Shown here: positions 1 to 64,000 of the stretch, one piece after another | Layout of the letters: every line of letters starts with the position of its first letter | Position numbering within the stretch: position 1 is the first letter of the stretch | Assembly (NCBI GenBank): GCA_029862165.1 | Contig: JAOTXU010000002.1 | Coordinates: 124,001-188,000, forward strand | Reading direction: 5' to 3' | DNA: 64,000 nt | Source of the DNA: Gammaproteobacteria bacterium | GTDB taxonomy: Bacteria; Pseudomonadota; Gammaproteobacteria; Steroidobacterales; JABDKV01 | Position numbers and translations under genes: made by a program | The notes under the pieces: generated by a model | Database searches by the model: none | What the model was told of the DNA's origin: nothing | Seen by the model: only the letters and a program-made list of their open reading frames with translations

Positions 1-1
1 A

Positions 2-553
2 CCGAATCGTGTGACTCAGGTACGCAGTCCGGAACGGGATGGCTATCGCGCCGTGCAGGTTGCGGTAGGTGCGCGTAAAGCAAACCGAGTCTCGAAACCG
101 ATGCGTGGTCACTTTGCCGCAGCCTCCAGCGAGGCCGGGCGCACCGTTCGCGAATTCCGTCTTGGCGACAGCGAAGGCGATGATCTGCAAACCGGTTCCG
201 AGATAAAGATCGATATTTTCGAAGCGGGTCAGTATGTCGATGTCTCCGGCACGAGTATCGGCAAGGGTTTCGCTGGAACCGTCAAGCGCCATAATTTTTC
301 CACTCAGGACAACACTCATGGCAACTCACTGGCGCATCGTGCCCCAGGCTCGATAGGCCAGTGTCAGACGCCCGGTCGTGTATTCAAGGGCAAGAAGATG
401 TCCGGTCAGATGGGTAACGTGAATCGTACGGCACAGAATCTGCAAGTTGTGCGAGTAGACGCTGAACGCAATCTTATTCTGGTGAAGGGCTCCGTCCCCG
501 GTTGCAAAGGCGGCGACGTAATCGTCAAGCCCGCCGTTAAGCGACAGGGCTAG
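2..553 (+). CDS. rplC: 50S ribosomal protein L3, 5'-truncated by window edge
   Basis: Frame 2 reads PNRVTQVR... then [17 protein letters not shown] and [16 protein letters not shown]3 hallmarks; first gene of S10 operon order. Confidence 0.97.
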
Positions 554-561
554 GAGGGCAC

Positions 562-1167
562 ATGCAATTACAGTTACACGGTAGCAAGAAAGGCGTCGAC
601 GTGTCGGATGACGCGTTTTCTCGTGAATTTAACGAGGCGTTGGTTCACCAGGTCGTAAACGCTTACATGGCCGGTAGACGTCGTGGTACCAAAGCGCAAA
701 AAGATCGTGCCCAGGTCAGTGGTGGCGGAGCCAAACCCTGGCGTCAGAAAGGTACGGGACGGGCGCGCGCCGGTACGAACCGCAGCCCGATCTGGCGTTC
801 CGGTGGGCGCACCTTTGCAGCGCGTCCCAGAAGCTTCAAACAGAAGGTGAACCGCAAGATGTATCGCGGTGCCATGAGTGCATTGGTATCGGAGTTGATC
901 CGCCAGGATCGCTTGCTCGTCGTCGAATCATTTTCGCTGGATGCCCCAAAGACTAAAGGCTTGGTGAGCAAACTACGCGATATGGGACTGGATGATGTTC
1001 TGATCTTGCTCGAGGCCTTCGATGAAAACGTGCACCTGGCATCACGCAACCTGGAGAAGGTAGGGATGCTCGAAGTCAGTGCTGTTGATCCGGTCAGCTT
1101 GCTTCACTACGACAAGGTTTTGACGACGGTCGCGGCACTTCGCAGACTTGAGGAGAAGCTGGCATGA
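562..1167 (+). CDS. rplD: 50S ribosomal protein L4
   Basis: [25 protein letters not shown] motif; operon position. Confidence 0.98.
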
Positions 1168-1460
1168 GCACCGAAAGACTCATGACCGTGCTGTTGGGTC
1201 CACATCTGTCAGAAAAAAGTCAGCGTGTGGCCGACGCACATAACCAGGTCGTGTTTATCGTCCGTCGTGATGCAACCAAGTCTGAGATTCGCGACGCTGT
1301 GCAGGCGATGTTCGATGTTGAGGTCGACAACGTCACCGTTGTGAACCAACGCGGCAAGGTCAAGCGTGCGCGCTTTAGCTTTGGTCGGCGCAAAGACTGG
1401 AAAAAGGCTTACGTTCGTTTAGCAGAGGGCCACGACATCGACTTCGTTGGTGCCGACTAA
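1164..1460 (+). CDS. rplW: 50S ribosomal protein L23
   Basis: L23-like sequence, 4-bp overlap with rplD; operon position. Confidence 0.97.
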
Positions 1461-1470
1461 GGAATACGAT

Positions 1471-2298
1471 ATGGCATTGCAGAAAGCAAAACCAACTTCC
1501 GCCGGCCGCCGTTTTACGGTGCGGGTGGTCTCGCCTGAGCTGCATAAGGGCAAGCCATACGAACCGCTGCTCGAGAAGAAAACCCGCACAGGTGGGCGCA
1601 ATACAAACGGCCGCATTACGTCGCGGCATAAAGGCGGTGGTCATAAGCAGCGTTACCGGAAAATTGATTTTCGCCGCAACAAGGACGGCATCCCGGCCAA
1701 AGTAGAACGTTTGGAATACGATCCAAATCGCAGTGCCTACCTGGCTCTGTTGCTTTACGCGGACGGCGAACGCCGTTACATCATCGCACCGAAAGGGCTT
1801 AAGAAAGACGACCAGATCATGTCGGGCACTGAAGCACCAATGAAAGCGGGTAATTGCATGACGCTGCGTACCATACCGCTGGGTTCGATAATTCATTGTA
1901 TAGAAATGAAGCCAGGTAAGGGTGCGCAGATAGCGCGCAGTGCCGGCACGTCCGCGCAGCTTGCTGCCCGCGAGGGCGTTTACGCAACGTTGCGGCTGCG
2001 CTCCGGTGAAATGCGCCGCATACACGTCGACTGTCGCGCCACCATTGGTGAAGTGGGAAACGACGAGCACAACCTGCGCAAGCTCGGAAAAGCCGGCGCC
2101 AAGCGCTGGCGTGGAGTGCGACCAACCGTGCGAGGCGTTGCAATGAATCCGGTTGATCATCCACATGGCGGCGGCGAAGGCCGTACGTCAGGTGGCCGTC
2201 ATCCGGTTTCGCCCTGGGGGGTGCCCACGAAGGGCTACAAGACGCGAAAGAACAAACGCACTGGCAACATGATCGTGCGTCGTCGGAAGAAGAAGTGA
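1471..2298 (+). CDS. rplB: 50S ribosomal protein L2
   Basis: ATG at 1471 ([14 protein letters not shown]); [14 protein letters not shown] motif; track ORF extends upstream from a TTG. Confidence 0.98.
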
Positions 2299-2308
2299 GG
2301 TATAGGTA

Positions 2309-2581
2309 GTGCCACGTTCGGTTAAGAAAGGCCCGTTTGTCGATTTGCACCTGGAGAAAAAAGTCCAGGCTGCGGCTCAGGCGAATGATCGCCGCCCGAT
2401 CAAGACCTGGTCACGGCGTTCCATGATTCTGCCCGACATGGTGGGGCTGACTATTGCTGTGCATAACGGCCGTGCTCACGTACCAGTCTTGATTTCGGAA
2501 AACATGGTCGGCCACAAACTGGGCGAATTTGCTGCGACCCGCACATTTAAGGGTCACTCCGGCGACAAGAAGACCAAGTGA
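2309..2581 (+). CDS. rpsS: 30S ribosomal protein S19
   Basis: GTG start; [15 protein letters not shown] and [15 protein letters not shown]. Confidence 0.98.
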
Positions 2582-2588
2582 GGACGTG

Positions 2589-2918
2589 ATGGCCGCAGCA
2601 AGACTGAAATATGCCCGAATTTCACCGCAGAAGTGCCGTTTGTTTGCGGACATGATTCGCGGTAAGGCAGTGGGTGACGCGCTGCAATTATTGTCGCACG
2701 CGCCAAACAAGAGTGCGGCCATCCTGCACAAAGTACTGGAATCTGCGATCGCCAATGCCGAGCACAACGACGGAGCCGATATCGACGAGTTACGCGTGTC
2801 TGCAATCACTGTAGATCAGGCGCCGACTTTCAAGCGCTGGTTGCCACGTGCCAAAGGGCGGGCCAACCGGCTGATCAAACAGAATAGTCACATCACGATA
2901 CACGTGGCGGACGAGTAA
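2589..2918 (+). CDS. rplV: 50S ribosomal protein L22
   Basis: ATG at 2589; [18 protein letters not shown]; operon position. Confidence 0.97.
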
Positions 2919-2929
2919 GGATTTAACTA

Positions 2930-3652
2930 ATGGGTCAAAAAGTCCATCCAATAGGGATCAGGCTCGGTATTACCAAAGACTGGACGTCTAAATGGTATGC
3001 CGATTCGAAGACCTATCCGCACCACGTTTACACCGATCACCTGATTCGCAGCTTCCTCAAGAAGCGCTTGTCTCAGGCGTCGGTGAGCCGTATTCAGATT
3101 GAACGTCCGGCGAAGAAAGCCCACATCACAATCCACACGGCACGACCCGGTATCGTCATCGGCAAGAAAGGCGAGGACATCGAAAAGTTGCGGACTGATG
3201 TTTCGCGCATGATGAGCATGCCGTTGCAGGACGTCCGCATCAATATTTCGGAAATCCGCAAGCCGGAACTGGATGCACAATTGGTAGCTGAGGGTCTGGC
3301 GCAGCAGCTCGAGCGTCGCGTGATGTTTCGCCGTGCGATGAAGCGCGCGGTCACCAACACCATGCGTATCGGTGCCGGTGGTATCAAAGTGAAAGTTTCC
3401 GGTCGTCTCAACGGCGCGGAAATTGCTCGGAGCGAATGGTATCGCGAAGGCCGCGTGCCACTACACACTTTTCGTGCAGACATCGACTATGGACTGGCCA
3501 GGGCAAACACCACATATGGCGTCATCGGCGTGAAAGTGTGGATATTCAAGGGCGAGGTGTTTGGGCCGGAAGAGGCCGAGGAAACCGCCGAAGCTGCCAA
3601 GACCGCCAAGACCGCCAAGACCGCAAAAACCGCCAAGACGGCGAAGCACTGA
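2930..3652 (+). CDS. rpsC: 30S ribosomal protein S3 with extended AKT-repeat C-terminus
   Basis: [26 protein letters not shown]-type [11 protein letters not shown]; low-complexity tail. Confidence 0.98.
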
Positions 3653-3662
3653 GGCGACTGCG

Positions 3663-4076
3663 ATGCTGCAACCAAAAAGGACGAAGTTCCGTAAACAAAT
3701 GAAGGGTCGTAATCGCGGTCTGGCAGATCGTGGTAACGCCGTTTCATTTGGTGAGTACGGACTGAAGACCCTCGACCGTGGCCGGTTGACAGCACGGCAG
3801 ATCGAGGCGGCTCGTCGCGCGATGACTCGTCATATAAAGCGTGGCGGAAAGATTTGGATTCGCGTTTTTCCCGACGTGCCGGTAACCAAGAAACCGCTGG
3901 AAGTTCGTCAGGGTAAAGGCAAGGGCAGCGTTGAATACTGGGTCGCAAAAGTGCAACCCGGAAAAGTGCTGTACGAAATCGAAGGCGTTAGCGAAGACAT
4001 TGCCCGCGAGGCATTCAGGCTGGCGGCCGCGAAGTTGCCAGTACAAACTTCCTTTGTTTCACGGCAGGTGATGTGA
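3663..4076 (+). CDS. rplP: 50S ribosomal protein L16
   Basis: ATG at 3663 [19 protein letters not shown]; operon position. Confidence 0.98.
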
Positions 4077-4267
4077 TGAAAGCTGGCAAACTGCGTGAGC
4101 ACAGCGAGACACAATTGAACGACGAGTTGCTTAAGCTTCGACGCGAAGAGTTCAACTTGCGCATGCAGCGTGCAACGGGGCAGCTCGCACGTACCGATCA
4201 GTTCGGCAAAGTGCGCAAAAATATTGCGCGCATCAAGACCATTCTCAACGAGAAAGCGGAGTCATGA
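4076..4267 (+). CDS. rpmC: 50S ribosomal protein L29
   Basis: [21 protein letters not shown]; start ATG 4076 (or GTG 4073). Confidence 0.96.
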
Positions 4268-4539
4268 GCGAAGAGAATTCAGCCGTTGCGAGCAAGACTC
4301 GAACGATGACCGGCAATGTCGTCAGTGACAAGATGGATAAGTCCGTCACTGTCGCCGTACAACGCCAGGTTCGTCACCCGGTGTACGGCAAGTACGTCAA
4401 ACTGACGAGTAAAGTTATGGCACACGACGAGAGTAACGAGTGTCGCACTGGCGATACCGTGAGTATTGCCTCGTGTCGTCCGTTGTCCAAGCGCAAGAAC
4501 TGGCGCGTGGTCAGCATTATTGAGCGGGCAGGCCGCTGA
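4264..4539 (+). CDS. rpsQ: 30S ribosomal protein S17
   Basis: [31 protein letters not shown]. Confidence 0.97.
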
Positions 4540-4552
4540 CAGGAGACGGACG

Positions 4553-4921
4553 ATGATTCAGATGCAAACGGTGCTGAGCGCAGCGGACAACAGCGGAGCC
4601 CGCAAGGTCCAGTGCATCAAGGTGCTGGGCGGATCAAAGCGCCGTTATGCCAACGTTGGTGATGTCATCAAGGTGAGTGTTAAAGACGCTATTCCTCGCG
4701 GCAAGGTAAAAAAGGGCGAGGTTTACAACGCGGTCGTGGTGCGTACCCGCAAAGGTGTGCGACGCTCCGATGGTTCGCTCATTCGTTTCGATGGCAATGC
4801 TGCGGTGCTGTTGAATGCCAGGCTGGAGCCGATTGGCACACGTATTTTTGGCCCGGTTACCCGTGAACTGCGAACGGCAAAGTTCATGAAGATTATTTCG
4901 CTGGCGCCGGAAGTGCTCTGA
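4553..4921 (+). CDS. rplN: 50S ribosomal protein L14
   Basis: ATG 4553 [33 protein letters not shown]. Confidence 0.98.
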
Positions 4922-4935
4922 GGAGCGGATTAGAC

Positions 4936-5250
4936 ATGAATCGACTAAAAAAAGGCGACCAGGTCATCGTGACCGCCGGCAAGGACAAGGGCCGGCGCGG
5001 TACCGTGTTGGATCTGGTCGGTGCGCGCGTACTGGTGGAAGGTATTAACGTCGCTAAGAAACACATGCGTGGAAATCCGAATGCAGGCGTGGCCGGTGGA
5101 ATTATTGAAAAGGAAATGCCACTGCATACGTCGAATATCATGTTGTACAACCCAGTCACCAAGAAGGGCGACCGGGTAGGGTTTAAGACTTTGGGTGACG
5201 GCAAGAAAGTACGAATCTTCCGTTCCAACGGAGAGGTGATTGACGTCTAG
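4936..5250 (+). CDS. rplX: 50S ribosomal protein L24
   Basis: [21 protein letters not shown] (KOW). Confidence 0.97.
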
Positions 5251-5269
5251 GCGTCACGGTGAACTAGTC

Positions 5270-5809
5270 ATGTCCAGATTACAGGAATTTTACAAAGAGA
5301 CCGTCGTGCCGCAGCTCATGGACAAGCTCAGCCTGAGCAATCCCATGGAGGTACCGAAGATCACCAAGATCACGCTAAATATGGGTGTAGGCGAAGCGTC
5401 AGTCGACAAGAAGGTCATGGATTTCGCAATGAAAGATATGGAACGAATCTCGGGCCAGAAAGCCCTGATGCGTCGCGCCCGCAAGTCTGTGGCGACCTTC
5501 AAGATTCGTGATGGTATGCCGGTTGGCTGCAAAGTCACGTTGCGACGGGAACGCATGTATGAATTTCTGGACCGATTGATTAACGTTGCCGCGCCGCGTG
5601 TGCGTGATTTTCGGGGTTTGAACCCCAAGGCTTTTGACGGCCGCGGTAATTACAGTCTCGGCGTTAGAGAACAGATTATTTTTCCGGAGATCGATTTCGA
5701 TCAGATTGATACCACGCGCGGGATGGATATCACTATCACAACCAATGCGAAAAATGACGAACAAGGGAAGGCGCTGCTTGAGGCGTTCAGTTTCCCATTC
5801 CGCAAATAA
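5270..5809 (+). CDS. rplE: 50S ribosomal protein L5
   Basis: ATG 5270; [18 protein letters not shown]. Confidence 0.97.
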
Positions 5810-5821
5810 GGACGAAACGGT

Positions 5822-6127
5822 ATGGCCAAGACATCAATGCTGATGAGAGAGCGCAAGCGTAACAAGACGGCGGCGCGTTTCGCAGCAAAGCGCGCGCAGC
5901 TCAAGGCGATCATATTGTCGCCCAAGTCTACGGATGAAGAGCGCAGGAACGCACAGATAAAGCTGCAGAAACAACCGCGGGATGCCAGTGCATCGCGGCA
6001 ACGTAATCGTTGCGCGATTACGGGCAGACCGCACGGCTTCTACCGCAAGTTTGGACTGGGTCGAAACAAATTGCGTGAAGCGACTATGGACGGGGAAATT
6101 CCCGGTCTGCGTAAGGCCAGCTGGTAA
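5822..6127 (+). CDS. rpsN: 30S ribosomal protein S14 (long, zinc-independent form)
   Basis: [25 protein letters not shown], 101 aa. Confidence 0.97.
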
Positions 6128-6137
6128 AGGTAACGAT

Positions 6138-6533
6138 ATGAGTATGACCGATCCAATTGCCGACATGCTGACCCGAATCCGTAATGGACAAAAGGCTGGC
6201 AAGGTCGAAGTCTCGATGCCGGCAACGCGCATTAAAGGCGCGATCGCGAAAGTGCTTCGGGATGAAGGCTATGTCGATGACTTTCAGACCGCCAACGAGG
6301 ACGGAAAACCGGTCCTGAGCATTCGTCTGCGTTATCACGAGGGTAAGCCGGTGATTGCCGAGTTGCGTCGAGTGAGCCGTCCCGGTCTGCGTATTTATCG
6401 TGGCAAGGGTGCCTTGCCACAGGTGATGGGTGGTTTGGGTGTTGCAATCGTTTCAACGTCGCAAGGCGTAATGAGCGATCGACAGGCCCGGGCCGATGGC
6501 CAGGGTGGCGAAGTACTTTGTGTCGTCTCCTAA
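6138..6533 (+). CDS. rpsH: 30S ribosomal protein S8
   Basis: ATG 6138 [18 protein letters not shown]. Confidence 0.97.
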
Positions 6534-6543
6534 GGGAAAGACA

Positions 6544-7077
6544 ATGTCGAGAGTTGCAAAAAATCCGCTTGAGCTGCCAAAGGGCGTTGAAGTCAGCGTT
6601 CAGGCCGATCAGGTCACCGTGAAAAGTGGGAAGGAATCGTTGCAGATGCGATTGCACCCACAGGTAGGGATCGAACAGGCAGAAAACGAGTTGCGTGTTT
6701 CGGCAAAGGACGGCTCGCGCACCACGATCGCGCTGGCCGGCACAATGCGCGCGCTGCTGGGCAATATGGTCACGGGTGTGACCAAGGGTTTTGAACGCAA
6801 GCTGGAACTGCACGGCGTCGGTTATCGCGCGCAGTCCCAGGGCAATAAGCTCAACTTAACGCTGGGTTTTTCCCATCCGGTGGAATACCAGGTGCCGGAC
6901 GGTGTTTCGGTGGATACGCCATCGCAGACCGAAATCGTACTGAAGGGTGCTGACAAGCAACGCGTCGGGCAGGCGGCGGCCGAAATTCGGGCCTATCGCC
7001 CGCCGGACGCATACAAGGGTAAAGGTGTTCGCTATTCCGATGAGGAAATCATCCTTAAGGAAGCGAAGAAGAAGTAG
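6544..7077 (+). CDS. rplF: 50S ribosomal protein L6
   Basis: [17 protein letters not shown]...[23 protein letters not shown]. Confidence 0.97.
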
Positions 7078-7087
7078 GCGCAAGACG

Positions 7088-7441
7088 ATGGAAAAGAAAC
7101 AATCCAGATTACGCCGTGCAAAACGTTCACGGGCCAAGATGCGCGAATTGCGAGTTAATCGCCTCAGCGTGCATCGCACTCCGCGGCATATTTATGCACA
7201 AATTATTGGACCGGATGGTGGAACCGTGCTGGCTGCTGTGTCGACCGTGCAGAAATCGGTACGCAAGGGTCTGAAGAGCACCGGCAACGCCGAAGCCGCC
7301 AAAGCGGTTGGTCGCGCTGTCGCTGAAAAAGCGAAGAAGGCCGGCATTGACCGGGTTGCGTTTGATCGCTCGGGCTTTCGTTATCACGGTCGCGTGAAAG
7401 CACTGGCCGATGCCGCCCGCGAAGCCGGGTTGCAGTTCTAG
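7088..7441 (+). CDS. rplR: 50S ribosomal protein L18
   Basis: [15 protein letters not shown]...[26 protein letters not shown]. Confidence 0.97.
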
Positions 7442-7451
7442 AGGAATATTG

Positions 7452-7955
7452 ATGGCGAGAATTGACGACAATAGCGGCGACGACCTCATTGAAAAGCTGG
7501 TCGCGGTAAACCGTGTGGCCAAGGTGGTCAAGGGTGGACGGCAGTTCGGTTTTACCGCATTGACAGTAGTCGGTGACGGCGCAGGCCAGGTCGGCTACGG
7601 CTATGGCAAGGCACGTGAGGTGCCAGTCGCGATCCAGAAGGCAATGCAGTCGGCCCGCAAGGCGATGCAAAGTGTCCCGTTGCGTGAGGAAACATTGCAA
7701 TACGCGTTGGAGGGGCGTCACGGCGCGACCAAGGTGTACATGCAGCCTGCCTCTGACGGAACCGGCATTATTGCCGGCGGCGCTATGCGCGCGGTTTTTG
7801 AGTGTGCAGGCGTACGCAATGTCTTGGCTAAGAGTTATGGTTCGCGTAACCCAATCAATGTAGTGCGGGCAACTGTCGCCGGTCTCGTTTCGATGTTGTC
7901 TCCGGAAGACATTGCGGCCAAACGCGGCAAGAGTGTCACGGACATTTTGGACTGA
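7452..7955 (+). CDS. rpsE: 30S ribosomal protein S5
   Basis: [43 protein letters not shown]. Confidence 0.98.
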
Positions 7956-7960
7956 TCGTC

Positions 7961-8158
7961 ATGGCCCGGAAAAAGACAACCAAGACAATTCAAGTCACAC
8001 TGGTGCGCAGCCAGTCTGGCCGTTTAAAAAGTCACAAGGCATGTGTTGCCGGTTTGGGCTTGCGCAAGATCAACCAGACCGTGGAAGTAATTGATACACC
8101 GGAAAATCGCGGCATGATCGACAAGGTGTCGTATCTGCTACGGGTAGGAGATGCCTGA
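7961..8158 (+). CDS. rpmD: 50S ribosomal protein L30
   Basis: [32 protein letters not shown]. Confidence 0.96.
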
Positions 8159-8168
8159 GATGCCTGAG

Positions 8169-8612
8169 ATGCGTCTGAACACATTAAGCCCCAGCAAGGG
8201 TAGCCGCCATGCGCCGAAGCGCTTGGGTCGTGGTCGCTCCAGCGGTCATGGCAAAACGAGTTCGCGCGGCCAAAAAGGCCAGCACGCGCGCTCCGGTGGT
8301 TATCACAAAGTCGGCTTCGAAGGCGGGCAGATGCCGTTGCAACGCCGTTTGCCAAAAGTGGGGTTTCATTCCCGCAAGGCACGCTATAGCTGCGAAGTGC
8401 GGCTGCACGAAGCAGAGCTGGTGGCATCGACCAATGATGGCGTTGTCGACATGACAGTCCTGAAGGAGCTGGACATCATCAGTTCTTTTGCCAAGAAGGC
8501 AAAGATTATTCTTTCGGGGAAAATCAAGGACGCGATAACCGTACGTGGCGTGGCAGTCACCAAAGGGGCGCGTGCCGCCATTGAATCAGCGGGCGGGAAG
8601 ATAGAGGGTTAA
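8169..8612 (+). CDS. rplO: 50S ribosomal protein L15 (alternative starts 8151/8160)
   Basis: [38 protein letters not shown]; three in-frame ATGs. Confidence 0.96.
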
Positions 8613-8616
8613 TCGA

Positions 8617-9963
8617 GTGGCAAAGGGACCCACAGCAGCGTCAGCGATACTTGGTGGAGAAGGACCGAAGTTTTCAGAACTTCGTAAGCGTCTTTTCTTC
8701 CTGGTCGGCGCGCTGATTATTTACCGAATCGGGACGTTTATCCCGGTGCCCGGAATCGATCCCGTGGCATTGGAAAGCTTTTTTGACCAAATGGGTTCCG
8801 GCTCGATCCTGAGCATGTTCAACATGTTCTCCGGTGGCGCGCTTGAGCGGCTGAGTATATTCGCCCTTGGCATCATGCCGTACATTTCGGCATCGATCAT
8901 CATGCAGATGATGTCTGTGGTCGTGCCTTCGCTTGCGGCGATGAAAAAAGAAGGTGAGTCGGGCCGCCGCAAGATCACCCAGTACACGCGGTATGGCACC
9001 GTGGGCCTGGCGTTGTTCCAGTCCATCGCAGCAGCATCGGCTCTGCAAACCCAGGGTGTGACCTTATACACGGGGTCGTCGTTTGTATTTATCGCAGCCA
9101 CGACCCTGGTGACCGGTACGATGTTCCTGATGTGGCTGGGTGAACAGGTGACCGAACGCGGTATCGGCAACGGCATCTCAATGATTATATTGGCCAGCAT
9201 TATCTCGGGATTGCCTGCGGCCATCGCCGGGACGCTCGAGCTGGTCAACAACGGATCGATGCATCCGTTACTCGCCTTGACCCTTTTCCTGTTGGTGCTA
9301 GCGGTGACCTACTTCGTCGTTTTTGTCGAACGTGGTCAACGCAGAATTACGGTCAACTACGCTAAGCGGCAACAGGGTCGTAAGCTGATGCAGGCGCAAT
9401 CCAGTCACTTGCCTTTCAAACTGAATATGTCGGGCGTAATCCCGCCGATTTTTGCCTCCAGTATCATTCTGTTTCCGGCCACAATCGCGAGCTGGTTCGG
9501 CACCCAGGAAGGATGGGGCTGGTTGCAAACCGTTGCCAGCACGCTATCGCCGGGTCAGCCGATTTACATCATGCTGTACGCCGCAATGATCATTTTCTTT
9601 TGTTTTTTCTACACCGCGTTGGTGTTCAATTCGCGGGAGACAGCAGACAATCTAAAGCGCTCCGGCGCATTTGTGCCTGGAATCCGACCGGGTCGCCAGA
9701 CAGGCGAATACATCGATCTGGTGTTGACGCGTCTTACATTATGGGGCGCGATCTATGTAACGGCGGTTTGTCTGCTTCCAGAGCTGATGATCCTGAAGTT
9801 CAGCGTGCCGTTCTATTTTGGCGGTACTTCACTACTGATTATCGTCGTCGTCGTAATGGACTTCATGTCGCAGCTACAGGCGCACATGATGTCGCATCAA
9901 TACGAAGGCTTAATGAAGAAAGCCAATCTGCGTGGCTATGGCCGCGCTGGGCGTGTCCGCTAG
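8617..9963 (+). CDS. secY: Preprotein translocase subunit SecY
   Basis: GTG start; [22 protein letters not shown]; multi-TM; operon position. Confidence 0.98.
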
Positions 9964-9982
9964 AGCGGATCAGGAGACCAGG

Positions 9983-10096
9983 ATGAAAGTAAGAGCATCG
10001 GTCAAGAAAATGTGCCGCAATTGCAAGATAGTGCGGCGTAAACGGGTATTGCGCGTGATCTGTAAGGATCCGCGTCACAAGCAGCGTCAGGGCTGA
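9983..10096 (+). CDS. rpmJ: 50S ribosomal protein L36 (37 aa, zinc-binding form); not in ORF track
   Basis: ATG 9983..TGA 10096: [37 protein letters not shown]; CxxC...C...H; between secY and rpsM. Confidence 0.96.
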
Positions 10097-10107
10097 GGTA
10101 GCGCGTT

Positions 10108-10464
10108 ATGGCACGTATTGCCGGCATAAACATTCCGGATCACAAACACACGGTGATCGCACTGACCCATATCTTCGGAGTGGGGCGATCGACTGCTGGA
10201 AAAATCTGCAAGTCGGCAGGTGTGGACCCGAATGTGAAGATTAAGGATCTTGCCGAACCAGAAGTTGATAAGTTGCGTGACGCAGTCACGAAGCTTTCCG
10301 TAGAGGGTGATCTGCGCCGGGAAACAGCTATGAACATCAAACGGTTGATGGACCTCGGCACCTATCGCGGTATCCGTCATCGTCGCGGCTTACCACTGCG
10401 TGGTCAGCGCACACGCACCAACGCCCGCACACGCAAGGGCCCGCGCCGAATTATCAGGAAATAA
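10108..10464 (+). CDS. rpsM: 30S ribosomal protein S13
   Basis: [48 protein letters not shown]. Confidence 0.98.
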
Positions 10465-10467
10465 GTC

Positions 10468-10854
10468 ATGGCAGATAAGAAAGTTACCAAAAAGAAAGTT
10501 AAGAAGACGGTTGTCGATGCGATCGCGCACGTGCATGCGTCTTTTAACAACACCATCATTACGATCACCGATCGTCAGGGTAACGCGTTGTCCTGGGCGA
10601 CAGCGGGTGGTTGCGGCTTTCGTGGCTCGCGCAAATCCACACCGTTTGCTGCACAGGTTGCCGCCGAGAAAGCCGGCACGGCAGTCAAGGATTACGGCGT
10701 GAAAAATCTGGAAGTTCGCGTGAAAGGCCCCGGGCCTGGTCGCGAGTCGGCAGTTCGGGCTCTGAACGCCGCTGGATTTCGTATCAGCTACATCGCCGAC
10801 GTTACGCCCATTCCGCACAATGGTTGCCGCGCTCCGAAAAAGCGTCGGGTCTGA
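10468..10854 (+). CDS. rpsK: 30S ribosomal protein S11
   Basis: [43 protein letters not shown]. Confidence 0.98.
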
Positions 10855-10866
10855 GGTAAAGAAGAC

Positions 10867-11487
10867 ATGGCAAGATATACTGGACCAACCTGCAAATTTG
10901 CGCGACGCGAAGGAACGGATCTGTTCCTAAAAAGCGGTGTTCGCCCATTGGAAAGCAAATGCAAATCGCAGGTGCCACCAGGTGGCGCACCGCAAAGACG
11001 ACCCAGGCTGTCGGATTACGGTTTGCAGCTGCGCGAAAAGCAGAAACTGCGTCGCATGTACGGTGTGCTCGAGCGCCAATTCCGTAATTATTACAAGACC
11101 GCTGCCGGACAAAAAGGATCGACAGGTGAAAACCTGCTCAAGCTGCTTGAAACCCGTCTGGACAATGTTGTGTACCGGATGGGATTCGCCTCGACACGTG
11201 CCGAAGCACGTCAGTTGGTAGGACACAAGGCGATCGAAGTAAACCAGTCATTGGTTAATATTCCGTCCTACCGGGTCGGCGCAGGCGACGTAGTTAGCGT
11301 GCGTGAAAAATCCCGCAAGCAGGCACGAATCGCCAATGCCCTGAGTATTTCGAGCCAGGTGGGCCGGCCTGAATGGGTAGAGATCGACGAGAAAAAGATG
11401 AGCGGCACACTCAAAGCGGTTCCTGATCGCGACGAGATTTTGCCGGACATCAACGAGAATCTCGTCGTCGAATTGTATTCCAAGTAA
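10867..11487 (+). CDS. rpsD: 30S ribosomal protein S4
   Basis: [25 protein letters not shown]4 domain. Confidence 0.98.
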
Positions 11488-11515
11488 AGTTTAGTTTTTA
11501 ACAGAGGGTTGCCAG

Positions 11516-12511
11516 ATGCAGGCATCGGTTGCTGAGTTCCTGAAGCCGCGTGTAGTAAAGGTCCAGTCCGTCACGGACCATCGCGCGAAAGTGACAATTG
11601 AACCACTGGAACGTGGTTTTGGTCATACGTTGGGTAATGCGTTGCGGCGCATACTACTGTCGTCTATGCCGGGTTGTGCCATTGTCGAGGCTGAGATCGA
11701 CGGCGTACTGCACGAGTACACCAGTATTGAAGGCGTGCAGGAGGATGTCGTTGACATACTGCTCAACCTCAAGGGTGTTGCGATTCGCATGAGTGCACGC
11801 GAAGAGTCGGTATTGACTATTTCCAAGCGTGGGCCTGGCCCGGTTACTGCCGGTGACATCCAGTGTGATCACGATGTGGAAGTGCTCAATCCAAATCATG
11901 TGATTGCAAACCTCACCAGCAGTGGTGAGTTGAGTATGCGTGTGAAGGTTATCAGTGGTCGCGGCTATGTCCCTGCTACCCAGCGCAGTACCTTCGAGGA
12001 AGTTGCCGGGCCGATTGGCAGACTTCAGCTGGATGCCTCGTTTAGCCCGATCCGACGCGTTTCCTACACGGTGGATGCAGCGCGTGTGGAACAGCGGACG
12101 GACCTCGACAAATTGCTGATCGACATTGAGACCAATGGCACGATCGACGCCGAAGAAGCTATTCGCCGCGCCGGTTCCATTCTGAAGGATCAGCTAAGCG
12201 TTTTTGTTGACCTGCAGGGTCAGGAAGAACGCGCCCGTGCCTACGCCGAGTCACAGATTGATCCGGTTTTGATGCGTCCGGTGGACGAGTTGGAGCTGAC
12301 GGTGCGTTCGGCCAACTGTCTGAAGGCCGAAAGCATCAATTACATTGGTGACCTGGTGCAGCGTACCGAGGTTGAGTTGTTGCGCACACCGAATCTGGGC
12401 AAGAAATCGCTCACCGAGATCAAGGAAGTGTTGGCCAGCCACGGTTTGGCGCTGGGAACCAAGCTGGAGAACTGGCCGCCACCGGTATTGCGGCAAGATA
12501 ATCCAATATGA
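11516..12511 (+). CDS. rpoA: DNA-directed RNA polymerase subunit alpha
   Basis: [32 protein letters not shown]-terminal domain [14 protein letters not shown]. Confidence 0.98.
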
Positions 12512-12513
12512 AT

Positions 12514-12602
12514 CCCTCCCCCCTTCGGGGGGAGGGTAGGGTGGGGGGCAGATCTCGCGAAATTGCCCCTCCCCCTAGCCCCCTCCCCGAAGGGGAGGGG
12601 GA
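12514..12602 (+). repeat. REPIN/BIME-like element: two GC-rich hairpins in inverted orientation
   Basis: CCCTCCCCCCTTCGGGGGGAGGG...CCCCCTCCCCGAAGGGGAGGGGG; each half is itself a hairpin and the two halves are inverted relative to each other. Confidence 0.8.
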
Positions 12603-12625
12603 AGATAGTGAATGGGAAATTAGTC

Positions 12626-13003
12626 ATGAGACACCGTAAATCAGGCAGACAGCTTAACCGGAACAGCCCGCATCGCAGGGCGATGTTCCGCAATATGTCT
12701 GCGTCGTTGTTACAACACGAGACGATTCGTACGACAGTACCTAAAGCCAAAGAGCTGCGCCGCGTCATTGAGCCGTTGATCACGATGGCAAAAGTCGATG
12801 GCGTTGATCGCCGCCGGCTGGCCTTTGATCGTCTGCGTGATCGCAAAGCGGTGACCAAACTGTTCGCGGAAATCGGCCCGCGATTCAAGGATCGTCCGGG
12901 TGGTTACCTGCGAATCTTAAAGATCGGCAATCGTCCCGGTGACGCGGCGCCGATGGCGTTGGTACAGCTGGTGGATCGCCCGGAGGCTGAAGGCGACGCC
13001 TGA
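12626..13003 (+). CDS. rplQ: 50S ribosomal protein L17
   Basis: ATG 12626 [24 protein letters not shown]; track ORF wrongly extends through the repeat. Confidence 0.98.
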
Positions 13004-13033
13004 TTCGCACGCCGTGCCCGAAACTTTTAGGTT

Positions 13034-13058
13034 AAAGCCGGCCTTGTGCCGGCTTTTT
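13034..13058 (+). terminator. Rho-independent terminator after rplQ
   Basis: AAAGCCGGCcttgtGCCGGCTTTTTAT stem plus T-run. Confidence 0.9.
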
Positions 13059-13074
13059 ATTTGCCCTTCTCGAA

Positions 13075-13125
13075 CGTAAATGGGATCAGAGTACATTTAG
13101 TAAATGTACTCTGACCCCATTTACG
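13075..13125. repeat. 51-bp near-perfect palindrome containing GGGGTCAGAGTACATTTA
   Basis: CGTAAATGGGATCAGAGTACATTTA-G-TAAATGTACTCTGACCCCATTTACG; one mismatch between 25-bp arms. Confidence 0.9.
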
Positions 13126-13166
13126 CAAATCGGGTAATCTATGCGGATGCTGAAACGGAGCTGTCC

Positions 13167-14861
13167 ATGTCATTTTTATCGAGTATCGCAGCGGTTGCGC
13201 TGCTGGCCTTAAGTTCCATGGCCCACGGCGGCGACCGGATAACCGGGGCACACTTTGCAACGCGCTCAGAGGTCATCGCGCCACACGCGATGGCGGCGAC
13301 CAGTCATCCGCTGGCCACCCAGGTGGCGCTGGATATTATGCGTGCCGGTGGCAATGCCATCGATGCGGCGATCGCGGCCAATGCGACGCTCGGGTTAATG
13401 GAGCCGACGGGCAATGGTATCGGCGGTGATTTATTCGCGATCGTCTGGGATGCTAAATCAAAAAAACTATATGGACTAAATGCCAGCGGTCGCTCGCCAC
13501 AATCGCTTTCGCTCGAGTATTTTATCGATAATGGTCACGAGCGTGTGCCATCGCATGGTCCGTTGCCGGTCAGTGTACCGGGCGCTGTAGATGGGTGGTT
13601 CGAATTGCACGATCGCTTTGGCAAGCTGTCGATGAAACGGACGCTTGCGCCGGCGATTACTTATGCCAAAGAAGGCTTCCCCATAACCGAATTGATTGCC
13701 TATTACTGGAACCGGAGTGTCCCGCTATTACAGAAATATCCCGGTTTCAGCGATACCTACATGCCAAATGGCCGCGCGCCAAAAAAGGGCGAAATATTTC
13801 GAAACCCGGCTCTGGCTGATACCTACAAGACGCTGGCAGAGAAGGGCCGGGACGGTTTTTATAAAGGCCGGATCGCCCGCACAATCGCCGACTATGTGCA
13901 GGCGCAAGGCGGGTTTTTGAGCGAAAAAGACCTGTCAGACCATCGCTCCGAATGGGTCAAGCCGGAATCGACCAATTATCGTGGCTACGAAGTCTGGGAG
14001 TTGCCACCAAACGGGCAGGGCATCGCGGCACTGCAGATACTGAATATCCTTGAAGCTTATGATCTGGCGTCGATGGGTCACGACAGTGCGGAGTATGTGC
14101 ATGTTTTCACGGAAGCGAAGAAACTCGCTTTCGAGGATCGGGCGCGATACTACGCCGATATGGATTTCTTTCAGACACCGGTAGCGAAACTGATTTCCAA
14201 ACAATACGCTGCCGAACGGCGTGAATTGATTGACCTCGATCGCGCTGCAAAAAGCTATCCGGCCGGAGAACTGGGGCATGGCGACACGATTTATCTCACC
14301 GTCGCCGACAGAGACGGCAATATGGTGTCACTCATACAAAGCAATTATCGCGGTATGGGTTCAGGCATGACGCCACCCGGTCTGGGCTTTATCCTGCAGG
14401 ACCGCGGCGAGTTGTTTAGTCTCAAACGCGGTCATCCGAATGTTTTTGCGCCGGGCAAGCGGCCATTCCATACGATTATTCCGGCCTTTGTTACCAAAGA
14501 TGGCAGACCATGGATGTCTTTTGGCCTGATGGGTGGTGGTATGCAACCACAGGGTCACGCACAAATCGTAATTAATCTGGTCGATTTTCGCATGAACCTG
14601 CAGGAAGCTGGCGACGCGGCCCGGATCCGTCACCAGGGTTCCAGTCAGCCGACCGACGAGGCGATGAGTGACGGGGGCACGCTGTACCTGGAATCGGGTT
14701 TCTCCGAGGCTACGGTCCGTAGGCTGGCCAAGATGGGTCACAAGATAGGCTCCAGCGCCGGCGGTTATGGCGGCTATCAAGCCATCCGCTGGGATGCGGG
14801 GAACGGCGTTTATATCGGCGCGTCCGAATCACGCAAGGACGGTCACGCCGCAGGCTACTGA
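13167..14861 (+). CDS. Gamma-glutamyltransferase family protein (secreted)
   Basis: MRAGGNAIDAAIAANATLGLMEPTGNGIGGDLFA; catalytic-type HGDTIYLTVADRDGNMVSLIQS; signal peptide MSFLSSIAAVALLALSSMAHG; track start lies in the palindrome. Confidence 0.9.
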   Translation: MSFLSSIAAVALLALSSMAHGGDRITGAHFATRSEVIAPHAMAATSHPLATQVALDIMRAGGNAIDAAIAANATLGLMEPTGNGIGGDLFAIVWDAKSKKLYGLNASGRSPQSLSLEYFIDNGHERVPSHGPLPVSVPGAVDGWFELHDRFGKLSMKRTLAPAITYAKEGFPITELIAYYWNRSVPLLQKYPGFSDTYMPNGRAPKKGEIFRNPALADTYKTLAEKGRDGFYKGRIARTIADYVQAQGGFLSEKDLSDHRSEWVKPESTNYRGYEVWELPPNGQGIAALQILNILEAYDLASMGHDSAEYVHVFTEAKKLAFEDRARYYADMDFFQTPVAKLISKQYAAERRELIDLDRAAKSYPAGELGHGDTIYLTVADRDGNMVSLIQSNYRGMGSGMTPPGLGFILQDRGELFSLKRGHPNVFAPGKRPFHTIIPAFVTKDGRPWMSFGLMGGGMQPQGHAQIVINLVDFRMNLQEAGDAARIRHQGSSQPTDEAMSDGGTLYLESGFSEATVRRLAKMGHKIGSSAGGYGGYQAIRWDAGNGVYIGASESRKDGHAAGY

Positions 14862-15763
14862 TGCACACGCATGCCCATTCGACTGATTATGGCCGCGCGT
14901 TCGCCTTAGGCGTCGCACTCAATTTTGGCTTCGTCATTGTCGAGGCTGTCTACGGTTTTTTGTCCGGCTCGCTGGCACTGATTGCCGATGCGGGTCATAA
15001 CCTGGGCGATGTCATTGCATTGATCCTCGCCTGGGGTGCTTTGATAATTGGCCGGCGTCGCCCCAGCGACCGGCATACTTACGGCTTCAGGCGGGCAAGT
15101 ATCCTGGCTGCCGTGGCCAGTGGTGTGCTGTTGCTCGTTGCTATAGTGGGCATTGTGTACGAAGCGATCAACCGGCTGTTAAGCGCCGCACCGGTCGACG
15201 GAATGACAGTGATCGTCGTGGCAGGCATCGGCGTGCTCATCAACTTTTTTACAGCCATGTTGTTTCACGGTGGGCGTGAGCATGATCTCAATGTACGCAG
15301 TGCCTGGTTGCATATGGCCGCCGATGCCGCGGTTTCACTCGGTGTGGTCGTCGCCGGCATGTTGATCCTGATGACCGGCTCGTTATGGCTCGACCCGGCG
15401 ATTAGCCTGGTTATCGCCGCGGTGATACTCGTGGCAACGTGGCAATTGTTGCGTGAATCGGTGGATATGGCAGTCGACGCCGTGCCCCGGCACATCAATC
15501 TTGACGCCGTGCGAAATTACCTCCAATCGCTACCAGGTGTGACCGGTCTGCACGATTTGCATATCTGGCCCATCAGCACCACTGAAACCGCGCTTACGGT
15601 ACACCTGGTAATGCCTGCTGCTGCGTCGGATGCTTTTTTGCACGAGGTTTCAGTAGCGCTCTCGGATCGCTTCCGTATCGATCACGCCACGTTGCAGGTG
15701 GAGCAGGGTGATGCAGATGTGGTTTGCGAACCGTGCGAACCCACCCAACACGTGTCCGTCTGA
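14861..15763 (+). CDS. CDF-family cation efflux transporter
   Basis: SLALIADAGHNLGDVIALILAWGA and HMAADAAVSLGVVVAG metal-site HxxxD motifs, TM segments. Confidence 0.92.
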   Translation: MHTHAHSTDYGRAFALGVALNFGFVIVEAVYGFLSGSLALIADAGHNLGDVIALILAWGALIIGRRRPSDRHTYGFRRASILAAVASGVLLLVAIVGIVYEAINRLLSAAPVDGMTVIVVAGIGVLINFFTAMLFHGGREHDLNVRSAWLHMAADAAVSLGVVVAGMLILMTGSLWLDPAISLVIAAVILVATWQLLRESVDMAVDAVPRHINLDAVRNYLQSLPGVTGLHDLHIWPISTTETALTVHLVMPAAASDAFLHEVSVALSDRFRIDHATLQVEQGDADVVCEPCEPTQHVSV

Positions 15764-15773
15764 CATTTGAGTC

Positions 15774-17672
15774 ATGTCACTGGTTCGACTGGATCGTTTG
15801 AACCTGCGTTTTGGCGAGCAGCACATACTGCGCGATGCGTCGCTTACGATTGATGACGGCGAACGTGTCTGTCTGATTGGTCGTAACGGGGCCGGCAAGA
15901 CCACGCTGCTTAAAATCATAATGGGCGAGATCGCCGTTGATAGCGGCGAATTGCATTATCTGTCCGATCTGCGTGTCAGCCAGCTTGCCCAGACCCTGTC
16001 CGATGAGCTGGATCACACCGTACGCGTGGCGGTTGCCAACGGTCTGCACAAGTTGCAGGCACTACATCATGAGTATAACGAGTTGTCTCAGCAACAACTC
16101 GACAAAGCCGGGTTAAAGGAACTCGAAGCGCTGCATCGTCGTATCGATGCGGCCGGTGGCTGGAATATTGACCTGTTGGTCGAGACGATAATTAGTGATT
16201 TGCAGCTACCCGGCGACAAAAAACTCGATGAGTTGTCTGGCGGCTGGCAAAGGCGTGTGGCGCTGGCCCATGCATTGGTGAGTAAGCCGGATTTGCTACT
16301 GCTCGATGAGCCCACAAACCATCTGGATCTGGCGACCATCGAGTGGCTGGAACATCGTGTCCGCAGTTTTCCCGGCAGCGTCATGTTCATTACCCACGAT
16401 CGAGCGTTTTTGCAGAGACTGGCAACCCGCATCGTCGAATTGGATCGCACGACCCTTATTGACTGGCCCGGTGATTATCAGAATTATCTGCGACGCAAGG
16501 AAAAGGCCCTGGAGGATGAAGAGACCGAGAATGCCCGTTTCGACAAGAAGCTGGCTCAGGAAGAAGTGTGGATCCGCCAGGGGATCAAGGCCCGACGAAC
16601 CCGCAATGAGGGACGGGCACGCGCCTTGACGGCAATGCGGGAGGAACGGGCACAGCGCCCGGCCCGTCAAAAAACGGCGAAGATCAATATTGACGAAGCC
16701 GAACAGAGCGGTCGCAAGGTGATCCGGGCACGCAACGTGTCGTATGGTTATAACGGCGAGAAGTTGGTCAATAATTTATCGCTCAAGATCATGCGTGGTG
16801 ATCGGATTGGTCTGATCGGCAATAACGGTGTTGGCAAGAGCACGTTGTTACGTCTGCTTCTTGGTGAGCTAGAACCGCAGTCGGGCACGATCAAGCACGG
16901 AACAGGTCTGGAAATCGGCTACTTCGACCAGATGCGACAGGACCTCGACCTGGAAAAAACTGTGGCCGACAATGTCGGTGATGGCCGTGATTACATCACG
17001 TTAAACGGCAAGCAACGACATGTTATCGGTTATTTGCGGGGATTCATGTTCGACGTCAAACGGGCGCAGAGTCCGGTCAAAATATTGTCCGGTGGCGAAC
17101 GCAACCGGGTTATTCTGGCAAAATTGTTTACCCGGCCGACCAATCTGCTGGTGCTGGATGAGCCTACCAACGATCTGGATGTGGAGACATTAGAGGTCCT
17201 GGAGGACCGGTTGGTGAAGTACCAGGGCACATTGTTGGTCGTGAGTCACGATCGTGAGTTTCTCGATAACGTCGTGACCAGCATTCTGGTGTTTGAAGCG
17301 GATGGCCAAATTCGTGAATATGTCGGTGGCTATAGCGATTGGGCCAGACGCGGGCGTGAGCTGGCGGAGTTGGACGATCCCCTGCGGGAGGCGGCAAAGG
17401 CAAAGCAGGCCAGGGAACGTGCCCGCAGAAAGGCCAGCGCGCCACGCAAACTCAGTTACAAGGAAAAACGTGAGTTGGAGACGTTGCCGGGGTTGGTCGA
17501 GACCCTGGAAAGCGAATTGGCCGATTTGAAATTGCAGATAGCGGCCAAAGATTTTTATAGTCAGCCCTTTGGACAGGTGCAACCGGTGCTTGAGCGGCTG
17601 AGTGAGGTTAACGAACGGTTGGATACAGCTACTGAAAGGTGGGTTGCACTTGAGGAGATACAAGATTACTAG
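15774..17672 (+). CDS. uup: ABC-F family ATPase (Uup-like)
   Basis: Two Walker A (GRNGAGKTT, GNNGVGKST), two LSGG signatures, C-terminal coiled coil. Confidence 0.88.
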   Translation: MSLVRLDRLNLRFGEQHILRDASLTIDDGERVCLIGRNGAGKTTLLKIIMGEIAVDSGELHYLSDLRVSQLAQTLSDELDHTVRVAVANGLHKLQALHHEYNELSQQQLDKAGLKELEALHRRIDAAGGWNIDLLVETIISDLQLPGDKKLDELSGGWQRRVALAHALVSKPDLLLLDEPTNHLDLATIEWLEHRVRSFPGSVMFITHDRAFLQRLATRIVELDRTTLIDWPGDYQNYLRRKEKALEDEETENARFDKKLAQEEVWIRQGIKARRTRNEGRARALTAMREERAQRPARQKTAKINIDEAEQSGRKVIRARNVSYGYNGEKLVNNLSLKIMRGDRIGLIGNNGVGKSTLLRLLLGELEPQSGTIKHGTGLEIGYFDQMRQDLDLEKTVADNVGDGRDYITLNGKQRHVIGYLRGFMFDVKRAQSPVKILSGGERNRVILAKLFTRPTNLLVLDEPTNDLDVETLEVLEDRLVKYQGTLLVVSHDREFLDNVVTSILVFEADGQIREYVGGYSDWARRGRELAELDDPLREAAKAKQARERARRKASAPRKLSYKEKRELETLPGLVETLESELADLKLQIAAKDFYSQPFGQVQPVLERLSEVNERLDTATERWVALEEIQDY

Positions 17673-17828
17673 GCCTTTCGCGAGCTTGGTCCGCCACCCC
17701 AACCAAGAGCTCAGCCGTCGGCCTCACGAATGTGTCGCTTCGCGACTCATTGATCTGCATGTCTCGATACATGCAAGTCGCCCCGGAGGGGGGAGGGCGA
17801 AGAAGGAACGAAGGACTATTTTCACTAA

Positions 17829-18767
17829 ATGATCAAAACAGTCGTCATCTTTGTTGTTTTGCTGCTGGTTGCAGGGATTCTTGCGGTCTACCTGTTTCCC
17901 GGCACGGCCTATCGATTGGCGATGCGTGGTGAGCGAGCGGTGGCCGGATTAGACACACGCTTGATCAGCATCGATGGTATCGACTATAGCTACACCGACG
18001 GCAAGCGGGGTGCGCCATTGGTGCTGTTGCACGGCTTCTCCGCAGAAAAGGACCACTGGAATCGAGTCGCCCGGCATCTCAAAAGCAGGTTTCGGATCAT
18101 CGCACCGGATCTGCCGGGTTTTGGTGCGAGTACTCGCGATCCCGCACTGAACTACTCGATCGAGTCACAAGTCAGACGCCTTGAGGCCTTTGTAGACCGT
18201 CTGGCTCTCGAGCAATTTCATCTGGGTGGCAGTTCGATGGGTGGTGCTATTGCGGCCGTTTACGCGGCACGCAATCCGGATCGCGTTGTGAGTCTCTGGT
18301 TGATGGCGCCAGCCGGTGTCATCAGCGGGCAACGCAGTGAGATGGAGAAAATTCTTTCTTCCGGCGAAGTACACCCACTCGTTCCGGGAAATCGACAGCA
18401 ATTTGAATATACGCTAGGTTTTGTTTTCGTCAATCAGCCATTTCTGCCTGCCCCGGTACGCCGCTATCTCAGCAAAGAGGCGACCGAGCGTCAGGCATTA
18501 CGATTGCAAATCTTTGATGACCTGCTTGATGATACCGGCACCGGTGTGCGTTTTCCGCTCAATGAGCTGGTCGTGGACCTTGCAGTCCCCACCTTGGTTG
18601 TTTGGGGAGCAGATGATCGCGTTTTGCATCCGGCCGGCGCAGAAAAGCTCCGTGAATTACTGACAAACGAGACCGTCGAGATCATGCCGAATATGGGTCA
18701 TCTGCCGATGCTGGAGGCACCAGGAACAACAGCAGAGCGTTTCCTGCGGTTTCACGGCGGGCTGTAG
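17829..18767 (+). CDS. Alpha/beta hydrolase
   Basis: LVLLHGFSAEKDHW, GGSSMGG nucleophile elbow, GHLPMLEAP catalytic His. Confidence 0.92.
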   Translation: MIKTVVIFVVLLLVAGILAVYLFPGTAYRLAMRGERAVAGLDTRLISIDGIDYSYTDGKRGAPLVLLHGFSAEKDHWNRVARHLKSRFRIIAPDLPGFGASTRDPALNYSIESQVRRLEAFVDRLALEQFHLGGSSMGGAIAAVYAARNPDRVVSLWLMAPAGVISGQRSEMEKILSSGEVHPLVPGNRQQFEYTLGFVFVNQPFLPAPVRRYLSKEATERQALRLQIFDDLLDDTGTGVRFPLNELVVDLAVPTLVVWGADDRVLHPAGAEKLRELLTNETVEIMPNMGHLPMLEAPGTTAERFLRFHGGL

Positions 18768-18772
18768 AAGGA

Positions 18773-19798
18773 TCAGGCGGGTCCGGTGGAGTCGCGGATA
18801 ATCAACTTGGATTTGACGATGTGTTCGAAGTCGTCGGTACGCCGTGCATCGAATTTTGTCAGTAACAGATCAGTCGCAGCGGACGCCATACTTTGTATGG
18901 GCTGGCGTATCGTTGTCAGTGCCGGCCACAGGTAACTGGCCAATGGAATGTCGTCAAAGCCTGCTACGGATAGATCACCTGGTATAGATAAATTGCGCTC
19001 GTGCGCAACTTTCATGACGCCGGCCGCCATGTCATCGTTACTTGCAAAGATCGCCGATGGGGGATTGTCGAGATCTAGCAACTGCTGGGCACACTCGATA
19101 CCGGATTCAAACGAGTTGTAACCCTGTGCGACCCATTCCTTGCGCAATGGCAGACCGCACTCGTTCAAGCCGGCCTTGTAGCCATCAAAGCGCTGACCCA
19201 CCGCACCATGGTCGGGGTGACCAATGACAAAGGCGATGTCTGTGTGGCCGAGTGAGTTCAGATAAACGGTCATTTCGGCGCAGGCCTGTTCGTCATTTGT
19301 ATAGATTGCACGGCCCAAATCGCTGCGGTCCGCTGGCGCGATGCGCACAAACGGCATACCTAATTCAAGCAGTAATTCGACAACCGAGTCCATGTCCGAA
19401 AGGGGTGGAGTCAGTATCAGGCCATCAATTTTCGACTGGCTGATCATCATCTGCAACTCAGTTTTCAAGTTTGGGTCTTTGTAGACACAGGGATGAATGA
19501 TCAGATCGTAACCGGCAGCGCGACTGGCATTCAATGCGCCATCCTGGATGTTGATCAGGTAACTGGCACTCGGGTTGTCGTAGATTAGCCCGATCAGATA
19601 GGAACGCCTGGCAGCGAGGTTACGCGCCGACGGATTCGGCTGGTAGTTAAGCTCGTCAATAACCCTTAGAACCCTTGTGCGCGTGCCTTCCCGCACATTA
19701 GCCTCGTTGTTGGCGACCCTCGAGACGGTTTTGATCGACACGCCCGCCAGTCTGGCGACATCCGCGATTGTTGCTCTTGGGGGGCCCTGTGTGCTCAT
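18773..19798 (-). CDS. LacI-family transcriptional regulator 1
   Basis: ATIADVARLAGVSIKTVSRVANNEANV N-terminal HTH; periplasmic-binding-like domain. Confidence 0.95.
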   Translation of the reverse strand: MSTQGPPRATIADVARLAGVSIKTVSRVANNEANVREGTRTRVLRVIDELNYQPNPSARNLAARRSYLIGLIYDNPSASYLINIQDGALNASRAAGYDLIIHPCVYKDPNLKTELQMMISQSKIDGLILTPPLSDMDSVVELLLELGMPFVRIAPADRSDLGRAIYTNDEQACAEMTVYLNSLGHTDIAFVIGHPDHGAVGQRFDGYKAGLNECGLPLRKEWVAQGYNSFESGIECAQQLLDLDNPPSAIFASNDDMAAGVMKVAHERNLSIPGDLSVAGFDDIPLASYLWPALTTIRQPIQSMASAATDLLLTKFDARRTDDFEHIVKSKLIIRDSTGPA

Positions 19799-19822
19799 GG
19801 ATTCATCTCGATTGATACCAAA

Positions 19823-19978
19823 TTATGACGAGCAGTCACTCGTCAGGCCACTGGGTTTCGGCGGTAGGAAGAACAGCGCCATAATCTGTAGATTGCTAAA
19901 GTTAACCCTGCCGTTGCTGTCAACGTCAAGTATGGGGTCGATGCCAAAGAAGCCCTCAGCGATAATCCGGAGATCGGC
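19823..19978 (-). pseudogene. Dockerin/EF-hand-like C-terminal segment, in frame downstream of the stop of the Kazal-like ORF
   Basis: Manual translation after TAA at 19979: ADLRIIAEGFFGIDPILDVDSNGRVNFSNLQIMALFFLPPKPSGLTSDCSS*; DxDxNG calcium-loop-like motif. Confidence 0.5.
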
Positions 19979-20278
19979 TTAGTCGCTGCAAGCGCCCGTC
20001 CGATAGGAATACACCGCCGGATCGGCACAGGCGAGGCATTCATTAGCATACGTTTTTTCTTCGGTCGAATCACACGGTGTGGTGACGCAACGAACGCCAT
20101 TGTCGCGGGTGGCACAGACGGGCCGGCGCGCTTTGTGGCAGAATTCTGGCCGCGGATCGGTGCAGGCCGCTTTTTCTGTCGGCCCCTGGGCCTGCTGACT
20201 GGAACAGCCCAGCAACAATATCACGCAAACCGCAATCCAAACGGGCCTTCGATCAATATCAGTTGCCCTTATTCGCAC
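19979..20278 (-). CDS. Small Cys-rich Kazal-like lipoprotein (probable GTG start)
   Basis: ILLLGCSSQQ lipobox; CTDPRPEFCHKARRPVCATRDNGVRCVTTPC...TYANECLAC Kazal-like spacing. Confidence 0.6.
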   Translation of the reverse strand: MRIRATDIDRRPVWIAVCVILLLGCSSQQAQGPTEKAACTDPRPEFCHKARRPVCATRDNGVRCVTTPCDSTEEKTYANECLACADPAVYSYRTGACSD

Positions 20279-20312
20279 GTTCGATACGGGACCACTCTGG
20301 TGGTTGGATGGA

Positions 20313-20543
20313 TTATTGATCTGACTTGCGAAATCTGGTCGGCGGGAAATTCGCCTTGTCGGGCAGTTCGCGTACGACTTCTTCATTGGGTGCAACGTAG
20401 ACGCAATAAACCTTGTCATCGGTCACGTAGCTTTGTACCCACTGAATCTGTGGCCCCATATAATTCAGCACGCCGCACGATTTCTGGGAGATGCCTAATT
20501 TTCCGGCGCCCGGTATCGATCGTTCAATCACGAATTTTGGCAT
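20313..20543 (-). CDS. DUF4242-like small protein, apparently shortened
   Basis: MPKFVIERSIPGAGKLGISQKSCGVL..GPQIQWVQSYVTDDKVYCVYVAP resembles DUF4242. Confidence 0.7.
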   Translation of the reverse strand: MPKFVIERSIPGAGKLGISQKSCGVLNYMGPQIQWVQSYVTDDKVYCVYVAPNEEVVRELPDKANFPPTRFRKSDQ

Positions 20544-20559
20544 GACAACGCTCCTGTTC

Positions 20560-20694
20560 CTAAATCATAGATGCATCGGGAATAAAAAAAGCCAGCAGGG
20601 CATTTAGGTTCTCAAGGCAATCCCGCGTCAACTCAATACTGCACCGCGGCATATTCGTGCCGGGGAAAATGGCGTCGCTACCGGCCAGGATCCT
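20560..20694 (-). pseudogene. Possible amidohydrolase C-terminal remnant
   Basis: Reads RILAGSDAIFPGTNMPRCSIELTRDCLENLNALLAFFIPDASMI* directly after the stop of the CPBP gene; LAGSDA..PGT..S.EL pattern. Confidence 0.3.
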
Positions 20695-21390
20695 TCAAGG
20701 TGTAACGCCATAATAGAGCATTATCATTAGTAACGCGTCCAAGCTTGCGTGGGCGACGATCAAAGGCCACAGATTTCTTTTTGCTGCCAAGTACATTAGG
20801 CCCAGCACAGAACCCATAACTGTCGTAAGCAAGATTCCGCCGATACCCCATTCAAAGTGGATAATACCGAAGGGCAGGCCATTCAGAATAGCCGCAAGAA
20901 CCAGCCCTCTGCGGCCCCCGCCAAACAACCTGCTAAGGCGGTCAATCATAAAACCACGGTAAATGTATTCTTCCATAAAGCCGCCGGTTATCATCGCGCC
21001 CGACATGACGAGCAGCAGCATTGGTAGATTCTGGTACACGATGTCATAACGGCTAAAGTCAGGCGGAGTCAGCTGAAGCCACAACGCCATGGCCGGTACC
21101 AGCGTATTCTGTGCAATGATGTTAACGATTAGGATTGCCGCGGCCCAGCCTGGAATAGTCCACCATCGATTAGGCTTTCGAAGCCCGAAATCCCGCCAAC
21201 CCTGATCCCGCCACTTCATTAGAATAATGACGACAAGAAAGGACGCGATGAGCGACAAAGCACCGTCCAAAGCCGCTGGAAAAGGGAATAGATTTACGGA
21301 GCGAAGAAACTCCTCAATGCCGTAAAACACGAGGGCTGTGACGATGAATATGAGAACGTCGGCCGCTGCCTGAGATTTTGTCGGGCCCAA
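20695..21390 (-). CDS. CPBP-family intramembrane protease
   Basis: FMEEYIYRGFMIDRL (EExxxR), FGIIHFEWG, multiple TM. Confidence 0.85.
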   Translation of the reverse strand: MGPTKSQAAADVLIFIVTALVFYGIEEFLRSVNLFPFPAALDGALSLIASFLVVIILMKWRDQGWRDFGLRKPNRWWTIPGWAAAILIVNIIAQNTLVPAMALWLQLTPPDFSRYDIVYQNLPMLLLVMSGAMITGGFMEEYIYRGFMIDRLSRLFGGGRRGLVLAAILNGLPFGIIHFEWGIGGILLTTVMGSVLGLMYLAAKRNLWPLIVAHASLDALLMIMLYYGVTP

Positions 21391-21412
21391 GTCTTATACA
21401 ACTCTGTTTCTG

Positions 21413-22450
21413 TTATTGGCGAAGAACTGCGTTGACAGTTCCGGTGGATAGCCGCACGATCAGGCGGGCGTCGATAATTTCCTTGAGCTGAGGTTTGTCC
21501 TGCGAGTCGAGGCGCTCAATCAGAATTCTTGCCGCAGATTGCGCCATTTCTCTGATCGGCTGACGAACGGTTGTCAATGCGGGCCAAGTTTGCGTGGCTA
21601 TCGGTGTGTCGTCAAAGCCTGCCACCGATAAGTCTTTGGGCACTTGTAAACCCATGTCATTGGCGGCACTGATCACACCCGCTGCCATATCATCGTTGGC
21701 AGCAAATATTGCCGTGGGTGGGTCCTGCTTTTTCAATAGCTGGTTTGCGGCGCTCACACCCGATTCAAAACTGTTTTGCCCCTGGGCGACGAGTTTTCGG
21801 GAATAAGAAATGCCTGCATCTTTAAGCGCTCTCCGGTAACCATTTTCCCGGGTCGCCATCGCTTTATGGTCGGGATGCCCCCTGATAAACGCGATTCTCC
21901 GATGACCTAGCGAGACAAGGTGGTGCGTGATTTCGAAACTAGCCGCTTCATCGGTCGTTGCGACCCATGGATAATTTTCCTGCCTGTCGGCCGGCGCAAT
22001 CTGGATGAACGGCGTACCTTTCTTATCCAGCGCAGAAATGAGGCCGCGCACATCGGACAAGGGCGGTGTCAAAACGACACCGTCGCACCGACCCTGGTGC
22101 TGCAAATTTATGACTTCATCTGCAAGGTCGGGATTGGTGTGATCACAAGGGTGAACGAGCAGATCGTACCCACGGGCATTGCAGGATTCCAGTACACCAC
22201 TCTGAATATTAAACAGATAATTGGCGCTGGGGTTGTCATACAGCAGTGCCAGGATGTAAGAACGTCTCGATGCTAGCCGCTGCGCTGACAGATTCGGACG
22301 GAAGTTGAGACGTTCTATCGCGATGTTTACTCTCTTACGCGTAGCCTCCGCGACATTCGGCAGCCCATTGACAACTCGTGAAACAGTTTTAATTGAAACA
22401 CCGGCAAGTGATGCAACGTCGTTGATAGTGGCTTTTTTGATTTCACTCAT
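21413..22450 (-). CDS. LacI-family transcriptional regulator 2
   Basis: MSEIKKATINDVASLAGVSIKTVSRVVNG; paralogous to 18773..19798. Confidence 0.95.
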   Translation of the reverse strand: MSEIKKATINDVASLAGVSIKTVSRVVNGLPNVAEATRKRVNIAIERLNFRPNLSAQRLASRRSYILALLYDNPSANYLFNIQSGVLESCNARGYDLLVHPCDHTNPDLADEVINLQHQGRCDGVVLTPPLSDVRGLISALDKKGTPFIQIAPADRQENYPWVATTDEAASFEITHHLVSLGHRRIAFIRGHPDHKAMATRENGYRRALKDAGISYSRKLVAQGQNSFESGVSAANQLLKKQDPPTAIFAANDDMAAGVISAANDMGLQVPKDLSVAGFDDTPIATQTWPALTTVRQPIREMAQSAARILIERLDSQDKPQLKEIIDARLIVRLSTGTVNAVLRQ

Positions 22451-22595
22451 CTTCTTCAGACTTCTTATTCGCAGATCGGCGAACATTGCTCAGGCAGAAA
22501 AAGCGACTCCCCGTTTCTGAATTTACAGAAGCGGTGGCTAGCTCTACCTCCTTACTGACCGGCGCTTTGGTTCACGCATACTTTCGGTAACCCGG

Positions 22596-25175
22596 TTAGT
22601 TCCTGATGTGACGAGCGGCCCGAATTCCCCAGGAGCGTGGGGCGTTCCAGGCAAACATTGGTCTGCTGCCCTGATCCGATAAGTAGATTGGAAAACGTTC
22701 GTCAGTGGCGTTGTATACGAAGGCTTCCACATTCCATGTTTCATCCGGACTGGTATAGCGCAACGTCGCATCCAGCGTGCCGAACGCATCGCGTCTTTGC
22801 GAGAACTGGGGCAATGCGTCGAAGTTACCTTCGTTGAAATGGGTCTCATCTTCCCAGTGGAATTTCACGTATGGCGTCAGGCTGGCGTTATTCTTCAGGT
22901 AAAAATTATGCTCATACGCGAGTGTCAACGATACGGGCGTCGAGTAAGGCAGTTTCTTGCCTTCGATGTTATTAACGCCTGACCCATCGTCCTGGGGAAT
23001 GCACGCAAACTCGGGCCCGGCGTCAGCGCGATCATCGCAAAAGAAAGCCTCGCCGACATAGCCCGGCCAGCTTTTGAACTCCGCATTCAGAAGCCCCAAG
23101 CCCCCGGTGAATCTGCCGTTATCCCAAGGTATCCAATCGAATTCGACTTCCAAACCCTTGATTTCAGCCTTGCCGGCATTGGTGGTCACCAAGTTGCCAA
23201 TTTCCTGCTCCGGTATTACCGGCGTGCCAGGTGGGTCTTCCACTACGCCAACGGTACGGAACTGCGCTACCTGCTTGTTATCGAAATCGGTCAAGAAGGC
23301 TGTCACAACCAGGTTCATTGATCCATCTAACAGAGTGGTCTTGTAACCCACTTCGTAATTCAACACTTCTTCCGGCTCAAAATTGAATATTTCTATGCGG
23401 CCGCAGCGGCAAACGTCGACTCCATCCCCGAAGGAGCCCGCCTTGGAGCCAGTTGCAGCATACGCATAGAGAAACGAGTCCGAGTTCAGATCGTAATCAA
23501 GTCCAATGCGCCAGTTTGATTGGTAAAAGCTGGCTTTATTATCGTTAATATCAAAAATAGAGTAGTTGGCGTCACGATTTTGTGCACCAAAACCCTGGAG
23601 TATCTCCGCACTGGTAAACAGCGGTAAAACCAGCTCATCCAGCTGCGCAGGGGTCGGGTGACCGTCATTGGGGATCAGACCCTGGCTAAAGGTGCCGCTG
23701 CCAAAGGCACCAATGTTGCGTCCGCCGACATCTTCACGCGTATCCTCTGTATAACGCCCGCCAATCGTTAGATGCCATTGATCTGTCAAATGCCAGGTGG
23801 CCTGGCCAAAGATGGCCTGGGACTCCAGCGTGCGTTCGGGCTGTTTAAATGAAATTCCCCCCAGGCCACCATGACTGCAACAAAACGGCAGTTCCACGTC
23901 GAAAATAATGGAATTGTCCTCGCGAAAATCAAACAGGCCCACAATCCAGTTCACCGGACCGGTCAGACCCTGGAACTGGAGTTCGTTGGAGTAAGACTTG
24001 TAGTCGGATTCCGCAGTGGCCAGGTAAAGGGACGGCCATGGTTGATACCGATTGAGCCAGCCTGTAGTCGGTCCGGGCACAGGCCGCCAGCCCATGTCCG
24101 CGTCCCACTCCTGGGCCCGTTGCTGGCGGGCCCAGCCGAAGTTGTAAACGAGGTCGATATTGTCAGTAAGCGCGTAGTTTATATGACTGCGTACGGCATC
24201 CATGCTCATATCGAGAGTGCCAGGGATATTGGGATCAACGTAGTCGATACCCCCGCCGTTAAACCGGCACAGTTCAGGATTCACTTCGCAGTTGGGCGCC
24301 GTCGGCCAGCCAGCGCTGTTATCCTGGCCTTGCTCGAAGCTGAGACGAAAGTCAAAGCGGTCATTGGGTTCCCACAGGCCGCTGACGCGCCAGGCCCAGC
24401 GATCCGAGTTACCGTAGAAATCCTCCGGATGCACCCGGCGATTACGGCGCTGGTCCATGTCGGGGATGCCATCGGGGCCTTCGAAACCGCGGCCCTCGAG
24501 ATCCTTGTTCCCCGTGTCCTGGTCGGCGAAACCATCGCGTGTCTCGACAAAGAAATTACCGCGTAGGGCAAAGGTGTCCGTAATCGGTAAGTTCAACGTG
24601 CCCAGGGCATTCTGTTGTTCACGGTTGCCCATCTCTATACCAAACGTACCGAATATGCCTTCGGTAGTCGGCTTTGCCGTGACCACGTTGATGCTCCCGG
24701 CCGCTGAATTGCGACCGAACAAGGTGCCTTGTGGTCCGCGCATGACTTCCAGCCGCTCCAGATCGAACATCAGAGCAACTGCACCCTGTGGACGTGGCGA
24801 GTACACGCCATCCACGTGAAATGCCACGCTGGGATCGGCGATCTCGGTGAAATTGTTGCTGTTGATGCCACGCAGGGTCAGCTGCACGCCGCTGTCCGAC
24901 GGCGAAAACGCTACGTCGAAGTTGGGCACCATGTCGGCAGCATCACGAATGTCCTTTACCCCATCTCTGGTCAGCGTTTCCTGGTTAAAGGCCGACACGG
25001 CGATGGCGGTGGTCATCACATCCGTTTCGACGCGCGTCGCGGTCGTAAGGACTTCCTCGATCACGTTCTTCGGCGTTATCTCATCAGCAGCCTCTTCTTG
25101 CGCCGCGACCCACTGCGGAACCGCGATGGCAGCAATCAACAGTATGGTGGGTGCCAGATTCTTCATAGCTCTCAT
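22596..25175 (-). CDS. TonB-dependent receptor (likely oligosaccharide uptake)
   Basis: Plug domain (MRGPQGTLFGRNSAAGSINVVTAKPT), C-terminal beta-barrel, signal peptide; next to GH16/LacI. Confidence 0.93.
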   Translation of the reverse strand: MRAMKNLAPTILLIAAIAVPQWVAAQEEAADEITPKNVIEEVLTTATRVETDVMTTAIAVSAFNQETLTRDGVKDIRDAADMVPNFDVAFSPSDSGVQLTLRGINSNNFTEIADPSVAFHVDGVYSPRPQGAVALMFDLERLEVMRGPQGTLFGRNSAAGSINVVTAKPTTEGIFGTFGIEMGNREQQNALGTLNLPITDTFALRGNFFVETRDGFADQDTGNKDLEGRGFEGPDGIPDMDQRRNRRVHPEDFYGNSDRWAWRVSGLWEPNDRFDFRLSFEQGQDNSAGWPTAPNCEVNPELCRFNGGGIDYVDPNIPGTLDMSMDAVRSHINYALTDNIDLVYNFGWARQQRAQEWDADMGWRPVPGPTTGWLNRYQPWPSLYLATAESDYKSYSNELQFQGLTGPVNWIVGLFDFREDNSIIFDVELPFCCSHGGLGGISFKQPERTLESQAIFGQATWHLTDQWHLTIGGRYTEDTREDVGGRNIGAFGSGTFSQGLIPNDGHPTPAQLDELVLPLFTSAEILQGFGAQNRDANYSIFDINDNKASFYQSNWRIGLDYDLNSDSFLYAYAATGSKAGSFGDGVDVCRCGRIEIFNFEPEEVLNYEVGYKTTLLDGSMNLVVTAFLTDFDNKQVAQFRTVGVVEDPPGTPVIPEQEIGNLVTTNAGKAEIKGLEVEFDWIPWDNGRFTGGLGLLNAEFKSWPGYVGEAFFCDDRADAGPEFACIPQDDGSGVNNIEGKKLPYSTPVSLTLAYEHNFYLKNNASLTPYVKFHWEDETHFNEGNFDALPQFSQRRDAFGTLDATLRYTSPDETWNVEAFVYNATDERFPIYLSDQGSRPMFAWNAPRSWGIRAARHIRN

Positions 25176-25282
25176 AATCGGTTCATCCTTCTGATGCGCA
25201 TTTCTCAAGTCAGCAGTTTTGGATAAGAAAACACGGTTTGCACGGACCACGCCGGTCACGCGCGTTTCTTGCAACGGGCAAG

Positions 25283-28200
25283 TCATGTCCCTGCTCCAAC
25301 GAGTGTGGCCGCGGCGGTGTCAAACCATATCGGGTTCTCGCCCCCGGCAAAGTCGATATTCAACAGTAAAAATACAACTTCCGTTGTGCCCGCAGGCGCC
25401 ACGCCCTGCGCTTCGGTGAATACCCACGTGTTGATCGGACTCGCATCGTTGATGGGCGGCGCCGATTCAATGCCCGGAAACTCTGTGTTAATGACACCGA
25501 TGCTTGCTGACGCTGGTACGAGATCATTGCCAGCCGCGTCTTTAAAGACAATTTTGACCAGACCAAAGCTTGCACCAACAGGCAGCGCCGTCTCGGTCAG
25601 CATCCACGCAGAGAAGTTAAACTCGTCGCCCGGATTCGCGGCCAGCGTCTGGCTGAGTTCCGGTACTCCACCACCACCGGTAACAGTCAGCTGAGCAGCA
25701 AAAACACCCGCCTGCGCCCCAACACCTGGTGCGCCCGCCGTGTTGTCCCCATTGCTCGTCCAACCGCTTAAATCACCGGCTTCGAAGCCGGCATTGACCA
25801 GCTCATCGGACGGCGGCGGGGCGGTAACGAGTGTGGCCGCGGCGGTGTCAAACCATATCGGGTTCTCGCCCCCGGCAAAGTCGATATTCAACAGTAAAAA
25901 TACAACTTCCGTTGTGCCCGCAGGCGCCACGCCCTGCGCTTCGGTGAATATCCACGTGTTGATCGGACTCGCATCGTTGATCGGCGGCGCCGATTCAATG
26001 CCCGGAAACTCTGTGTTAATGACACCGATGCTGGCCGACGCTGGTACGAGATCGTTGCCAGCCGCGTCTTTAAACACAATCTTGACCAGACCAAAGCTTG
26101 CGCCAACAGGCAGCGCCGTCTCGGTCAGCATCCAGGCCGAGAAGTTAAACTCGTCGCCCGGATTCGCGGCCAGCGTCTGGCTGAGCTCCGGTACTCCACC
26201 ACCACCGGTAACAGTCAGCAGGGCAGCAAAATCACCCGCCTGCGCCCCAACACCCGGGGCACCCGCCGTGTTGTCACCATTGCTCGTCCAACCGCTTAAA
26301 TCACCGGCTTCGAAGCCGGCATTGACCAGCTCATCGGACGGCGGCGGGGCGGTAACGAGTGTGGCCGCGGCGGTGTCAAACCATATCGGGTTCTCGCCCC
26401 CGGCAAAGTCGATATTCAACAGTAAAAATACAACTTCCGTTGTGCCCGCAGGCGCCACGCCCTGCGCTTCGGTGAATATCCACGTGTTGATCGGACTCGC
26501 ATCGTTGATCGGCGGCGCCGATTCAATGCCCGGAAACTCTGTGTTAATGACACCGATGCTGGCCGACGCTGGTACGAGATCGTTGCCAGCCGCGTCTTTA
26601 AACACAATCTTGACCAGACCAAAGCTTGCGCCAACAGGCAGCGCCGTCTCGGTCAGCATCCAGGCCGAGAAGTTAAACTCGTCGCCCGGATTCGCGGCCA
26701 GCGTCTGGCTGAGCTCCGGTACTCCACCACCACCGGTAACAGTCAGCAGGGCAGCAAAATCACCCGCCTGCGCCCCAACACCCGGGGCACCCGCCGTGTT
26801 GTCACCATTGCTCGTCCAACCGCTTAAATCACCGGCTTCGAAGCCGGCATTGACCAGCTCATCGGACGGCGGCGGAGGCTCACTAGAACCTGAAAATGTA
26901 ATGCTATCGAAGTAAATAATATTTTCAGAAGTTCTGCCAGCCTCATCCCAGTCCGGGAAAATGACAAGTCGATCCGTATCTACGAAACCGGTGCTCCCAA
27001 TAAAGCCAGTGAAGTCAAAAGTCAGTTCTTCCCACTGATTGACCAGCGTGTTGGTCACACTCAATGGGTCCTGCGCACCGTTGGTTGTATTGACAAACTG
27101 CATCCGCACTTCACTAATGACCGGCTTCCATACCCAGACCTTCACGATGCTGTTGCTGGCATCGAAGTCGAAAGGACCAATGTCCGCAACGCCGGGCCCG
27201 TCTGCTGGGTGGAAAGTCTGCGCCCCGGCAAAAAATGCACCGTCCACTCGTGCAGTGAACTTCGCAACCGTCGCAGACGTGTTCCCTGTCGGATCAGGGT
27301 TAGCCACGATCTCCAGCGGAGGATTGTCCGCATTCTCGAACACACTCCAGTCGAAGTCCCCGCCAACACCAGGCGTTTCAAAGTCAATGGTGCAAGGCGC
27401 GCAGGGAGTTCCGCCGCCGCCGCCAGTCACCAGTGTGGCCGCGGCGGTGTCAAACCATATCGGGTTCTCGCCCCCGGCAAAGTCGATATTCAACAGTAAA
27501 AATACAACCTCCGTTGTGCCCGCAGGCGCCACACCCTGTGCTTCGGTGAATACCCACGTGTCGATCGGACTTAAGTTGTTGAGAGGCGGAGCCGATTCAA
27601 TGCCCGGGAAATCGCCAGAGATAAGCATGCCAATGCTCGCTGACTCCGGTACCAGGTCATTGCCAGCTGCGTCTTTAAAGACAATCTTGGCCAGACCAAA
27701 GCTTGCACCAACAGGCAGCTCCGCCTCAGTCAGCATCCAGGCCGAGAAGTTAAACTCGTCGCCCGGACTCGCAGCGAAGCTCTGGTTGAGTTCCGGGACT
27801 CCGCCACCACCGGTAACAGTCAGCAGGGCAGCAAAATCACCCGCCTGCGCCCCAACACCCGGTGCGCCCGCCGTGTTGTCCCCGTTGCTCGTCCAACCGC
27901 TTAAATCGCCCGCTTCAAAGCCGGCATTGACCAGCTCACCGGGCGGGCCGGTAACGAGTGTGGCCGCGGCGGTGTCAAACCATATCGGGTTCTCGCCCCC
28001 GGCAAAGTCGATATTCAACAGTAAAAATACAACTTCCGTTGTGCCCGCAGGCGCCACACCCTGTGCTTCGGTGAATACCCACGTGTTGACCGGACTTGCA
28101 TCGTTCAGAGGCGGAATCGATTCAATGCCTGGGAAATCGCCAGTGATAAGCGTGCCAATGCTCGCTGACTCCGGTACCAGGTCATTGCCAGCTGCGTCTT

Positions 28201-31200
28201 TAAAGACAATTTTGGCCAGACCAAAGCTCGGGCCAGCAGGCAACGCCGCCTCGGTCAGCATCCAGGCAGAGAAGTTAACCTCGTCGCCCGGACTCGCAGC
28301 GAAGCTCTGGTTGAGCTCCGGCACTCCGCCACCACCAGTAACAGTCAGCTGGGCAGCAAAATCTCCCGACTGCGCCCCAACACTCGGTGCGCCCGCCGTG
28401 TTGTCTCCGTTACTCGTCCAGCCGCTTAAATCGCCCGTTTCGAACCCGTCATTACTGAGCGCAATAGTTGGCGCCGGCGGCGGCGCGCCGAAGACGACGT
28501 TATCCCAGAAGTAAACCGCATCGTTTCCTTCGGTGCCGAAATCGAAGAATATCGATGCCTTCTCGAAGGTCATGGCCGTATCGATGTCGACTGTGCTGAA
28601 GTCCCAGCTCAGCGTTTCCCACTGATCAGCCATTAGCGGGAACGCGTCCAGCTCGGCGAAACAGGTCGGGTCACTGCCGTCAGAGGGGCAGTCCGCCGTC
28701 TCCACCTTCAGCCTGACCGGTATCCCGGCCATGGGCACCCGCACGTCTACACTCATGGACGTCTGGTTGGCTGTGAACGGGATCGGGTTGGCGAAAACAG
28801 GATTACCGATGGTGGTACCCGCCCAAACCGGGGCACCCGTCGGCTTGGTAGTGATCGCCACCGTGTTACTGGCGCCATCCGGGTCGGCACCGAGCACCGT
28901 CGAAGCAGCGACAGGATCGCCAAAGTCGATCACTGTGTAGTCGACGAAGGGATCATCAAAGGTCACCGGCAAGTCGATTGGGTCGAGTACCGGATCGGGT
29001 ACATCTGCCGTAAGCGTCCAGCGGATGTTGTCCACCTGGAAGGTGATGCCTACCGGTGCGAAACCGGGGAATATTACGATGCCGGTGTTGATCTTGGTCA
29101 GATTCAGCCCGCCCCTGACCAGCTGGGATACGGGAATTGTAATCGTCTCCCAGACGCCGTCCGCGATCCTGCCGAGGAACTGGTCGCCACTGCCGCACTG
29201 GTTGTCTGAGAAGTCGCAATCGACCTTCATCGTGATTCCGGATGCCGTGTCGTAATCAGTTACCCGGATATCAAAGATCAGCGCGCCTTCGGCAAAACCG
29301 CTCAGATCGGTTGCACCTGCCACGCCCAACTGAGGATTGCTGGAGATAAACCAGACGCCGCTTGCTGAGTTGTCTTCAAAGACGACCTCGATAATATTGC
29401 CGCGCGCAGTATCTTCCGCCGGCTTGATTTCCCAATTGATCTTGTTTGCCGACTGGGGATCCCTGTAGTCCCCGCCCGAATCTGTGTCGAATGCTTCGAT
29501 GCCGCCGATCCATAGCTCTCCAACAGCATCATCGAACACGATGACGTCCTCCGGGCTGCCCTTGGGCTGCGCATTGCATCCGCTGGAGGTCTTGCAAGCG
29601 GCACTGACGCTGATGTTATCGAGGTACACATCGACATCGCCATCGAGCACCTCGAATACAAACAGGTTCAACACGTTTTCCAGATCGATGCCCTGGCCAC
29701 CCTGGTCCACGAACGCCGGATTGGCCAGAAGATCCGCGATATCGATGCCGTAGGTCTGCCATTCGCCGACCACCGGATCCGCCAAAGCAACCTCGCCGCC
29801 ATCCGGAAAACCACTGTCCATCCTGATCAGTATCGTAGCGCCAGAGATGGAGTTAACCAGCATTTCGAATTGGAGCTGGCCGGCGATGTCGCCGCGCCTG
29901 AGATCAAAGCCGGTCTCCAGCAACGATTCTTCATCCAGAATCTCAGAACCTATGAACACATTGCCGACACCGCCGCTGCCGGCGATGTTGACATGCCACA
30001 CTATATTGGTGGCGTCGTCCGGATCAGTGAAGAGGGGATCGTTGGCGATGACGCTGCCGTTATCATTGAATTCGCCCACCTGAAGGGTGTTGCTGGCCTG
30101 CTCCTGACCAAGCGATATTTCGACGACTTCCGGGCCGTCCTTAAATATGTCGAAGCCCGCGATCTTGAGCGGATCGTCTTCTTCCAGAGGTACGACTGAC
30201 GGATCTGCCCGGCCGCAGCCGCGTCCCGTTGTCGGGTTGGCATTAGCGCACTGATAAATCTGAACGTAATCGATCTCGTAATGTTGCGGAAACACGGTCG
30301 TTGCGTCGGGAGCACCAACCGGATCTCCGCCGACGGCGAGGTTTAACAGCAGATGGAATTGCTGGTCAAAAGGCGCCGCCTCGAGACCGAGCTTGAACAC
30401 GCCATCAGGAGTGAAAAACCCATCTGGCCCGGCTTTGAAGTAGGAATACCAGTTATCAGAATTCTGAGTCTGGAAATGTTGGCCATCTACAAAAAATCGG
30501 ATCTTGCCTTTTTCCCATTCAACTTCGTATTCGTGGAAGGCCAGATCAGGGGATACCTCGAGATCGAATTCTGATCCATTAAACGAACCGTTCGGCTCCG
30601 GCATGCCGTAATGCAAGGTGCTTGAAATTTTTGTGTTGCCATTTCCCGGATTGAAACTTTCCATGATGTCGATTTCACCGGATGGCGGCCAGGGGCCATA
30701 GAGGTTTTCAGTAGAAAGCATCCAGGCTGCGGGCCACATACCCTGTCCGCTGGGCAGGCGCGCGCCGATTACGACGCGACCATAGGTAAAGTCGAATTTG
30801 TCTCGGGTATTGATCCGCGCCGAGGTATAAGAACCGTCCAGTTCTTCGCGAGCCGTGATAGTTAGTGTTCCTCCGGACACGAGGATATTGTCTTCGCTGT
30901 AGATTTGCAGTTCGTTATTACCCCAGCCCGGGATACCCTCGTCGGTACCATCACCTGTCTGGATGTTCCATTTACTGGCATCCAGACTCGTATCTTCAAA
31001 CTCATCTTCGAACACGAGCTGCCACTCGACGACCGCCCGTTCGAATTCACCCGCCGGTACTCCGTCTGACACACCGCCGCAGGCCGATAACAGCAGCGCC
31101 GCCGTAACGGCGGTCAAAGGTGCGAGTCGCGAACGCGACAAGGCCTCGACAACCTGAGATCGGGCAAAGGCAGAATCACCAAGGCTAGTGTTGTTAGCGT

Positions 31201-31225
31201 GATTCTGGGAATTTCGACTTGACAT
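25283..31225 (-). CDS. GH16-family beta-glucanase (laminarinase-like) lipoprotein with many CBM-like domains
   Basis: LLLSACGG lipobox; GH16 signature GEIDIMES; GHYGMP/NLAVGG; at least five NAGFEAGDLSGWTSNGDN CBM-like repeats plus other beta-sandwich-like modules. Confidence 0.9.
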   Translation of the reverse strand: MSSRNSQNHANNTSLGDSAFARSQVVEALSRSRLAPLTAVTAALLLSACGGVSDGVPAGEFERAVVEWQLVFEDEFEDTSLDASKWNIQTGDGTDEGIPGWGNNELQIYSEDNILVSGGTLTITAREELDGSYTSARINTRDKFDFTYGRVVIGARLPSGQGMWPAAWMLSTENLYGPWPPSGEIDIMESFNPGNGNTKISSTLHYGMPEPNGSFNGSEFDLEVSPDLAFHEYEVEWEKGKIRFFVDGQHFQTQNSDNWYSYFKAGPDGFFTPDGVFKLGLEAAPFDQQFHLLLNLAVGGDPVGAPDATTVFPQHYEIDYVQIYQCANANPTTGRGCGRADPSVVPLEEDDPLKIAGFDIFKDGPEVVEISLGQEQASNTLQVGEFNDNGSVIANDPLFTDPDDATNIVWHVNIAGSGGVGNVFIGSEILDEESLLETGFDLRRGDIAGQLQFEMLVNSISGATILIRMDSGFPDGGEVALADPVVGEWQTYGIDIADLLANPAFVDQGGQGIDLENVLNLFVFEVLDGDVDVYLDNISVSAACKTSSGCNAQPKGSPEDVIVFDDAVGELWIGGIEAFDTDSGGDYRDPQSANKINWEIKPAEDTARGNIIEVVFEDNSASGVWFISSNPQLGVAGATDLSGFAEGALIFDIRVTDYDTASGITMKVDCDFSDNQCGSGDQFLGRIADGVWETITIPVSQLVRGGLNLTKINTGIVIFPGFAPVGITFQVDNIRWTLTADVPDPVLDPIDLPVTFDDPFVDYTVIDFGDPVAASTVLGADPDGASNTVAITTKPTGAPVWAGTTIGNPVFANPIPFTANQTSMSVDVRVPMAGIPVRLKVETADCPSDGSDPTCFAELDAFPLMADQWETLSWDFSTVDIDTAMTFEKASIFFDFGTEGNDAVYFWDNVVFGAPPPAPTIALSNDGFETGDLSGWTSNGDNTAGAPSVGAQSGDFAAQLTVTGGGGVPELNQSFAASPGDEVNFSAWMLTEAALPAGPSFGLAKIVFKDAAGNDLVPESASIGTLITGDFPGIESIPPLNDASPVNTWVFTEAQGVAPAGTTEVVFLLLNIDFAGGENPIWFDTAAATLVTGPPGELVNAGFEAGDLSGWTSNGDNTAGAPGVGAQAGDFAALLTVTGGGGVPELNQSFAASPGDEFNFSAWMLTEAELPVGASFGLAKIVFKDAAGNDLVPESASIGMLISGDFPGIESAPPLNNLSPIDTWVFTEAQGVAPAGTTEVVFLLLNIDFAGGENPIWFDTAAATLVTGGGGGTPCAPCTIDFETPGVGGDFDWSVFENADNPPLEIVANPDPTGNTSATVAKFTARVDGAFFAGAQTFHPADGPGVADIGPFDFDASNSIVKVWVWKPVISEVRMQFVNTTNGAQDPLSVTNTLVNQWEELTFDFTGFIGSTGFVDTDRLVIFPDWDEAGRTSENIIYFDSITFSGSSEPPPPSDELVNAGFEAGDLSGWTSNGDNTAGAPGVGAQAGDFAALLTVTGGGGVPELSQTLAANPGDEFNFSAWMLTETALPVGASFGLVKIVFKDAAGNDLVPASASIGVINTEFPGIESAPPINDASPINTWIFTEAQGVAPAGTTEVVFLLLNIDFAGGENPIWFDTAAATLVTAPPPSDELVNAGFEAGDLSGWTSNGDNTAGAPGVGAQAGDFAALLTVTGGGGVPELSQTLAANPGDEFNFSAWMLTETALPVGASFGLVKIVFKDAAGNDLVPASASIGVINTEFPGIESAPPINDASPINTWIFTEAQGVAPAGTTEVVFLLLNIDFAGGENPIWFDTAAATLVTAPPPSDELVNAGFEAGDLSGWTSNGDNTAGAPGVGAQAGVFAAQLTVTGGGGVPELSQTLAANPGDEFNFSAWMLTETALPVGASFGLVKIVFKDAAGNDLVPASASIGVINTEFPGIESAPPINDASPINTWVFTEAQGVAPAGTTEVVFLLLNIDFAGGENPIWFDTAAATLVGAGT
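25298..26881 (-). repeat. Three tandem 528-bp coding repeats (copies 2 and 3 appear identical by eye)
   Basis: AACGAGTGTGGCCGCGG start at 25298, 25826, 26354; identical internal antisense ORFs at 25888 and 26416. Confidence 0.95.
27428..28463 (-). repeat. Two further, more diverged copies of the same ~525-bp repeat
   Basis: Starts at ~27428 and ~27953; encode GFE(A/T)GDLSGWTSNGDNTAGAP modules. Confidence 0.9.
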
Positions 31226-31300
31226 GACAGTACCTCAGCGTTCGAGAACGCGGTTCGCAGTTGATTGGTCGAGTTTGTTCAATGGCCTTATAGGGCTTAA

Positions 31301-31314
31301 TGACAGCGTTGTCA
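31301..31314. promoter_or_regulatory. Putative LacI-type operator upstream of GH16
   Basis: TGACAGCGTTGTCA dyad, CG centre. Confidence 0.6.
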
Positions 31315-31409
31315 AAATACTGACATTTTGTTGCAGTGCACGGCTCAAGAGCAAGAAATCTCTAATCATTGTAATGAGTTGTAAACTATTGAATCATTTA
31401 ACCGATTTC

Positions 31410-31423
31410 TGACATCGCTGTCA
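31410..31423. promoter_or_regulatory. Second putative LacI-type operator upstream of GH16
   Basis: TGACATCGCTGTCA dyad. Confidence 0.55.
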
Positions 31424-31571
31424 TACTGAGGTCATCGGCCCAGCCGTTGTGGGCGAACGTCGGTTCCGCAATGATCTGGCTTCATATTTGCCTGGTGACG
31501 GATTGGACAGTTTTGAAGTGCTCGATCGCTGATCTAGCACCTCTCGAAGGCGAGCTCCTGGAACAATGTGC

Positions 31572-33209
31572 CTACCAGTACGCCGCATAGATCGCCGCCA
31601 GAACCAGGACAACGATAAGGGCGGAGATCTTGAAAGCGGTTGTGGTAGAAAAATCGATGCCTTCGAGGTTCACCGGTTGATCCGCCGCAGGTTCCGGCGT
31701 CACGACGGATATGAGGACGCCTGTGAGTATGCAAGCTGCAAAAACGATCACGATATTGATAACAAACGGAAAGTCGGAAGGCATTACTTGATCCAACAAG
31801 ATCGAGAATGCCAGTGATCCGAGGATCGCCGCGAGAGCGCCGTATTCTGTCGCCCGTTTCCAGAACATGCCGAGCAGAAAGACCGCGACGATGCCGGGGG
31901 CAATGAATCCTGTGTATTTTTGAATGAATTGAAAAGCGCTTTCGAGGTTACCCAGGAGGGGTTGTGCGACGAACAGTGCTATAAGCCCCGCGACTAAAGC
32001 GGTGAGGCGGCCCACCGCCACGTACTGCGTTTCTGGGCGACCTGGCCTTAAGTCTTCGTAGACGTCCATCGTAAAGATTGTGGCGATGGAGTTCATCATG
32101 GACGCCAATGAAGAGACGATCGCCGCAATTAGCGCCGCAAAGATCAGGCCACGAATACCCGACGGCAGGAGCTTCATTACCGTGGGGTAGGCCCGGTCCG
32201 ATTTTCCACAGGTATCCGGGTCAGCGGGATTACTGCAAATACTTGCATCCAGCAGGGCAGGGTCAATCACGTTATCGAGACCTGGCGACGACAGCATGAC
32301 CGCGGCAATGCCCGGCAGTACGACTACGAGCGGCGTTAACATTTTCAGAAAGGCGGCGAACACGAGGCCTTTCTGCGCCTCCGCCAGATCCTTAGCGCCA
32401 AGGGCTCGCTGGATAATGTATTGGTTGAAACCCCAATAGCTGAAGTGGAGAATCCACATTCCGCCGAGCAGCGTCCAGATACCGGGAAGGGCGTCGTAAC
32501 CGTTGTCGCCCGGATCCAGGATCATCTCGAACCTCTCCGGCAGCTCAGTGACCAGACGCCCGAATCCGCCCAGCACGCCGCTTTCGCCGCCGATCATTTC
32601 GAGCGTGAGATAAGCAATGAAAAAACCGCCCGAGATCAACAGCACAACCTGAATGATGTCGGTCAGCGCCACGGCCTTGAGGCCACCATAAACCGAGTAG
32701 GCATAGGCAAATGTGCCCAGCGATGCCATACCCCAGAAGTAGGGAATCCCCGTCAGGGAATTTACGGCAAGCGAGCCCAACCAGAGCACTGTTGCGAGAT
32801 TGACGAACGTGTAGAGTGCCAACCAGTAGATCGACATGGTCACCTTGACCTTGTTGCCGAATCGCTGCTCGAGAAACTGCGGCATCGTGTAGATTTCCCT
32901 CTTAAGGAAAATCGGCAAGAAGAAGGTCGCAACGATGATCAATACCAGCGCCGCCTGCCACTCGTATGCCGCGATTGCCAAACCAATACGGTAGCCGTCT
33001 CCGGTCATGCCGATTATCTGTTCCGCGGAGATGTTGGCTGCAATCAACGATGCGCCAATCGCCCACCAAGGCAGTGCCTTTCCGGCGAGAAAGTAGTCTT
33101 GTGTGTTCTTTGAGTGTCCCGGCGGCTCGCGGCTGACCCACCAGGCGATGGAGAAAAGGCTCACGGCGTAGATGGCAACGACGATAAGGTCGGCGGTTGT
33201 GAGGTACAT
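31572..33209 (-). CDS. Sodium:solute symporter (SSS family)
   Basis: Multi-TM; SWWVSREPPGHSKNTQDYFLAGKALPWWAIGASLIAANISAEQIIGMTG typical SSS/SGLT N-terminus. Confidence 0.93.
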   Translation of the reverse strand: MYLTTADLIVVAIYAVSLFSIAWWVSREPPGHSKNTQDYFLAGKALPWWAIGASLIAANISAEQIIGMTGDGYRIGLAIAAYEWQAALVLIIVATFFLPIFLKREIYTMPQFLEQRFGNKVKVTMSIYWLALYTFVNLATVLWLGSLAVNSLTGIPYFWGMASLGTFAYAYSVYGGLKAVALTDIIQVVLLISGGFFIAYLTLEMIGGESGVLGGFGRLVTELPERFEMILDPGDNGYDALPGIWTLLGGMWILHFSYWGFNQYIIQRALGAKDLAEAQKGLVFAAFLKMLTPLVVVLPGIAAVMLSSPGLDNVIDPALLDASICSNPADPDTCGKSDRAYPTVMKLLPSGIRGLIFAALIAAIVSSLASMMNSIATIFTMDVYEDLRPGRPETQYVAVGRLTALVAGLIALFVAQPLLGNLESAFQFIQKYTGFIAPGIVAVFLLGMFWKRATEYGALAAILGSLAFSILLDQVMPSDFPFVINIVIVFAACILTGVLISVVTPEPAADQPVNLEGIDFSTTTAFKISALIVVLVLAAIYAAYW

Positions 33210-33261
33210 CAGATTATTGTCCCCTGGCGATATGTGATGGCTGCACCAATATTTCGTACAG

Positions 33262-35748
33262 CTATTTCGTACAACTGAGTGCTGCCTCTCTGGCTACGCC
33301 GGGAATAATCTCGATATCGGCTATCGAGAGCGTGAACTTACCCCGGGTCAGTAGCAGAAATGGTGTGTCGATCTTGCGGAAGTCGGCGCCGTTTTGCGCA
33401 AAGCAATTCAAATCCATCGACAGTGTGGTCCAGACACCACCAGGTAGCGTCTTGAAAACTTTGGTCAGGTTGGCTTCTGCCTTGCAGGGCCACTCACAAC
33501 CGACGCGCATCATGACGTTTTTCTTGGGTGGGCTATCCACGCGCACGCGAACCAGCAGCGCCGACTCAGATTCCAGGTAGCTCGTAAGATCTTGCGACGC
33601 TGCCTGCAGATAGACCTGGGCTTCGCCCTTGCCGTGCCAGATGAGCTGTCTGGCATCTTCCTGCACGTCTTTGTCGATAGTTTTGACGGTGACCTTGCCG
33701 CCCCAGGATGTCGTACTAGCGCCCTCGACTGGCACCTGCCACCCGGCACTGTCGCCTACGTAGAGTTTATACGGCGCGATGGCGCGGCGCTGGAATATCG
33801 CCATCGCACCGCTGCTGCCGCCAGGCATGATCGTCGCTGCGCTATCGCCTTCTTCCGGTAATTTTCCAACTTCATCGGTACTGCTGTAGTTCAGACCATA
33901 CCCATAGGGAAATAAAGGCCGGTAGTCGGTGTCGTTGCGATTGACTTCTGTCTGCTCCGGATTGTTGGGCCATGAATAGGATAGCTGCCCGTGGAAATCG
34001 TAATGTATCTCGCCAGATGCATTTTTAAAGATGACATCGGCCACACCGGCGCCTTCGGTGCCGGGCAGCCACGCGGCAATGAAAGCATCCGAGGCATTGA
34101 GCTCGGGATTGATCCACATTGGCCGGCCGGACAGGAATATTGACACCACCGGGACGCCGTCTGCTTGTAACTGGCGCAACAGCCTCACCTCGCTGCCAGT
34201 GTTGTAGTCGACGTTTTTGCGATCACCCTGACCTTCGGCGTACGGCGTCTCGCCGAATACGACGATGGCAACATCGGGTTTGTTCTTGTATTTCCCATCG
34301 ACCTCAAGTGTGGCTGTACCGCCACTACTCTCGACGACCTGCCGGATTCCTTCATAGATCGAAGTCGCACCGGGGAACTCGTTGTTCTTGTTTCCGGTAC
34401 CCTGCCAGGTGATACTCCAGCCGCCTGATTGTTGCCCGATATTATCGGCGCCCGGGCCGGCGACCAGCACATTCATATCGCGGCTCAGCGGCAAGACGTC
34501 ACCATTGTTTTTCAGGAGGACCAGCGATTCGCGTACTGCCTGGCGCGCTATCTGGCGGTGTTCGGGGCAACCGATAATTGAAGCATCGCCGGCGTTGGGA
34601 CGTGCCGAGGGGCGGCCGGCCTCGAACAAACCAGCGCGCAATTTCACCCGCAGAATACGCAGCACTGCATCGTCGATACGTGCTTCGGAAATATCTCCTT
34701 GGCGTACCTGGGATATCGTGTTCTTAATGTAGGCCTTCCATTCCTCGGGCACCATGATCATGTCAACGCCGGCATTTATGGCCCGAGCGCAACCGCTGTT
34801 GGTGCACTCGGGCACCTGTCCGACACCGTTCCAGTCGCTGACGACGAAACCGTCAAAACCCATTTTTTCTTTCAGAACATCGTTCAGCAGATACTGATGC
34901 CCATGCAGCTTTTCCCCATTCCAGCTATTGAACGTTGCCATTACTGTCTGGGCGCCGGCTTTCAGCGCGCTGAAATAACCTTTTGCGTGGATGTCGCGCA
35001 GAACTTCCTCAGTCACGCGCGTGTCGCCCTGGTCGACGCCTCCGGCGGTGCCACCGTCGCCGATAAAGTGCTTGGCGGTGGCGACTACGTGATCGCTGTT
35101 GAGTAATTGGCCGCTTCCAGCAGATCCCTGTATCCCGCGGACCATGTTCCTAGCGTACTCTTGCACAATTTCTGGATCTTCGGAGTAACCTTCATAGGTG
35201 CGACCCCAGCGGTCATTGCGCACTACCGCCACGGTCGGCGCAAAAATCCAGTCGATTCCCGTCGCGGCGACTTCACGTGCCGTGGCCGCGCCGATGCGTC
35301 GGATGAGCTCGGGATTGCGCGTGGCGCCCAGCCCAATGTTGTGCGGAAATAGTGTCGCGCCGATTACATTGTTATGGCCATGTACTGCGTCAGTGCCCCA
35401 AATGATCGGGATCGCAGCTTTGGTTTGCATTGAGGCATCGTAGAAAGCGTCGGCAAGATCTACCCAATCGCTGATCGTGGAGTTCTTGTTACTGCCGGGG
35501 AAGGAACCGCCCCCATTGAGGATCGAACCAAGATGATAGGTCCGGGCGTCTTCGGGCGTTACGCTTTTGATTTCCGCCTGGATTAGCTGTCCGACTTTTT
35601 GTTCCAGAGTCATCCCGTCCAGAATTTCGCGGGCGCGTTGTTCGACTGCCGGATCAGGTCCCACGTCGCTTGCGATAGCGGGCCAGTCAGCGGCATTGGC
35701 AGCCGTAAATAATGTTCCTGCCAGGAGCAGGCAGAGCTGGGATTTCAT
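33262..35748 (-). CDS. GH3-family beta-glucosidase with C-terminal ExoP-like domain
   Basis: DGMTLEQKVGQLIQAE, KHFIGDGGT, GFVVSDWNGVGQ nucleophile motif; C-terminal CBM-like domain. Confidence 0.93.
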   Translation of the reverse strand: MKSQLCLLLAGTLFTAANAADWPAIASDVGPDPAVEQRAREILDGMTLEQKVGQLIQAEIKSVTPEDARTYHLGSILNGGGSFPGSNKNSTISDWVDLADAFYDASMQTKAAIPIIWGTDAVHGHNNVIGATLFPHNIGLGATRNPELIRRIGAATAREVAATGIDWIFAPTVAVVRNDRWGRTYEGYSEDPEIVQEYARNMVRGIQGSAGSGQLLNSDHVVATAKHFIGDGGTAGGVDQGDTRVTEEVLRDIHAKGYFSALKAGAQTVMATFNSWNGEKLHGHQYLLNDVLKEKMGFDGFVVSDWNGVGQVPECTNSGCARAINAGVDMIMVPEEWKAYIKNTISQVRQGDISEARIDDAVLRILRVKLRAGLFEAGRPSARPNAGDASIIGCPEHRQIARQAVRESLVLLKNNGDVLPLSRDMNVLVAGPGADNIGQQSGGWSITWQGTGNKNNEFPGATSIYEGIRQVVESSGGTATLEVDGKYKNKPDVAIVVFGETPYAEGQGDRKNVDYNTGSEVRLLRQLQADGVPVVSIFLSGRPMWINPELNASDAFIAAWLPGTEGAGVADVIFKNASGEIHYDFHGQLSYSWPNNPEQTEVNRNDTDYRPLFPYGYGLNYSSTDEVGKLPEEGDSAATIMPGGSSGAMAIFQRRAIAPYKLYVGDSAGWQVPVEGASTTSWGGKVTVKTIDKDVQEDARQLIWHGKGEAQVYLQAASQDLTSYLESESALLVRVRVDSPPKKNVMMRVGCEWPCKAEANLTKVFKTLPGGVWTTLSMDLNCFAQNGADFRKIDTPFLLLTRGKFTLSIADIEIIPGVAREAALSCTK

Positions 35749-35828
35749 TCGTCCCCCAAAGGCTTATTGGTGCACAGCAGCAAAAAACTGGTGTTTTCTC
35801 AATATTCGAGCAGTTTATATAGCCCTGA

Positions 35829-35842
35829 TGACAGCGTTGTCA
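35829..35842. promoter_or_regulatory. Putative LacI-type operator upstream of GH3
   Basis: TGACAGCGTTGTCA, identical to 31301..31314. Confidence 0.6.
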
Positions 35843-35889
35843 ACCGGGCGAGAGGCCGATGCCTCGAAGGACACGAGGCATAGCCCCGG

Positions 35890-37107
35890 TTAGTAGCGGG
35901 CGCTGAACATTAACCAGAATTTTTTGACGTCGGAGAAGGCGACGGCATCGGCATTGAACAGCGCAGCTTTAAGCAGAATGCTGTAGTTCGAGTCAAACTT
36001 GCGACCGATTGACAGATCCAGTTCGTCACCGAAATCGGCGCCTGAATCATCGCTGTCTAAAAAATGGTACAGGGCTTTCCACGACCACACGTCGAGCTTG
36101 CCCGAGGCGCCGATCCATGTATCAGTGAGGCCGGTGCTTGGCGTACCCAGAAACTGGTCGGCCCAGCCATTAAATGCGTGCAGCGTGGCCAGTGGCGTAC
36201 GAAAAGCGGCGCCACCCATACTGTTGTCACCCGAAAGCAGTTCATAGCCCGCCAGCGCCGTCACCGGACCCAGGTTTAGCGCTCCATCGATCCTGAAGTA
36301 ATCGGCATCGTAGTTCACCGGGTTATTGGCTGCATCGCTTTGCCGCGCGTATTCCACGAGGTAGCTCAACGGCTTGTCAGATAATTTGGTTTTGCCGGCA
36401 AAACGCAGACCTATGGTATTGGTCGAAGCGCCGGCGGAATCGTCGTTATCGATTCCATAGTAGTAACCGGTCAGGGTTCCGGTATCCGAAATAGCGTAGC
36501 TGGCATTTAGCAAGTGTGTCGAAGAGTCGTGATCGCCGGCGTCAACATCGTCACCGAAGATGCGGTTGACGTTGTCAACATAAGCGTAAAACACTCTCGC
36601 ATTGTCATTTAGTTTATGCTCAATGCTGACAGCGTCGTAGGTTTGTTCGTTCTGACGCCAGCCGACACCACCGACAAATCGCTGGTTATCGAGATTGATA
36701 CGCTGGCGTCCGACCCGGATGTTGGTGTTATCCCATCCCGAGTACTGCAGGTATACCTGGTTGATCTCGAGGTAGTCCGGATCGGCGACTACCGGGTAGC
36801 GGTTGCGCGCCAGACTGCTGGTGCCCGCACCGCTGTTGTAGTCGTCAATGAACAATACACCCAGACCATCCAATTCTGCGAAAGCACGAAAACCCTCGTA
36901 CTGTCCACTCAGCCAGTTTAGCCGGGCACGCAACGTGGATGCATTTGCGTTATCGCCAAATCCGTCCTGGTCAACAAATTCGTAGCGATAACGCAGACTA
37001 CCGTGTACCTCACCCGCACCGGCAGCTTCAGACAGGGTATCGGCGCAAGCGGGCAGGGCGCACAGCGCGCCCACGCCTGCCATCATTAATGTTGTTAATA
37101 CCCGCAT
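35890..37107 (-). CDS. Outer-membrane porin (alginate-export-like beta-barrel)
   Basis: Signal peptide, GSLRYRYEFVDQDGF, RVGRQRINLDNQRFVGGVGWRQNEQTYDA, C-terminal ARY. Confidence 0.75.
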   Translation of the reverse strand: MRVLTTLMMAGVGALCALPACADTLSEAAGAGEVHGSLRYRYEFVDQDGFGDNANASTLRARLNWLSGQYEGFRAFAELDGLGVLFIDDYNSGAGTSSLARNRYPVVADPDYLEINQVYLQYSGWDNTNIRVGRQRINLDNQRFVGGVGWRQNEQTYDAVSIEHKLNDNARVFYAYVDNVNRIFGDDVDAGDHDSSTHLLNASYAISDTGTLTGYYYGIDNDDSAGASTNTIGLRFAGKTKLSDKPLSYLVEYARQSDAANNPVNYDADYFRIDGALNLGPVTALAGYELLSGDNSMGGAAFRTPLATLHAFNGWADQFLGTPSTGLTDTWIGASGKLDVWSWKALYHFLDSDDSGADFGDELDLSIGRKFDSNYSILLKAALFNADAVAFSDVKKFWLMFSARY

Positions 37108-37109
37108 CC

Positions 37110-39278
<2,169 letters not shown>

Positions 39279-41444
39279 TCACCATTGCAAAAATATAGAT
39301 AAACCGGCGTGACGCCCCGGCTCGGATAACAAAGGCCGGGTCGGGTCGTCTGCCGATAGCCCGCGGACGCTGCTCCAGCGCCAGTGAGCTTTGTCGAAAA
39401 CATTGAATAGACCTGCACGCAACGTCGCGTTTGCGATCGCGTAACGCGCGGTGAGATCGACGATGCCAAACCCGGCAGTACGGGCCAGTTCATCGTCCGG
39501 ATCGTCGATATCATCCTGTTGGTCGACCAGCGTCCACGTAAGCTGGGCCGTCAACGGCAAATTGCTTGCGTGCCAGTCGACGCCGAGCACCATCTCAGCC
39601 GGGTCAATCGTGTTGATGGGCGCACCGGTGAGGTCGTCCTCGCCGCGGGTCCAGGCCAGCGCCAGGTTTAGATCCAGATTCGGGCGCAACAGCTGCCGAT
39701 AACGCAATTCAGCACCATAGATATGTGCGGTGTCGAGGTTGCGGGACTGGAATAGCAAAGTACCTGTGCCGGGTTCGATGCCCAGCCGGGCACGGCTATC
39801 GATGAAATCGTCGTATTCGGTGTAATGTGTCGCCAGGCTGAACGAGCCATTGGGTGCATAGTGTCTGATACCCAGCTCCAGCCCATCCGATGTCTCGGAA
39901 CGCAAATCGGGATTGGGTAAAGCGCGAAAGTTGAAAAACGGAATATCCAGACCGATATTCGCGTCCTCGAAAGGTGGCGCACGGAAACCACGTGCGTACT
40001 GACCGAATACCGACCAGCCACTGTCCCAGGAATAGATCACGCCCAGTTTCGGCGAGAGATTGTTCTCATGGATATTGACGATGTTGCTGTTGGGGTTGTC
40101 TTCCAGGTATAGCGCGTCGGGACGGGGGTCCAGGTCATAGTCGTCAAATCGCAATGCGGGAATCAGCGTCCAGGCATTGATGCTGATTTCATCCTGCACG
40201 TAGATGCCCAGTTCCGTATCACGGGACACGGGAAAATCACGTACCGGGAAAGTCTCACCCAACACAATATTGGTCCGGTCTGCACCGGCCAGTGTCGTTT
40301 GCCACGCATCACGCGATTCCGTCGTGTCCGTACGCGCCAATTCGATGCCGTATCCCAGGTTGTGTGTCGCACGCTGGCCTTCAATGCGCGTACTGGCATT
40401 GAATTCGAGACCGGTAGTTTCCTGTTTGAAATCGAATTGGCGCTCTCGGCGCAGGTCGCGAGTGGCGCGTTCTTCAACTGAAAACTGGTCCGTGTCTGTT
40501 GTGTGCTGATACGCAATCAGAACACCGTCGACGCCTTTCACGCGAAAATCATAAGCGAGGCTCAGCCGGTCGCGATCTTGTCGGTCATCGCCGGTGAGTA
40601 GCGTGGTGGAGCGAAAACGGCCGGTACCCAGTATGGAACGCACATTGGTGTCACCTTCGCGACGATAGGTTTCCAAAGTGGCGGTGAGGCGGTCAGTCTG
40701 GTTGATATCCCACGTTAGCTTGCCGAAGACATTGGCCGTGTCCCAGTCTTGCCAGTCCTCCGCAGCATCGCCAAGCGCGGATGCATCGCGTTGCTCGCCC
40801 TCGCGGTGACCGAGTGACAAGAGCAGGCCGGTGTTGTCACCGGTCCAGGCGGTGGTCAGGCGTGAATCGTAGCTTTCCTGATCGTCGCGATAACCGCTGG
40901 CGAGAGATAAATAGGGATTCCCTGTGCTGGCAAGATCGTCCGGATTGTACGTTAGATAAGACACCACGCCACCAATGGCGTCAGAACCATAGAGCGTGGA
41001 TGCCGGGCCATAGAGCACCTCGACCCGCCGAATCAGACCGACGTCAATCGCGTCCCTGCCGGCGTTGGAGTAGCTGCCTATCTGGAAGTGAGTAGCGGCC
41101 GGGATGCCATCGAGCTCAATGGCAACGCGGTTTCCCCCCACACCACGGATGCTGTAGCTATCCCAGCCGAAGCGGGTGCTGGCTCGGGGCAGCGAGATTC
41201 CGGGTGTATAGCGCACCAGGTCGGCAATATCGATCGACAGGCGATCTGCCAGGTCGTCGGCGTCGACCAGGGTGACCGAGCCGGCCACATCGGAGATTGG
41301 CCGCGGGCTCTTGGTGGCCACGACCACCACCTCTTCGACGTCCTCGGAGCCGGGCACTTCGTCGGCAATCAGGCGCACTGGTGGCACCAGCATCAGCAGG
41401 CAGAGGGCCACCGCCGCCCACGCCGTGCGATAATCATGTTGCAT
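39279..41444 (-). CDS. TonB-dependent receptor (heme/hemoglobin-type)
   Basis: EEVVVVATKSPRPISDVAGSVTLVDADDL TonB box/plug; RRVEVLYGPASTLYGSDAIGGVVSYLTY. Confidence 0.88.
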   Translation of the reverse strand: MQHDYRTAWAAVALCLLMLVPPVRLIADEVPGSEDVEEVVVVATKSPRPISDVAGSVTLVDADDLADRLSIDIADLVRYTPGISLPRASTRFGWDSYSIRGVGGNRVAIELDGIPAATHFQIGSYSNAGRDAIDVGLIRRVEVLYGPASTLYGSDAIGGVVSYLTYNPDDLASTGNPYLSLASGYRDDQESYDSRLTTAWTGDNTGLLLSLGHREGEQRDASALGDAAEDWQDWDTANVFGKLTWDINQTDRLTATLETYRREGDTNVRSILGTGRFRSTTLLTGDDRQDRDRLSLAYDFRVKGVDGVLIAYQHTTDTDQFSVEERATRDLRRERQFDFKQETTGLEFNASTRIEGQRATHNLGYGIELARTDTTESRDAWQTTLAGADRTNIVLGETFPVRDFPVSRDTELGIYVQDEISINAWTLIPALRFDDYDLDPRPDALYLEDNPNSNIVNIHENNLSPKLGVIYSWDSGWSVFGQYARGFRAPPFEDANIGLDIPFFNFRALPNPDLRSETSDGLELGIRHYAPNGSFSLATHYTEYDDFIDSRARLGIEPGTGTLLFQSRNLDTAHIYGAELRYRQLLRPNLDLNLALAWTRGEDDLTGAPINTIDPAEMVLGVDWHASNLPLTAQLTWTLVDQQDDIDDPDDELARTAGFGIVDLTARYAIANATLRAGLFNVFDKAHWRWSSVRGLSADDPTRPLLSEPGRHAGLSIFLQW

Positions 41445-41603
41445 GCGTGAATTCTGCCGGGGTCTACGCCTTTTTTCTGTAAGCAGATACACCTACTAAA
41501 TGAGACTCAGTTCTCGCTTTGGTGGGAGGCTGGGATCGGGGGCGAAATCCCGGTGGTGTAAATGCGGCAAAGCCGCAAACGTGATGAAGAGAGGAACCAA
41601 CAA

Positions 41604-42092
41604 ATGAAAGTCACAGCCAGTCACCCGTACAACGCAGACGTCGATACTGTTTTTGCCCTGTTCAGCGATCCGGACTTTTACAGCAAGAAATTCGCCGCCT
41701 GCGGTGCGAAAAATATCGAAATGTTGGAGTTCCAGGCGGACGGCCCTTCCGTTCAGTTCACTATCAAGCGCGATATGCCGGCCAATGCACCATCGATCAT
41801 CAAGACGATTATTGGCGAATGGAACACCTTGATACAAAAAGAGGACTGGGGTGGCGACCCCGGCGAGGAATACTGGAACGAGTTTGATATCGAAGCCAAG
41901 GGCACGCCTGTGACAATCAAGGGATCGATGATGTTACGCGCCGACGGCGACGGTTGCGTCAATGACGTCGAGCTGGATATTCGTTGTACGATTCCGTTGC
42001 TGGGTGGCCACGTGGAGAAATTTGTTGCTGAGGATTCGGAAGAAAGCCTGGCGGCTGAATACGACTTTGTAAAAAGCGCGCTGCAGACGTAG
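41604..42092 (+). CDS. DUF2505-like protein
   Basis: MKVTASHPYNADVDTVFALFSDPDFYSKK START/SRPBCC-like pattern. Confidence 0.7.
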   Translation: MKVTASHPYNADVDTVFALFSDPDFYSKKFAACGAKNIEMLEFQADGPSVQFTIKRDMPANAPSIIKTIIGEWNTLIQKEDWGGDPGEEYWNEFDIEAKGTPVTIKGSMMLRADGDGCVNDVELDIRCTIPLLGGHVEKFVAEDSEESLAAEYDFVKSALQT

Positions 42093-42305
42093 TCGCTCCT
42101 CAATCATTCGTCGTTGGTTCTTGTGCGGGCAAACTATGGCCGTAGCGGGGCGGGTTGGATAAGTTTGATAGTAACGGGGCTGTTGTGATGTCGTCGTACA
42201 CTGACGCCCACACCAAAGGCTTCACGGCATGAAAGTGGAGCAACTACTGATGATGCCGATTAAAAACTACGCTGTTTCAGCTCAGGTTGATAGGACCAAA
42301 ACAAA

Positions 42306-43457
42306 TTAGCCGATATCGGCCAGAATCTCTGCTTCTTCCTCGTCAGACAATTTGTATCCGGGATCCAGCGTTAGCGGTACAACAATGCCACGTGGCTGCC
42401 TCAAGTCCCCCTGGAGTGGATCCTGTCCAACATTGCACTTCGGTATCGTATCAACGCAAATTGGCTTGCCTAGCAAGCTTTTAATCTTATTCTTAACCAC
42501 CCATTTCAATGGATGCTTGATATATTTTTTCATTACCGGAGCAGCAGTACCCACCATCCAGCAATTTTTTGGGCAGGTCCTAACCAGACCACGAACTCTA
42601 TGGGCTTGTTCGCTGAACCATAGATCCTCGAATGAGTCAAAATCCCTGATGTTGCCCATGCTTTCTTTCCAGTATTTTTCTTCCAGGCCATTACAAGGGT
42701 ATACATCACCGTACGGCTCAATAAAGAAATTTGCAGTACCGGCCTCACACGGAAGCATTCTGGGATTACCCCGAATATAATTGATAAGACCCAGATTGAA
42801 AAATGCCCGGAACCAGCTTTTTGGATGATTCTCCTTCATCAAGTCTTCAATCAATGCATGGAAATTTTCTGTCACTTCATCTTTGTTGGTGACTTCATTA
42901 TCGTCTCGATGGAAATAGTACGAGTTATGGAAGGTTGCCGTTGCAAACTCCATACCGAGCGTTTGCGATAATTTGTGTAACCACAGCATATCTTCTGAGT
43001 TCTTATTAGAAACTGTGATGCCAAAGCCAATATCCTTCACGCCCCGTTCCTTTAGACCCAGAAGCGTTTTGATGCCACGGTCAAAACCACCTTCCCTGCC
43101 TCTCAAGTCGTCGTTCTTTTGCGATAATCCTTCAATACTTACCCTGATACCGATATTCGGGAACCGTTCTGCCAGTTTATGAATCTTATTGACATGCCAC
43201 CCTGACGTTGAAATAACAATACGCGGTGATTTCGTGTACATCACTTCGATAATATCTTCCAGATCCTTTCTTACGAAGGGCTCACCACCCGTCACGTTAA
43301 CAAACTTGAAATTCGGCAGTCTCTCAAGCTCCTCGGGCGTGATTTCTTTTTTTCTATCAGTGGGGTTTTCCCATATGTTGCACATCTTGCAACGCATCTG
43401 GCAACGATACGTTGTAATGATGGAAATATCGGTAGGCATCAAAGATTTATCGTGCAT
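42306..43457 (-). CDS. Radical SAM protein with SPASM-like C-terminus
   Basis: TTYRCQMRCKMCNIW (CX3CX2C), TGGEP, C-terminal Cys cluster EPYGDVYPCNGLEEKYW...CPKNCW. Confidence 0.92.
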   Translation of the reverse strand: MHDKSLMPTDISIITTYRCQMRCKMCNIWENPTDRKKEITPEELERLPNFKFVNVTGGEPFVRKDLEDIIEVMYTKSPRIVISTSGWHVNKIHKLAERFPNIGIRVSIEGLSQKNDDLRGREGGFDRGIKTLLGLKERGVKDIGFGITVSNKNSEDMLWLHKLSQTLGMEFATATFHNSYYFHRDDNEVTNKDEVTENFHALIEDLMKENHPKSWFRAFFNLGLINYIRGNPRMLPCEAGTANFFIEPYGDVYPCNGLEEKYWKESMGNIRDFDSFEDLWFSEQAHRVRGLVRTCPKNCWMVGTAAPVMKKYIKHPLKWVVKNKIKSLLGKPICVDTIPKCNVGQDPLQGDLRQPRGIVVPLTLDPGYKLSDEEEAEILADIG

Positions 43458-43562
43458 AGCGGTGAGCCATTCCTATCCATTTTTAAAGCACAAACCAAAC
43501 CAGATTCTAGCATATACAGCCCCAGGCAACCGGATTACGGGCAGTGCAGGTGGTGCTGATGG

Positions 43563-44669
43563 CTAGGTCTTGGCCTTTAGAAGCTCAGAGTAAACGTCAA
43601 TTGTTTGGCCGGCTATGTGTTCCCAGTCATATTTCTCGGATAAAGTTTGCATTATGTTATCCGCATAACCGCTTTCAACCGTAGAGGCCAAATGGAGGTT
43701 AATACTGTTTGACAAATCCAAGATATTTCCACACTCGAAGTAATGATTATTCTCAAGTGATACTTCAAGATTTGCCGGGATATCCGAAACCAGCACATCA
43801 AGACCGTAGCTCAATGCCTCAAGCAGAGCGATCGGCAGTCCTTCGTGGTAAGAGGGAAGCACAAAAAGAGCAGCATGACTGTACATTTGGTGAAGGTCAT
43901 CGCCTGTTATATAACCTGTCAGCTTAACCCGGTGTTGTGACGCCAATTTTTTTAACGACAAACTGTAATCATCTTCATGATCCGCGTCACCCGCAATGAC
44001 CAAATCAAAATCAGTATCCAATTCGGCATAGGCGCTAATGAGATCATGCAATCCTTTTTCAGGAACAAACCTGGCAACTGCCAGCAAATATTTCCTTGCC
44101 TTAACGCCAATCGTTTCTAAATAGCTCGTATTGACACTGGGATTCTTGATTTCCACCCCGTTGTAGATTATCTCACTGTCACGTTTGCAGCGAGTTAAAA
44201 TGATCTGTCGTATGACTTCGGAAATAACAATATTTTTGTCAGAAAACTTCCCCCCAAAATATTCGCCGAGTCTCAGAATCTGTGATGGCAACCAGCCCCA
44301 CTTTTGACGATCGTAATCCGGGCCGTGATTTGTAAATACAACCTTAAGGCTCAACATACGTGCAAGTGGCACCAGCAGCGCGGGTCCAACAGCGTGTATA
44401 TGTACAATGTCAACGTTTAGTAATCGGGCTTTAATGACTGAAAGGAATGTATGCACAATCGCTTCAAGTGCCTTTGATGTAGGGGCATATACATCGATCA
44501 ACTTTATGCCCTTCCATTCATCTTCTTTGCGATCAACGTAAGGCGTCCGTCTACTGATGAAAACCTCATGTCCGTTCTTGACGATAATCGGATATAGCTG
44601 TTCGCAATGTCGCTCAACTCCACCTGGAATCTCTGGTACGCCGCGAGTGCCCGTTACAAATATTTTCAC
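43563..44669 (-). CDS. Glycosyltransferase, GT4-like
   Basis: GTRGVPEIPGGVERHCEQLYP; LPSYHEGLPIALLEALSYG. Confidence 0.9.
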   Translation of the reverse strand: MKIFVTGTRGVPEIPGGVERHCEQLYPIIVKNGHEVFISRRTPYVDRKEDEWKGIKLIDVYAPTSKALEAIVHTFLSVIKARLLNVDIVHIHAVGPALLVPLARMLSLKVVFTNHGPDYDRQKWGWLPSQILRLGEYFGGKFSDKNIVISEVIRQIILTRCKRDSEIIYNGVEIKNPSVNTSYLETIGVKARKYLLAVARFVPEKGLHDLISAYAELDTDFDLVIAGDADHEDDYSLSLKKLASQHRVKLTGYITGDDLHQMYSHAALFVLPSYHEGLPIALLEALSYGLDVLVSDIPANLEVSLENNHYFECGNILDLSNSINLHLASTVESGYADNIMQTLSEKYDWEHIAGQTIDVYSELLKAKT

Positions 44670-44738
44670 CTGAGCTTCACAAATGACTCATAGTGATGAA
44701 ATGAATTCTTCATAATGCACATCTCCTGAAGAATAATT

Positions 44739-45959
44739 TTATGTTCGGTTTAGCAGGTCGTCATAGACGGATTGCAATCGCTCGGTGTGAATCTTGGGGC
44801 TAAAACGGCGCTCGATCTTGGCCCTGGCAGAGGGACCCATCTTTTCGCGTAGCTCATTGTTGTTGAATAATTCCGTCATTATCTGGGCCAATTGCCCTGC
44901 ATCACGCGGCTTGAAGCAGAAACCGTCCACGCCATCCTCGACCAGTTCAGGTATACCGCCGGACCGGGCGGCGGCGACCGGCTTGCCGACTGCCAGTGAT
45001 TCGAGCACCGACATCGGGCAGTTTTCGTACCAAACTGACGGCAGCACAGTAAAACTGCACTCTGCCAGTAATGCCCTCAATTTATCGCCAGTCTGGAATC
45101 CAACAAATTCGACGTTAGCTAGCTTTTTCTCAGCCGCATGTTGTTTGAGTTTGTCCTCATCCGGTCCGGCGCCCGCAATAACGATAGGAACTTCAGGGCA
45201 CTGCTCTGCGGCTTCCAGCAAAGTGATCAAGCCTTTTTCCTCTGAGAGTCGTCCAAAGTAGAGCGCATAGCCCCGATTCACCTCTGAGTACTGGAACAAT
45301 TCACTATCGATAAAATTTGGTATGTATTCGATCTGTTCACCCGGGAATCCTGCTTCAATCATTTTGTCTCTGTAGAACCGGCTAACCGCTACATACCTGT
45401 CGACATTTTGGTAGTAACGCATGGCGTAGTGGAAATACATCTCCACAACATTAACAAGACTTTTGGCGGTCGATCCCATCGTGCATTTTCGAAGCATGCA
45501 ATGATAAAATTTTCCGCCCATGCACTTCTCACATACTTCACCGCGTGTGTACATGAGATAGGTCGGGCAAACAGGCTTGAGATCATGAAGCGTCAGTACG
45601 ATTGGTATTCCACGTTTTCGCAAGGGTTCGAATACCGAGGGCGAAATCTGGTGCTGGAAAATATGAAAGTGGGCAATATCGACTTTGTGGTCGCCGAGTA
45701 ACTTACTGATATTCCGCCGGGCCTCAAAAGAGAAGACAATCTTGCCTGCTGCCGACAACTTATCCCAAACGCGGGTTGTTTCATAGTCGACGCCACGAAC
45801 GAAATATCGCGCGTAATCGGACTCCTCGTTTCGCGGGTCATGCATAGAGAACGGGATTACTCTGTGCCCGTTGCGTTCCAACAGTTCTTTCTCGCCAAAA
45901 AAAACTGTCTCACTGCCGCCTTTTCGGTAATAGAATTTGTTTATTGAAAGGATATTCAT
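44739..45959 (-). CDS. Glycosyltransferase, GT4-like, with Cys cluster
   Basis: MNILSINKFYYRKGGSETVFF; CPTYLMYTRGEVCEKCMGGKFYHCMLRKC; VLESLAVGKPVAAARSGGIPE. Confidence 0.9.
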   Translation of the reverse strand: MNILSINKFYYRKGGSETVFFGEKELLERNGHRVIPFSMHDPRNEESDYARYFVRGVDYETTRVWDKLSAAGKIVFSFEARRNISKLLGDHKVDIAHFHIFQHQISPSVFEPLRKRGIPIVLTLHDLKPVCPTYLMYTRGEVCEKCMGGKFYHCMLRKCTMGSTAKSLVNVVEMYFHYAMRYYQNVDRYVAVSRFYRDKMIEAGFPGEQIEYIPNFIDSELFQYSEVNRGYALYFGRLSEEKGLITLLEAAEQCPEVPIVIAGAGPDEDKLKQHAAEKKLANVEFVGFQTGDKLRALLAECSFTVLPSVWYENCPMSVLESLAVGKPVAAARSGGIPELVEDGVDGFCFKPRDAGQLAQIMTELFNNNELREKMGPSARAKIERRFSPKIHTERLQSVYDDLLNRT

Positions 45960-46124
45960 CGATGAGAATCTCGGCAACGAGAAACAGGCAGATGGTAACT
46001 CATTCGCGTGCTTTTTGACGCAAGCGGTTGCGTGTGCGCGATATCTGTGTTGCCAATCGGACAAAACACCGCGAAGAAAAGTGTAGCCCAGCCAGTTTCA
46101 AGTAGATGCTCGATTTGCCGCAGA

Positions 46125-48977
46125 CTAACGGGATTTTGCGGCGCTGGCGCCTTTGAGCGAAAGCACGTGAGCGAGATAGCGCGCGGTGTGTGATGTCTTG
46201 GCAGTATCGATACAAAGCGGTGTACCGGAATAGATAATTTCACCACCACCGTCCCCACCTTCCGGTCCAAGATCAATAATCCAGTCCGCTGTCTTGATCA
46301 CGTCGAGGTTGTGCTCGATCACGATTATGGTGTTGCCCTGATCGCGCAAGCGATGCAGTACGGCGAGTAGTTGCTCGATGTCGTGGAAGTGCAGACCGGT
46401 CGTAGGCTCATCCAGCATATAAAGTGTGCGGCCAGTGGCGCGTTTTGACAATTCCTTGGACAATTTTACGCGCTGTGCCTCTCCGCCTGAGAGTGTGGTC
46501 GCGTTCTGGCCCAGCTGGATGTAGGACAGCCCCACGTCCATCATAGTTTGCAGCTTGCGCGCGATAACCGGAACCGGGGCGAACAATTCCAGGGCGTCTT
46601 CCACGCTCAACGAGAGTACTTCATGGATGTTAAGTCCTTTGTAGCGTACTTCCAGAGTCTCGCGGTTATAGCGTTTGCCCTTGCACACGTCACAAGCGAC
46701 ATAGATGTCGGGCAGGAAATGCATCTCGACCTTGATAACACCGTCGCCCTGGCAGGCTTCGCAGCGCCCGCCGCGCACGTTGAAACTGAACCGTCCTGGC
46801 TTGTAGCCACGGGCACGAGACTCCTGCGTACCGGCGAACAGTTCACGGATGGGTGTGAACAAACCGGTGTAGGTCGCCGGGTTCGATCGTGGTGTGCGGC
46901 CGATAGGTCGCTGGCTGATATCGACCACGCGGTCAATGTGATCCAGCCCGTCGATACCATCGCAGTCCTTGGGATCGGTGGCAGCACCGTTCAACTCCCG
47001 CGCCACCCACTTGTACAGCGTATCGTTGATCAGTGTGGATTTGCCGGAGCCGGACACGCCGGTCACGCAGGTAAATACGCCTAACGGGATATCGACATCG
47101 ATATCTTTGAGATTATTACCGCGTGCACCGTGAATGTGCAGCATGCGTTCCGGGTTGACGGCGACGCGTTCTTTCGGCACGGGTATCTCGCGGCGCCCGG
47201 ACAAGTACTGCCCGGTAAGCGATGCGGTATTTTTCACAACCTGGTTTGGCGTGCCCTGTGCGACCACCTGTCCACCGTGGGCACCCGCACCGGGCCCCAT
47301 GTCGACAACGTGGTCGGCCGCCATGATGGCTTCCTGGTCGTGTTCGACAACGATCACGGTATTACCGAGATCGCGTAAGTGCGTCAGTGTCGCCAGCAGA
47401 CGCTGATTATCCCGTTGATGCAGCCCGATCGAGGGTTCATCGAGGATATACATCACCCCGACCAGGCCAGAGCCGATCTGGCTGGCGAGCCTGATGCGTT
47501 GGGCTTCGCCGCCGGATAACGTATCGGCACTGCGGTCCAGTGACAGGTAATCCAGCCCGACATTGGATAAGAACCGTACGCGATCGCCGATCTCGCGCAC
47601 GATCCGATCGGCGATCTCGCCGCGCCATCCGGGCAGATCCAATTGTTCAAAAAATACCTTCGCTTTGCCCACGGACATGGAAGTAATATCCGGTAGCGCT
47701 ATGTCGGCGACGAAAACGTTACGGGCGGCGGCATTGAGACGCGTTCCGCCACAGTCCGGGCACGGTTGCTGGTTGAGATACTTCGCAAGTTCTTCCCGCA
47801 CGGTCGAGGACTCGGTTTCGTGATAACGCCGATCCATGTTCGGCAAAATACCCTCGAAGGCGTGCTTGCGTGACGACAGGCCGCCGCCACCATCCGGGTA
47901 ACTAAACTGGATTCGCTTGCCTTCGCTGCCATATAGCACGACGTCACGGATACGCGCCGGCAGTTTCTCGAACGGTTTTTCAATATCGAACTTGTAGTGC
48001 TTCGCCAGTCCCTGGATGAGTTGGAAGTAATACGGGTTACGCCGGTCCCAGCCGCGGATCGCGCCGCTGGCGAGCCCAAGGTGAGCGTTGGTAACGACGC
48101 GATCTGGATCGAAGAACTGCTCGACGCCGAGGCCGTCACAGGTGCCACAGGCACCGGCCGGATTGTTAAAGGAGAAAAGCCGTGGTTCCAGTTCCTGCAG
48201 ACTGTAGCCGCATTGATTGCAAGCGAAACGATCGGAAAACACCAGTGGAGCTCGTTTCAGGTCATCCATCCAGCCGATTTTTGCGACTCCATCGGCAAGT
48301 CGTAGCACCGTCTCAAAAGACTCAGCCAGCCGCTGCTTAAGATCTACTCGTACTTTGAAACGGTCAACGATGACGTCGATGTTGTGACGCTTGCGGGCAT
48401 CGAGTTTGGGAACGTCGTCAAGTTCGATGATTTCGCCATCGATCAATGCACGGATGTAGCCATCGGTGCGCAATTGCTGGATGAGCTTGCTGTGCTCGCC
48501 CTTACGTGATTGTACGACCGGGGCCAGCAGCATCAGTCGCGAGCCTTCTTCGAGGCTGAGCACCTGATCGACCATTTGGCTAATGGTTTGTGCAGCTAGG
48601 TCAAGATCGTGATCGGGACAGCGTGGGATACCGGCACGTGCAAAAAGCAGACGCAGGTAGTCATATATTTCCGTGACGGTCCCGACAGTTGACCGTGGAT
48701 TGTGCGACGTGGATTTCTGTTCTATGGAGATCGCCGGTGACAAACCTTCTATGTGATCGACATCGGGTTTTTCCATCATCGACAGGAATTGCCGGGCATA
48801 GGCGGACAACGATTCGACATACCGACGCTGTCCTTCAGCGTAAATAGTGTCGAAGGCAAGTGAAGACTTGCCCGATCCGGACAAGCCGGTTATTACGATT
48901 AGCTTGTCCCGCGGCAGGTCGAGATCGACATTTTGTAGATTGTGGGTCCGTGCACCGCGGACTTGTATGAATTGCAT
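46125..48977 (-). CDS. uvrA: Excinuclease ABC subunit A
   Basis: [37 protein letters not shown]; zinc-finger Cys motifs. Confidence 0.98.
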
Positions 48978-49056
48978 TCTGGCGGGCTGTCAGCGAAACA
49001 ACCTGCTAATATACGCCGCCCCTGCGCTGCGGCGCTAGTGACCTCCAACGATACTA

Positions 49057-50235
49057 ATGAATGCCAGCCTAAATGCCCGGCACGCCGTGGCGATGACAGG
49101 ATCCGAGCGACGCGCGGTGGCGACACTTGCGCTGGTTCTGGCGCTCCGGCTGTTTGGCTTGTTTGTGCTTTTGCCGGTGCTCGCGCTGTATGCAGGTGAC
49201 CTGCCCGGTGCAACGCCCATGCTGGCCGGTCTTACAGTCGGGGCTTATGGCATTACCCAGGCGCTGTTCCAGGTTCCCGCCGGGTTGCTGTCCGATCGTA
49301 TAGGACGCAAGACCGTCATTGTGCTGGGTCTATTCATATTTGCCGCCGGCAGTGTCGTCGCGGCACTCAGCGATTCGATCACCGGCATTATTATCGGCCG
49401 CATCCTGCAGGGCGCCGGTGCGATCTCGGCGGCTGTCACCGCGCTGGTATCCGATCTGACACGCGACGAGGTTCGCACACGTGTCATGGCGATCATTGGT
49501 GTTTCTGTCGGCATGGCGTTCCTGCTTGCCTTGGCACTGGGGCCGACACTGTCAAAGACAGTTGGTGTGTCCGGGCTTTTTTGGCTTGGAGCGATACTCG
49601 CCTTCGTTGCCGCACTTGCGATTGTTTTTGGCCCAGGTAGTTGGTCGCCACCGGCACGGGTGGCCGGCGTGCGTCTGCGCGACGGGTTGCTCAACGGTAA
49701 TCTGTTTTCTCTACACCTCGGTGTGTTCTTGCTGCACGCTATTTTGACCGCAACTTTCGTGTCTGTGCCCTATTTGTTGCGCGACACACTGGGTATTGAA
49801 ACCGGCGCCCATAGCCGGGTGTATTTGCTTGCCCTGCTGATGTCACTCGCCGGCACCGTACCACTGATTCTTGCGGTGGAGCGTCTGGGTCGGCCCGGTC
49901 TGGTGTTCGGTTTGGCGATCGGACTGTTGGCTTTGGCTCAGTTTGGCCTTTTGGGTGTGAGCGATCAGGGTGGCGTCATCGTGGCGATGGCGATCTTTTT
50001 TGCCGGATTCAATTTTCTCGAGGCGAGGCTGCCGGCCCGTGTCAGCCAACTTGCCGAACAAGAGGTACGCGGTGGGGCCTTTGGGGTCTATGCGACCAGC
50101 CAGTTCCTGGGCGCCTTTGTCGGTGGTGTGGCTGGTGGCGCAATTCTGGGCGCCGCCGGTGGGTCTGCCGTCGCGCTGGTCTGTGCCTTCGCCGCCTTAC
50201 TGTGGATGGGCGTTAGTGCGTTTCAAAAAGTGTGA
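49057..50235 (+). CDS. MFS transporter (YajR-like)
   Basis: LLPVLALYAGDLPGATPMLAGLTVGAYGITQALFQVPAGLLSDRIGRK. Confidence 0.92.
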   Translation: MNASLNARHAVAMTGSERRAVATLALVLALRLFGLFVLLPVLALYAGDLPGATPMLAGLTVGAYGITQALFQVPAGLLSDRIGRKTVIVLGLFIFAAGSVVAALSDSITGIIIGRILQGAGAISAAVTALVSDLTRDEVRTRVMAIIGVSVGMAFLLALALGPTLSKTVGVSGLFWLGAILAFVAALAIVFGPGSWSPPARVAGVRLRDGLLNGNLFSLHLGVFLLHAILTATFVSVPYLLRDTLGIETGAHSRVYLLALLMSLAGTVPLILAVERLGRPGLVFGLAIGLLALAQFGLLGVSDQGGVIVAMAIFFAGFNFLEARLPARVSQLAEQEVRGGAFGVYATSQFLGAFVGGVAGGAILGAAGGSAVALVCAFAALLWMGVSAFQKV

Positions 50236-50328
50236 CGCAGTTGTCCTTCTTAGGTTAAGTCAGCGCATACCGGACTAGTGAATCGGGCATAGTGCGAAAT
50301 CATTATCTCGATATCTGGCGGTATTTCG

Positions 50329-51282
50329 ATGCGTATTAGAATCCTTGCTCCGGTGTTAATAACTGCTCTCGCTGTTTCAGGTTGTGGCGGCGGCGGTTCT
50401 GGCGACGTGTTCCAACTCTCTACGGGTCTGGTCAATATCAACATAACGGATGCTCCGGTTGATGCGGCGCATAAGGTGTGTCTGGTATTTGACAGTGCTG
50501 AATTCAAGCATTCAGATGGCAGTGTGGAAAATCACCTGGTCGAATTCATGGACCCGGTGGCCATTGACCTGCTGGCGCAGCAGGGCATCAATAGCGCGCC
50601 CTTGCTCATTGACGAAGAATTGCTGGCCGGCCACTACAACTGGATACGCTTAGGGGTCATCGCCGGGCGCGATCTGCCGACGGTACAAGATGCCGACCCG
50701 CTGGGAGCAGATTGTGTAACAGAGGGTTCCTACATTGTTCTCGACGATGGGATAGTGCATAACCTGTACGTCCCTAGCGGGGACGAATCCGGATTGCAAC
50801 TCAATAGAGGTTTCGATGTACCCGCGGGTGGCAGCGCCGATTTCACAATTGATTTCGACTTGCGCAAATCGATAGGTGCACCGCCAGGTCTGGATCCCGA
50901 CTACCGGGTGCGGCCAACGCTGCGTATGGTCGACAATGTCACCTCGACTTCGCTCACCGGCTCGGTCGATACCACGCTCGCAACGGCGGCCGACTGCATC
51001 CCGGTGGTGTATGTCTATGAAGGCGATGTAACACCCGATGATATGGATGGTGATGACGGCGATCCGCTGACCAGCGCGAATGTCGAGACCGACGATGGTG
51101 GCGCGACGTGGCACTACACCGTTGGATTCCTGGCAGCCGACCAGACCTACACGGCAGCATTTACCTGTGATGCCGACGACGCCGCTGTCGATGAGGACCT
51201 TACGTTTGTGCCTGCGGACGGCGTGGGTTTCATCCCCGCGATAGACGTGGGCGCAGATGTCGATTTCACAGCCGCTCCCTGA
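50329..51282 (+). CDS. DUF4382-like lipoprotein
   Basis: ALAVSGCGGGG lipobox; VNINITDAPVDAAHKVCLVFDSAEFK. Confidence 0.8.
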   Translation: MRIRILAPVLITALAVSGCGGGGSGDVFQLSTGLVNINITDAPVDAAHKVCLVFDSAEFKHSDGSVENHLVEFMDPVAIDLLAQQGINSAPLLIDEELLAGHYNWIRLGVIAGRDLPTVQDADPLGADCVTEGSYIVLDDGIVHNLYVPSGDESGLQLNRGFDVPAGGSADFTIDFDLRKSIGAPPGLDPDYRVRPTLRMVDNVTSTSLTGSVDTTLATAADCIPVVYVYEGDVTPDDMDGDDGDPLTSANVETDDGGATWHYTVGFLAADQTYTAAFTCDADDAAVDEDLTFVPADGVGFIPAIDVGADVDFTAAP

Positions 51283-51595
51283 ATGTTGAGAAACCCGGTG
51301 CAGACTCGCGGTGACTGAACCGGTCTGATCTTCGGCGACTGGGCTCGGCTTGTCGATTGGTGTAGGACAGTGGTTGACGCGGGCGATCTCATACGGCCAA
51401 TCTACGTGGCGATGAAATACTTGTTCGCGCGCGGTGGGCCACAATCGGTATTATGTTCGTGCAGGCGCCAACGCAATCCGGGCGTCGGGAGGTGCCGCGC
51501 ATCAGGTTAGTTGGGCGTGCGGTGGCGCGGGCCGCGCATACAAATCTTCGAGAGCTGACGCCGCCCTGGCTTACGCTACTTTCTGAGTGAAGTTA

Positions 51596-52534
51596 ATGGC
51601 GAGACTCGCGGTAATCATTCCAGTTCACAATAGGAAAGAACACACTCTGGCGTGCCTGCGCCAGCTCGTCGGAATTGATAGCGCTGGCTGTGACGTTCAG
51701 ATCGTGATTGTCGATGATGGTTCCACCGACGGAACCCGGCAGGCGATTAACGAACACTTTCCCGATACTGTTGTGCTGCAGGGTGATGGCGAACTTTGGT
51801 GGACTGGTGCGATCAACCGGGGCGTTCGATTCGCGCTCGATGAGCGATACGACTACGTACTGTTGCTAAATGACGATCTCAAGCTGGATCCGCGGTTTCT
51901 CTCAGAACTCTGGCGCGTCGCCGAAACCAGGCCCGATGCCCTGGTCAGCTCGATAAAACTGAGAGAAACTAATAACAGCAACTTAGAGATTATTTCCGCA
52001 GGGTTCATGGTTGAAGGCCGTTTGCACGAGTTGGTCAACACCTATGCAGGTCAGCATGTGCTAGAGCGGACGTTTTCATCGAATCTCGAATGTGACGCTT
52101 TGACCGGCGCGTCATTGTTGATACCGACCGGGATATTCGAGCAGATAGGCTTGCTGGATGCCAGGGGGTATCCGCATAACTGGGCAGATTTGGAATTCAC
52201 CCGCCGGGCGAAGCTGGCGGGGTGTTCTTGCGTGGTGGCCGTGGCAAGCAAGATCTTTACCGACGCGAATCCCAGATACCACTCATCGTACCTGACCAAT
52301 GCGTCACGCCGCGCCTACATTCGAAATCTCTTCGATGACAAGAAGTACAATTATGGCTTTAAGAGCATCTGGCGTATGTCCTATCTCCACAAGCCGTTCA
52401 CAGTCGGCACGTTAATCTATGTGCGACGTATGCTGGGCCAGATAAGGTGGACGATTCTCAAGATTGTCCTGACGAATAATGCCCTTAAACGGTATGCTCG
52501 CGAGCGGCAATTGCGTCGGCGAGAGCGTATCTGA
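51596..52534 (+). CDS. Glycosyltransferase family 2
   Basis: VIIPVHNRKEHTLACL, IVDDGSTDGT, LLLNDDLKLDPRFL. Confidence 0.93.
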   Translation: MARLAVIIPVHNRKEHTLACLRQLVGIDSAGCDVQIVIVDDGSTDGTRQAINEHFPDTVVLQGDGELWWTGAINRGVRFALDERYDYVLLLNDDLKLDPRFLSELWRVAETRPDALVSSIKLRETNNSNLEIISAGFMVEGRLHELVNTYAGQHVLERTFSSNLECDALTGASLLIPTGIFEQIGLLDARGYPHNWADLEFTRRAKLAGCSCVVAVASKIFTDANPRYHSSYLTNASRRAYIRNLFDDKKYNYGFKSIWRMSYLHKPFTVGTLIYVRRMLGQIRWTILKIVLTNNALKRYARERQLRRRERI

Positions 52535-52541
52535 ATAGATC

Positions 52542-53279
52542 ATGGACCAGAAAGTAAGAGTCGAATTGCAGGAGAGTATCCTGTTGGAACTCGGAGCGCT
52601 GCCGGACAAGAGTGTGCCCATCCTCGATCTCGGCTGCGGGAACGGCGGCGTCGTCATGGAATATCGGAACAGCGGTTACGATGCCTATGGATGCGATTTC
52701 GTATTCAAGCAGGGCGAACATGCTGGCCGACTGGAGGCCGCTGGGTTTATCCGCGTGATCGATCCGGATTACTACCGGTTGCCGTTCGACGACGATTATT
52801 TCGACGTCGTTGTCAGTGACCAGGTACTCGAGCATGTGCATGACTATCCGGGAATTCTGGCGGAAATCCAACGCGTATTGAAGCCGAACGGCTGGAGCAT
52901 GCATATCTTCCCGTCTCGATACATGCCGATCGAGCCGCATGTTTTTGTGCCATTGGCTACGATTGTCCAGAAACGCTGGTGGATGTACCTTTGGGCGCTG
53001 TTAGGTGTCAGAACGCTTGAACAACGAGGATTAGGTTTCAGCGAAGTGGCCAAATACAATTACGAGTATCTGACCCGGAACACCAATTACCTGACGAGGA
53101 AACAGATCGTCGCTCACATAGAAGAGTATTTCGACGACATCAGGTGTTGTGAGCATCTGTTTCTCAAATACAGCCGTCGCGGTAAGATCCTGTACCGCAT
53201 GTCGAAGATGATGCCCTTCCTCCCCGGTTTGTACGGGGCTTGGCGAAATCGCGTGATCGTGTTTCGGAAAACCGCTTGA
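52542..53279 (+). CDS. SAM-dependent methyltransferase
   Basis: VPILDLGCGNGGVVMEY; DVVVSDQVLEHVHDYPGIL. Confidence 0.93.
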   Translation: MDQKVRVELQESILLELGALPDKSVPILDLGCGNGGVVMEYRNSGYDAYGCDFVFKQGEHAGRLEAAGFIRVIDPDYYRLPFDDDYFDVVVSDQVLEHVHDYPGILAEIQRVLKPNGWSMHIFPSRYMPIEPHVFVPLATIVQKRWWMYLWALLGVRTLEQRGLGFSEVAKYNYEYLTRNTNYLTRKQIVAHIEEYFDDIRCCEHLFLKYSRRGKILYRMSKMMPFLPGLYGAWRNRVIVFRKTA

Positions 53280-55333
53280 CTGCCCGGTCCGAAAAGTACG
53301 AATTTATCGGGCAGGCACAATTGTGTGTTTGTCTGCTTAGCTTGCTGTTGCACCCGATGTCCGCACTGTCAGAGCAATTGAGCCGTTTCGAGATAGATCC
53401 GATTTCCGCTGTTGGTGAGGTCAACAGCAGTGTGCTCGGGTCCAATCTCAAGGCGTTCCAAGTCAAGGACAAGAATGGACGATATGGCAACAGAGGTGCT
53501 GGTGTCTGGGATCCGGAGCGAAACGTCGCATCGGAGGTTTTTGTCGACCTGGCGAAGGATGCCGGTATCAAGGTCCTTCGATGGCCGGGTGGCAATCAGG
53601 CGCGCCACGTACGTTGGGAGCAAATGGTCGGCCCGATCGAAGACCGTCCCGGGCAGTTATTTGGGCTGGCGGAGTTTCTCGAGTTCTGTGAGCAGGTGGG
53701 GGCCACACCGGTCATGACGTTGCCGGTCGATGCCAATCCAGCATCGGCGGTGAATCTTGTCTTATATCTGAACGGAATACTCAATTCTGACGCCAGCGAC
53801 GTTGACAACCGATGGGTTCGTCTCAGACGCGAGGACGGGCGTGCTGAACCTTGGTCGGTCAAATGGTTCGAGCTCGGGAACGAAACTTATAACAGGAGTA
53901 TGCCGGTCGAGGAGTACATCAGGCATTACGAGAACTATCACAGTGCGATGAAAGCGGTTGATCCATCGATTATGCTCGGCGCAGTATTTGAGGAAACAAG
54001 AAGCATCGAGGATGGATGGGCGCGTACAATCCTGGACAGAATCGGGCACCTGATCGACTATGTTATCGTTCATCCCTATCTGCCGGACTTGCCCAGGCAG
54101 GCGGCAGACAAGATTCCACCCCATAAAGTTGCTGCTGCCGCTCTCGCGTCCAGTGCCGATCTCGAACAAATGTTAACTGCTTATGTGGCTGCGATCGATA
54201 GCAAGGCGACCGGTCGCGATATCGGCCTGGCGATAACTGAATTCAATGGAAATTACACTCTGGATAAGCCATATCCATATCGGCACACGCTGTTCAATGC
54301 GATCCACATCGCGGACATGCTGCGCGTATTCTTGAAACCAGAACACAAGGTGCTGTTCGCGAATCAATGGTTATTCGCCAATGAACACTGGGGTATGGTC
54401 TATGGTGGTTTGGGTGAGAACGACAGGATAAGAAAACAAGGTATCTACTATATCTACGAACTCTATCGGCAGTTTCTCGGCGACTTGGTAGTTCGGTCCC
54501 GTATCGACACCGATGAGCTGGAGTTTAGCGGTTCGATCGGGATCATGCCCCGCTCGAAGCGGAGGAGTACGAGGCCGGCAGCGGACGACACGGTCCAGGC
54601 TGGGAAATGGAAGACCAGATGGTTCCTGGAAGGGCAACAATACGTGGAGAACGATGTATTGCACGTCGAGTTCAACAAGAACAAAGATATTAACTATTAC
54701 CATGCTTTCCGAGCGATCGAGGTCGAGCCTGACACGAGCTACCTGATCTCTGCGCAGATCAGGGCGCACGACCTGCAAGGCGGAAAAGTCGGGATCGCCG
54801 TATCCGATGCCCGAGGCTGGAAACACACTTTTCACCAGGAAAGCAAGCTCTATATTACCGGGACGACAGGCTGGCAGACCGCTACAGTAAGATTTCACAC
54901 TGATAGAGACGCCAGGAAGATTCGCGTGATGGCACGCAGGCTTGCGGGCGATGGCATTATCAGTGGTCGTGTCGAATTCGGTAAGATCGTGGTCAGGCGC
55001 GAGAGTTACAGCTCGGGGGCAATGCCCGCCGTGACCGGCATAGCGACCATTGACTGCACCGAGCAGCATGTCTATGCATTGCTGCTGAACAAGGACATGA
55101 AGCATGAACGGGTCGTGGAGATCGGGATCGCCGGCGATCGTGTCTATAGTTTTGAAAGTGGCGCGATAGTGACCGGCGATTCCTATCTTGCTCACAACTA
55201 CGCCGGGGGGGACGAAGGGATCCGATACGAGCACGTAAGCATCGGTCCGCTGGGCAAGAATAGATTCGGCGTTCGGATACCCCCGGTTTCGGCTGTCGGC
55301 CTGGCGTTCGCCCGGCAGAGGATAGCGCCTTGA
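53276..55333 (+). CDS. Secreted glycoside hydrolase, GH51/alpha-L-arabinofuranosidase-like
   Basis: VLRWPGGNQARHVRWEQMVGP, KWFELGNETYN, AITEFNGNY; likely TTG start at 53276 giving a signal peptide. Confidence 0.7.
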   Translation: MTARSEKYEFIGQAQLCVCLLSLLLHPMSALSEQLSRFEIDPISAVGEVNSSVLGSNLKAFQVKDKNGRYGNRGAGVWDPERNVASEVFVDLAKDAGIKVLRWPGGNQARHVRWEQMVGPIEDRPGQLFGLAEFLEFCEQVGATPVMTLPVDANPASAVNLVLYLNGILNSDASDVDNRWVRLRREDGRAEPWSVKWFELGNETYNRSMPVEEYIRHYENYHSAMKAVDPSIMLGAVFEETRSIEDGWARTILDRIGHLIDYVIVHPYLPDLPRQAADKIPPHKVAAAALASSADLEQMLTAYVAAIDSKATGRDIGLAITEFNGNYTLDKPYPYRHTLFNAIHIADMLRVFLKPEHKVLFANQWLFANEHWGMVYGGLGENDRIRKQGIYYIYELYRQFLGDLVVRSRIDTDELEFSGSIGIMPRSKRRSTRPAADDTVQAGKWKTRWFLEGQQYVENDVLHVEFNKNKDINYYHAFRAIEVEPDTSYLISAQIRAHDLQGGKVGIAVSDARGWKHTFHQESKLYITGTTGWQTATVRFHTDRDARKIRVMARRLAGDGIISGRVEFGKIVVRRESYSSGAMPAVTGIATIDCTEQHVYALLLNKDMKHERVVEIGIAGDRVYSFESGAIVTGDSYLAHNYAGGDEGIRYEHVSIGPLGKNRFGVRIPPVSAVGLAFARQRIAP

Positions 55334-55404
55334 GGTATGGGCCAGGCTTTCGTTGCCAACCCACGAAGGAGCTCTGGTCTCCGCGTCCGGCGCGGTAATA
55401 CGAG

Positions 55405-56520
55405 ATGGCAACGAGTTGTCTGTTCCTGCTTGATAGCCTGGGTATAGGCGGGTCCGAACAGAAAACAATAAGAGCCGCAAATCTCTTGGCGGAACAGCGA
55501 GGGTCGGTGCACCTAGGGTTCCTGAACGCGACGCCGACGCTCGCCAATGCGATAAATCCCCGGATACCGCTGTTGGCGGGCAACCGTAAAGGCAAGCTGG
55601 ATCTGCGGCTGCTGAGACAGATCCGGCGTTACATCAAAGACGAGGATATCGACGTTGTCTGGTCGGTAAATCTGTATCCACTGCTCTACCTCTATCTGGC
55701 GACGCGTGGGCTGGGGCGCAAGGTCCGAGTCATCGGCTCATCCAACATCACAGAGTTTCGCAACGCGTATGAGCGGGCCAAGATGCGGATCTATGCTCCG
55801 ATAATCAGCAGACTCGATGGATTCGTATTCGGAAGTCATCAACAGCAGGCCCTATGGGAAGAACGCTACGGGCTCAAAGGGGACAAGCTGCATGTGATCC
55901 ATAACGGTGTCGATACCGCGTGGTTCAGGGCCGGGGCAGCGGCGATGGATCGGAAAGCGGTACGACAGCGGTATGGATTCGATGAGCCAGCTGTTGTAAT
56001 CGGCATGGTGGCGCAGTTCCGCCCCGAGAAAGCCCATGGCGACCTCATCGAGGCCGTCTGCGAGTTGAGGCAATCCGGCTTCGACGCAAAGTTGCTGCTG
56101 GTCGGAAGCGGCCCCGAGCAGCAGCGCATTCGGGACCTCGTGCAACGACGCGGCGTCGCTGATCATGTAGTTTTTGCGGGACAACTGGATGACGTGCGTC
56201 CCGCCCTGAGTGCCATGGATGTCTTCGCCCTGACTTCGCGATCAGTCGAGACGTTTTCGAACGCAGCGCTCGAGGCGATGGCCATGGAACTGCCCGCCGT
56301 GTTATCAGATTTGAGCGGTGCTACCGAGATGGTCAGTAACGGTGTGAATGGCTTTGTTTATCCACCGGGTGATGTAGGTGAGCTGAAGAACACTCTGGTG
56401 TCGCTAATGGACTCTGATCTCAGGAGACACTTCGGTCGCACGGGCAGGAGAATCGTCGAAGAACGCTTTTCTGCGACGACCATGGCCGAGCAATACTCGA
56501 AATTGATCCGGGGCGCCTAG
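55405..56520 (+). CDS. Glycosyltransferase, GT4
   Basis: DSLGIGGSEQKTIRAANLLAE; SRSVETFSNAALEAMAMELPAVLS. Confidence 0.92.
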   Translation: MATSCLFLLDSLGIGGSEQKTIRAANLLAEQRGSVHLGFLNATPTLANAINPRIPLLAGNRKGKLDLRLLRQIRRYIKDEDIDVVWSVNLYPLLYLYLATRGLGRKVRVIGSSNITEFRNAYERAKMRIYAPIISRLDGFVFGSHQQQALWEERYGLKGDKLHVIHNGVDTAWFRAGAAAMDRKAVRQRYGFDEPAVVIGMVAQFRPEKAHGDLIEAVCELRQSGFDAKLLLVGSGPEQQRIRDLVQRRGVADHVVFAGQLDDVRPALSAMDVFALTSRSVETFSNAALEAMAMELPAVLSDLSGATEMVSNGVNGFVYPPGDVGELKNTLVSLMDSDLRRHFGRTGRRIVEERFSATTMAEQYSKLIRGA

Positions 56521-56522
56521 GG

Positions 56523-58049
56523 CTACAGATTCTCAACCTGGATTGATGTCTCGCGCAGGTCTCGAGTCAGGAAGCTCTTCCCCCGGCCTCGCGTGCCGGG
56601 AGACACGTCGAAAAGTGACAGGATAGTTGCATACATGTTGGTAATCCGGCATTCGTTTTCGTCGACGTCTGAATCGGCATTCCCGTTGACGAAAAAAATG
56701 CCATTCTTTTTGTGACCACCACTGATCTTCTTGTGTGTTGGGTTCACTGAGAAAAGATCGGTGTGCATCGACATGCCAGAACCCAGCTGCGGGATCATCT
56801 CGAACAGTATGTCCGGATAGCGGTCGATGTGCGTGCCGTTATAGAGCGCTTCGCGTGATTTGAGCCATTTGAATATTGGCTGACCCTCATACTCCAGCTC
56901 ACTGAGTTCTGCCATGAGATTCGAGCGGAAACACTCGTATTCGTCCACCTTATCGGCGTTAATACAGATGCCACCAAAGGGATTGGTGCCAGCAAAATCT
57001 GAGGCATAGGCCTTGCTGTCCGCATAGTTTGCGATGTGGCTACCCTTTTTTAGTTCCTTCGCGTTAGGCACAAAACGTGCGATCTTGGAGATATATTCCT
57101 CCATGTCATGATCGTGCAGGAACTTCAGGGTCCTATTCTTCATTTTTTCCAGAAGGATCCTCTTGTTAAGCTGTCGTTCGCCGGAAGCGCTGGCCAGATA
57201 TCCTTTGCGGCGCAGGAATTCATTGATGTTAAAGCAATCGGTGCAGCGCATGCCATGCCCATGATCGCTCATGATGAGCAGGACATCTTCGGGCCCGAGT
57301 TCGGCCATGTACTGACCGATGATATCGTCGATTATTCCGAAGAACCGATCAATCCCGTCTTCAACTTCGTTGCTGCCCGGGTAAGTCGGATCGGCCGGGT
57401 CACAGTAACGCCACAGGTGATGCTGGATGCGATCGGTGGTAAGAAAGGTTTGAAAGAAAAGATCGAAGTTATTGTTGCGTAGCTGTGCAAGTCCGAAGTC
57501 CGCTTGTTCCAAGGTGTCATTTATGGTCCATTCCAGAAACGGCTTGATATTCGATTTGTTCGGGAATTTGGTAATGCCTCCTATGCTTGCTGGAATATCC
57601 GCAACATTCACGAGCCGCGGGTTGGAACTTTGAATGTCGCCTTCAATGAACACCGGACCACTTACCATCACACCGTTAACCGGCCAGACGGGGTAGGCCA
57701 TGAACGGGTTAATGACACAGACCCTGGAGTCTGTCTCGCTGCCGATCTTGTCCCAGAATGTTTTCTTGTGAAAAATCGAAGTATCGATCTTTGTGTCTTT
57801 CTCATCACCTAGTAAATAGTTAACGTGTTCCAGGATTCCGTGTTCCGACGGGTCCAGGCCGGTGTATGTCGTAATCCACGAGGGGATGGAATCTGGCGGG
57901 AATACCGAGAGCAGCGGCGCGAAAGCACCGTTCTCGGCGAGTTGACTGAGATTAGGCAAAATCGACCTGTTTATCATCTGCCTCGTCAGGTCGTAATCCA
58001 TGCCGTCGAAACCGAGCAGGACGACTCTGCGTTTTTTCTTATTGCTCAT
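56523..58049 (-). CDS. Alkaline phosphatase superfamily (type I phosphodiesterase/nucleotide pyrophosphatase-like)
   Basis: VVLLGFDGMDYDL; FPPDSIPSWITTYTGLDPSEHG; LIMSDHGHG. Confidence 0.88.
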   Translation of the reverse strand: MSNKKKRRVVLLGFDGMDYDLTRQMINRSILPNLSQLAENGAFAPLLSVFPPDSIPSWITTYTGLDPSEHGILEHVNYLLGDEKDTKIDTSIFHKKTFWDKIGSETDSRVCVINPFMAYPVWPVNGVMVSGPVFIEGDIQSSNPRLVNVADIPASIGGITKFPNKSNIKPFLEWTINDTLEQADFGLAQLRNNNFDLFFQTFLTTDRIQHHLWRYCDPADPTYPGSNEVEDGIDRFFGIIDDIIGQYMAELGPEDVLLIMSDHGHGMRCTDCFNINEFLRRKGYLASASGERQLNKRILLEKMKNRTLKFLHDHDMEEYISKIARFVPNAKELKKGSHIANYADSKAYASDFAGTNPFGGICINADKVDEYECFRSNLMAELSELEYEGQPIFKWLKSREALYNGTHIDRYPDILFEMIPQLGSGMSMHTDLFSVNPTHKKISGGHKKNGIFFVNGNADSDVDENECRITNMYATILSLFDVSPGTRGRGKSFLTRDLRETSIQVENL

Positions 58050-58731
58050 AGTCGCACCCTATGTTGCCGTAAACCCATTTGGCGATCTGCTCATGGACGT
58101 CCGCTGGGGTGAGCGTTCCATCGACATGTAGAATCGGGCCGTCGACCACAATGTCTCTGTAGAGTTGCTCGCGTTCCTGCAGATACCGAAGCGGTGTCCC
58201 GTCGAGCTTGCGTTTGTAACCAACTTCGGCTGGCAGGTCAATGAATATGGACATATCCGGGGTTTTCGTTTTCGCCAGGGCCGTTGTGCCCAGCAGTTCC
58301 TGAAACTCGTTCGGGGGGATCGACAGGTTCAGTGACTGATCGATTACGAAGTCGAGCAGATAGCGATCGAGGATTATGTAATCACTGCTCCACTGCTGGC
58401 TGGCATCGCGATAGCTCCGGAAATAGTCTCCAGACGCATACGAAAGCCAGGCGCGCCGGCACAGTGAATAAGAGAAGATCTTCCGCTTGAGCCCGGACCA
58501 TCTACTGTGGTGCGCGTTTTCGGTACCGACATTCTGTCCATAAGCGACGCCGTTACCCCGTGGTTTTCCGGTCATTTTCTTCAGGCGATTAATGACTGGC
58601 AATATCGACGGCTCCCATCGTAACCAGCGATACTCCGCCGATAATCCGCTTTTGTTCATACGATCGACCAGCAGGCCAGCCTGTGTAGTCTTTCCGCACC
58701 CGTCGATACCGGAGAGATAGATCATAATCAT
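58039..58731 (-). CDS. Thymidylate kinase-like P-loop kinase
   Basis: IYLSGIDGCGKTTQAGLLVDRM; DYIILDRYLLD. Confidence 0.82.
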   Translation of the reverse strand: MIMIYLSGIDGCGKTTQAGLLVDRMNKSGLSAEYRWLRWEPSILPVINRLKKMTGKPRGNGVAYGQNVGTENAHHSRWSGLKRKIFSYSLCRRAWLSYASGDYFRSYRDASQQWSSDYIILDRYLLDFVIDQSLNLSIPPNEFQELLGTTALAKTKTPDMSIFIDLPAEVGYKRKLDGTPLRYLQEREQLYRDIVVDGPILHVDGTLTPADVHEQIAKWVYGNIGCDYEQ

Positions 58732-58735
58732 GATG

Positions 58736-59731
58736 TCAGGCCGCCATCAATCGCTGCGCAGTCGCTGCCCACGAATACTCGTTCATCTTCTGTCGATTGT
58801 TGCACTCGTCGCCGAAGCCGGTTCTCAAAACGGCGATCATTTCGTCGGCACTATTTACGTAGCGATAATATTCATCTTGGGAGAATTGTTCCGGCAAGCG
58901 ACCGAAGCGGGTGGTGACTACCGGCAGGTTGGTCGCCATGCTCTCCAGGATCGATAAAGGCGTTTCCATTGCTCCCGCATCGCTCATCACCGTGAAGCAG
59001 TACACGTCAGCAAGTTGATAGAGTTCATGGATATCCTGGAGGTACTCACGCAGGACAATAACGCCAGCTTGTTCCAGTTGTGCGCCTAGATCGATATCTC
59101 TACCGGTGGTTGTGCTGCCGACGAGTACGACTTGCGTACCGGGCAGTGCTCGCTGGACTTCGGCCAACCAGGCAATGTTTCTCGATCTCTTGATGTGCCC
59201 AACATGCAAGACGACCAATTGGTCTGCCGGGATGGCGTACTTCTCGCGCAATGCTTGCTTGTTCGATACAGGCTTGTATTGACCCAGATCGACACCCAGG
59301 TTCAGGATAGTGCTGTCTATGCCGAGGTCCTGTAGCGACTTGGCCATCGCGGACGATAGCACCAGGATGTCGCGCAGCTTCACGCGTGCCACGATCTTCT
59401 CTTGCCACGGAGCCAGAATCCTTTTCTGCACGCCAACAACAGTGACTTTGCCCGGGAATAACGACTGCAGCATCGAGATTTTGACCAGCGACGAAAAGGT
59501 CAATGCAGCTTGTGGGATGAAGATGATCTTTTCGGCACGAAACCACATCGATTGTACGACGATGCGCGGCACCATCAGTAAAGCGTTCAAGAAATGGGGC
59601 ATGTGGCGTAGATAACGCATGACCCGGACCATGTGGGAACGTGATAGTTCGCGATGCACCCTATAAGCGAAGTTCTTGATTCCCTCATCGAATGGTGGCG
59701 TAAAATGCTCGTATATGAAAACAATTTTCAT
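58736..59731 (-). CDS. Glycosyltransferase, GT4-like
   Basis: VLHVGHIKRSRNIAWL; CFTVMSDAGAMETPLSILESMATNLPVV. Confidence 0.88.
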   Translation of the reverse strand: MKIVFIYEHFTPPFDEGIKNFAYRVHRELSRSHMVRVMRYLRHMPHFLNALLMVPRIVVQSMWFRAEKIIFIPQAALTFSSLVKISMLQSLFPGKVTVVGVQKRILAPWQEKIVARVKLRDILVLSSAMAKSLQDLGIDSTILNLGVDLGQYKPVSNKQALREKYAIPADQLVVLHVGHIKRSRNIAWLAEVQRALPGTQVVLVGSTTTGRDIDLGAQLEQAGVIVLREYLQDIHELYQLADVYCFTVMSDAGAMETPLSILESMATNLPVVTTRFGRLPEQFSQDEYYRYVNSADEMIAVLRTGFGDECNNRQKMNEYSWAATAQRLMAA

Positions 59732-59795
59732 AACTGGGCCCTTTAGGATTGCAGCGTTAAGCAGTTCGAGCGATCTACGGGAGCTTACGGATATG

Positions 59796-61199
59796 TCAGG
59801 TACGTTGTTTTCTCATTTGGCTTGGGCCCTTGTGTGCGATGTTGGTTCGACGAAGCCTTGGATCGGCTGGTGCCGCTGCCGCCTGGGCGAGCTGCATGAA
59901 ATACGCGAATATTACACCCATGCTAACTCCCACGAGATCGAGCACGCCGATCAGGGTCGTAAAGGCCCAGGCAAACAGTATTACCAGCACACTGGTCAGC
60001 GCCATCGCGCGGAAATGATCGTCACCTGGCGTGACGATTCGGCGAGCCTTGGAGATGAATGACCATATCAGGCCGAGCCAAACCAGCAGCCCCGGGATAC
60101 CGAATTCGACGAGGATCTGGATGTATAGGCTGTGTGCCCGCGCGCCCACACCGAGATTGATAGCCGATCCGAAACCGGTTCCGAAGATCGTCGCCATCGG
60201 CGTGTCCATGAAATCTTTGAGTAGAGCGGTCCATATCTCGAATCTGTTGGCGGAGGCCGCGTCCAGGTCCCCCGACAGAAGTACACCAACCCGCTCCAAC
60301 GTCTCCTGGAAATACAGGCTCTGTTGAAAAAGGAAAATCATGGCGATCGGGATCGAGAAGGCCGCCAGCACCATCATGCGGTAGTCCCGATAGACAATGA
60401 ACGCGACACCGAGCGCAAGCACTAGGGTAATCAGGCCGCCGCGGGAACCAGACAGCAACACGAACACAATCTCCAGCGCGATCAAGACCAACAGTAGCCA
60501 GCGTGCGAGCCCGAGTTCCGGTGTTTTGAAGAAGTAGTACTGGATGGGCATGAGCATACAGAGCATATAGGCGGTCTTGTTCGGGTTGCCCGTGATCCCG
60601 GCGAGTCTGTCTCTATCCAAATAGTGTTCGTGCATGTCGAATAATTGGAACCCCAGGAAGTTGCTCAGCAGCGAGATAACGTTGAGCAAGCCGATGACAC
60701 TCGTAAGTATGATCAGGTATCTTCTGCCTTGTGCTTTGTAATCTATTAGGAGAAAAGGCAGGATGTACAGCACAACGGGATCGAACGCCATGGACTTGGC
60801 GTAGCGCGCATGTTCCAGTAGGGGGATTGCCATCGCCACTTCGCCAAGCATCCGGTGGTACGCGAAATTGATTGTGACGCCGATTAGTATCAGGCTCAGA
60901 CCGAAGAGGCCGAAAATCTTGCGCCCGAAAATTCGTCCGGTGGCAACCTCGGTAATCAACAAAACGAGCACTGACGAATAAACGACAATATTCTGGACAG
61001 TAAGACCAACCAAACCACTGAGCTGGATCGGGTACACGACTTCCTGGATGAAGGCGAACAACAGCAGTACGAACAGGATGGTCTTCATGAGAATGATCGA
61101 TTGGTTTCGATGCGAGCCCTGAGGCGTTGTCGGTACACCACCCCTGGCGAGCAGCCGTGGCAACCCTCCTAGTTTAGGTTCTACGGGTAAATTCATCAA
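59796..61199 (-). CDS. O-antigen ligase/polymerase-like membrane protein
   Basis: Multi-TM; GITGNPNKTAYMLCML, LLSGSRGGLITLVLALG, GVGARAHSLYIQILVEFGIPGLL. Confidence 0.88.
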   Translation of the reverse strand: MMNLPVEPKLGGLPRLLARGGVPTTPQGSHRNQSIILMKTILFVLLLFAFIQEVVYPIQLSGLVGLTVQNIVVYSSVLVLLITEVATGRIFGRKIFGLFGLSLILIGVTINFAYHRMLGEVAMAIPLLEHARYAKSMAFDPVVLYILPFLLIDYKAQGRRYLIILTSVIGLLNVISLLSNFLGFQLFDMHEHYLDRDRLAGITGNPNKTAYMLCMLMPIQYYFFKTPELGLARWLLLVLIALEIVFVLLSGSRGGLITLVLALGVAFIVYRDYRMMVLAAFSIPIAMIFLFQQSLYFQETLERVGVLLSGDLDAASANRFEIWTALLKDFMDTPMATIFGTGFGSAINLGVGARAHSLYIQILVEFGIPGLLVWLGLIWSFISKARRIVTPGDDHFRAMALTSVLVILFAWAFTTLIGVLDLVGVSMGVIFAYFMQLAQAAAAPADPRLRRTNIAHKGPSQMRKQRT

Positions 61200-61653
61200 A
61201 AGAAAAGGCGCGTCACTATGTTACATTGAAATCACCGTCCCGGATATTCAATTTCACTTAAGTGCTTAGCGCCGTGGTTGAGCCCGAACTTCTGGGTGAG
61301 AAAGTCATTACCGCGATCAAGAAAGCTCCCTCCAGATGCCAATAGCAGTCTGTGTCGGCTGTCGCCACGGGTCAATGTGAGCGTGTTATTCTTGGTGCCG
61401 GCCCAGGGCTGCGAACGAAAAGTTAACAAAACGAAATGGGACAGAGAATGATGAGTGATGATAGTTCGAGCATCGACCTATCTATCTGGTTTCGCCACAT
61501 GGTTCGCAGAGCCGTCTCAAGCGGTGGAGGCAGAACCAATCCGTGTCCACCAGCCCGACCGTTTTCAACTTCGTTCCAGTTGGAGCTGAATAGGGCGCGA
61601 CGTCGCTAGTATGGCGTGCGGGAACAGCGCGAAACGCTGATGTATCGGAATTG

Positions 61654-62964
61654 ATGCACATGCGCGGTTTCCTGAAGCGTTCAGAGTTCTCGAGAAACGT
61701 CGCGACGGTGATGAGCGGCAACGTTGCCGGTCAGGTGATAGCTGTCGCGGCAGCTCCGGTGATCACACGTCTTTATACTCCCGAACAGTTTGCGATACTG
61801 GCTTTGTATTCGGCGACTGTCGCGATAATCGTCAGAGTGGGGTGCTTATGCTATGAGCGGTCCATAATGCTGCCGAGTGATAATAGGGATGCGGTCGCCG
61901 CAGCCAGCCTGTCTTTTCTCATCCTCATTTGTACCTGTTTGCTCCTGGCCGCGCTCGCTATCCCATTTCGGGAGTCGATCGCAGGCATCGTGGGAAATGA
62001 TGAATTCGCCCAGTGGGTGCCGATGGTAATAGTCGGTGCACTGTTAATTGGCAGTGGCAATATCGCACGGTTCTGGGCCATGCGGCAGAAACGATTCGGC
62101 CTGATTTCCATGGCACACGTATCCAATGCCGGTGTTGGAGCGGCAGCCAAGATCTCGCTTGGAATGATGATGGTCTCGCGGGCGGGTGGCCTGGTCGTCG
62201 GCACGATCGTGGGCAATCTGATTGGATTGTTAATGCTGCTTGGCAATTTGCGCAGCGATGCGGCGCGAGCACCAAGGCTACGCCCAATCGCCCGCAATGC
62301 GGAACTGTTGCGAGCAACGGCCAAACGTTATCGCCAGTTTCCTTTATTCGCAACCTGGAACGGCCTTCTGAATGTCGGGTCCGAACAGGCCGCCATTTTT
62401 CTGTTGTCCGCATTCTATGCGCCAGCGATAGTCGGTTTCTACAGTTTGTCAGGACGGTTGCTCAAGCAACCGATCATCGCTCTCGCCAGCGCTGTAATGA
62501 ATGTTTATTTCAAAAAATCGGCGACCCAGGTTAGCAACAACGAATCGCTGTTGCCCGGCATGCGCAAGGTCTCTACGGTCCTTTTTCTGCTAGGGGTCGT
62601 TCCATTCGGCATACTCGGGGCATTTGGAGGCCCTTTGTTTGGGTTTGTATTTGGCGCGGAATGGAGAACCGCCGGGGTCTATGCGCAGGTGCTGTCACCC
62701 TGGTTTTTTCTGTTGTTTGTAATGGGCCCGTCGAAGGTGCTCTTTGAAGTGTTCGAGAAACAGCACGTACGACTATTCGTGAATATCGTAACGGCAGTCG
62801 TACGAGTCGCGGCTTTGTGGCTCGGGCATGTGTTTCTTCAAGAGCCAGTACTGGTGATCGCGGTCTTCGCTGGCGTAAACTCGGTCATGGAAATCGTGTT
62901 GTTTGCGGTCGCGGTATTTGTAACCCGTGGTCGGGATCGATCGCTGCAACGGCAAGGTGTCTAA
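61654..62964 (+). CDS. Polysaccharide flippase (Wzx-like)
   Basis: VMSGNVAGQVIAVAAAPVITRLYTPEQFAILALYSA; multi-TM. Confidence 0.9.
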   Translation: MHMRGFLKRSEFSRNVATVMSGNVAGQVIAVAAAPVITRLYTPEQFAILALYSATVAIIVRVGCLCYERSIMLPSDNRDAVAAASLSFLILICTCLLLAALAIPFRESIAGIVGNDEFAQWVPMVIVGALLIGSGNIARFWAMRQKRFGLISMAHVSNAGVGAAAKISLGMMMVSRAGGLVVGTIVGNLIGLLMLLGNLRSDAARAPRLRPIARNAELLRATAKRYRQFPLFATWNGLLNVGSEQAAIFLLSAFYAPAIVGFYSLSGRLLKQPIIALASAVMNVYFKKSATQVSNNESLLPGMRKVSTVLFLLGVVPFGILGAFGGPLFGFVFGAEWRTAGVYAQVLSPWFFLLFVMGPSKVLFEVFEKQHVRLFVNIVTAVVRVAALWLGHVFLQEPVLVIAVFAGVNSVMEIVLFAVAVFVTRGRDRSLQRQGV

Positions 62965-63004
62965 GCACAGCCCTGACTGGGACGAAACGAAAAAGCATTG
63001 ATGG

Positions 63005-63985
63005 ATGAGTAAAACGACTGAGCCAGTATTCTTATATTCCCTGCCGCGCTCGGGATCGACCTTGCTGCAACGCATGCTTGGTTGTCATCCTGAGATCACG
63101 ACGCAGTCCGAATATTGGTTTCTGCTACCCCACATCATGGCATTGCGTGGCGAACATACCTATGCCGCGTACAGCGCGAACACTTTGAAAGTGGCTACCG
63201 AGGCGTTGTTGGAGCAGCTGCCAGACGGGCGTTCCGGTTATGAGGCAGCGATCCGTTCTTTAGGTAATTCGCTCTATAGTCAACTCGCCACCGGCGGCGA
63301 GCGTTACGTGCTGGACAAAACACCACGCTATTATTTGATCATTGAAGACATCCGTCGGATCTTCCCGGATGCCAAGTTAATTTTTCTTTTTCGCAACCCA
63401 CCTGCGGTTGCCGCATCGATTGTCTCCTCGTTCCACAGCGGGCGCATGGGGAATGTTCGTCATCGGATCGATGTTTTCGAAGGACCGAAACACCTGGCGC
63501 GCGGATACAATTCGGTCAGAGAGAGTTCGATCGCCGTCCAGTACGAAAGGCTGGTCACGGATCCGAAGGCTGAGCTGAAGCGTATATGTGATTATCTGGA
63601 CATCGAGTTCGTTGCCACAATGTTGGAGGATTTCGGAAGTGTTCCGGTAGTCGGCCTGGGCGACATGTTCGGCTCGAATCGGCACAAGACCGTGAGTACT
63701 TCCGCGGTGGATCGCTGGAAGGAGGTATTCGGTACGCCGTATCGCAGGCGTTACTTGAGGAAGTATCTCGATTATCTCGGTCCAGAGTGTGTAGAGACGA
63801 TGGGGTATGACTTCGGCAAACTTCGCTCCGAGGTCGAGGACTTACCCGTGCGCTTCGAAATCGGGTTCATCGATTGGCTGTACGAGTTGCGCGGCAAGTT
63901 TATGTCGACGCTGGAGATCCCGCTGTTGCGGCAAAAAATCAAAGACACGCGTGCTCGTCGTGGCAAGTACTTCATTCACTATTGA
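63005..63985 (+). CDS. Sulfotransferase family protein
   Basis: VFLYSLPRSGSTLLQRMLGCHPEI 5'-PAPS-type loop; LIFLFRNPPAVAASIVSSF. Confidence 0.88.
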   Translation: MSKTTEPVFLYSLPRSGSTLLQRMLGCHPEITTQSEYWFLLPHIMALRGEHTYAAYSANTLKVATEALLEQLPDGRSGYEAAIRSLGNSLYSQLATGGERYVLDKTPRYYLIIEDIRRIFPDAKLIFLFRNPPAVAASIVSSFHSGRMGNVRHRIDVFEGPKHLARGYNSVRESSIAVQYERLVTDPKAELKRICDYLDIEFVATMLEDFGSVPVVGLGDMFGSNRHKTVSTSAVDRWKEVFGTPYRRRYLRKYLDYLGPECVETMGYDFGKLRSEVEDLPVRFEIGFIDWLYELRGKFMSTLEIPLLRQKIKDTRARRGKYFIHY

Positions 63986-64000
63986 GTATGCGCAAGGCGC

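Follow-up and report, generated by a model that had tools for sequence, protein, structure and literature searches.

Predicted operators of a local LacI-family repressor overlap the promoters of two putative beta-1,3-glucan operons in a gammaproteobacterium

Genes and candidate operators of the locus

The window, the 64,000-nucleotide stretch of DNA analyzed here, carries two neighboring groups of genes on the minus strand which, judging from their spacing and strand, would form the operons GH16-TonB receptor-lacI1 and GH3-SSF (Table 1). The GH16 domain of the first gene finds its best solved relatives among the laminarinases (3azx), while the GH3 protein matches an exo-1,3/1,4-beta-glucanase (3usz) over nearly its full length, with an E value of 1.8e-246. 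Since the GH16 enzyme is closest to laminarinases and the GH3 enzyme to an exo-1,3/1,4-beta-glucanase, the locus would be dedicated to beta-1,3-glucan, and probably to laminarin, as far as enzyme family can indicate the substrate. The GH16 protein also contains several near-identical long repeats (NAGFEAGDLSGWTSNGDNTAG...), some of which match CBM_4_9 and the NTTRR-F1 model. The minus-strand region 35890-41492, which lies upstream of the GH3 operon, encodes an alginate-export-like porin, a cytochrome c / cytochrome d1 haem protein, and a second TonB receptor; no operator was found in this region.

Table 1. Coordinates of the genes, candidate operators, and promoter elements in the window.
Feature	Position	Strand	Basis
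lacI2, same recognition-helix residues as lacI1	18773..19798	-	52% identical to lacI1
C-terminal remnant of X, the secreted protein preceding GH16 and lacI2 in congeners	19832..19975	-	tblastn, 47% over 49 aa
lacI1, last gene of GH16-TonB-receptor operon, recognition helix I-K..R	21413..22486	-	PF00356
TonB-dependent receptor, start overlaps GH16 stop	22596..25286	-	PF00593, PF07715
GH16 laminarinase-type lipoprotein, 1980 aa, repeated carbohydrate-binding-like modules	25283..31225	-	PF00722, PF02018
-10 hexamer TATAAG of proximal GH16 promoter, 17 bp from -35	31287..31292	-	scan by spacing
Predicted proximal operator of GH16 operon, TGACAGCGTTGTCA	31301..31314	.	exact match; fits TGACARCGYTGTCA
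-35 hexamer TTGACA, overlaps left arm of proximal GH16 operator	31310..31315	-	layout conserved in relatives
Candidate -10 TTAAAT of distal promoter, with -35 ATGACA (31419-31424), spacer 17	31396..31401	-	scan by spacing and conservation
Predicted distal operator of GH16 operon, TGACATCGCTGTCA	31410..31423	.	exact match to TGACANCGNTGTCA; variant at R position
SSF sodium:solute symporter, second gene of GH3 operon, 52 bp after GH3	31572..33209	-	PF00474
GH3 exo-beta-1,3/1,4-glucanase (ExoP type), first gene of GH3 operon	33262..35748	-	PF00933, PF01915, PF18559
GH3 -10 region: TATATA (spacer 16) or TATAAA (spacer 18)	35814..35821	-	scan by spacing
Predicted operator of GH3-SSF operon, TGACAGCGTTGTCA	35829..35842	.	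exact match
-35 hexamer TTGACA, overlaps GH3 operator	35838..35843	-	scan by spacing

An initial annotation of this DNA described a dyad that is identical at 31301 and 35829 and recurs at 31410, and proposed it as the operator of a pair of LacI proteins encoded nearby. A motif scan of the window finds exact matches to TGACANCGNTGTCA at precisely these three positions, and the pair of lacI genes is indeed present. All three dyads lie in non-coding DNA, as had been described, and all the genes concerned are on the minus strand; the proximal edges of the sites stand 75 and 184 bp upstream of the GH16 start codon (31225) and 80 bp upstream of that of GH3 (35748). LacI-family sites typically have a central CG and are located 30-140 bp upstream of the regulated gene (PMC4052901). 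The dyads are even palindromes near a start codon and do carry the central CG on which the annotation had relied, with the distal site, at 184 bp, falling outside this usual range and also departing from the R-CG-Y form. No operator was found before the TonB receptor, again in line with the annotation, and the ATG of the receptor overlaps the GH16 stop codon (25283-25286).

Distribution of the operator in the genome and in relatives

The three sites are the only matches to TGACANCGNTGTCA in the whole genome (3.34 Mb, 94.5% complete), and the reversed pattern used as a control has none. From base composition, 0.19 matches per genome are expected, so that at least three would occur with a probability of about 0.001, a value that leaves out the clustering of all three within 4.5 kb. 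Chance origin of the dyads was also considered in the window alone, where four matches are found when one mismatch is allowed, a count reached by 14 of 100 shuffles and therefore not significant; the genome-wide and cross-genome tests are significant, and it is on these that the weight rests. The genome holds 24 further one-mismatch matches, 23 of them inside open reading frames. The sole intergenic one is flanked by genes for a gamma-glutamyltranspeptidase and a TonB receptor and lacks the R-CG-Y form, which argues against a wider regulon in this genome. The motif is thus not frequent in unrelated intergenic DNA.

The pattern has 118 matches across 59 genomes of the order, and the reversed control has 5. 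The motif is present in 29 of the 30 genomes with a good lacI1 homologue and in 6 of the 28 without one (Fisher 1.5e-9; the test leaves out the genome of the window and is uncorrected for relatedness), the co-occurrence of operator and regulator that characterizes LacI systems. The neighborhoods of LacI homologues and motif sites in Cellvibrio, Xanthomonadales, Woeseiaceae, Wenzhouxiangella, and other groups contain 167 unique sites, of which 161 conform to TGACARCGYTGTCA, and a permuted pattern had no match in the loci scanned around LacI homologues. The genes adjoining these sites encode GH16, GH3, SSF, TonB receptor, and MFS_2 sugar transporter proteins, a GH17-domain protein, and LacI itself. 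Within the order, the motif precedes relatives of the GH16, GH3, or SSF genes in five genomes, and through operons in four more. In the genome with the closest GH3 (62-63% identical), encoded in a TonB receptor-GH3-lacI cluster, the 18 kb read around this cluster contain no exact site; the only pair of sites in this genome lies about 350 bp upstream of its SSF gene on another contig.

The three dyads are thus predicted to be operators of a local LacI-family repressor (the product of lacI1, lacI2, or both) that would switch the two beta-1,3-glucan operons, a reading for which we estimate a probability of about 0.9. An unrelated regulator, for instance of the TetR or GntR type, might own the dyad, the link to LacI being incidental, and the six genomes that carry one or two sites each while having no close LacI homologue could be taken that way. 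This is very improbable given the strong co-occurrence with this particular LacI subfamily, the central CG, and the presence of sites ahead of lacI genes themselves.

Overlap between operators and promoters

The left arm of the operator, together with one additional base, reads TTGACA and so forms the -35 box. In coding-strand orientation, the proximal site of GH16 takes the form TTGACA-ACGCTGTCATTAAGCCC-TATAAG, with a spacer of 17 bp. The additional flanking similarity between 31301 and 35829, which had already been remarked upon, is real and corresponds to the -10 box. A general promoter scanner found no promoter in this DNA because it demands a T at the last -10 position, and the hexamers were therefore located by their spacing.

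Relatives show this layout as well. Among 69 of their sites with one clear target gene, the -10 score peaks at a spacer of 17 among the downstream positions, where a fraction of 0.29 of the sites exceeds 4 bits, compared with 0.12 at 18, 0.07 at 16, and 0.00-0.07 at more distant downstream spacings. The score is higher toward the target than away from it (paired test, p 0.0017), and a T precedes the operator in 70% of the cases toward the target and in 32% away from it. The test is a moderate one, because the palindrome is also part of the away-from-target control; the sites, moreover, lack phylogenetic independence. In congeners, aaTTGACAACGCTGTCATTT...TATAAA is found ahead of the operon that ends in GH16-lacI2. 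The scores also show a smaller second peak, at which the last base of a -10-like hexamer coincides with the first base of the operator. This suggests that part of the relatives' sites sit just after the -10 box, and that the -35 layout is not universal.

Since a repressor on its site must cover the -35 box, exclusion of the polymerase is the best reading of this arrangement, and the regulator would act by repression rather than activation. A repressor dimer would cover the -35 box (TTGACA), which 16-18 bp separate from the -10 box downstream of it, and RNA polymerase would be shut out. By analogy with the family, a sugar released from a laminarin-type beta-glucan would then free the repressor, allowing expression of both operons. 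As lacI1 is the last gene of the GH16 operon, its product would close a negative feedback loop.

The distal GH16 site

The distal site, taken as operator plus -10 region, has 26 of 29 bp in common with the operator before a large GH16 gene in a genome of the same family, and its distance to the start codon is similar (184 bp here and 175 bp there). The alignment scores 43, against 24 for the best of 200 shuffles, a score to which the shared 14-mer itself contributes. Past the operator, 13 of the next 16 bases are identical to those of the same-family genome, and no other site compared shares as many. This conservation of operator and -10 region at a similar start distance indicates that the distal site is probably a promoter-operator of its own and not merely a looping site. 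The GH16 gene would accordingly be under two tandem promoter-operators, the distal one being conserved in the family.

Alternatively, a single repressor tetramer could bridge 31301 and 31410, which are 109 bp apart, in place of two tandem repressed promoters. Two sites before one gene are also seen in the lac operon of Escherichia coli, and this LacI group often has its sites in pairs, most of them 34-38 bp apart. Nevertheless, looping is considered unlikely, given that the 109-bp spacing is not seen in relatives and that the distal site has its own candidate -10 box and is conserved without a second site ahead of the same-family GH16 gene. Two tandem repressed promoters remain the preferred arrangement. 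Regarding the closer pairs, with 34-38 bp between operators, they occur in nine loci of Woeseiaceae and relatives, among others, often in divergent or TonB-receptor promoters, and the spacing suggests cooperative binding.

With respect to the initial annotation, the placement of the -35 hexamer in the left operator arm, the assignment of SSF to the second position in the GH3 operon, the probable promoter-operator at the distal site, and the location of lacI1 inside and lacI2 outside the regulated operon are additions.

The LacI proteins and their history

Both LacI proteins score well above the cut-off for PF00356 and PF13377, and thus combine a helix-turn-helix with a periplasmic-binding-protein-like sensor. 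They are 52% identical overall and have in common the recognition-helix residues I-K..R, which are also found in most LacI homologues whose loci carry the motif. From the shared helix, either protein could bind all three operators. The genome has only three LacI-type genes, two of them in the window. The third, at L187 3834-4256 (-), is a 140-aa open frame located beside amylase-like genes and a TonB receptor, and probably represents either a frameshift or a broken regulator of the maltose type; its different helix (Q-A) and its amylase-like neighbors led to its being set aside as a regulator of these operators.

The two paralogues appear to have different origins. LacI2 groups with a LacI from three congeners (74-78% identity), where the corresponding gene ends an operator-X-GH16-lacI operon; the same abhydrolase gene adjoins in two of the three. 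In the window, a C-terminal remnant of X lies directly upstream of lacI2, and the intervening GH16 gene is missing, so that lacI2 seems to have lost its operon. The remnant is likely a deletion scar, and lacI2 would appear to be the inherited regulator of the genus, deprived of its own operator-GH16 operon. LacI1 forms a long branch of unsure origin.

These observations bear on a possible division of work between the paralogues, in which both would use the same operators and respond to different sugars, or one would be idle, lacI2 being ancestral and lacI1 having arrived with the new operon. This would refine the local-repressor reading rather than oppose it. It draws on the common recognition helix, on the congeners' operons with their abhydrolase neighbor, on the 49-aa remnant of X just upstream of lacI2, and on the failure to find a close GH3 relative in any of the three congeners. 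Conversely, the remnant is short, the proteins are only 52% identical overall, and silence or different tuning of lacI2 is putative, for which reasons this division is held tentatively, at somewhat below even odds. More speculative is a two-input switch, in which two paralogues with the same DNA-reading helix and diverged sensors might compete for the three operators, after the resident lost its operon and the regulator of an incoming beta-glucan operon joined it.

Relation to known regulatory systems

The locus resembles the LacI-family local sugar regulons of RegPrecise, especially the predicted BglR/GluR beta-glucoside group, in having a lacI gene beside beta-glucan or beta-glucoside genes and in its even palindrome with central CG, its 30-140 bp position, and its local regulon (PMC4052901). 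Compared by gene content only, it differs from BglR1-3, described for Caulobacterales (PMC4052901), in being a gammaproteobacterial locus with endo- and exo-beta-1,3-glucanases. It also has the TonB receptor, transporter, enzymes, and regulator found together in carbohydrate utilization (CUT) loci such as sux of Xanthomonas campestris, with GH16/GH3 and an SSF transporter replacing the sucrose genes and with two LacI genes (PMC1790865). In the features tested, it corresponds to a local sugar regulon of the LacI family (PMC4052901) within a locus of the CUT type (PMC1790865), a well-supported reading and an ordinary kind of gene switch.

The operator core additionally fits the cre consensus of CcpA (TGWNANCGNTNWCA, PMC10992428). 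A literature search for the exact motif yielded nothing beyond a cre site designed with the core TGACAGCGCTGTCA; CcpA shifted fragments bearing this core in a gel assay (PMC10992428). CcpA structures are likewise the best solved-structure matches of LacI1. However, CcpA is a global regulator of Firmicutes that uses HPr-Ser46-P, whereas the regulator here is local, and the two LacI proteins reach 203 and 165 bits with the NCBIfam ccpA model, whose cut-off is 442, so they were rejected as CcpA. Nearly the same core is present in the NagR box of Xanthomonas, AATGACARCGYTGTCATT. NagR of Gammaproteobacteria is also a LacI-family regulator, which controls TonB receptors in Xanthomonas (PMC5343134), but its targets are N-acetylglucosamine genes, none of which were found at this locus.

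The prediction provides a testable operator and regulon for the use of beta-1,3-glucan of the laminarin type in this bacterium and its order. It also provides a rule for scanning relatives, in which the operator coincides with the -35 box (TTGACARCGYTGTCA) and a TATAAA-like -10 box comes after it; such scans may reveal further beta-glucan genes. In same-genus and same-family genomes (L168 3059-6091, L171 4185-6776, L175 3383-6049), an operator is found ahead of a large protein that combines F5/8 type C, Lipoprotein_15, and di-haem oxidoreductase domains and is unexpected in a beta-glucan regulon.
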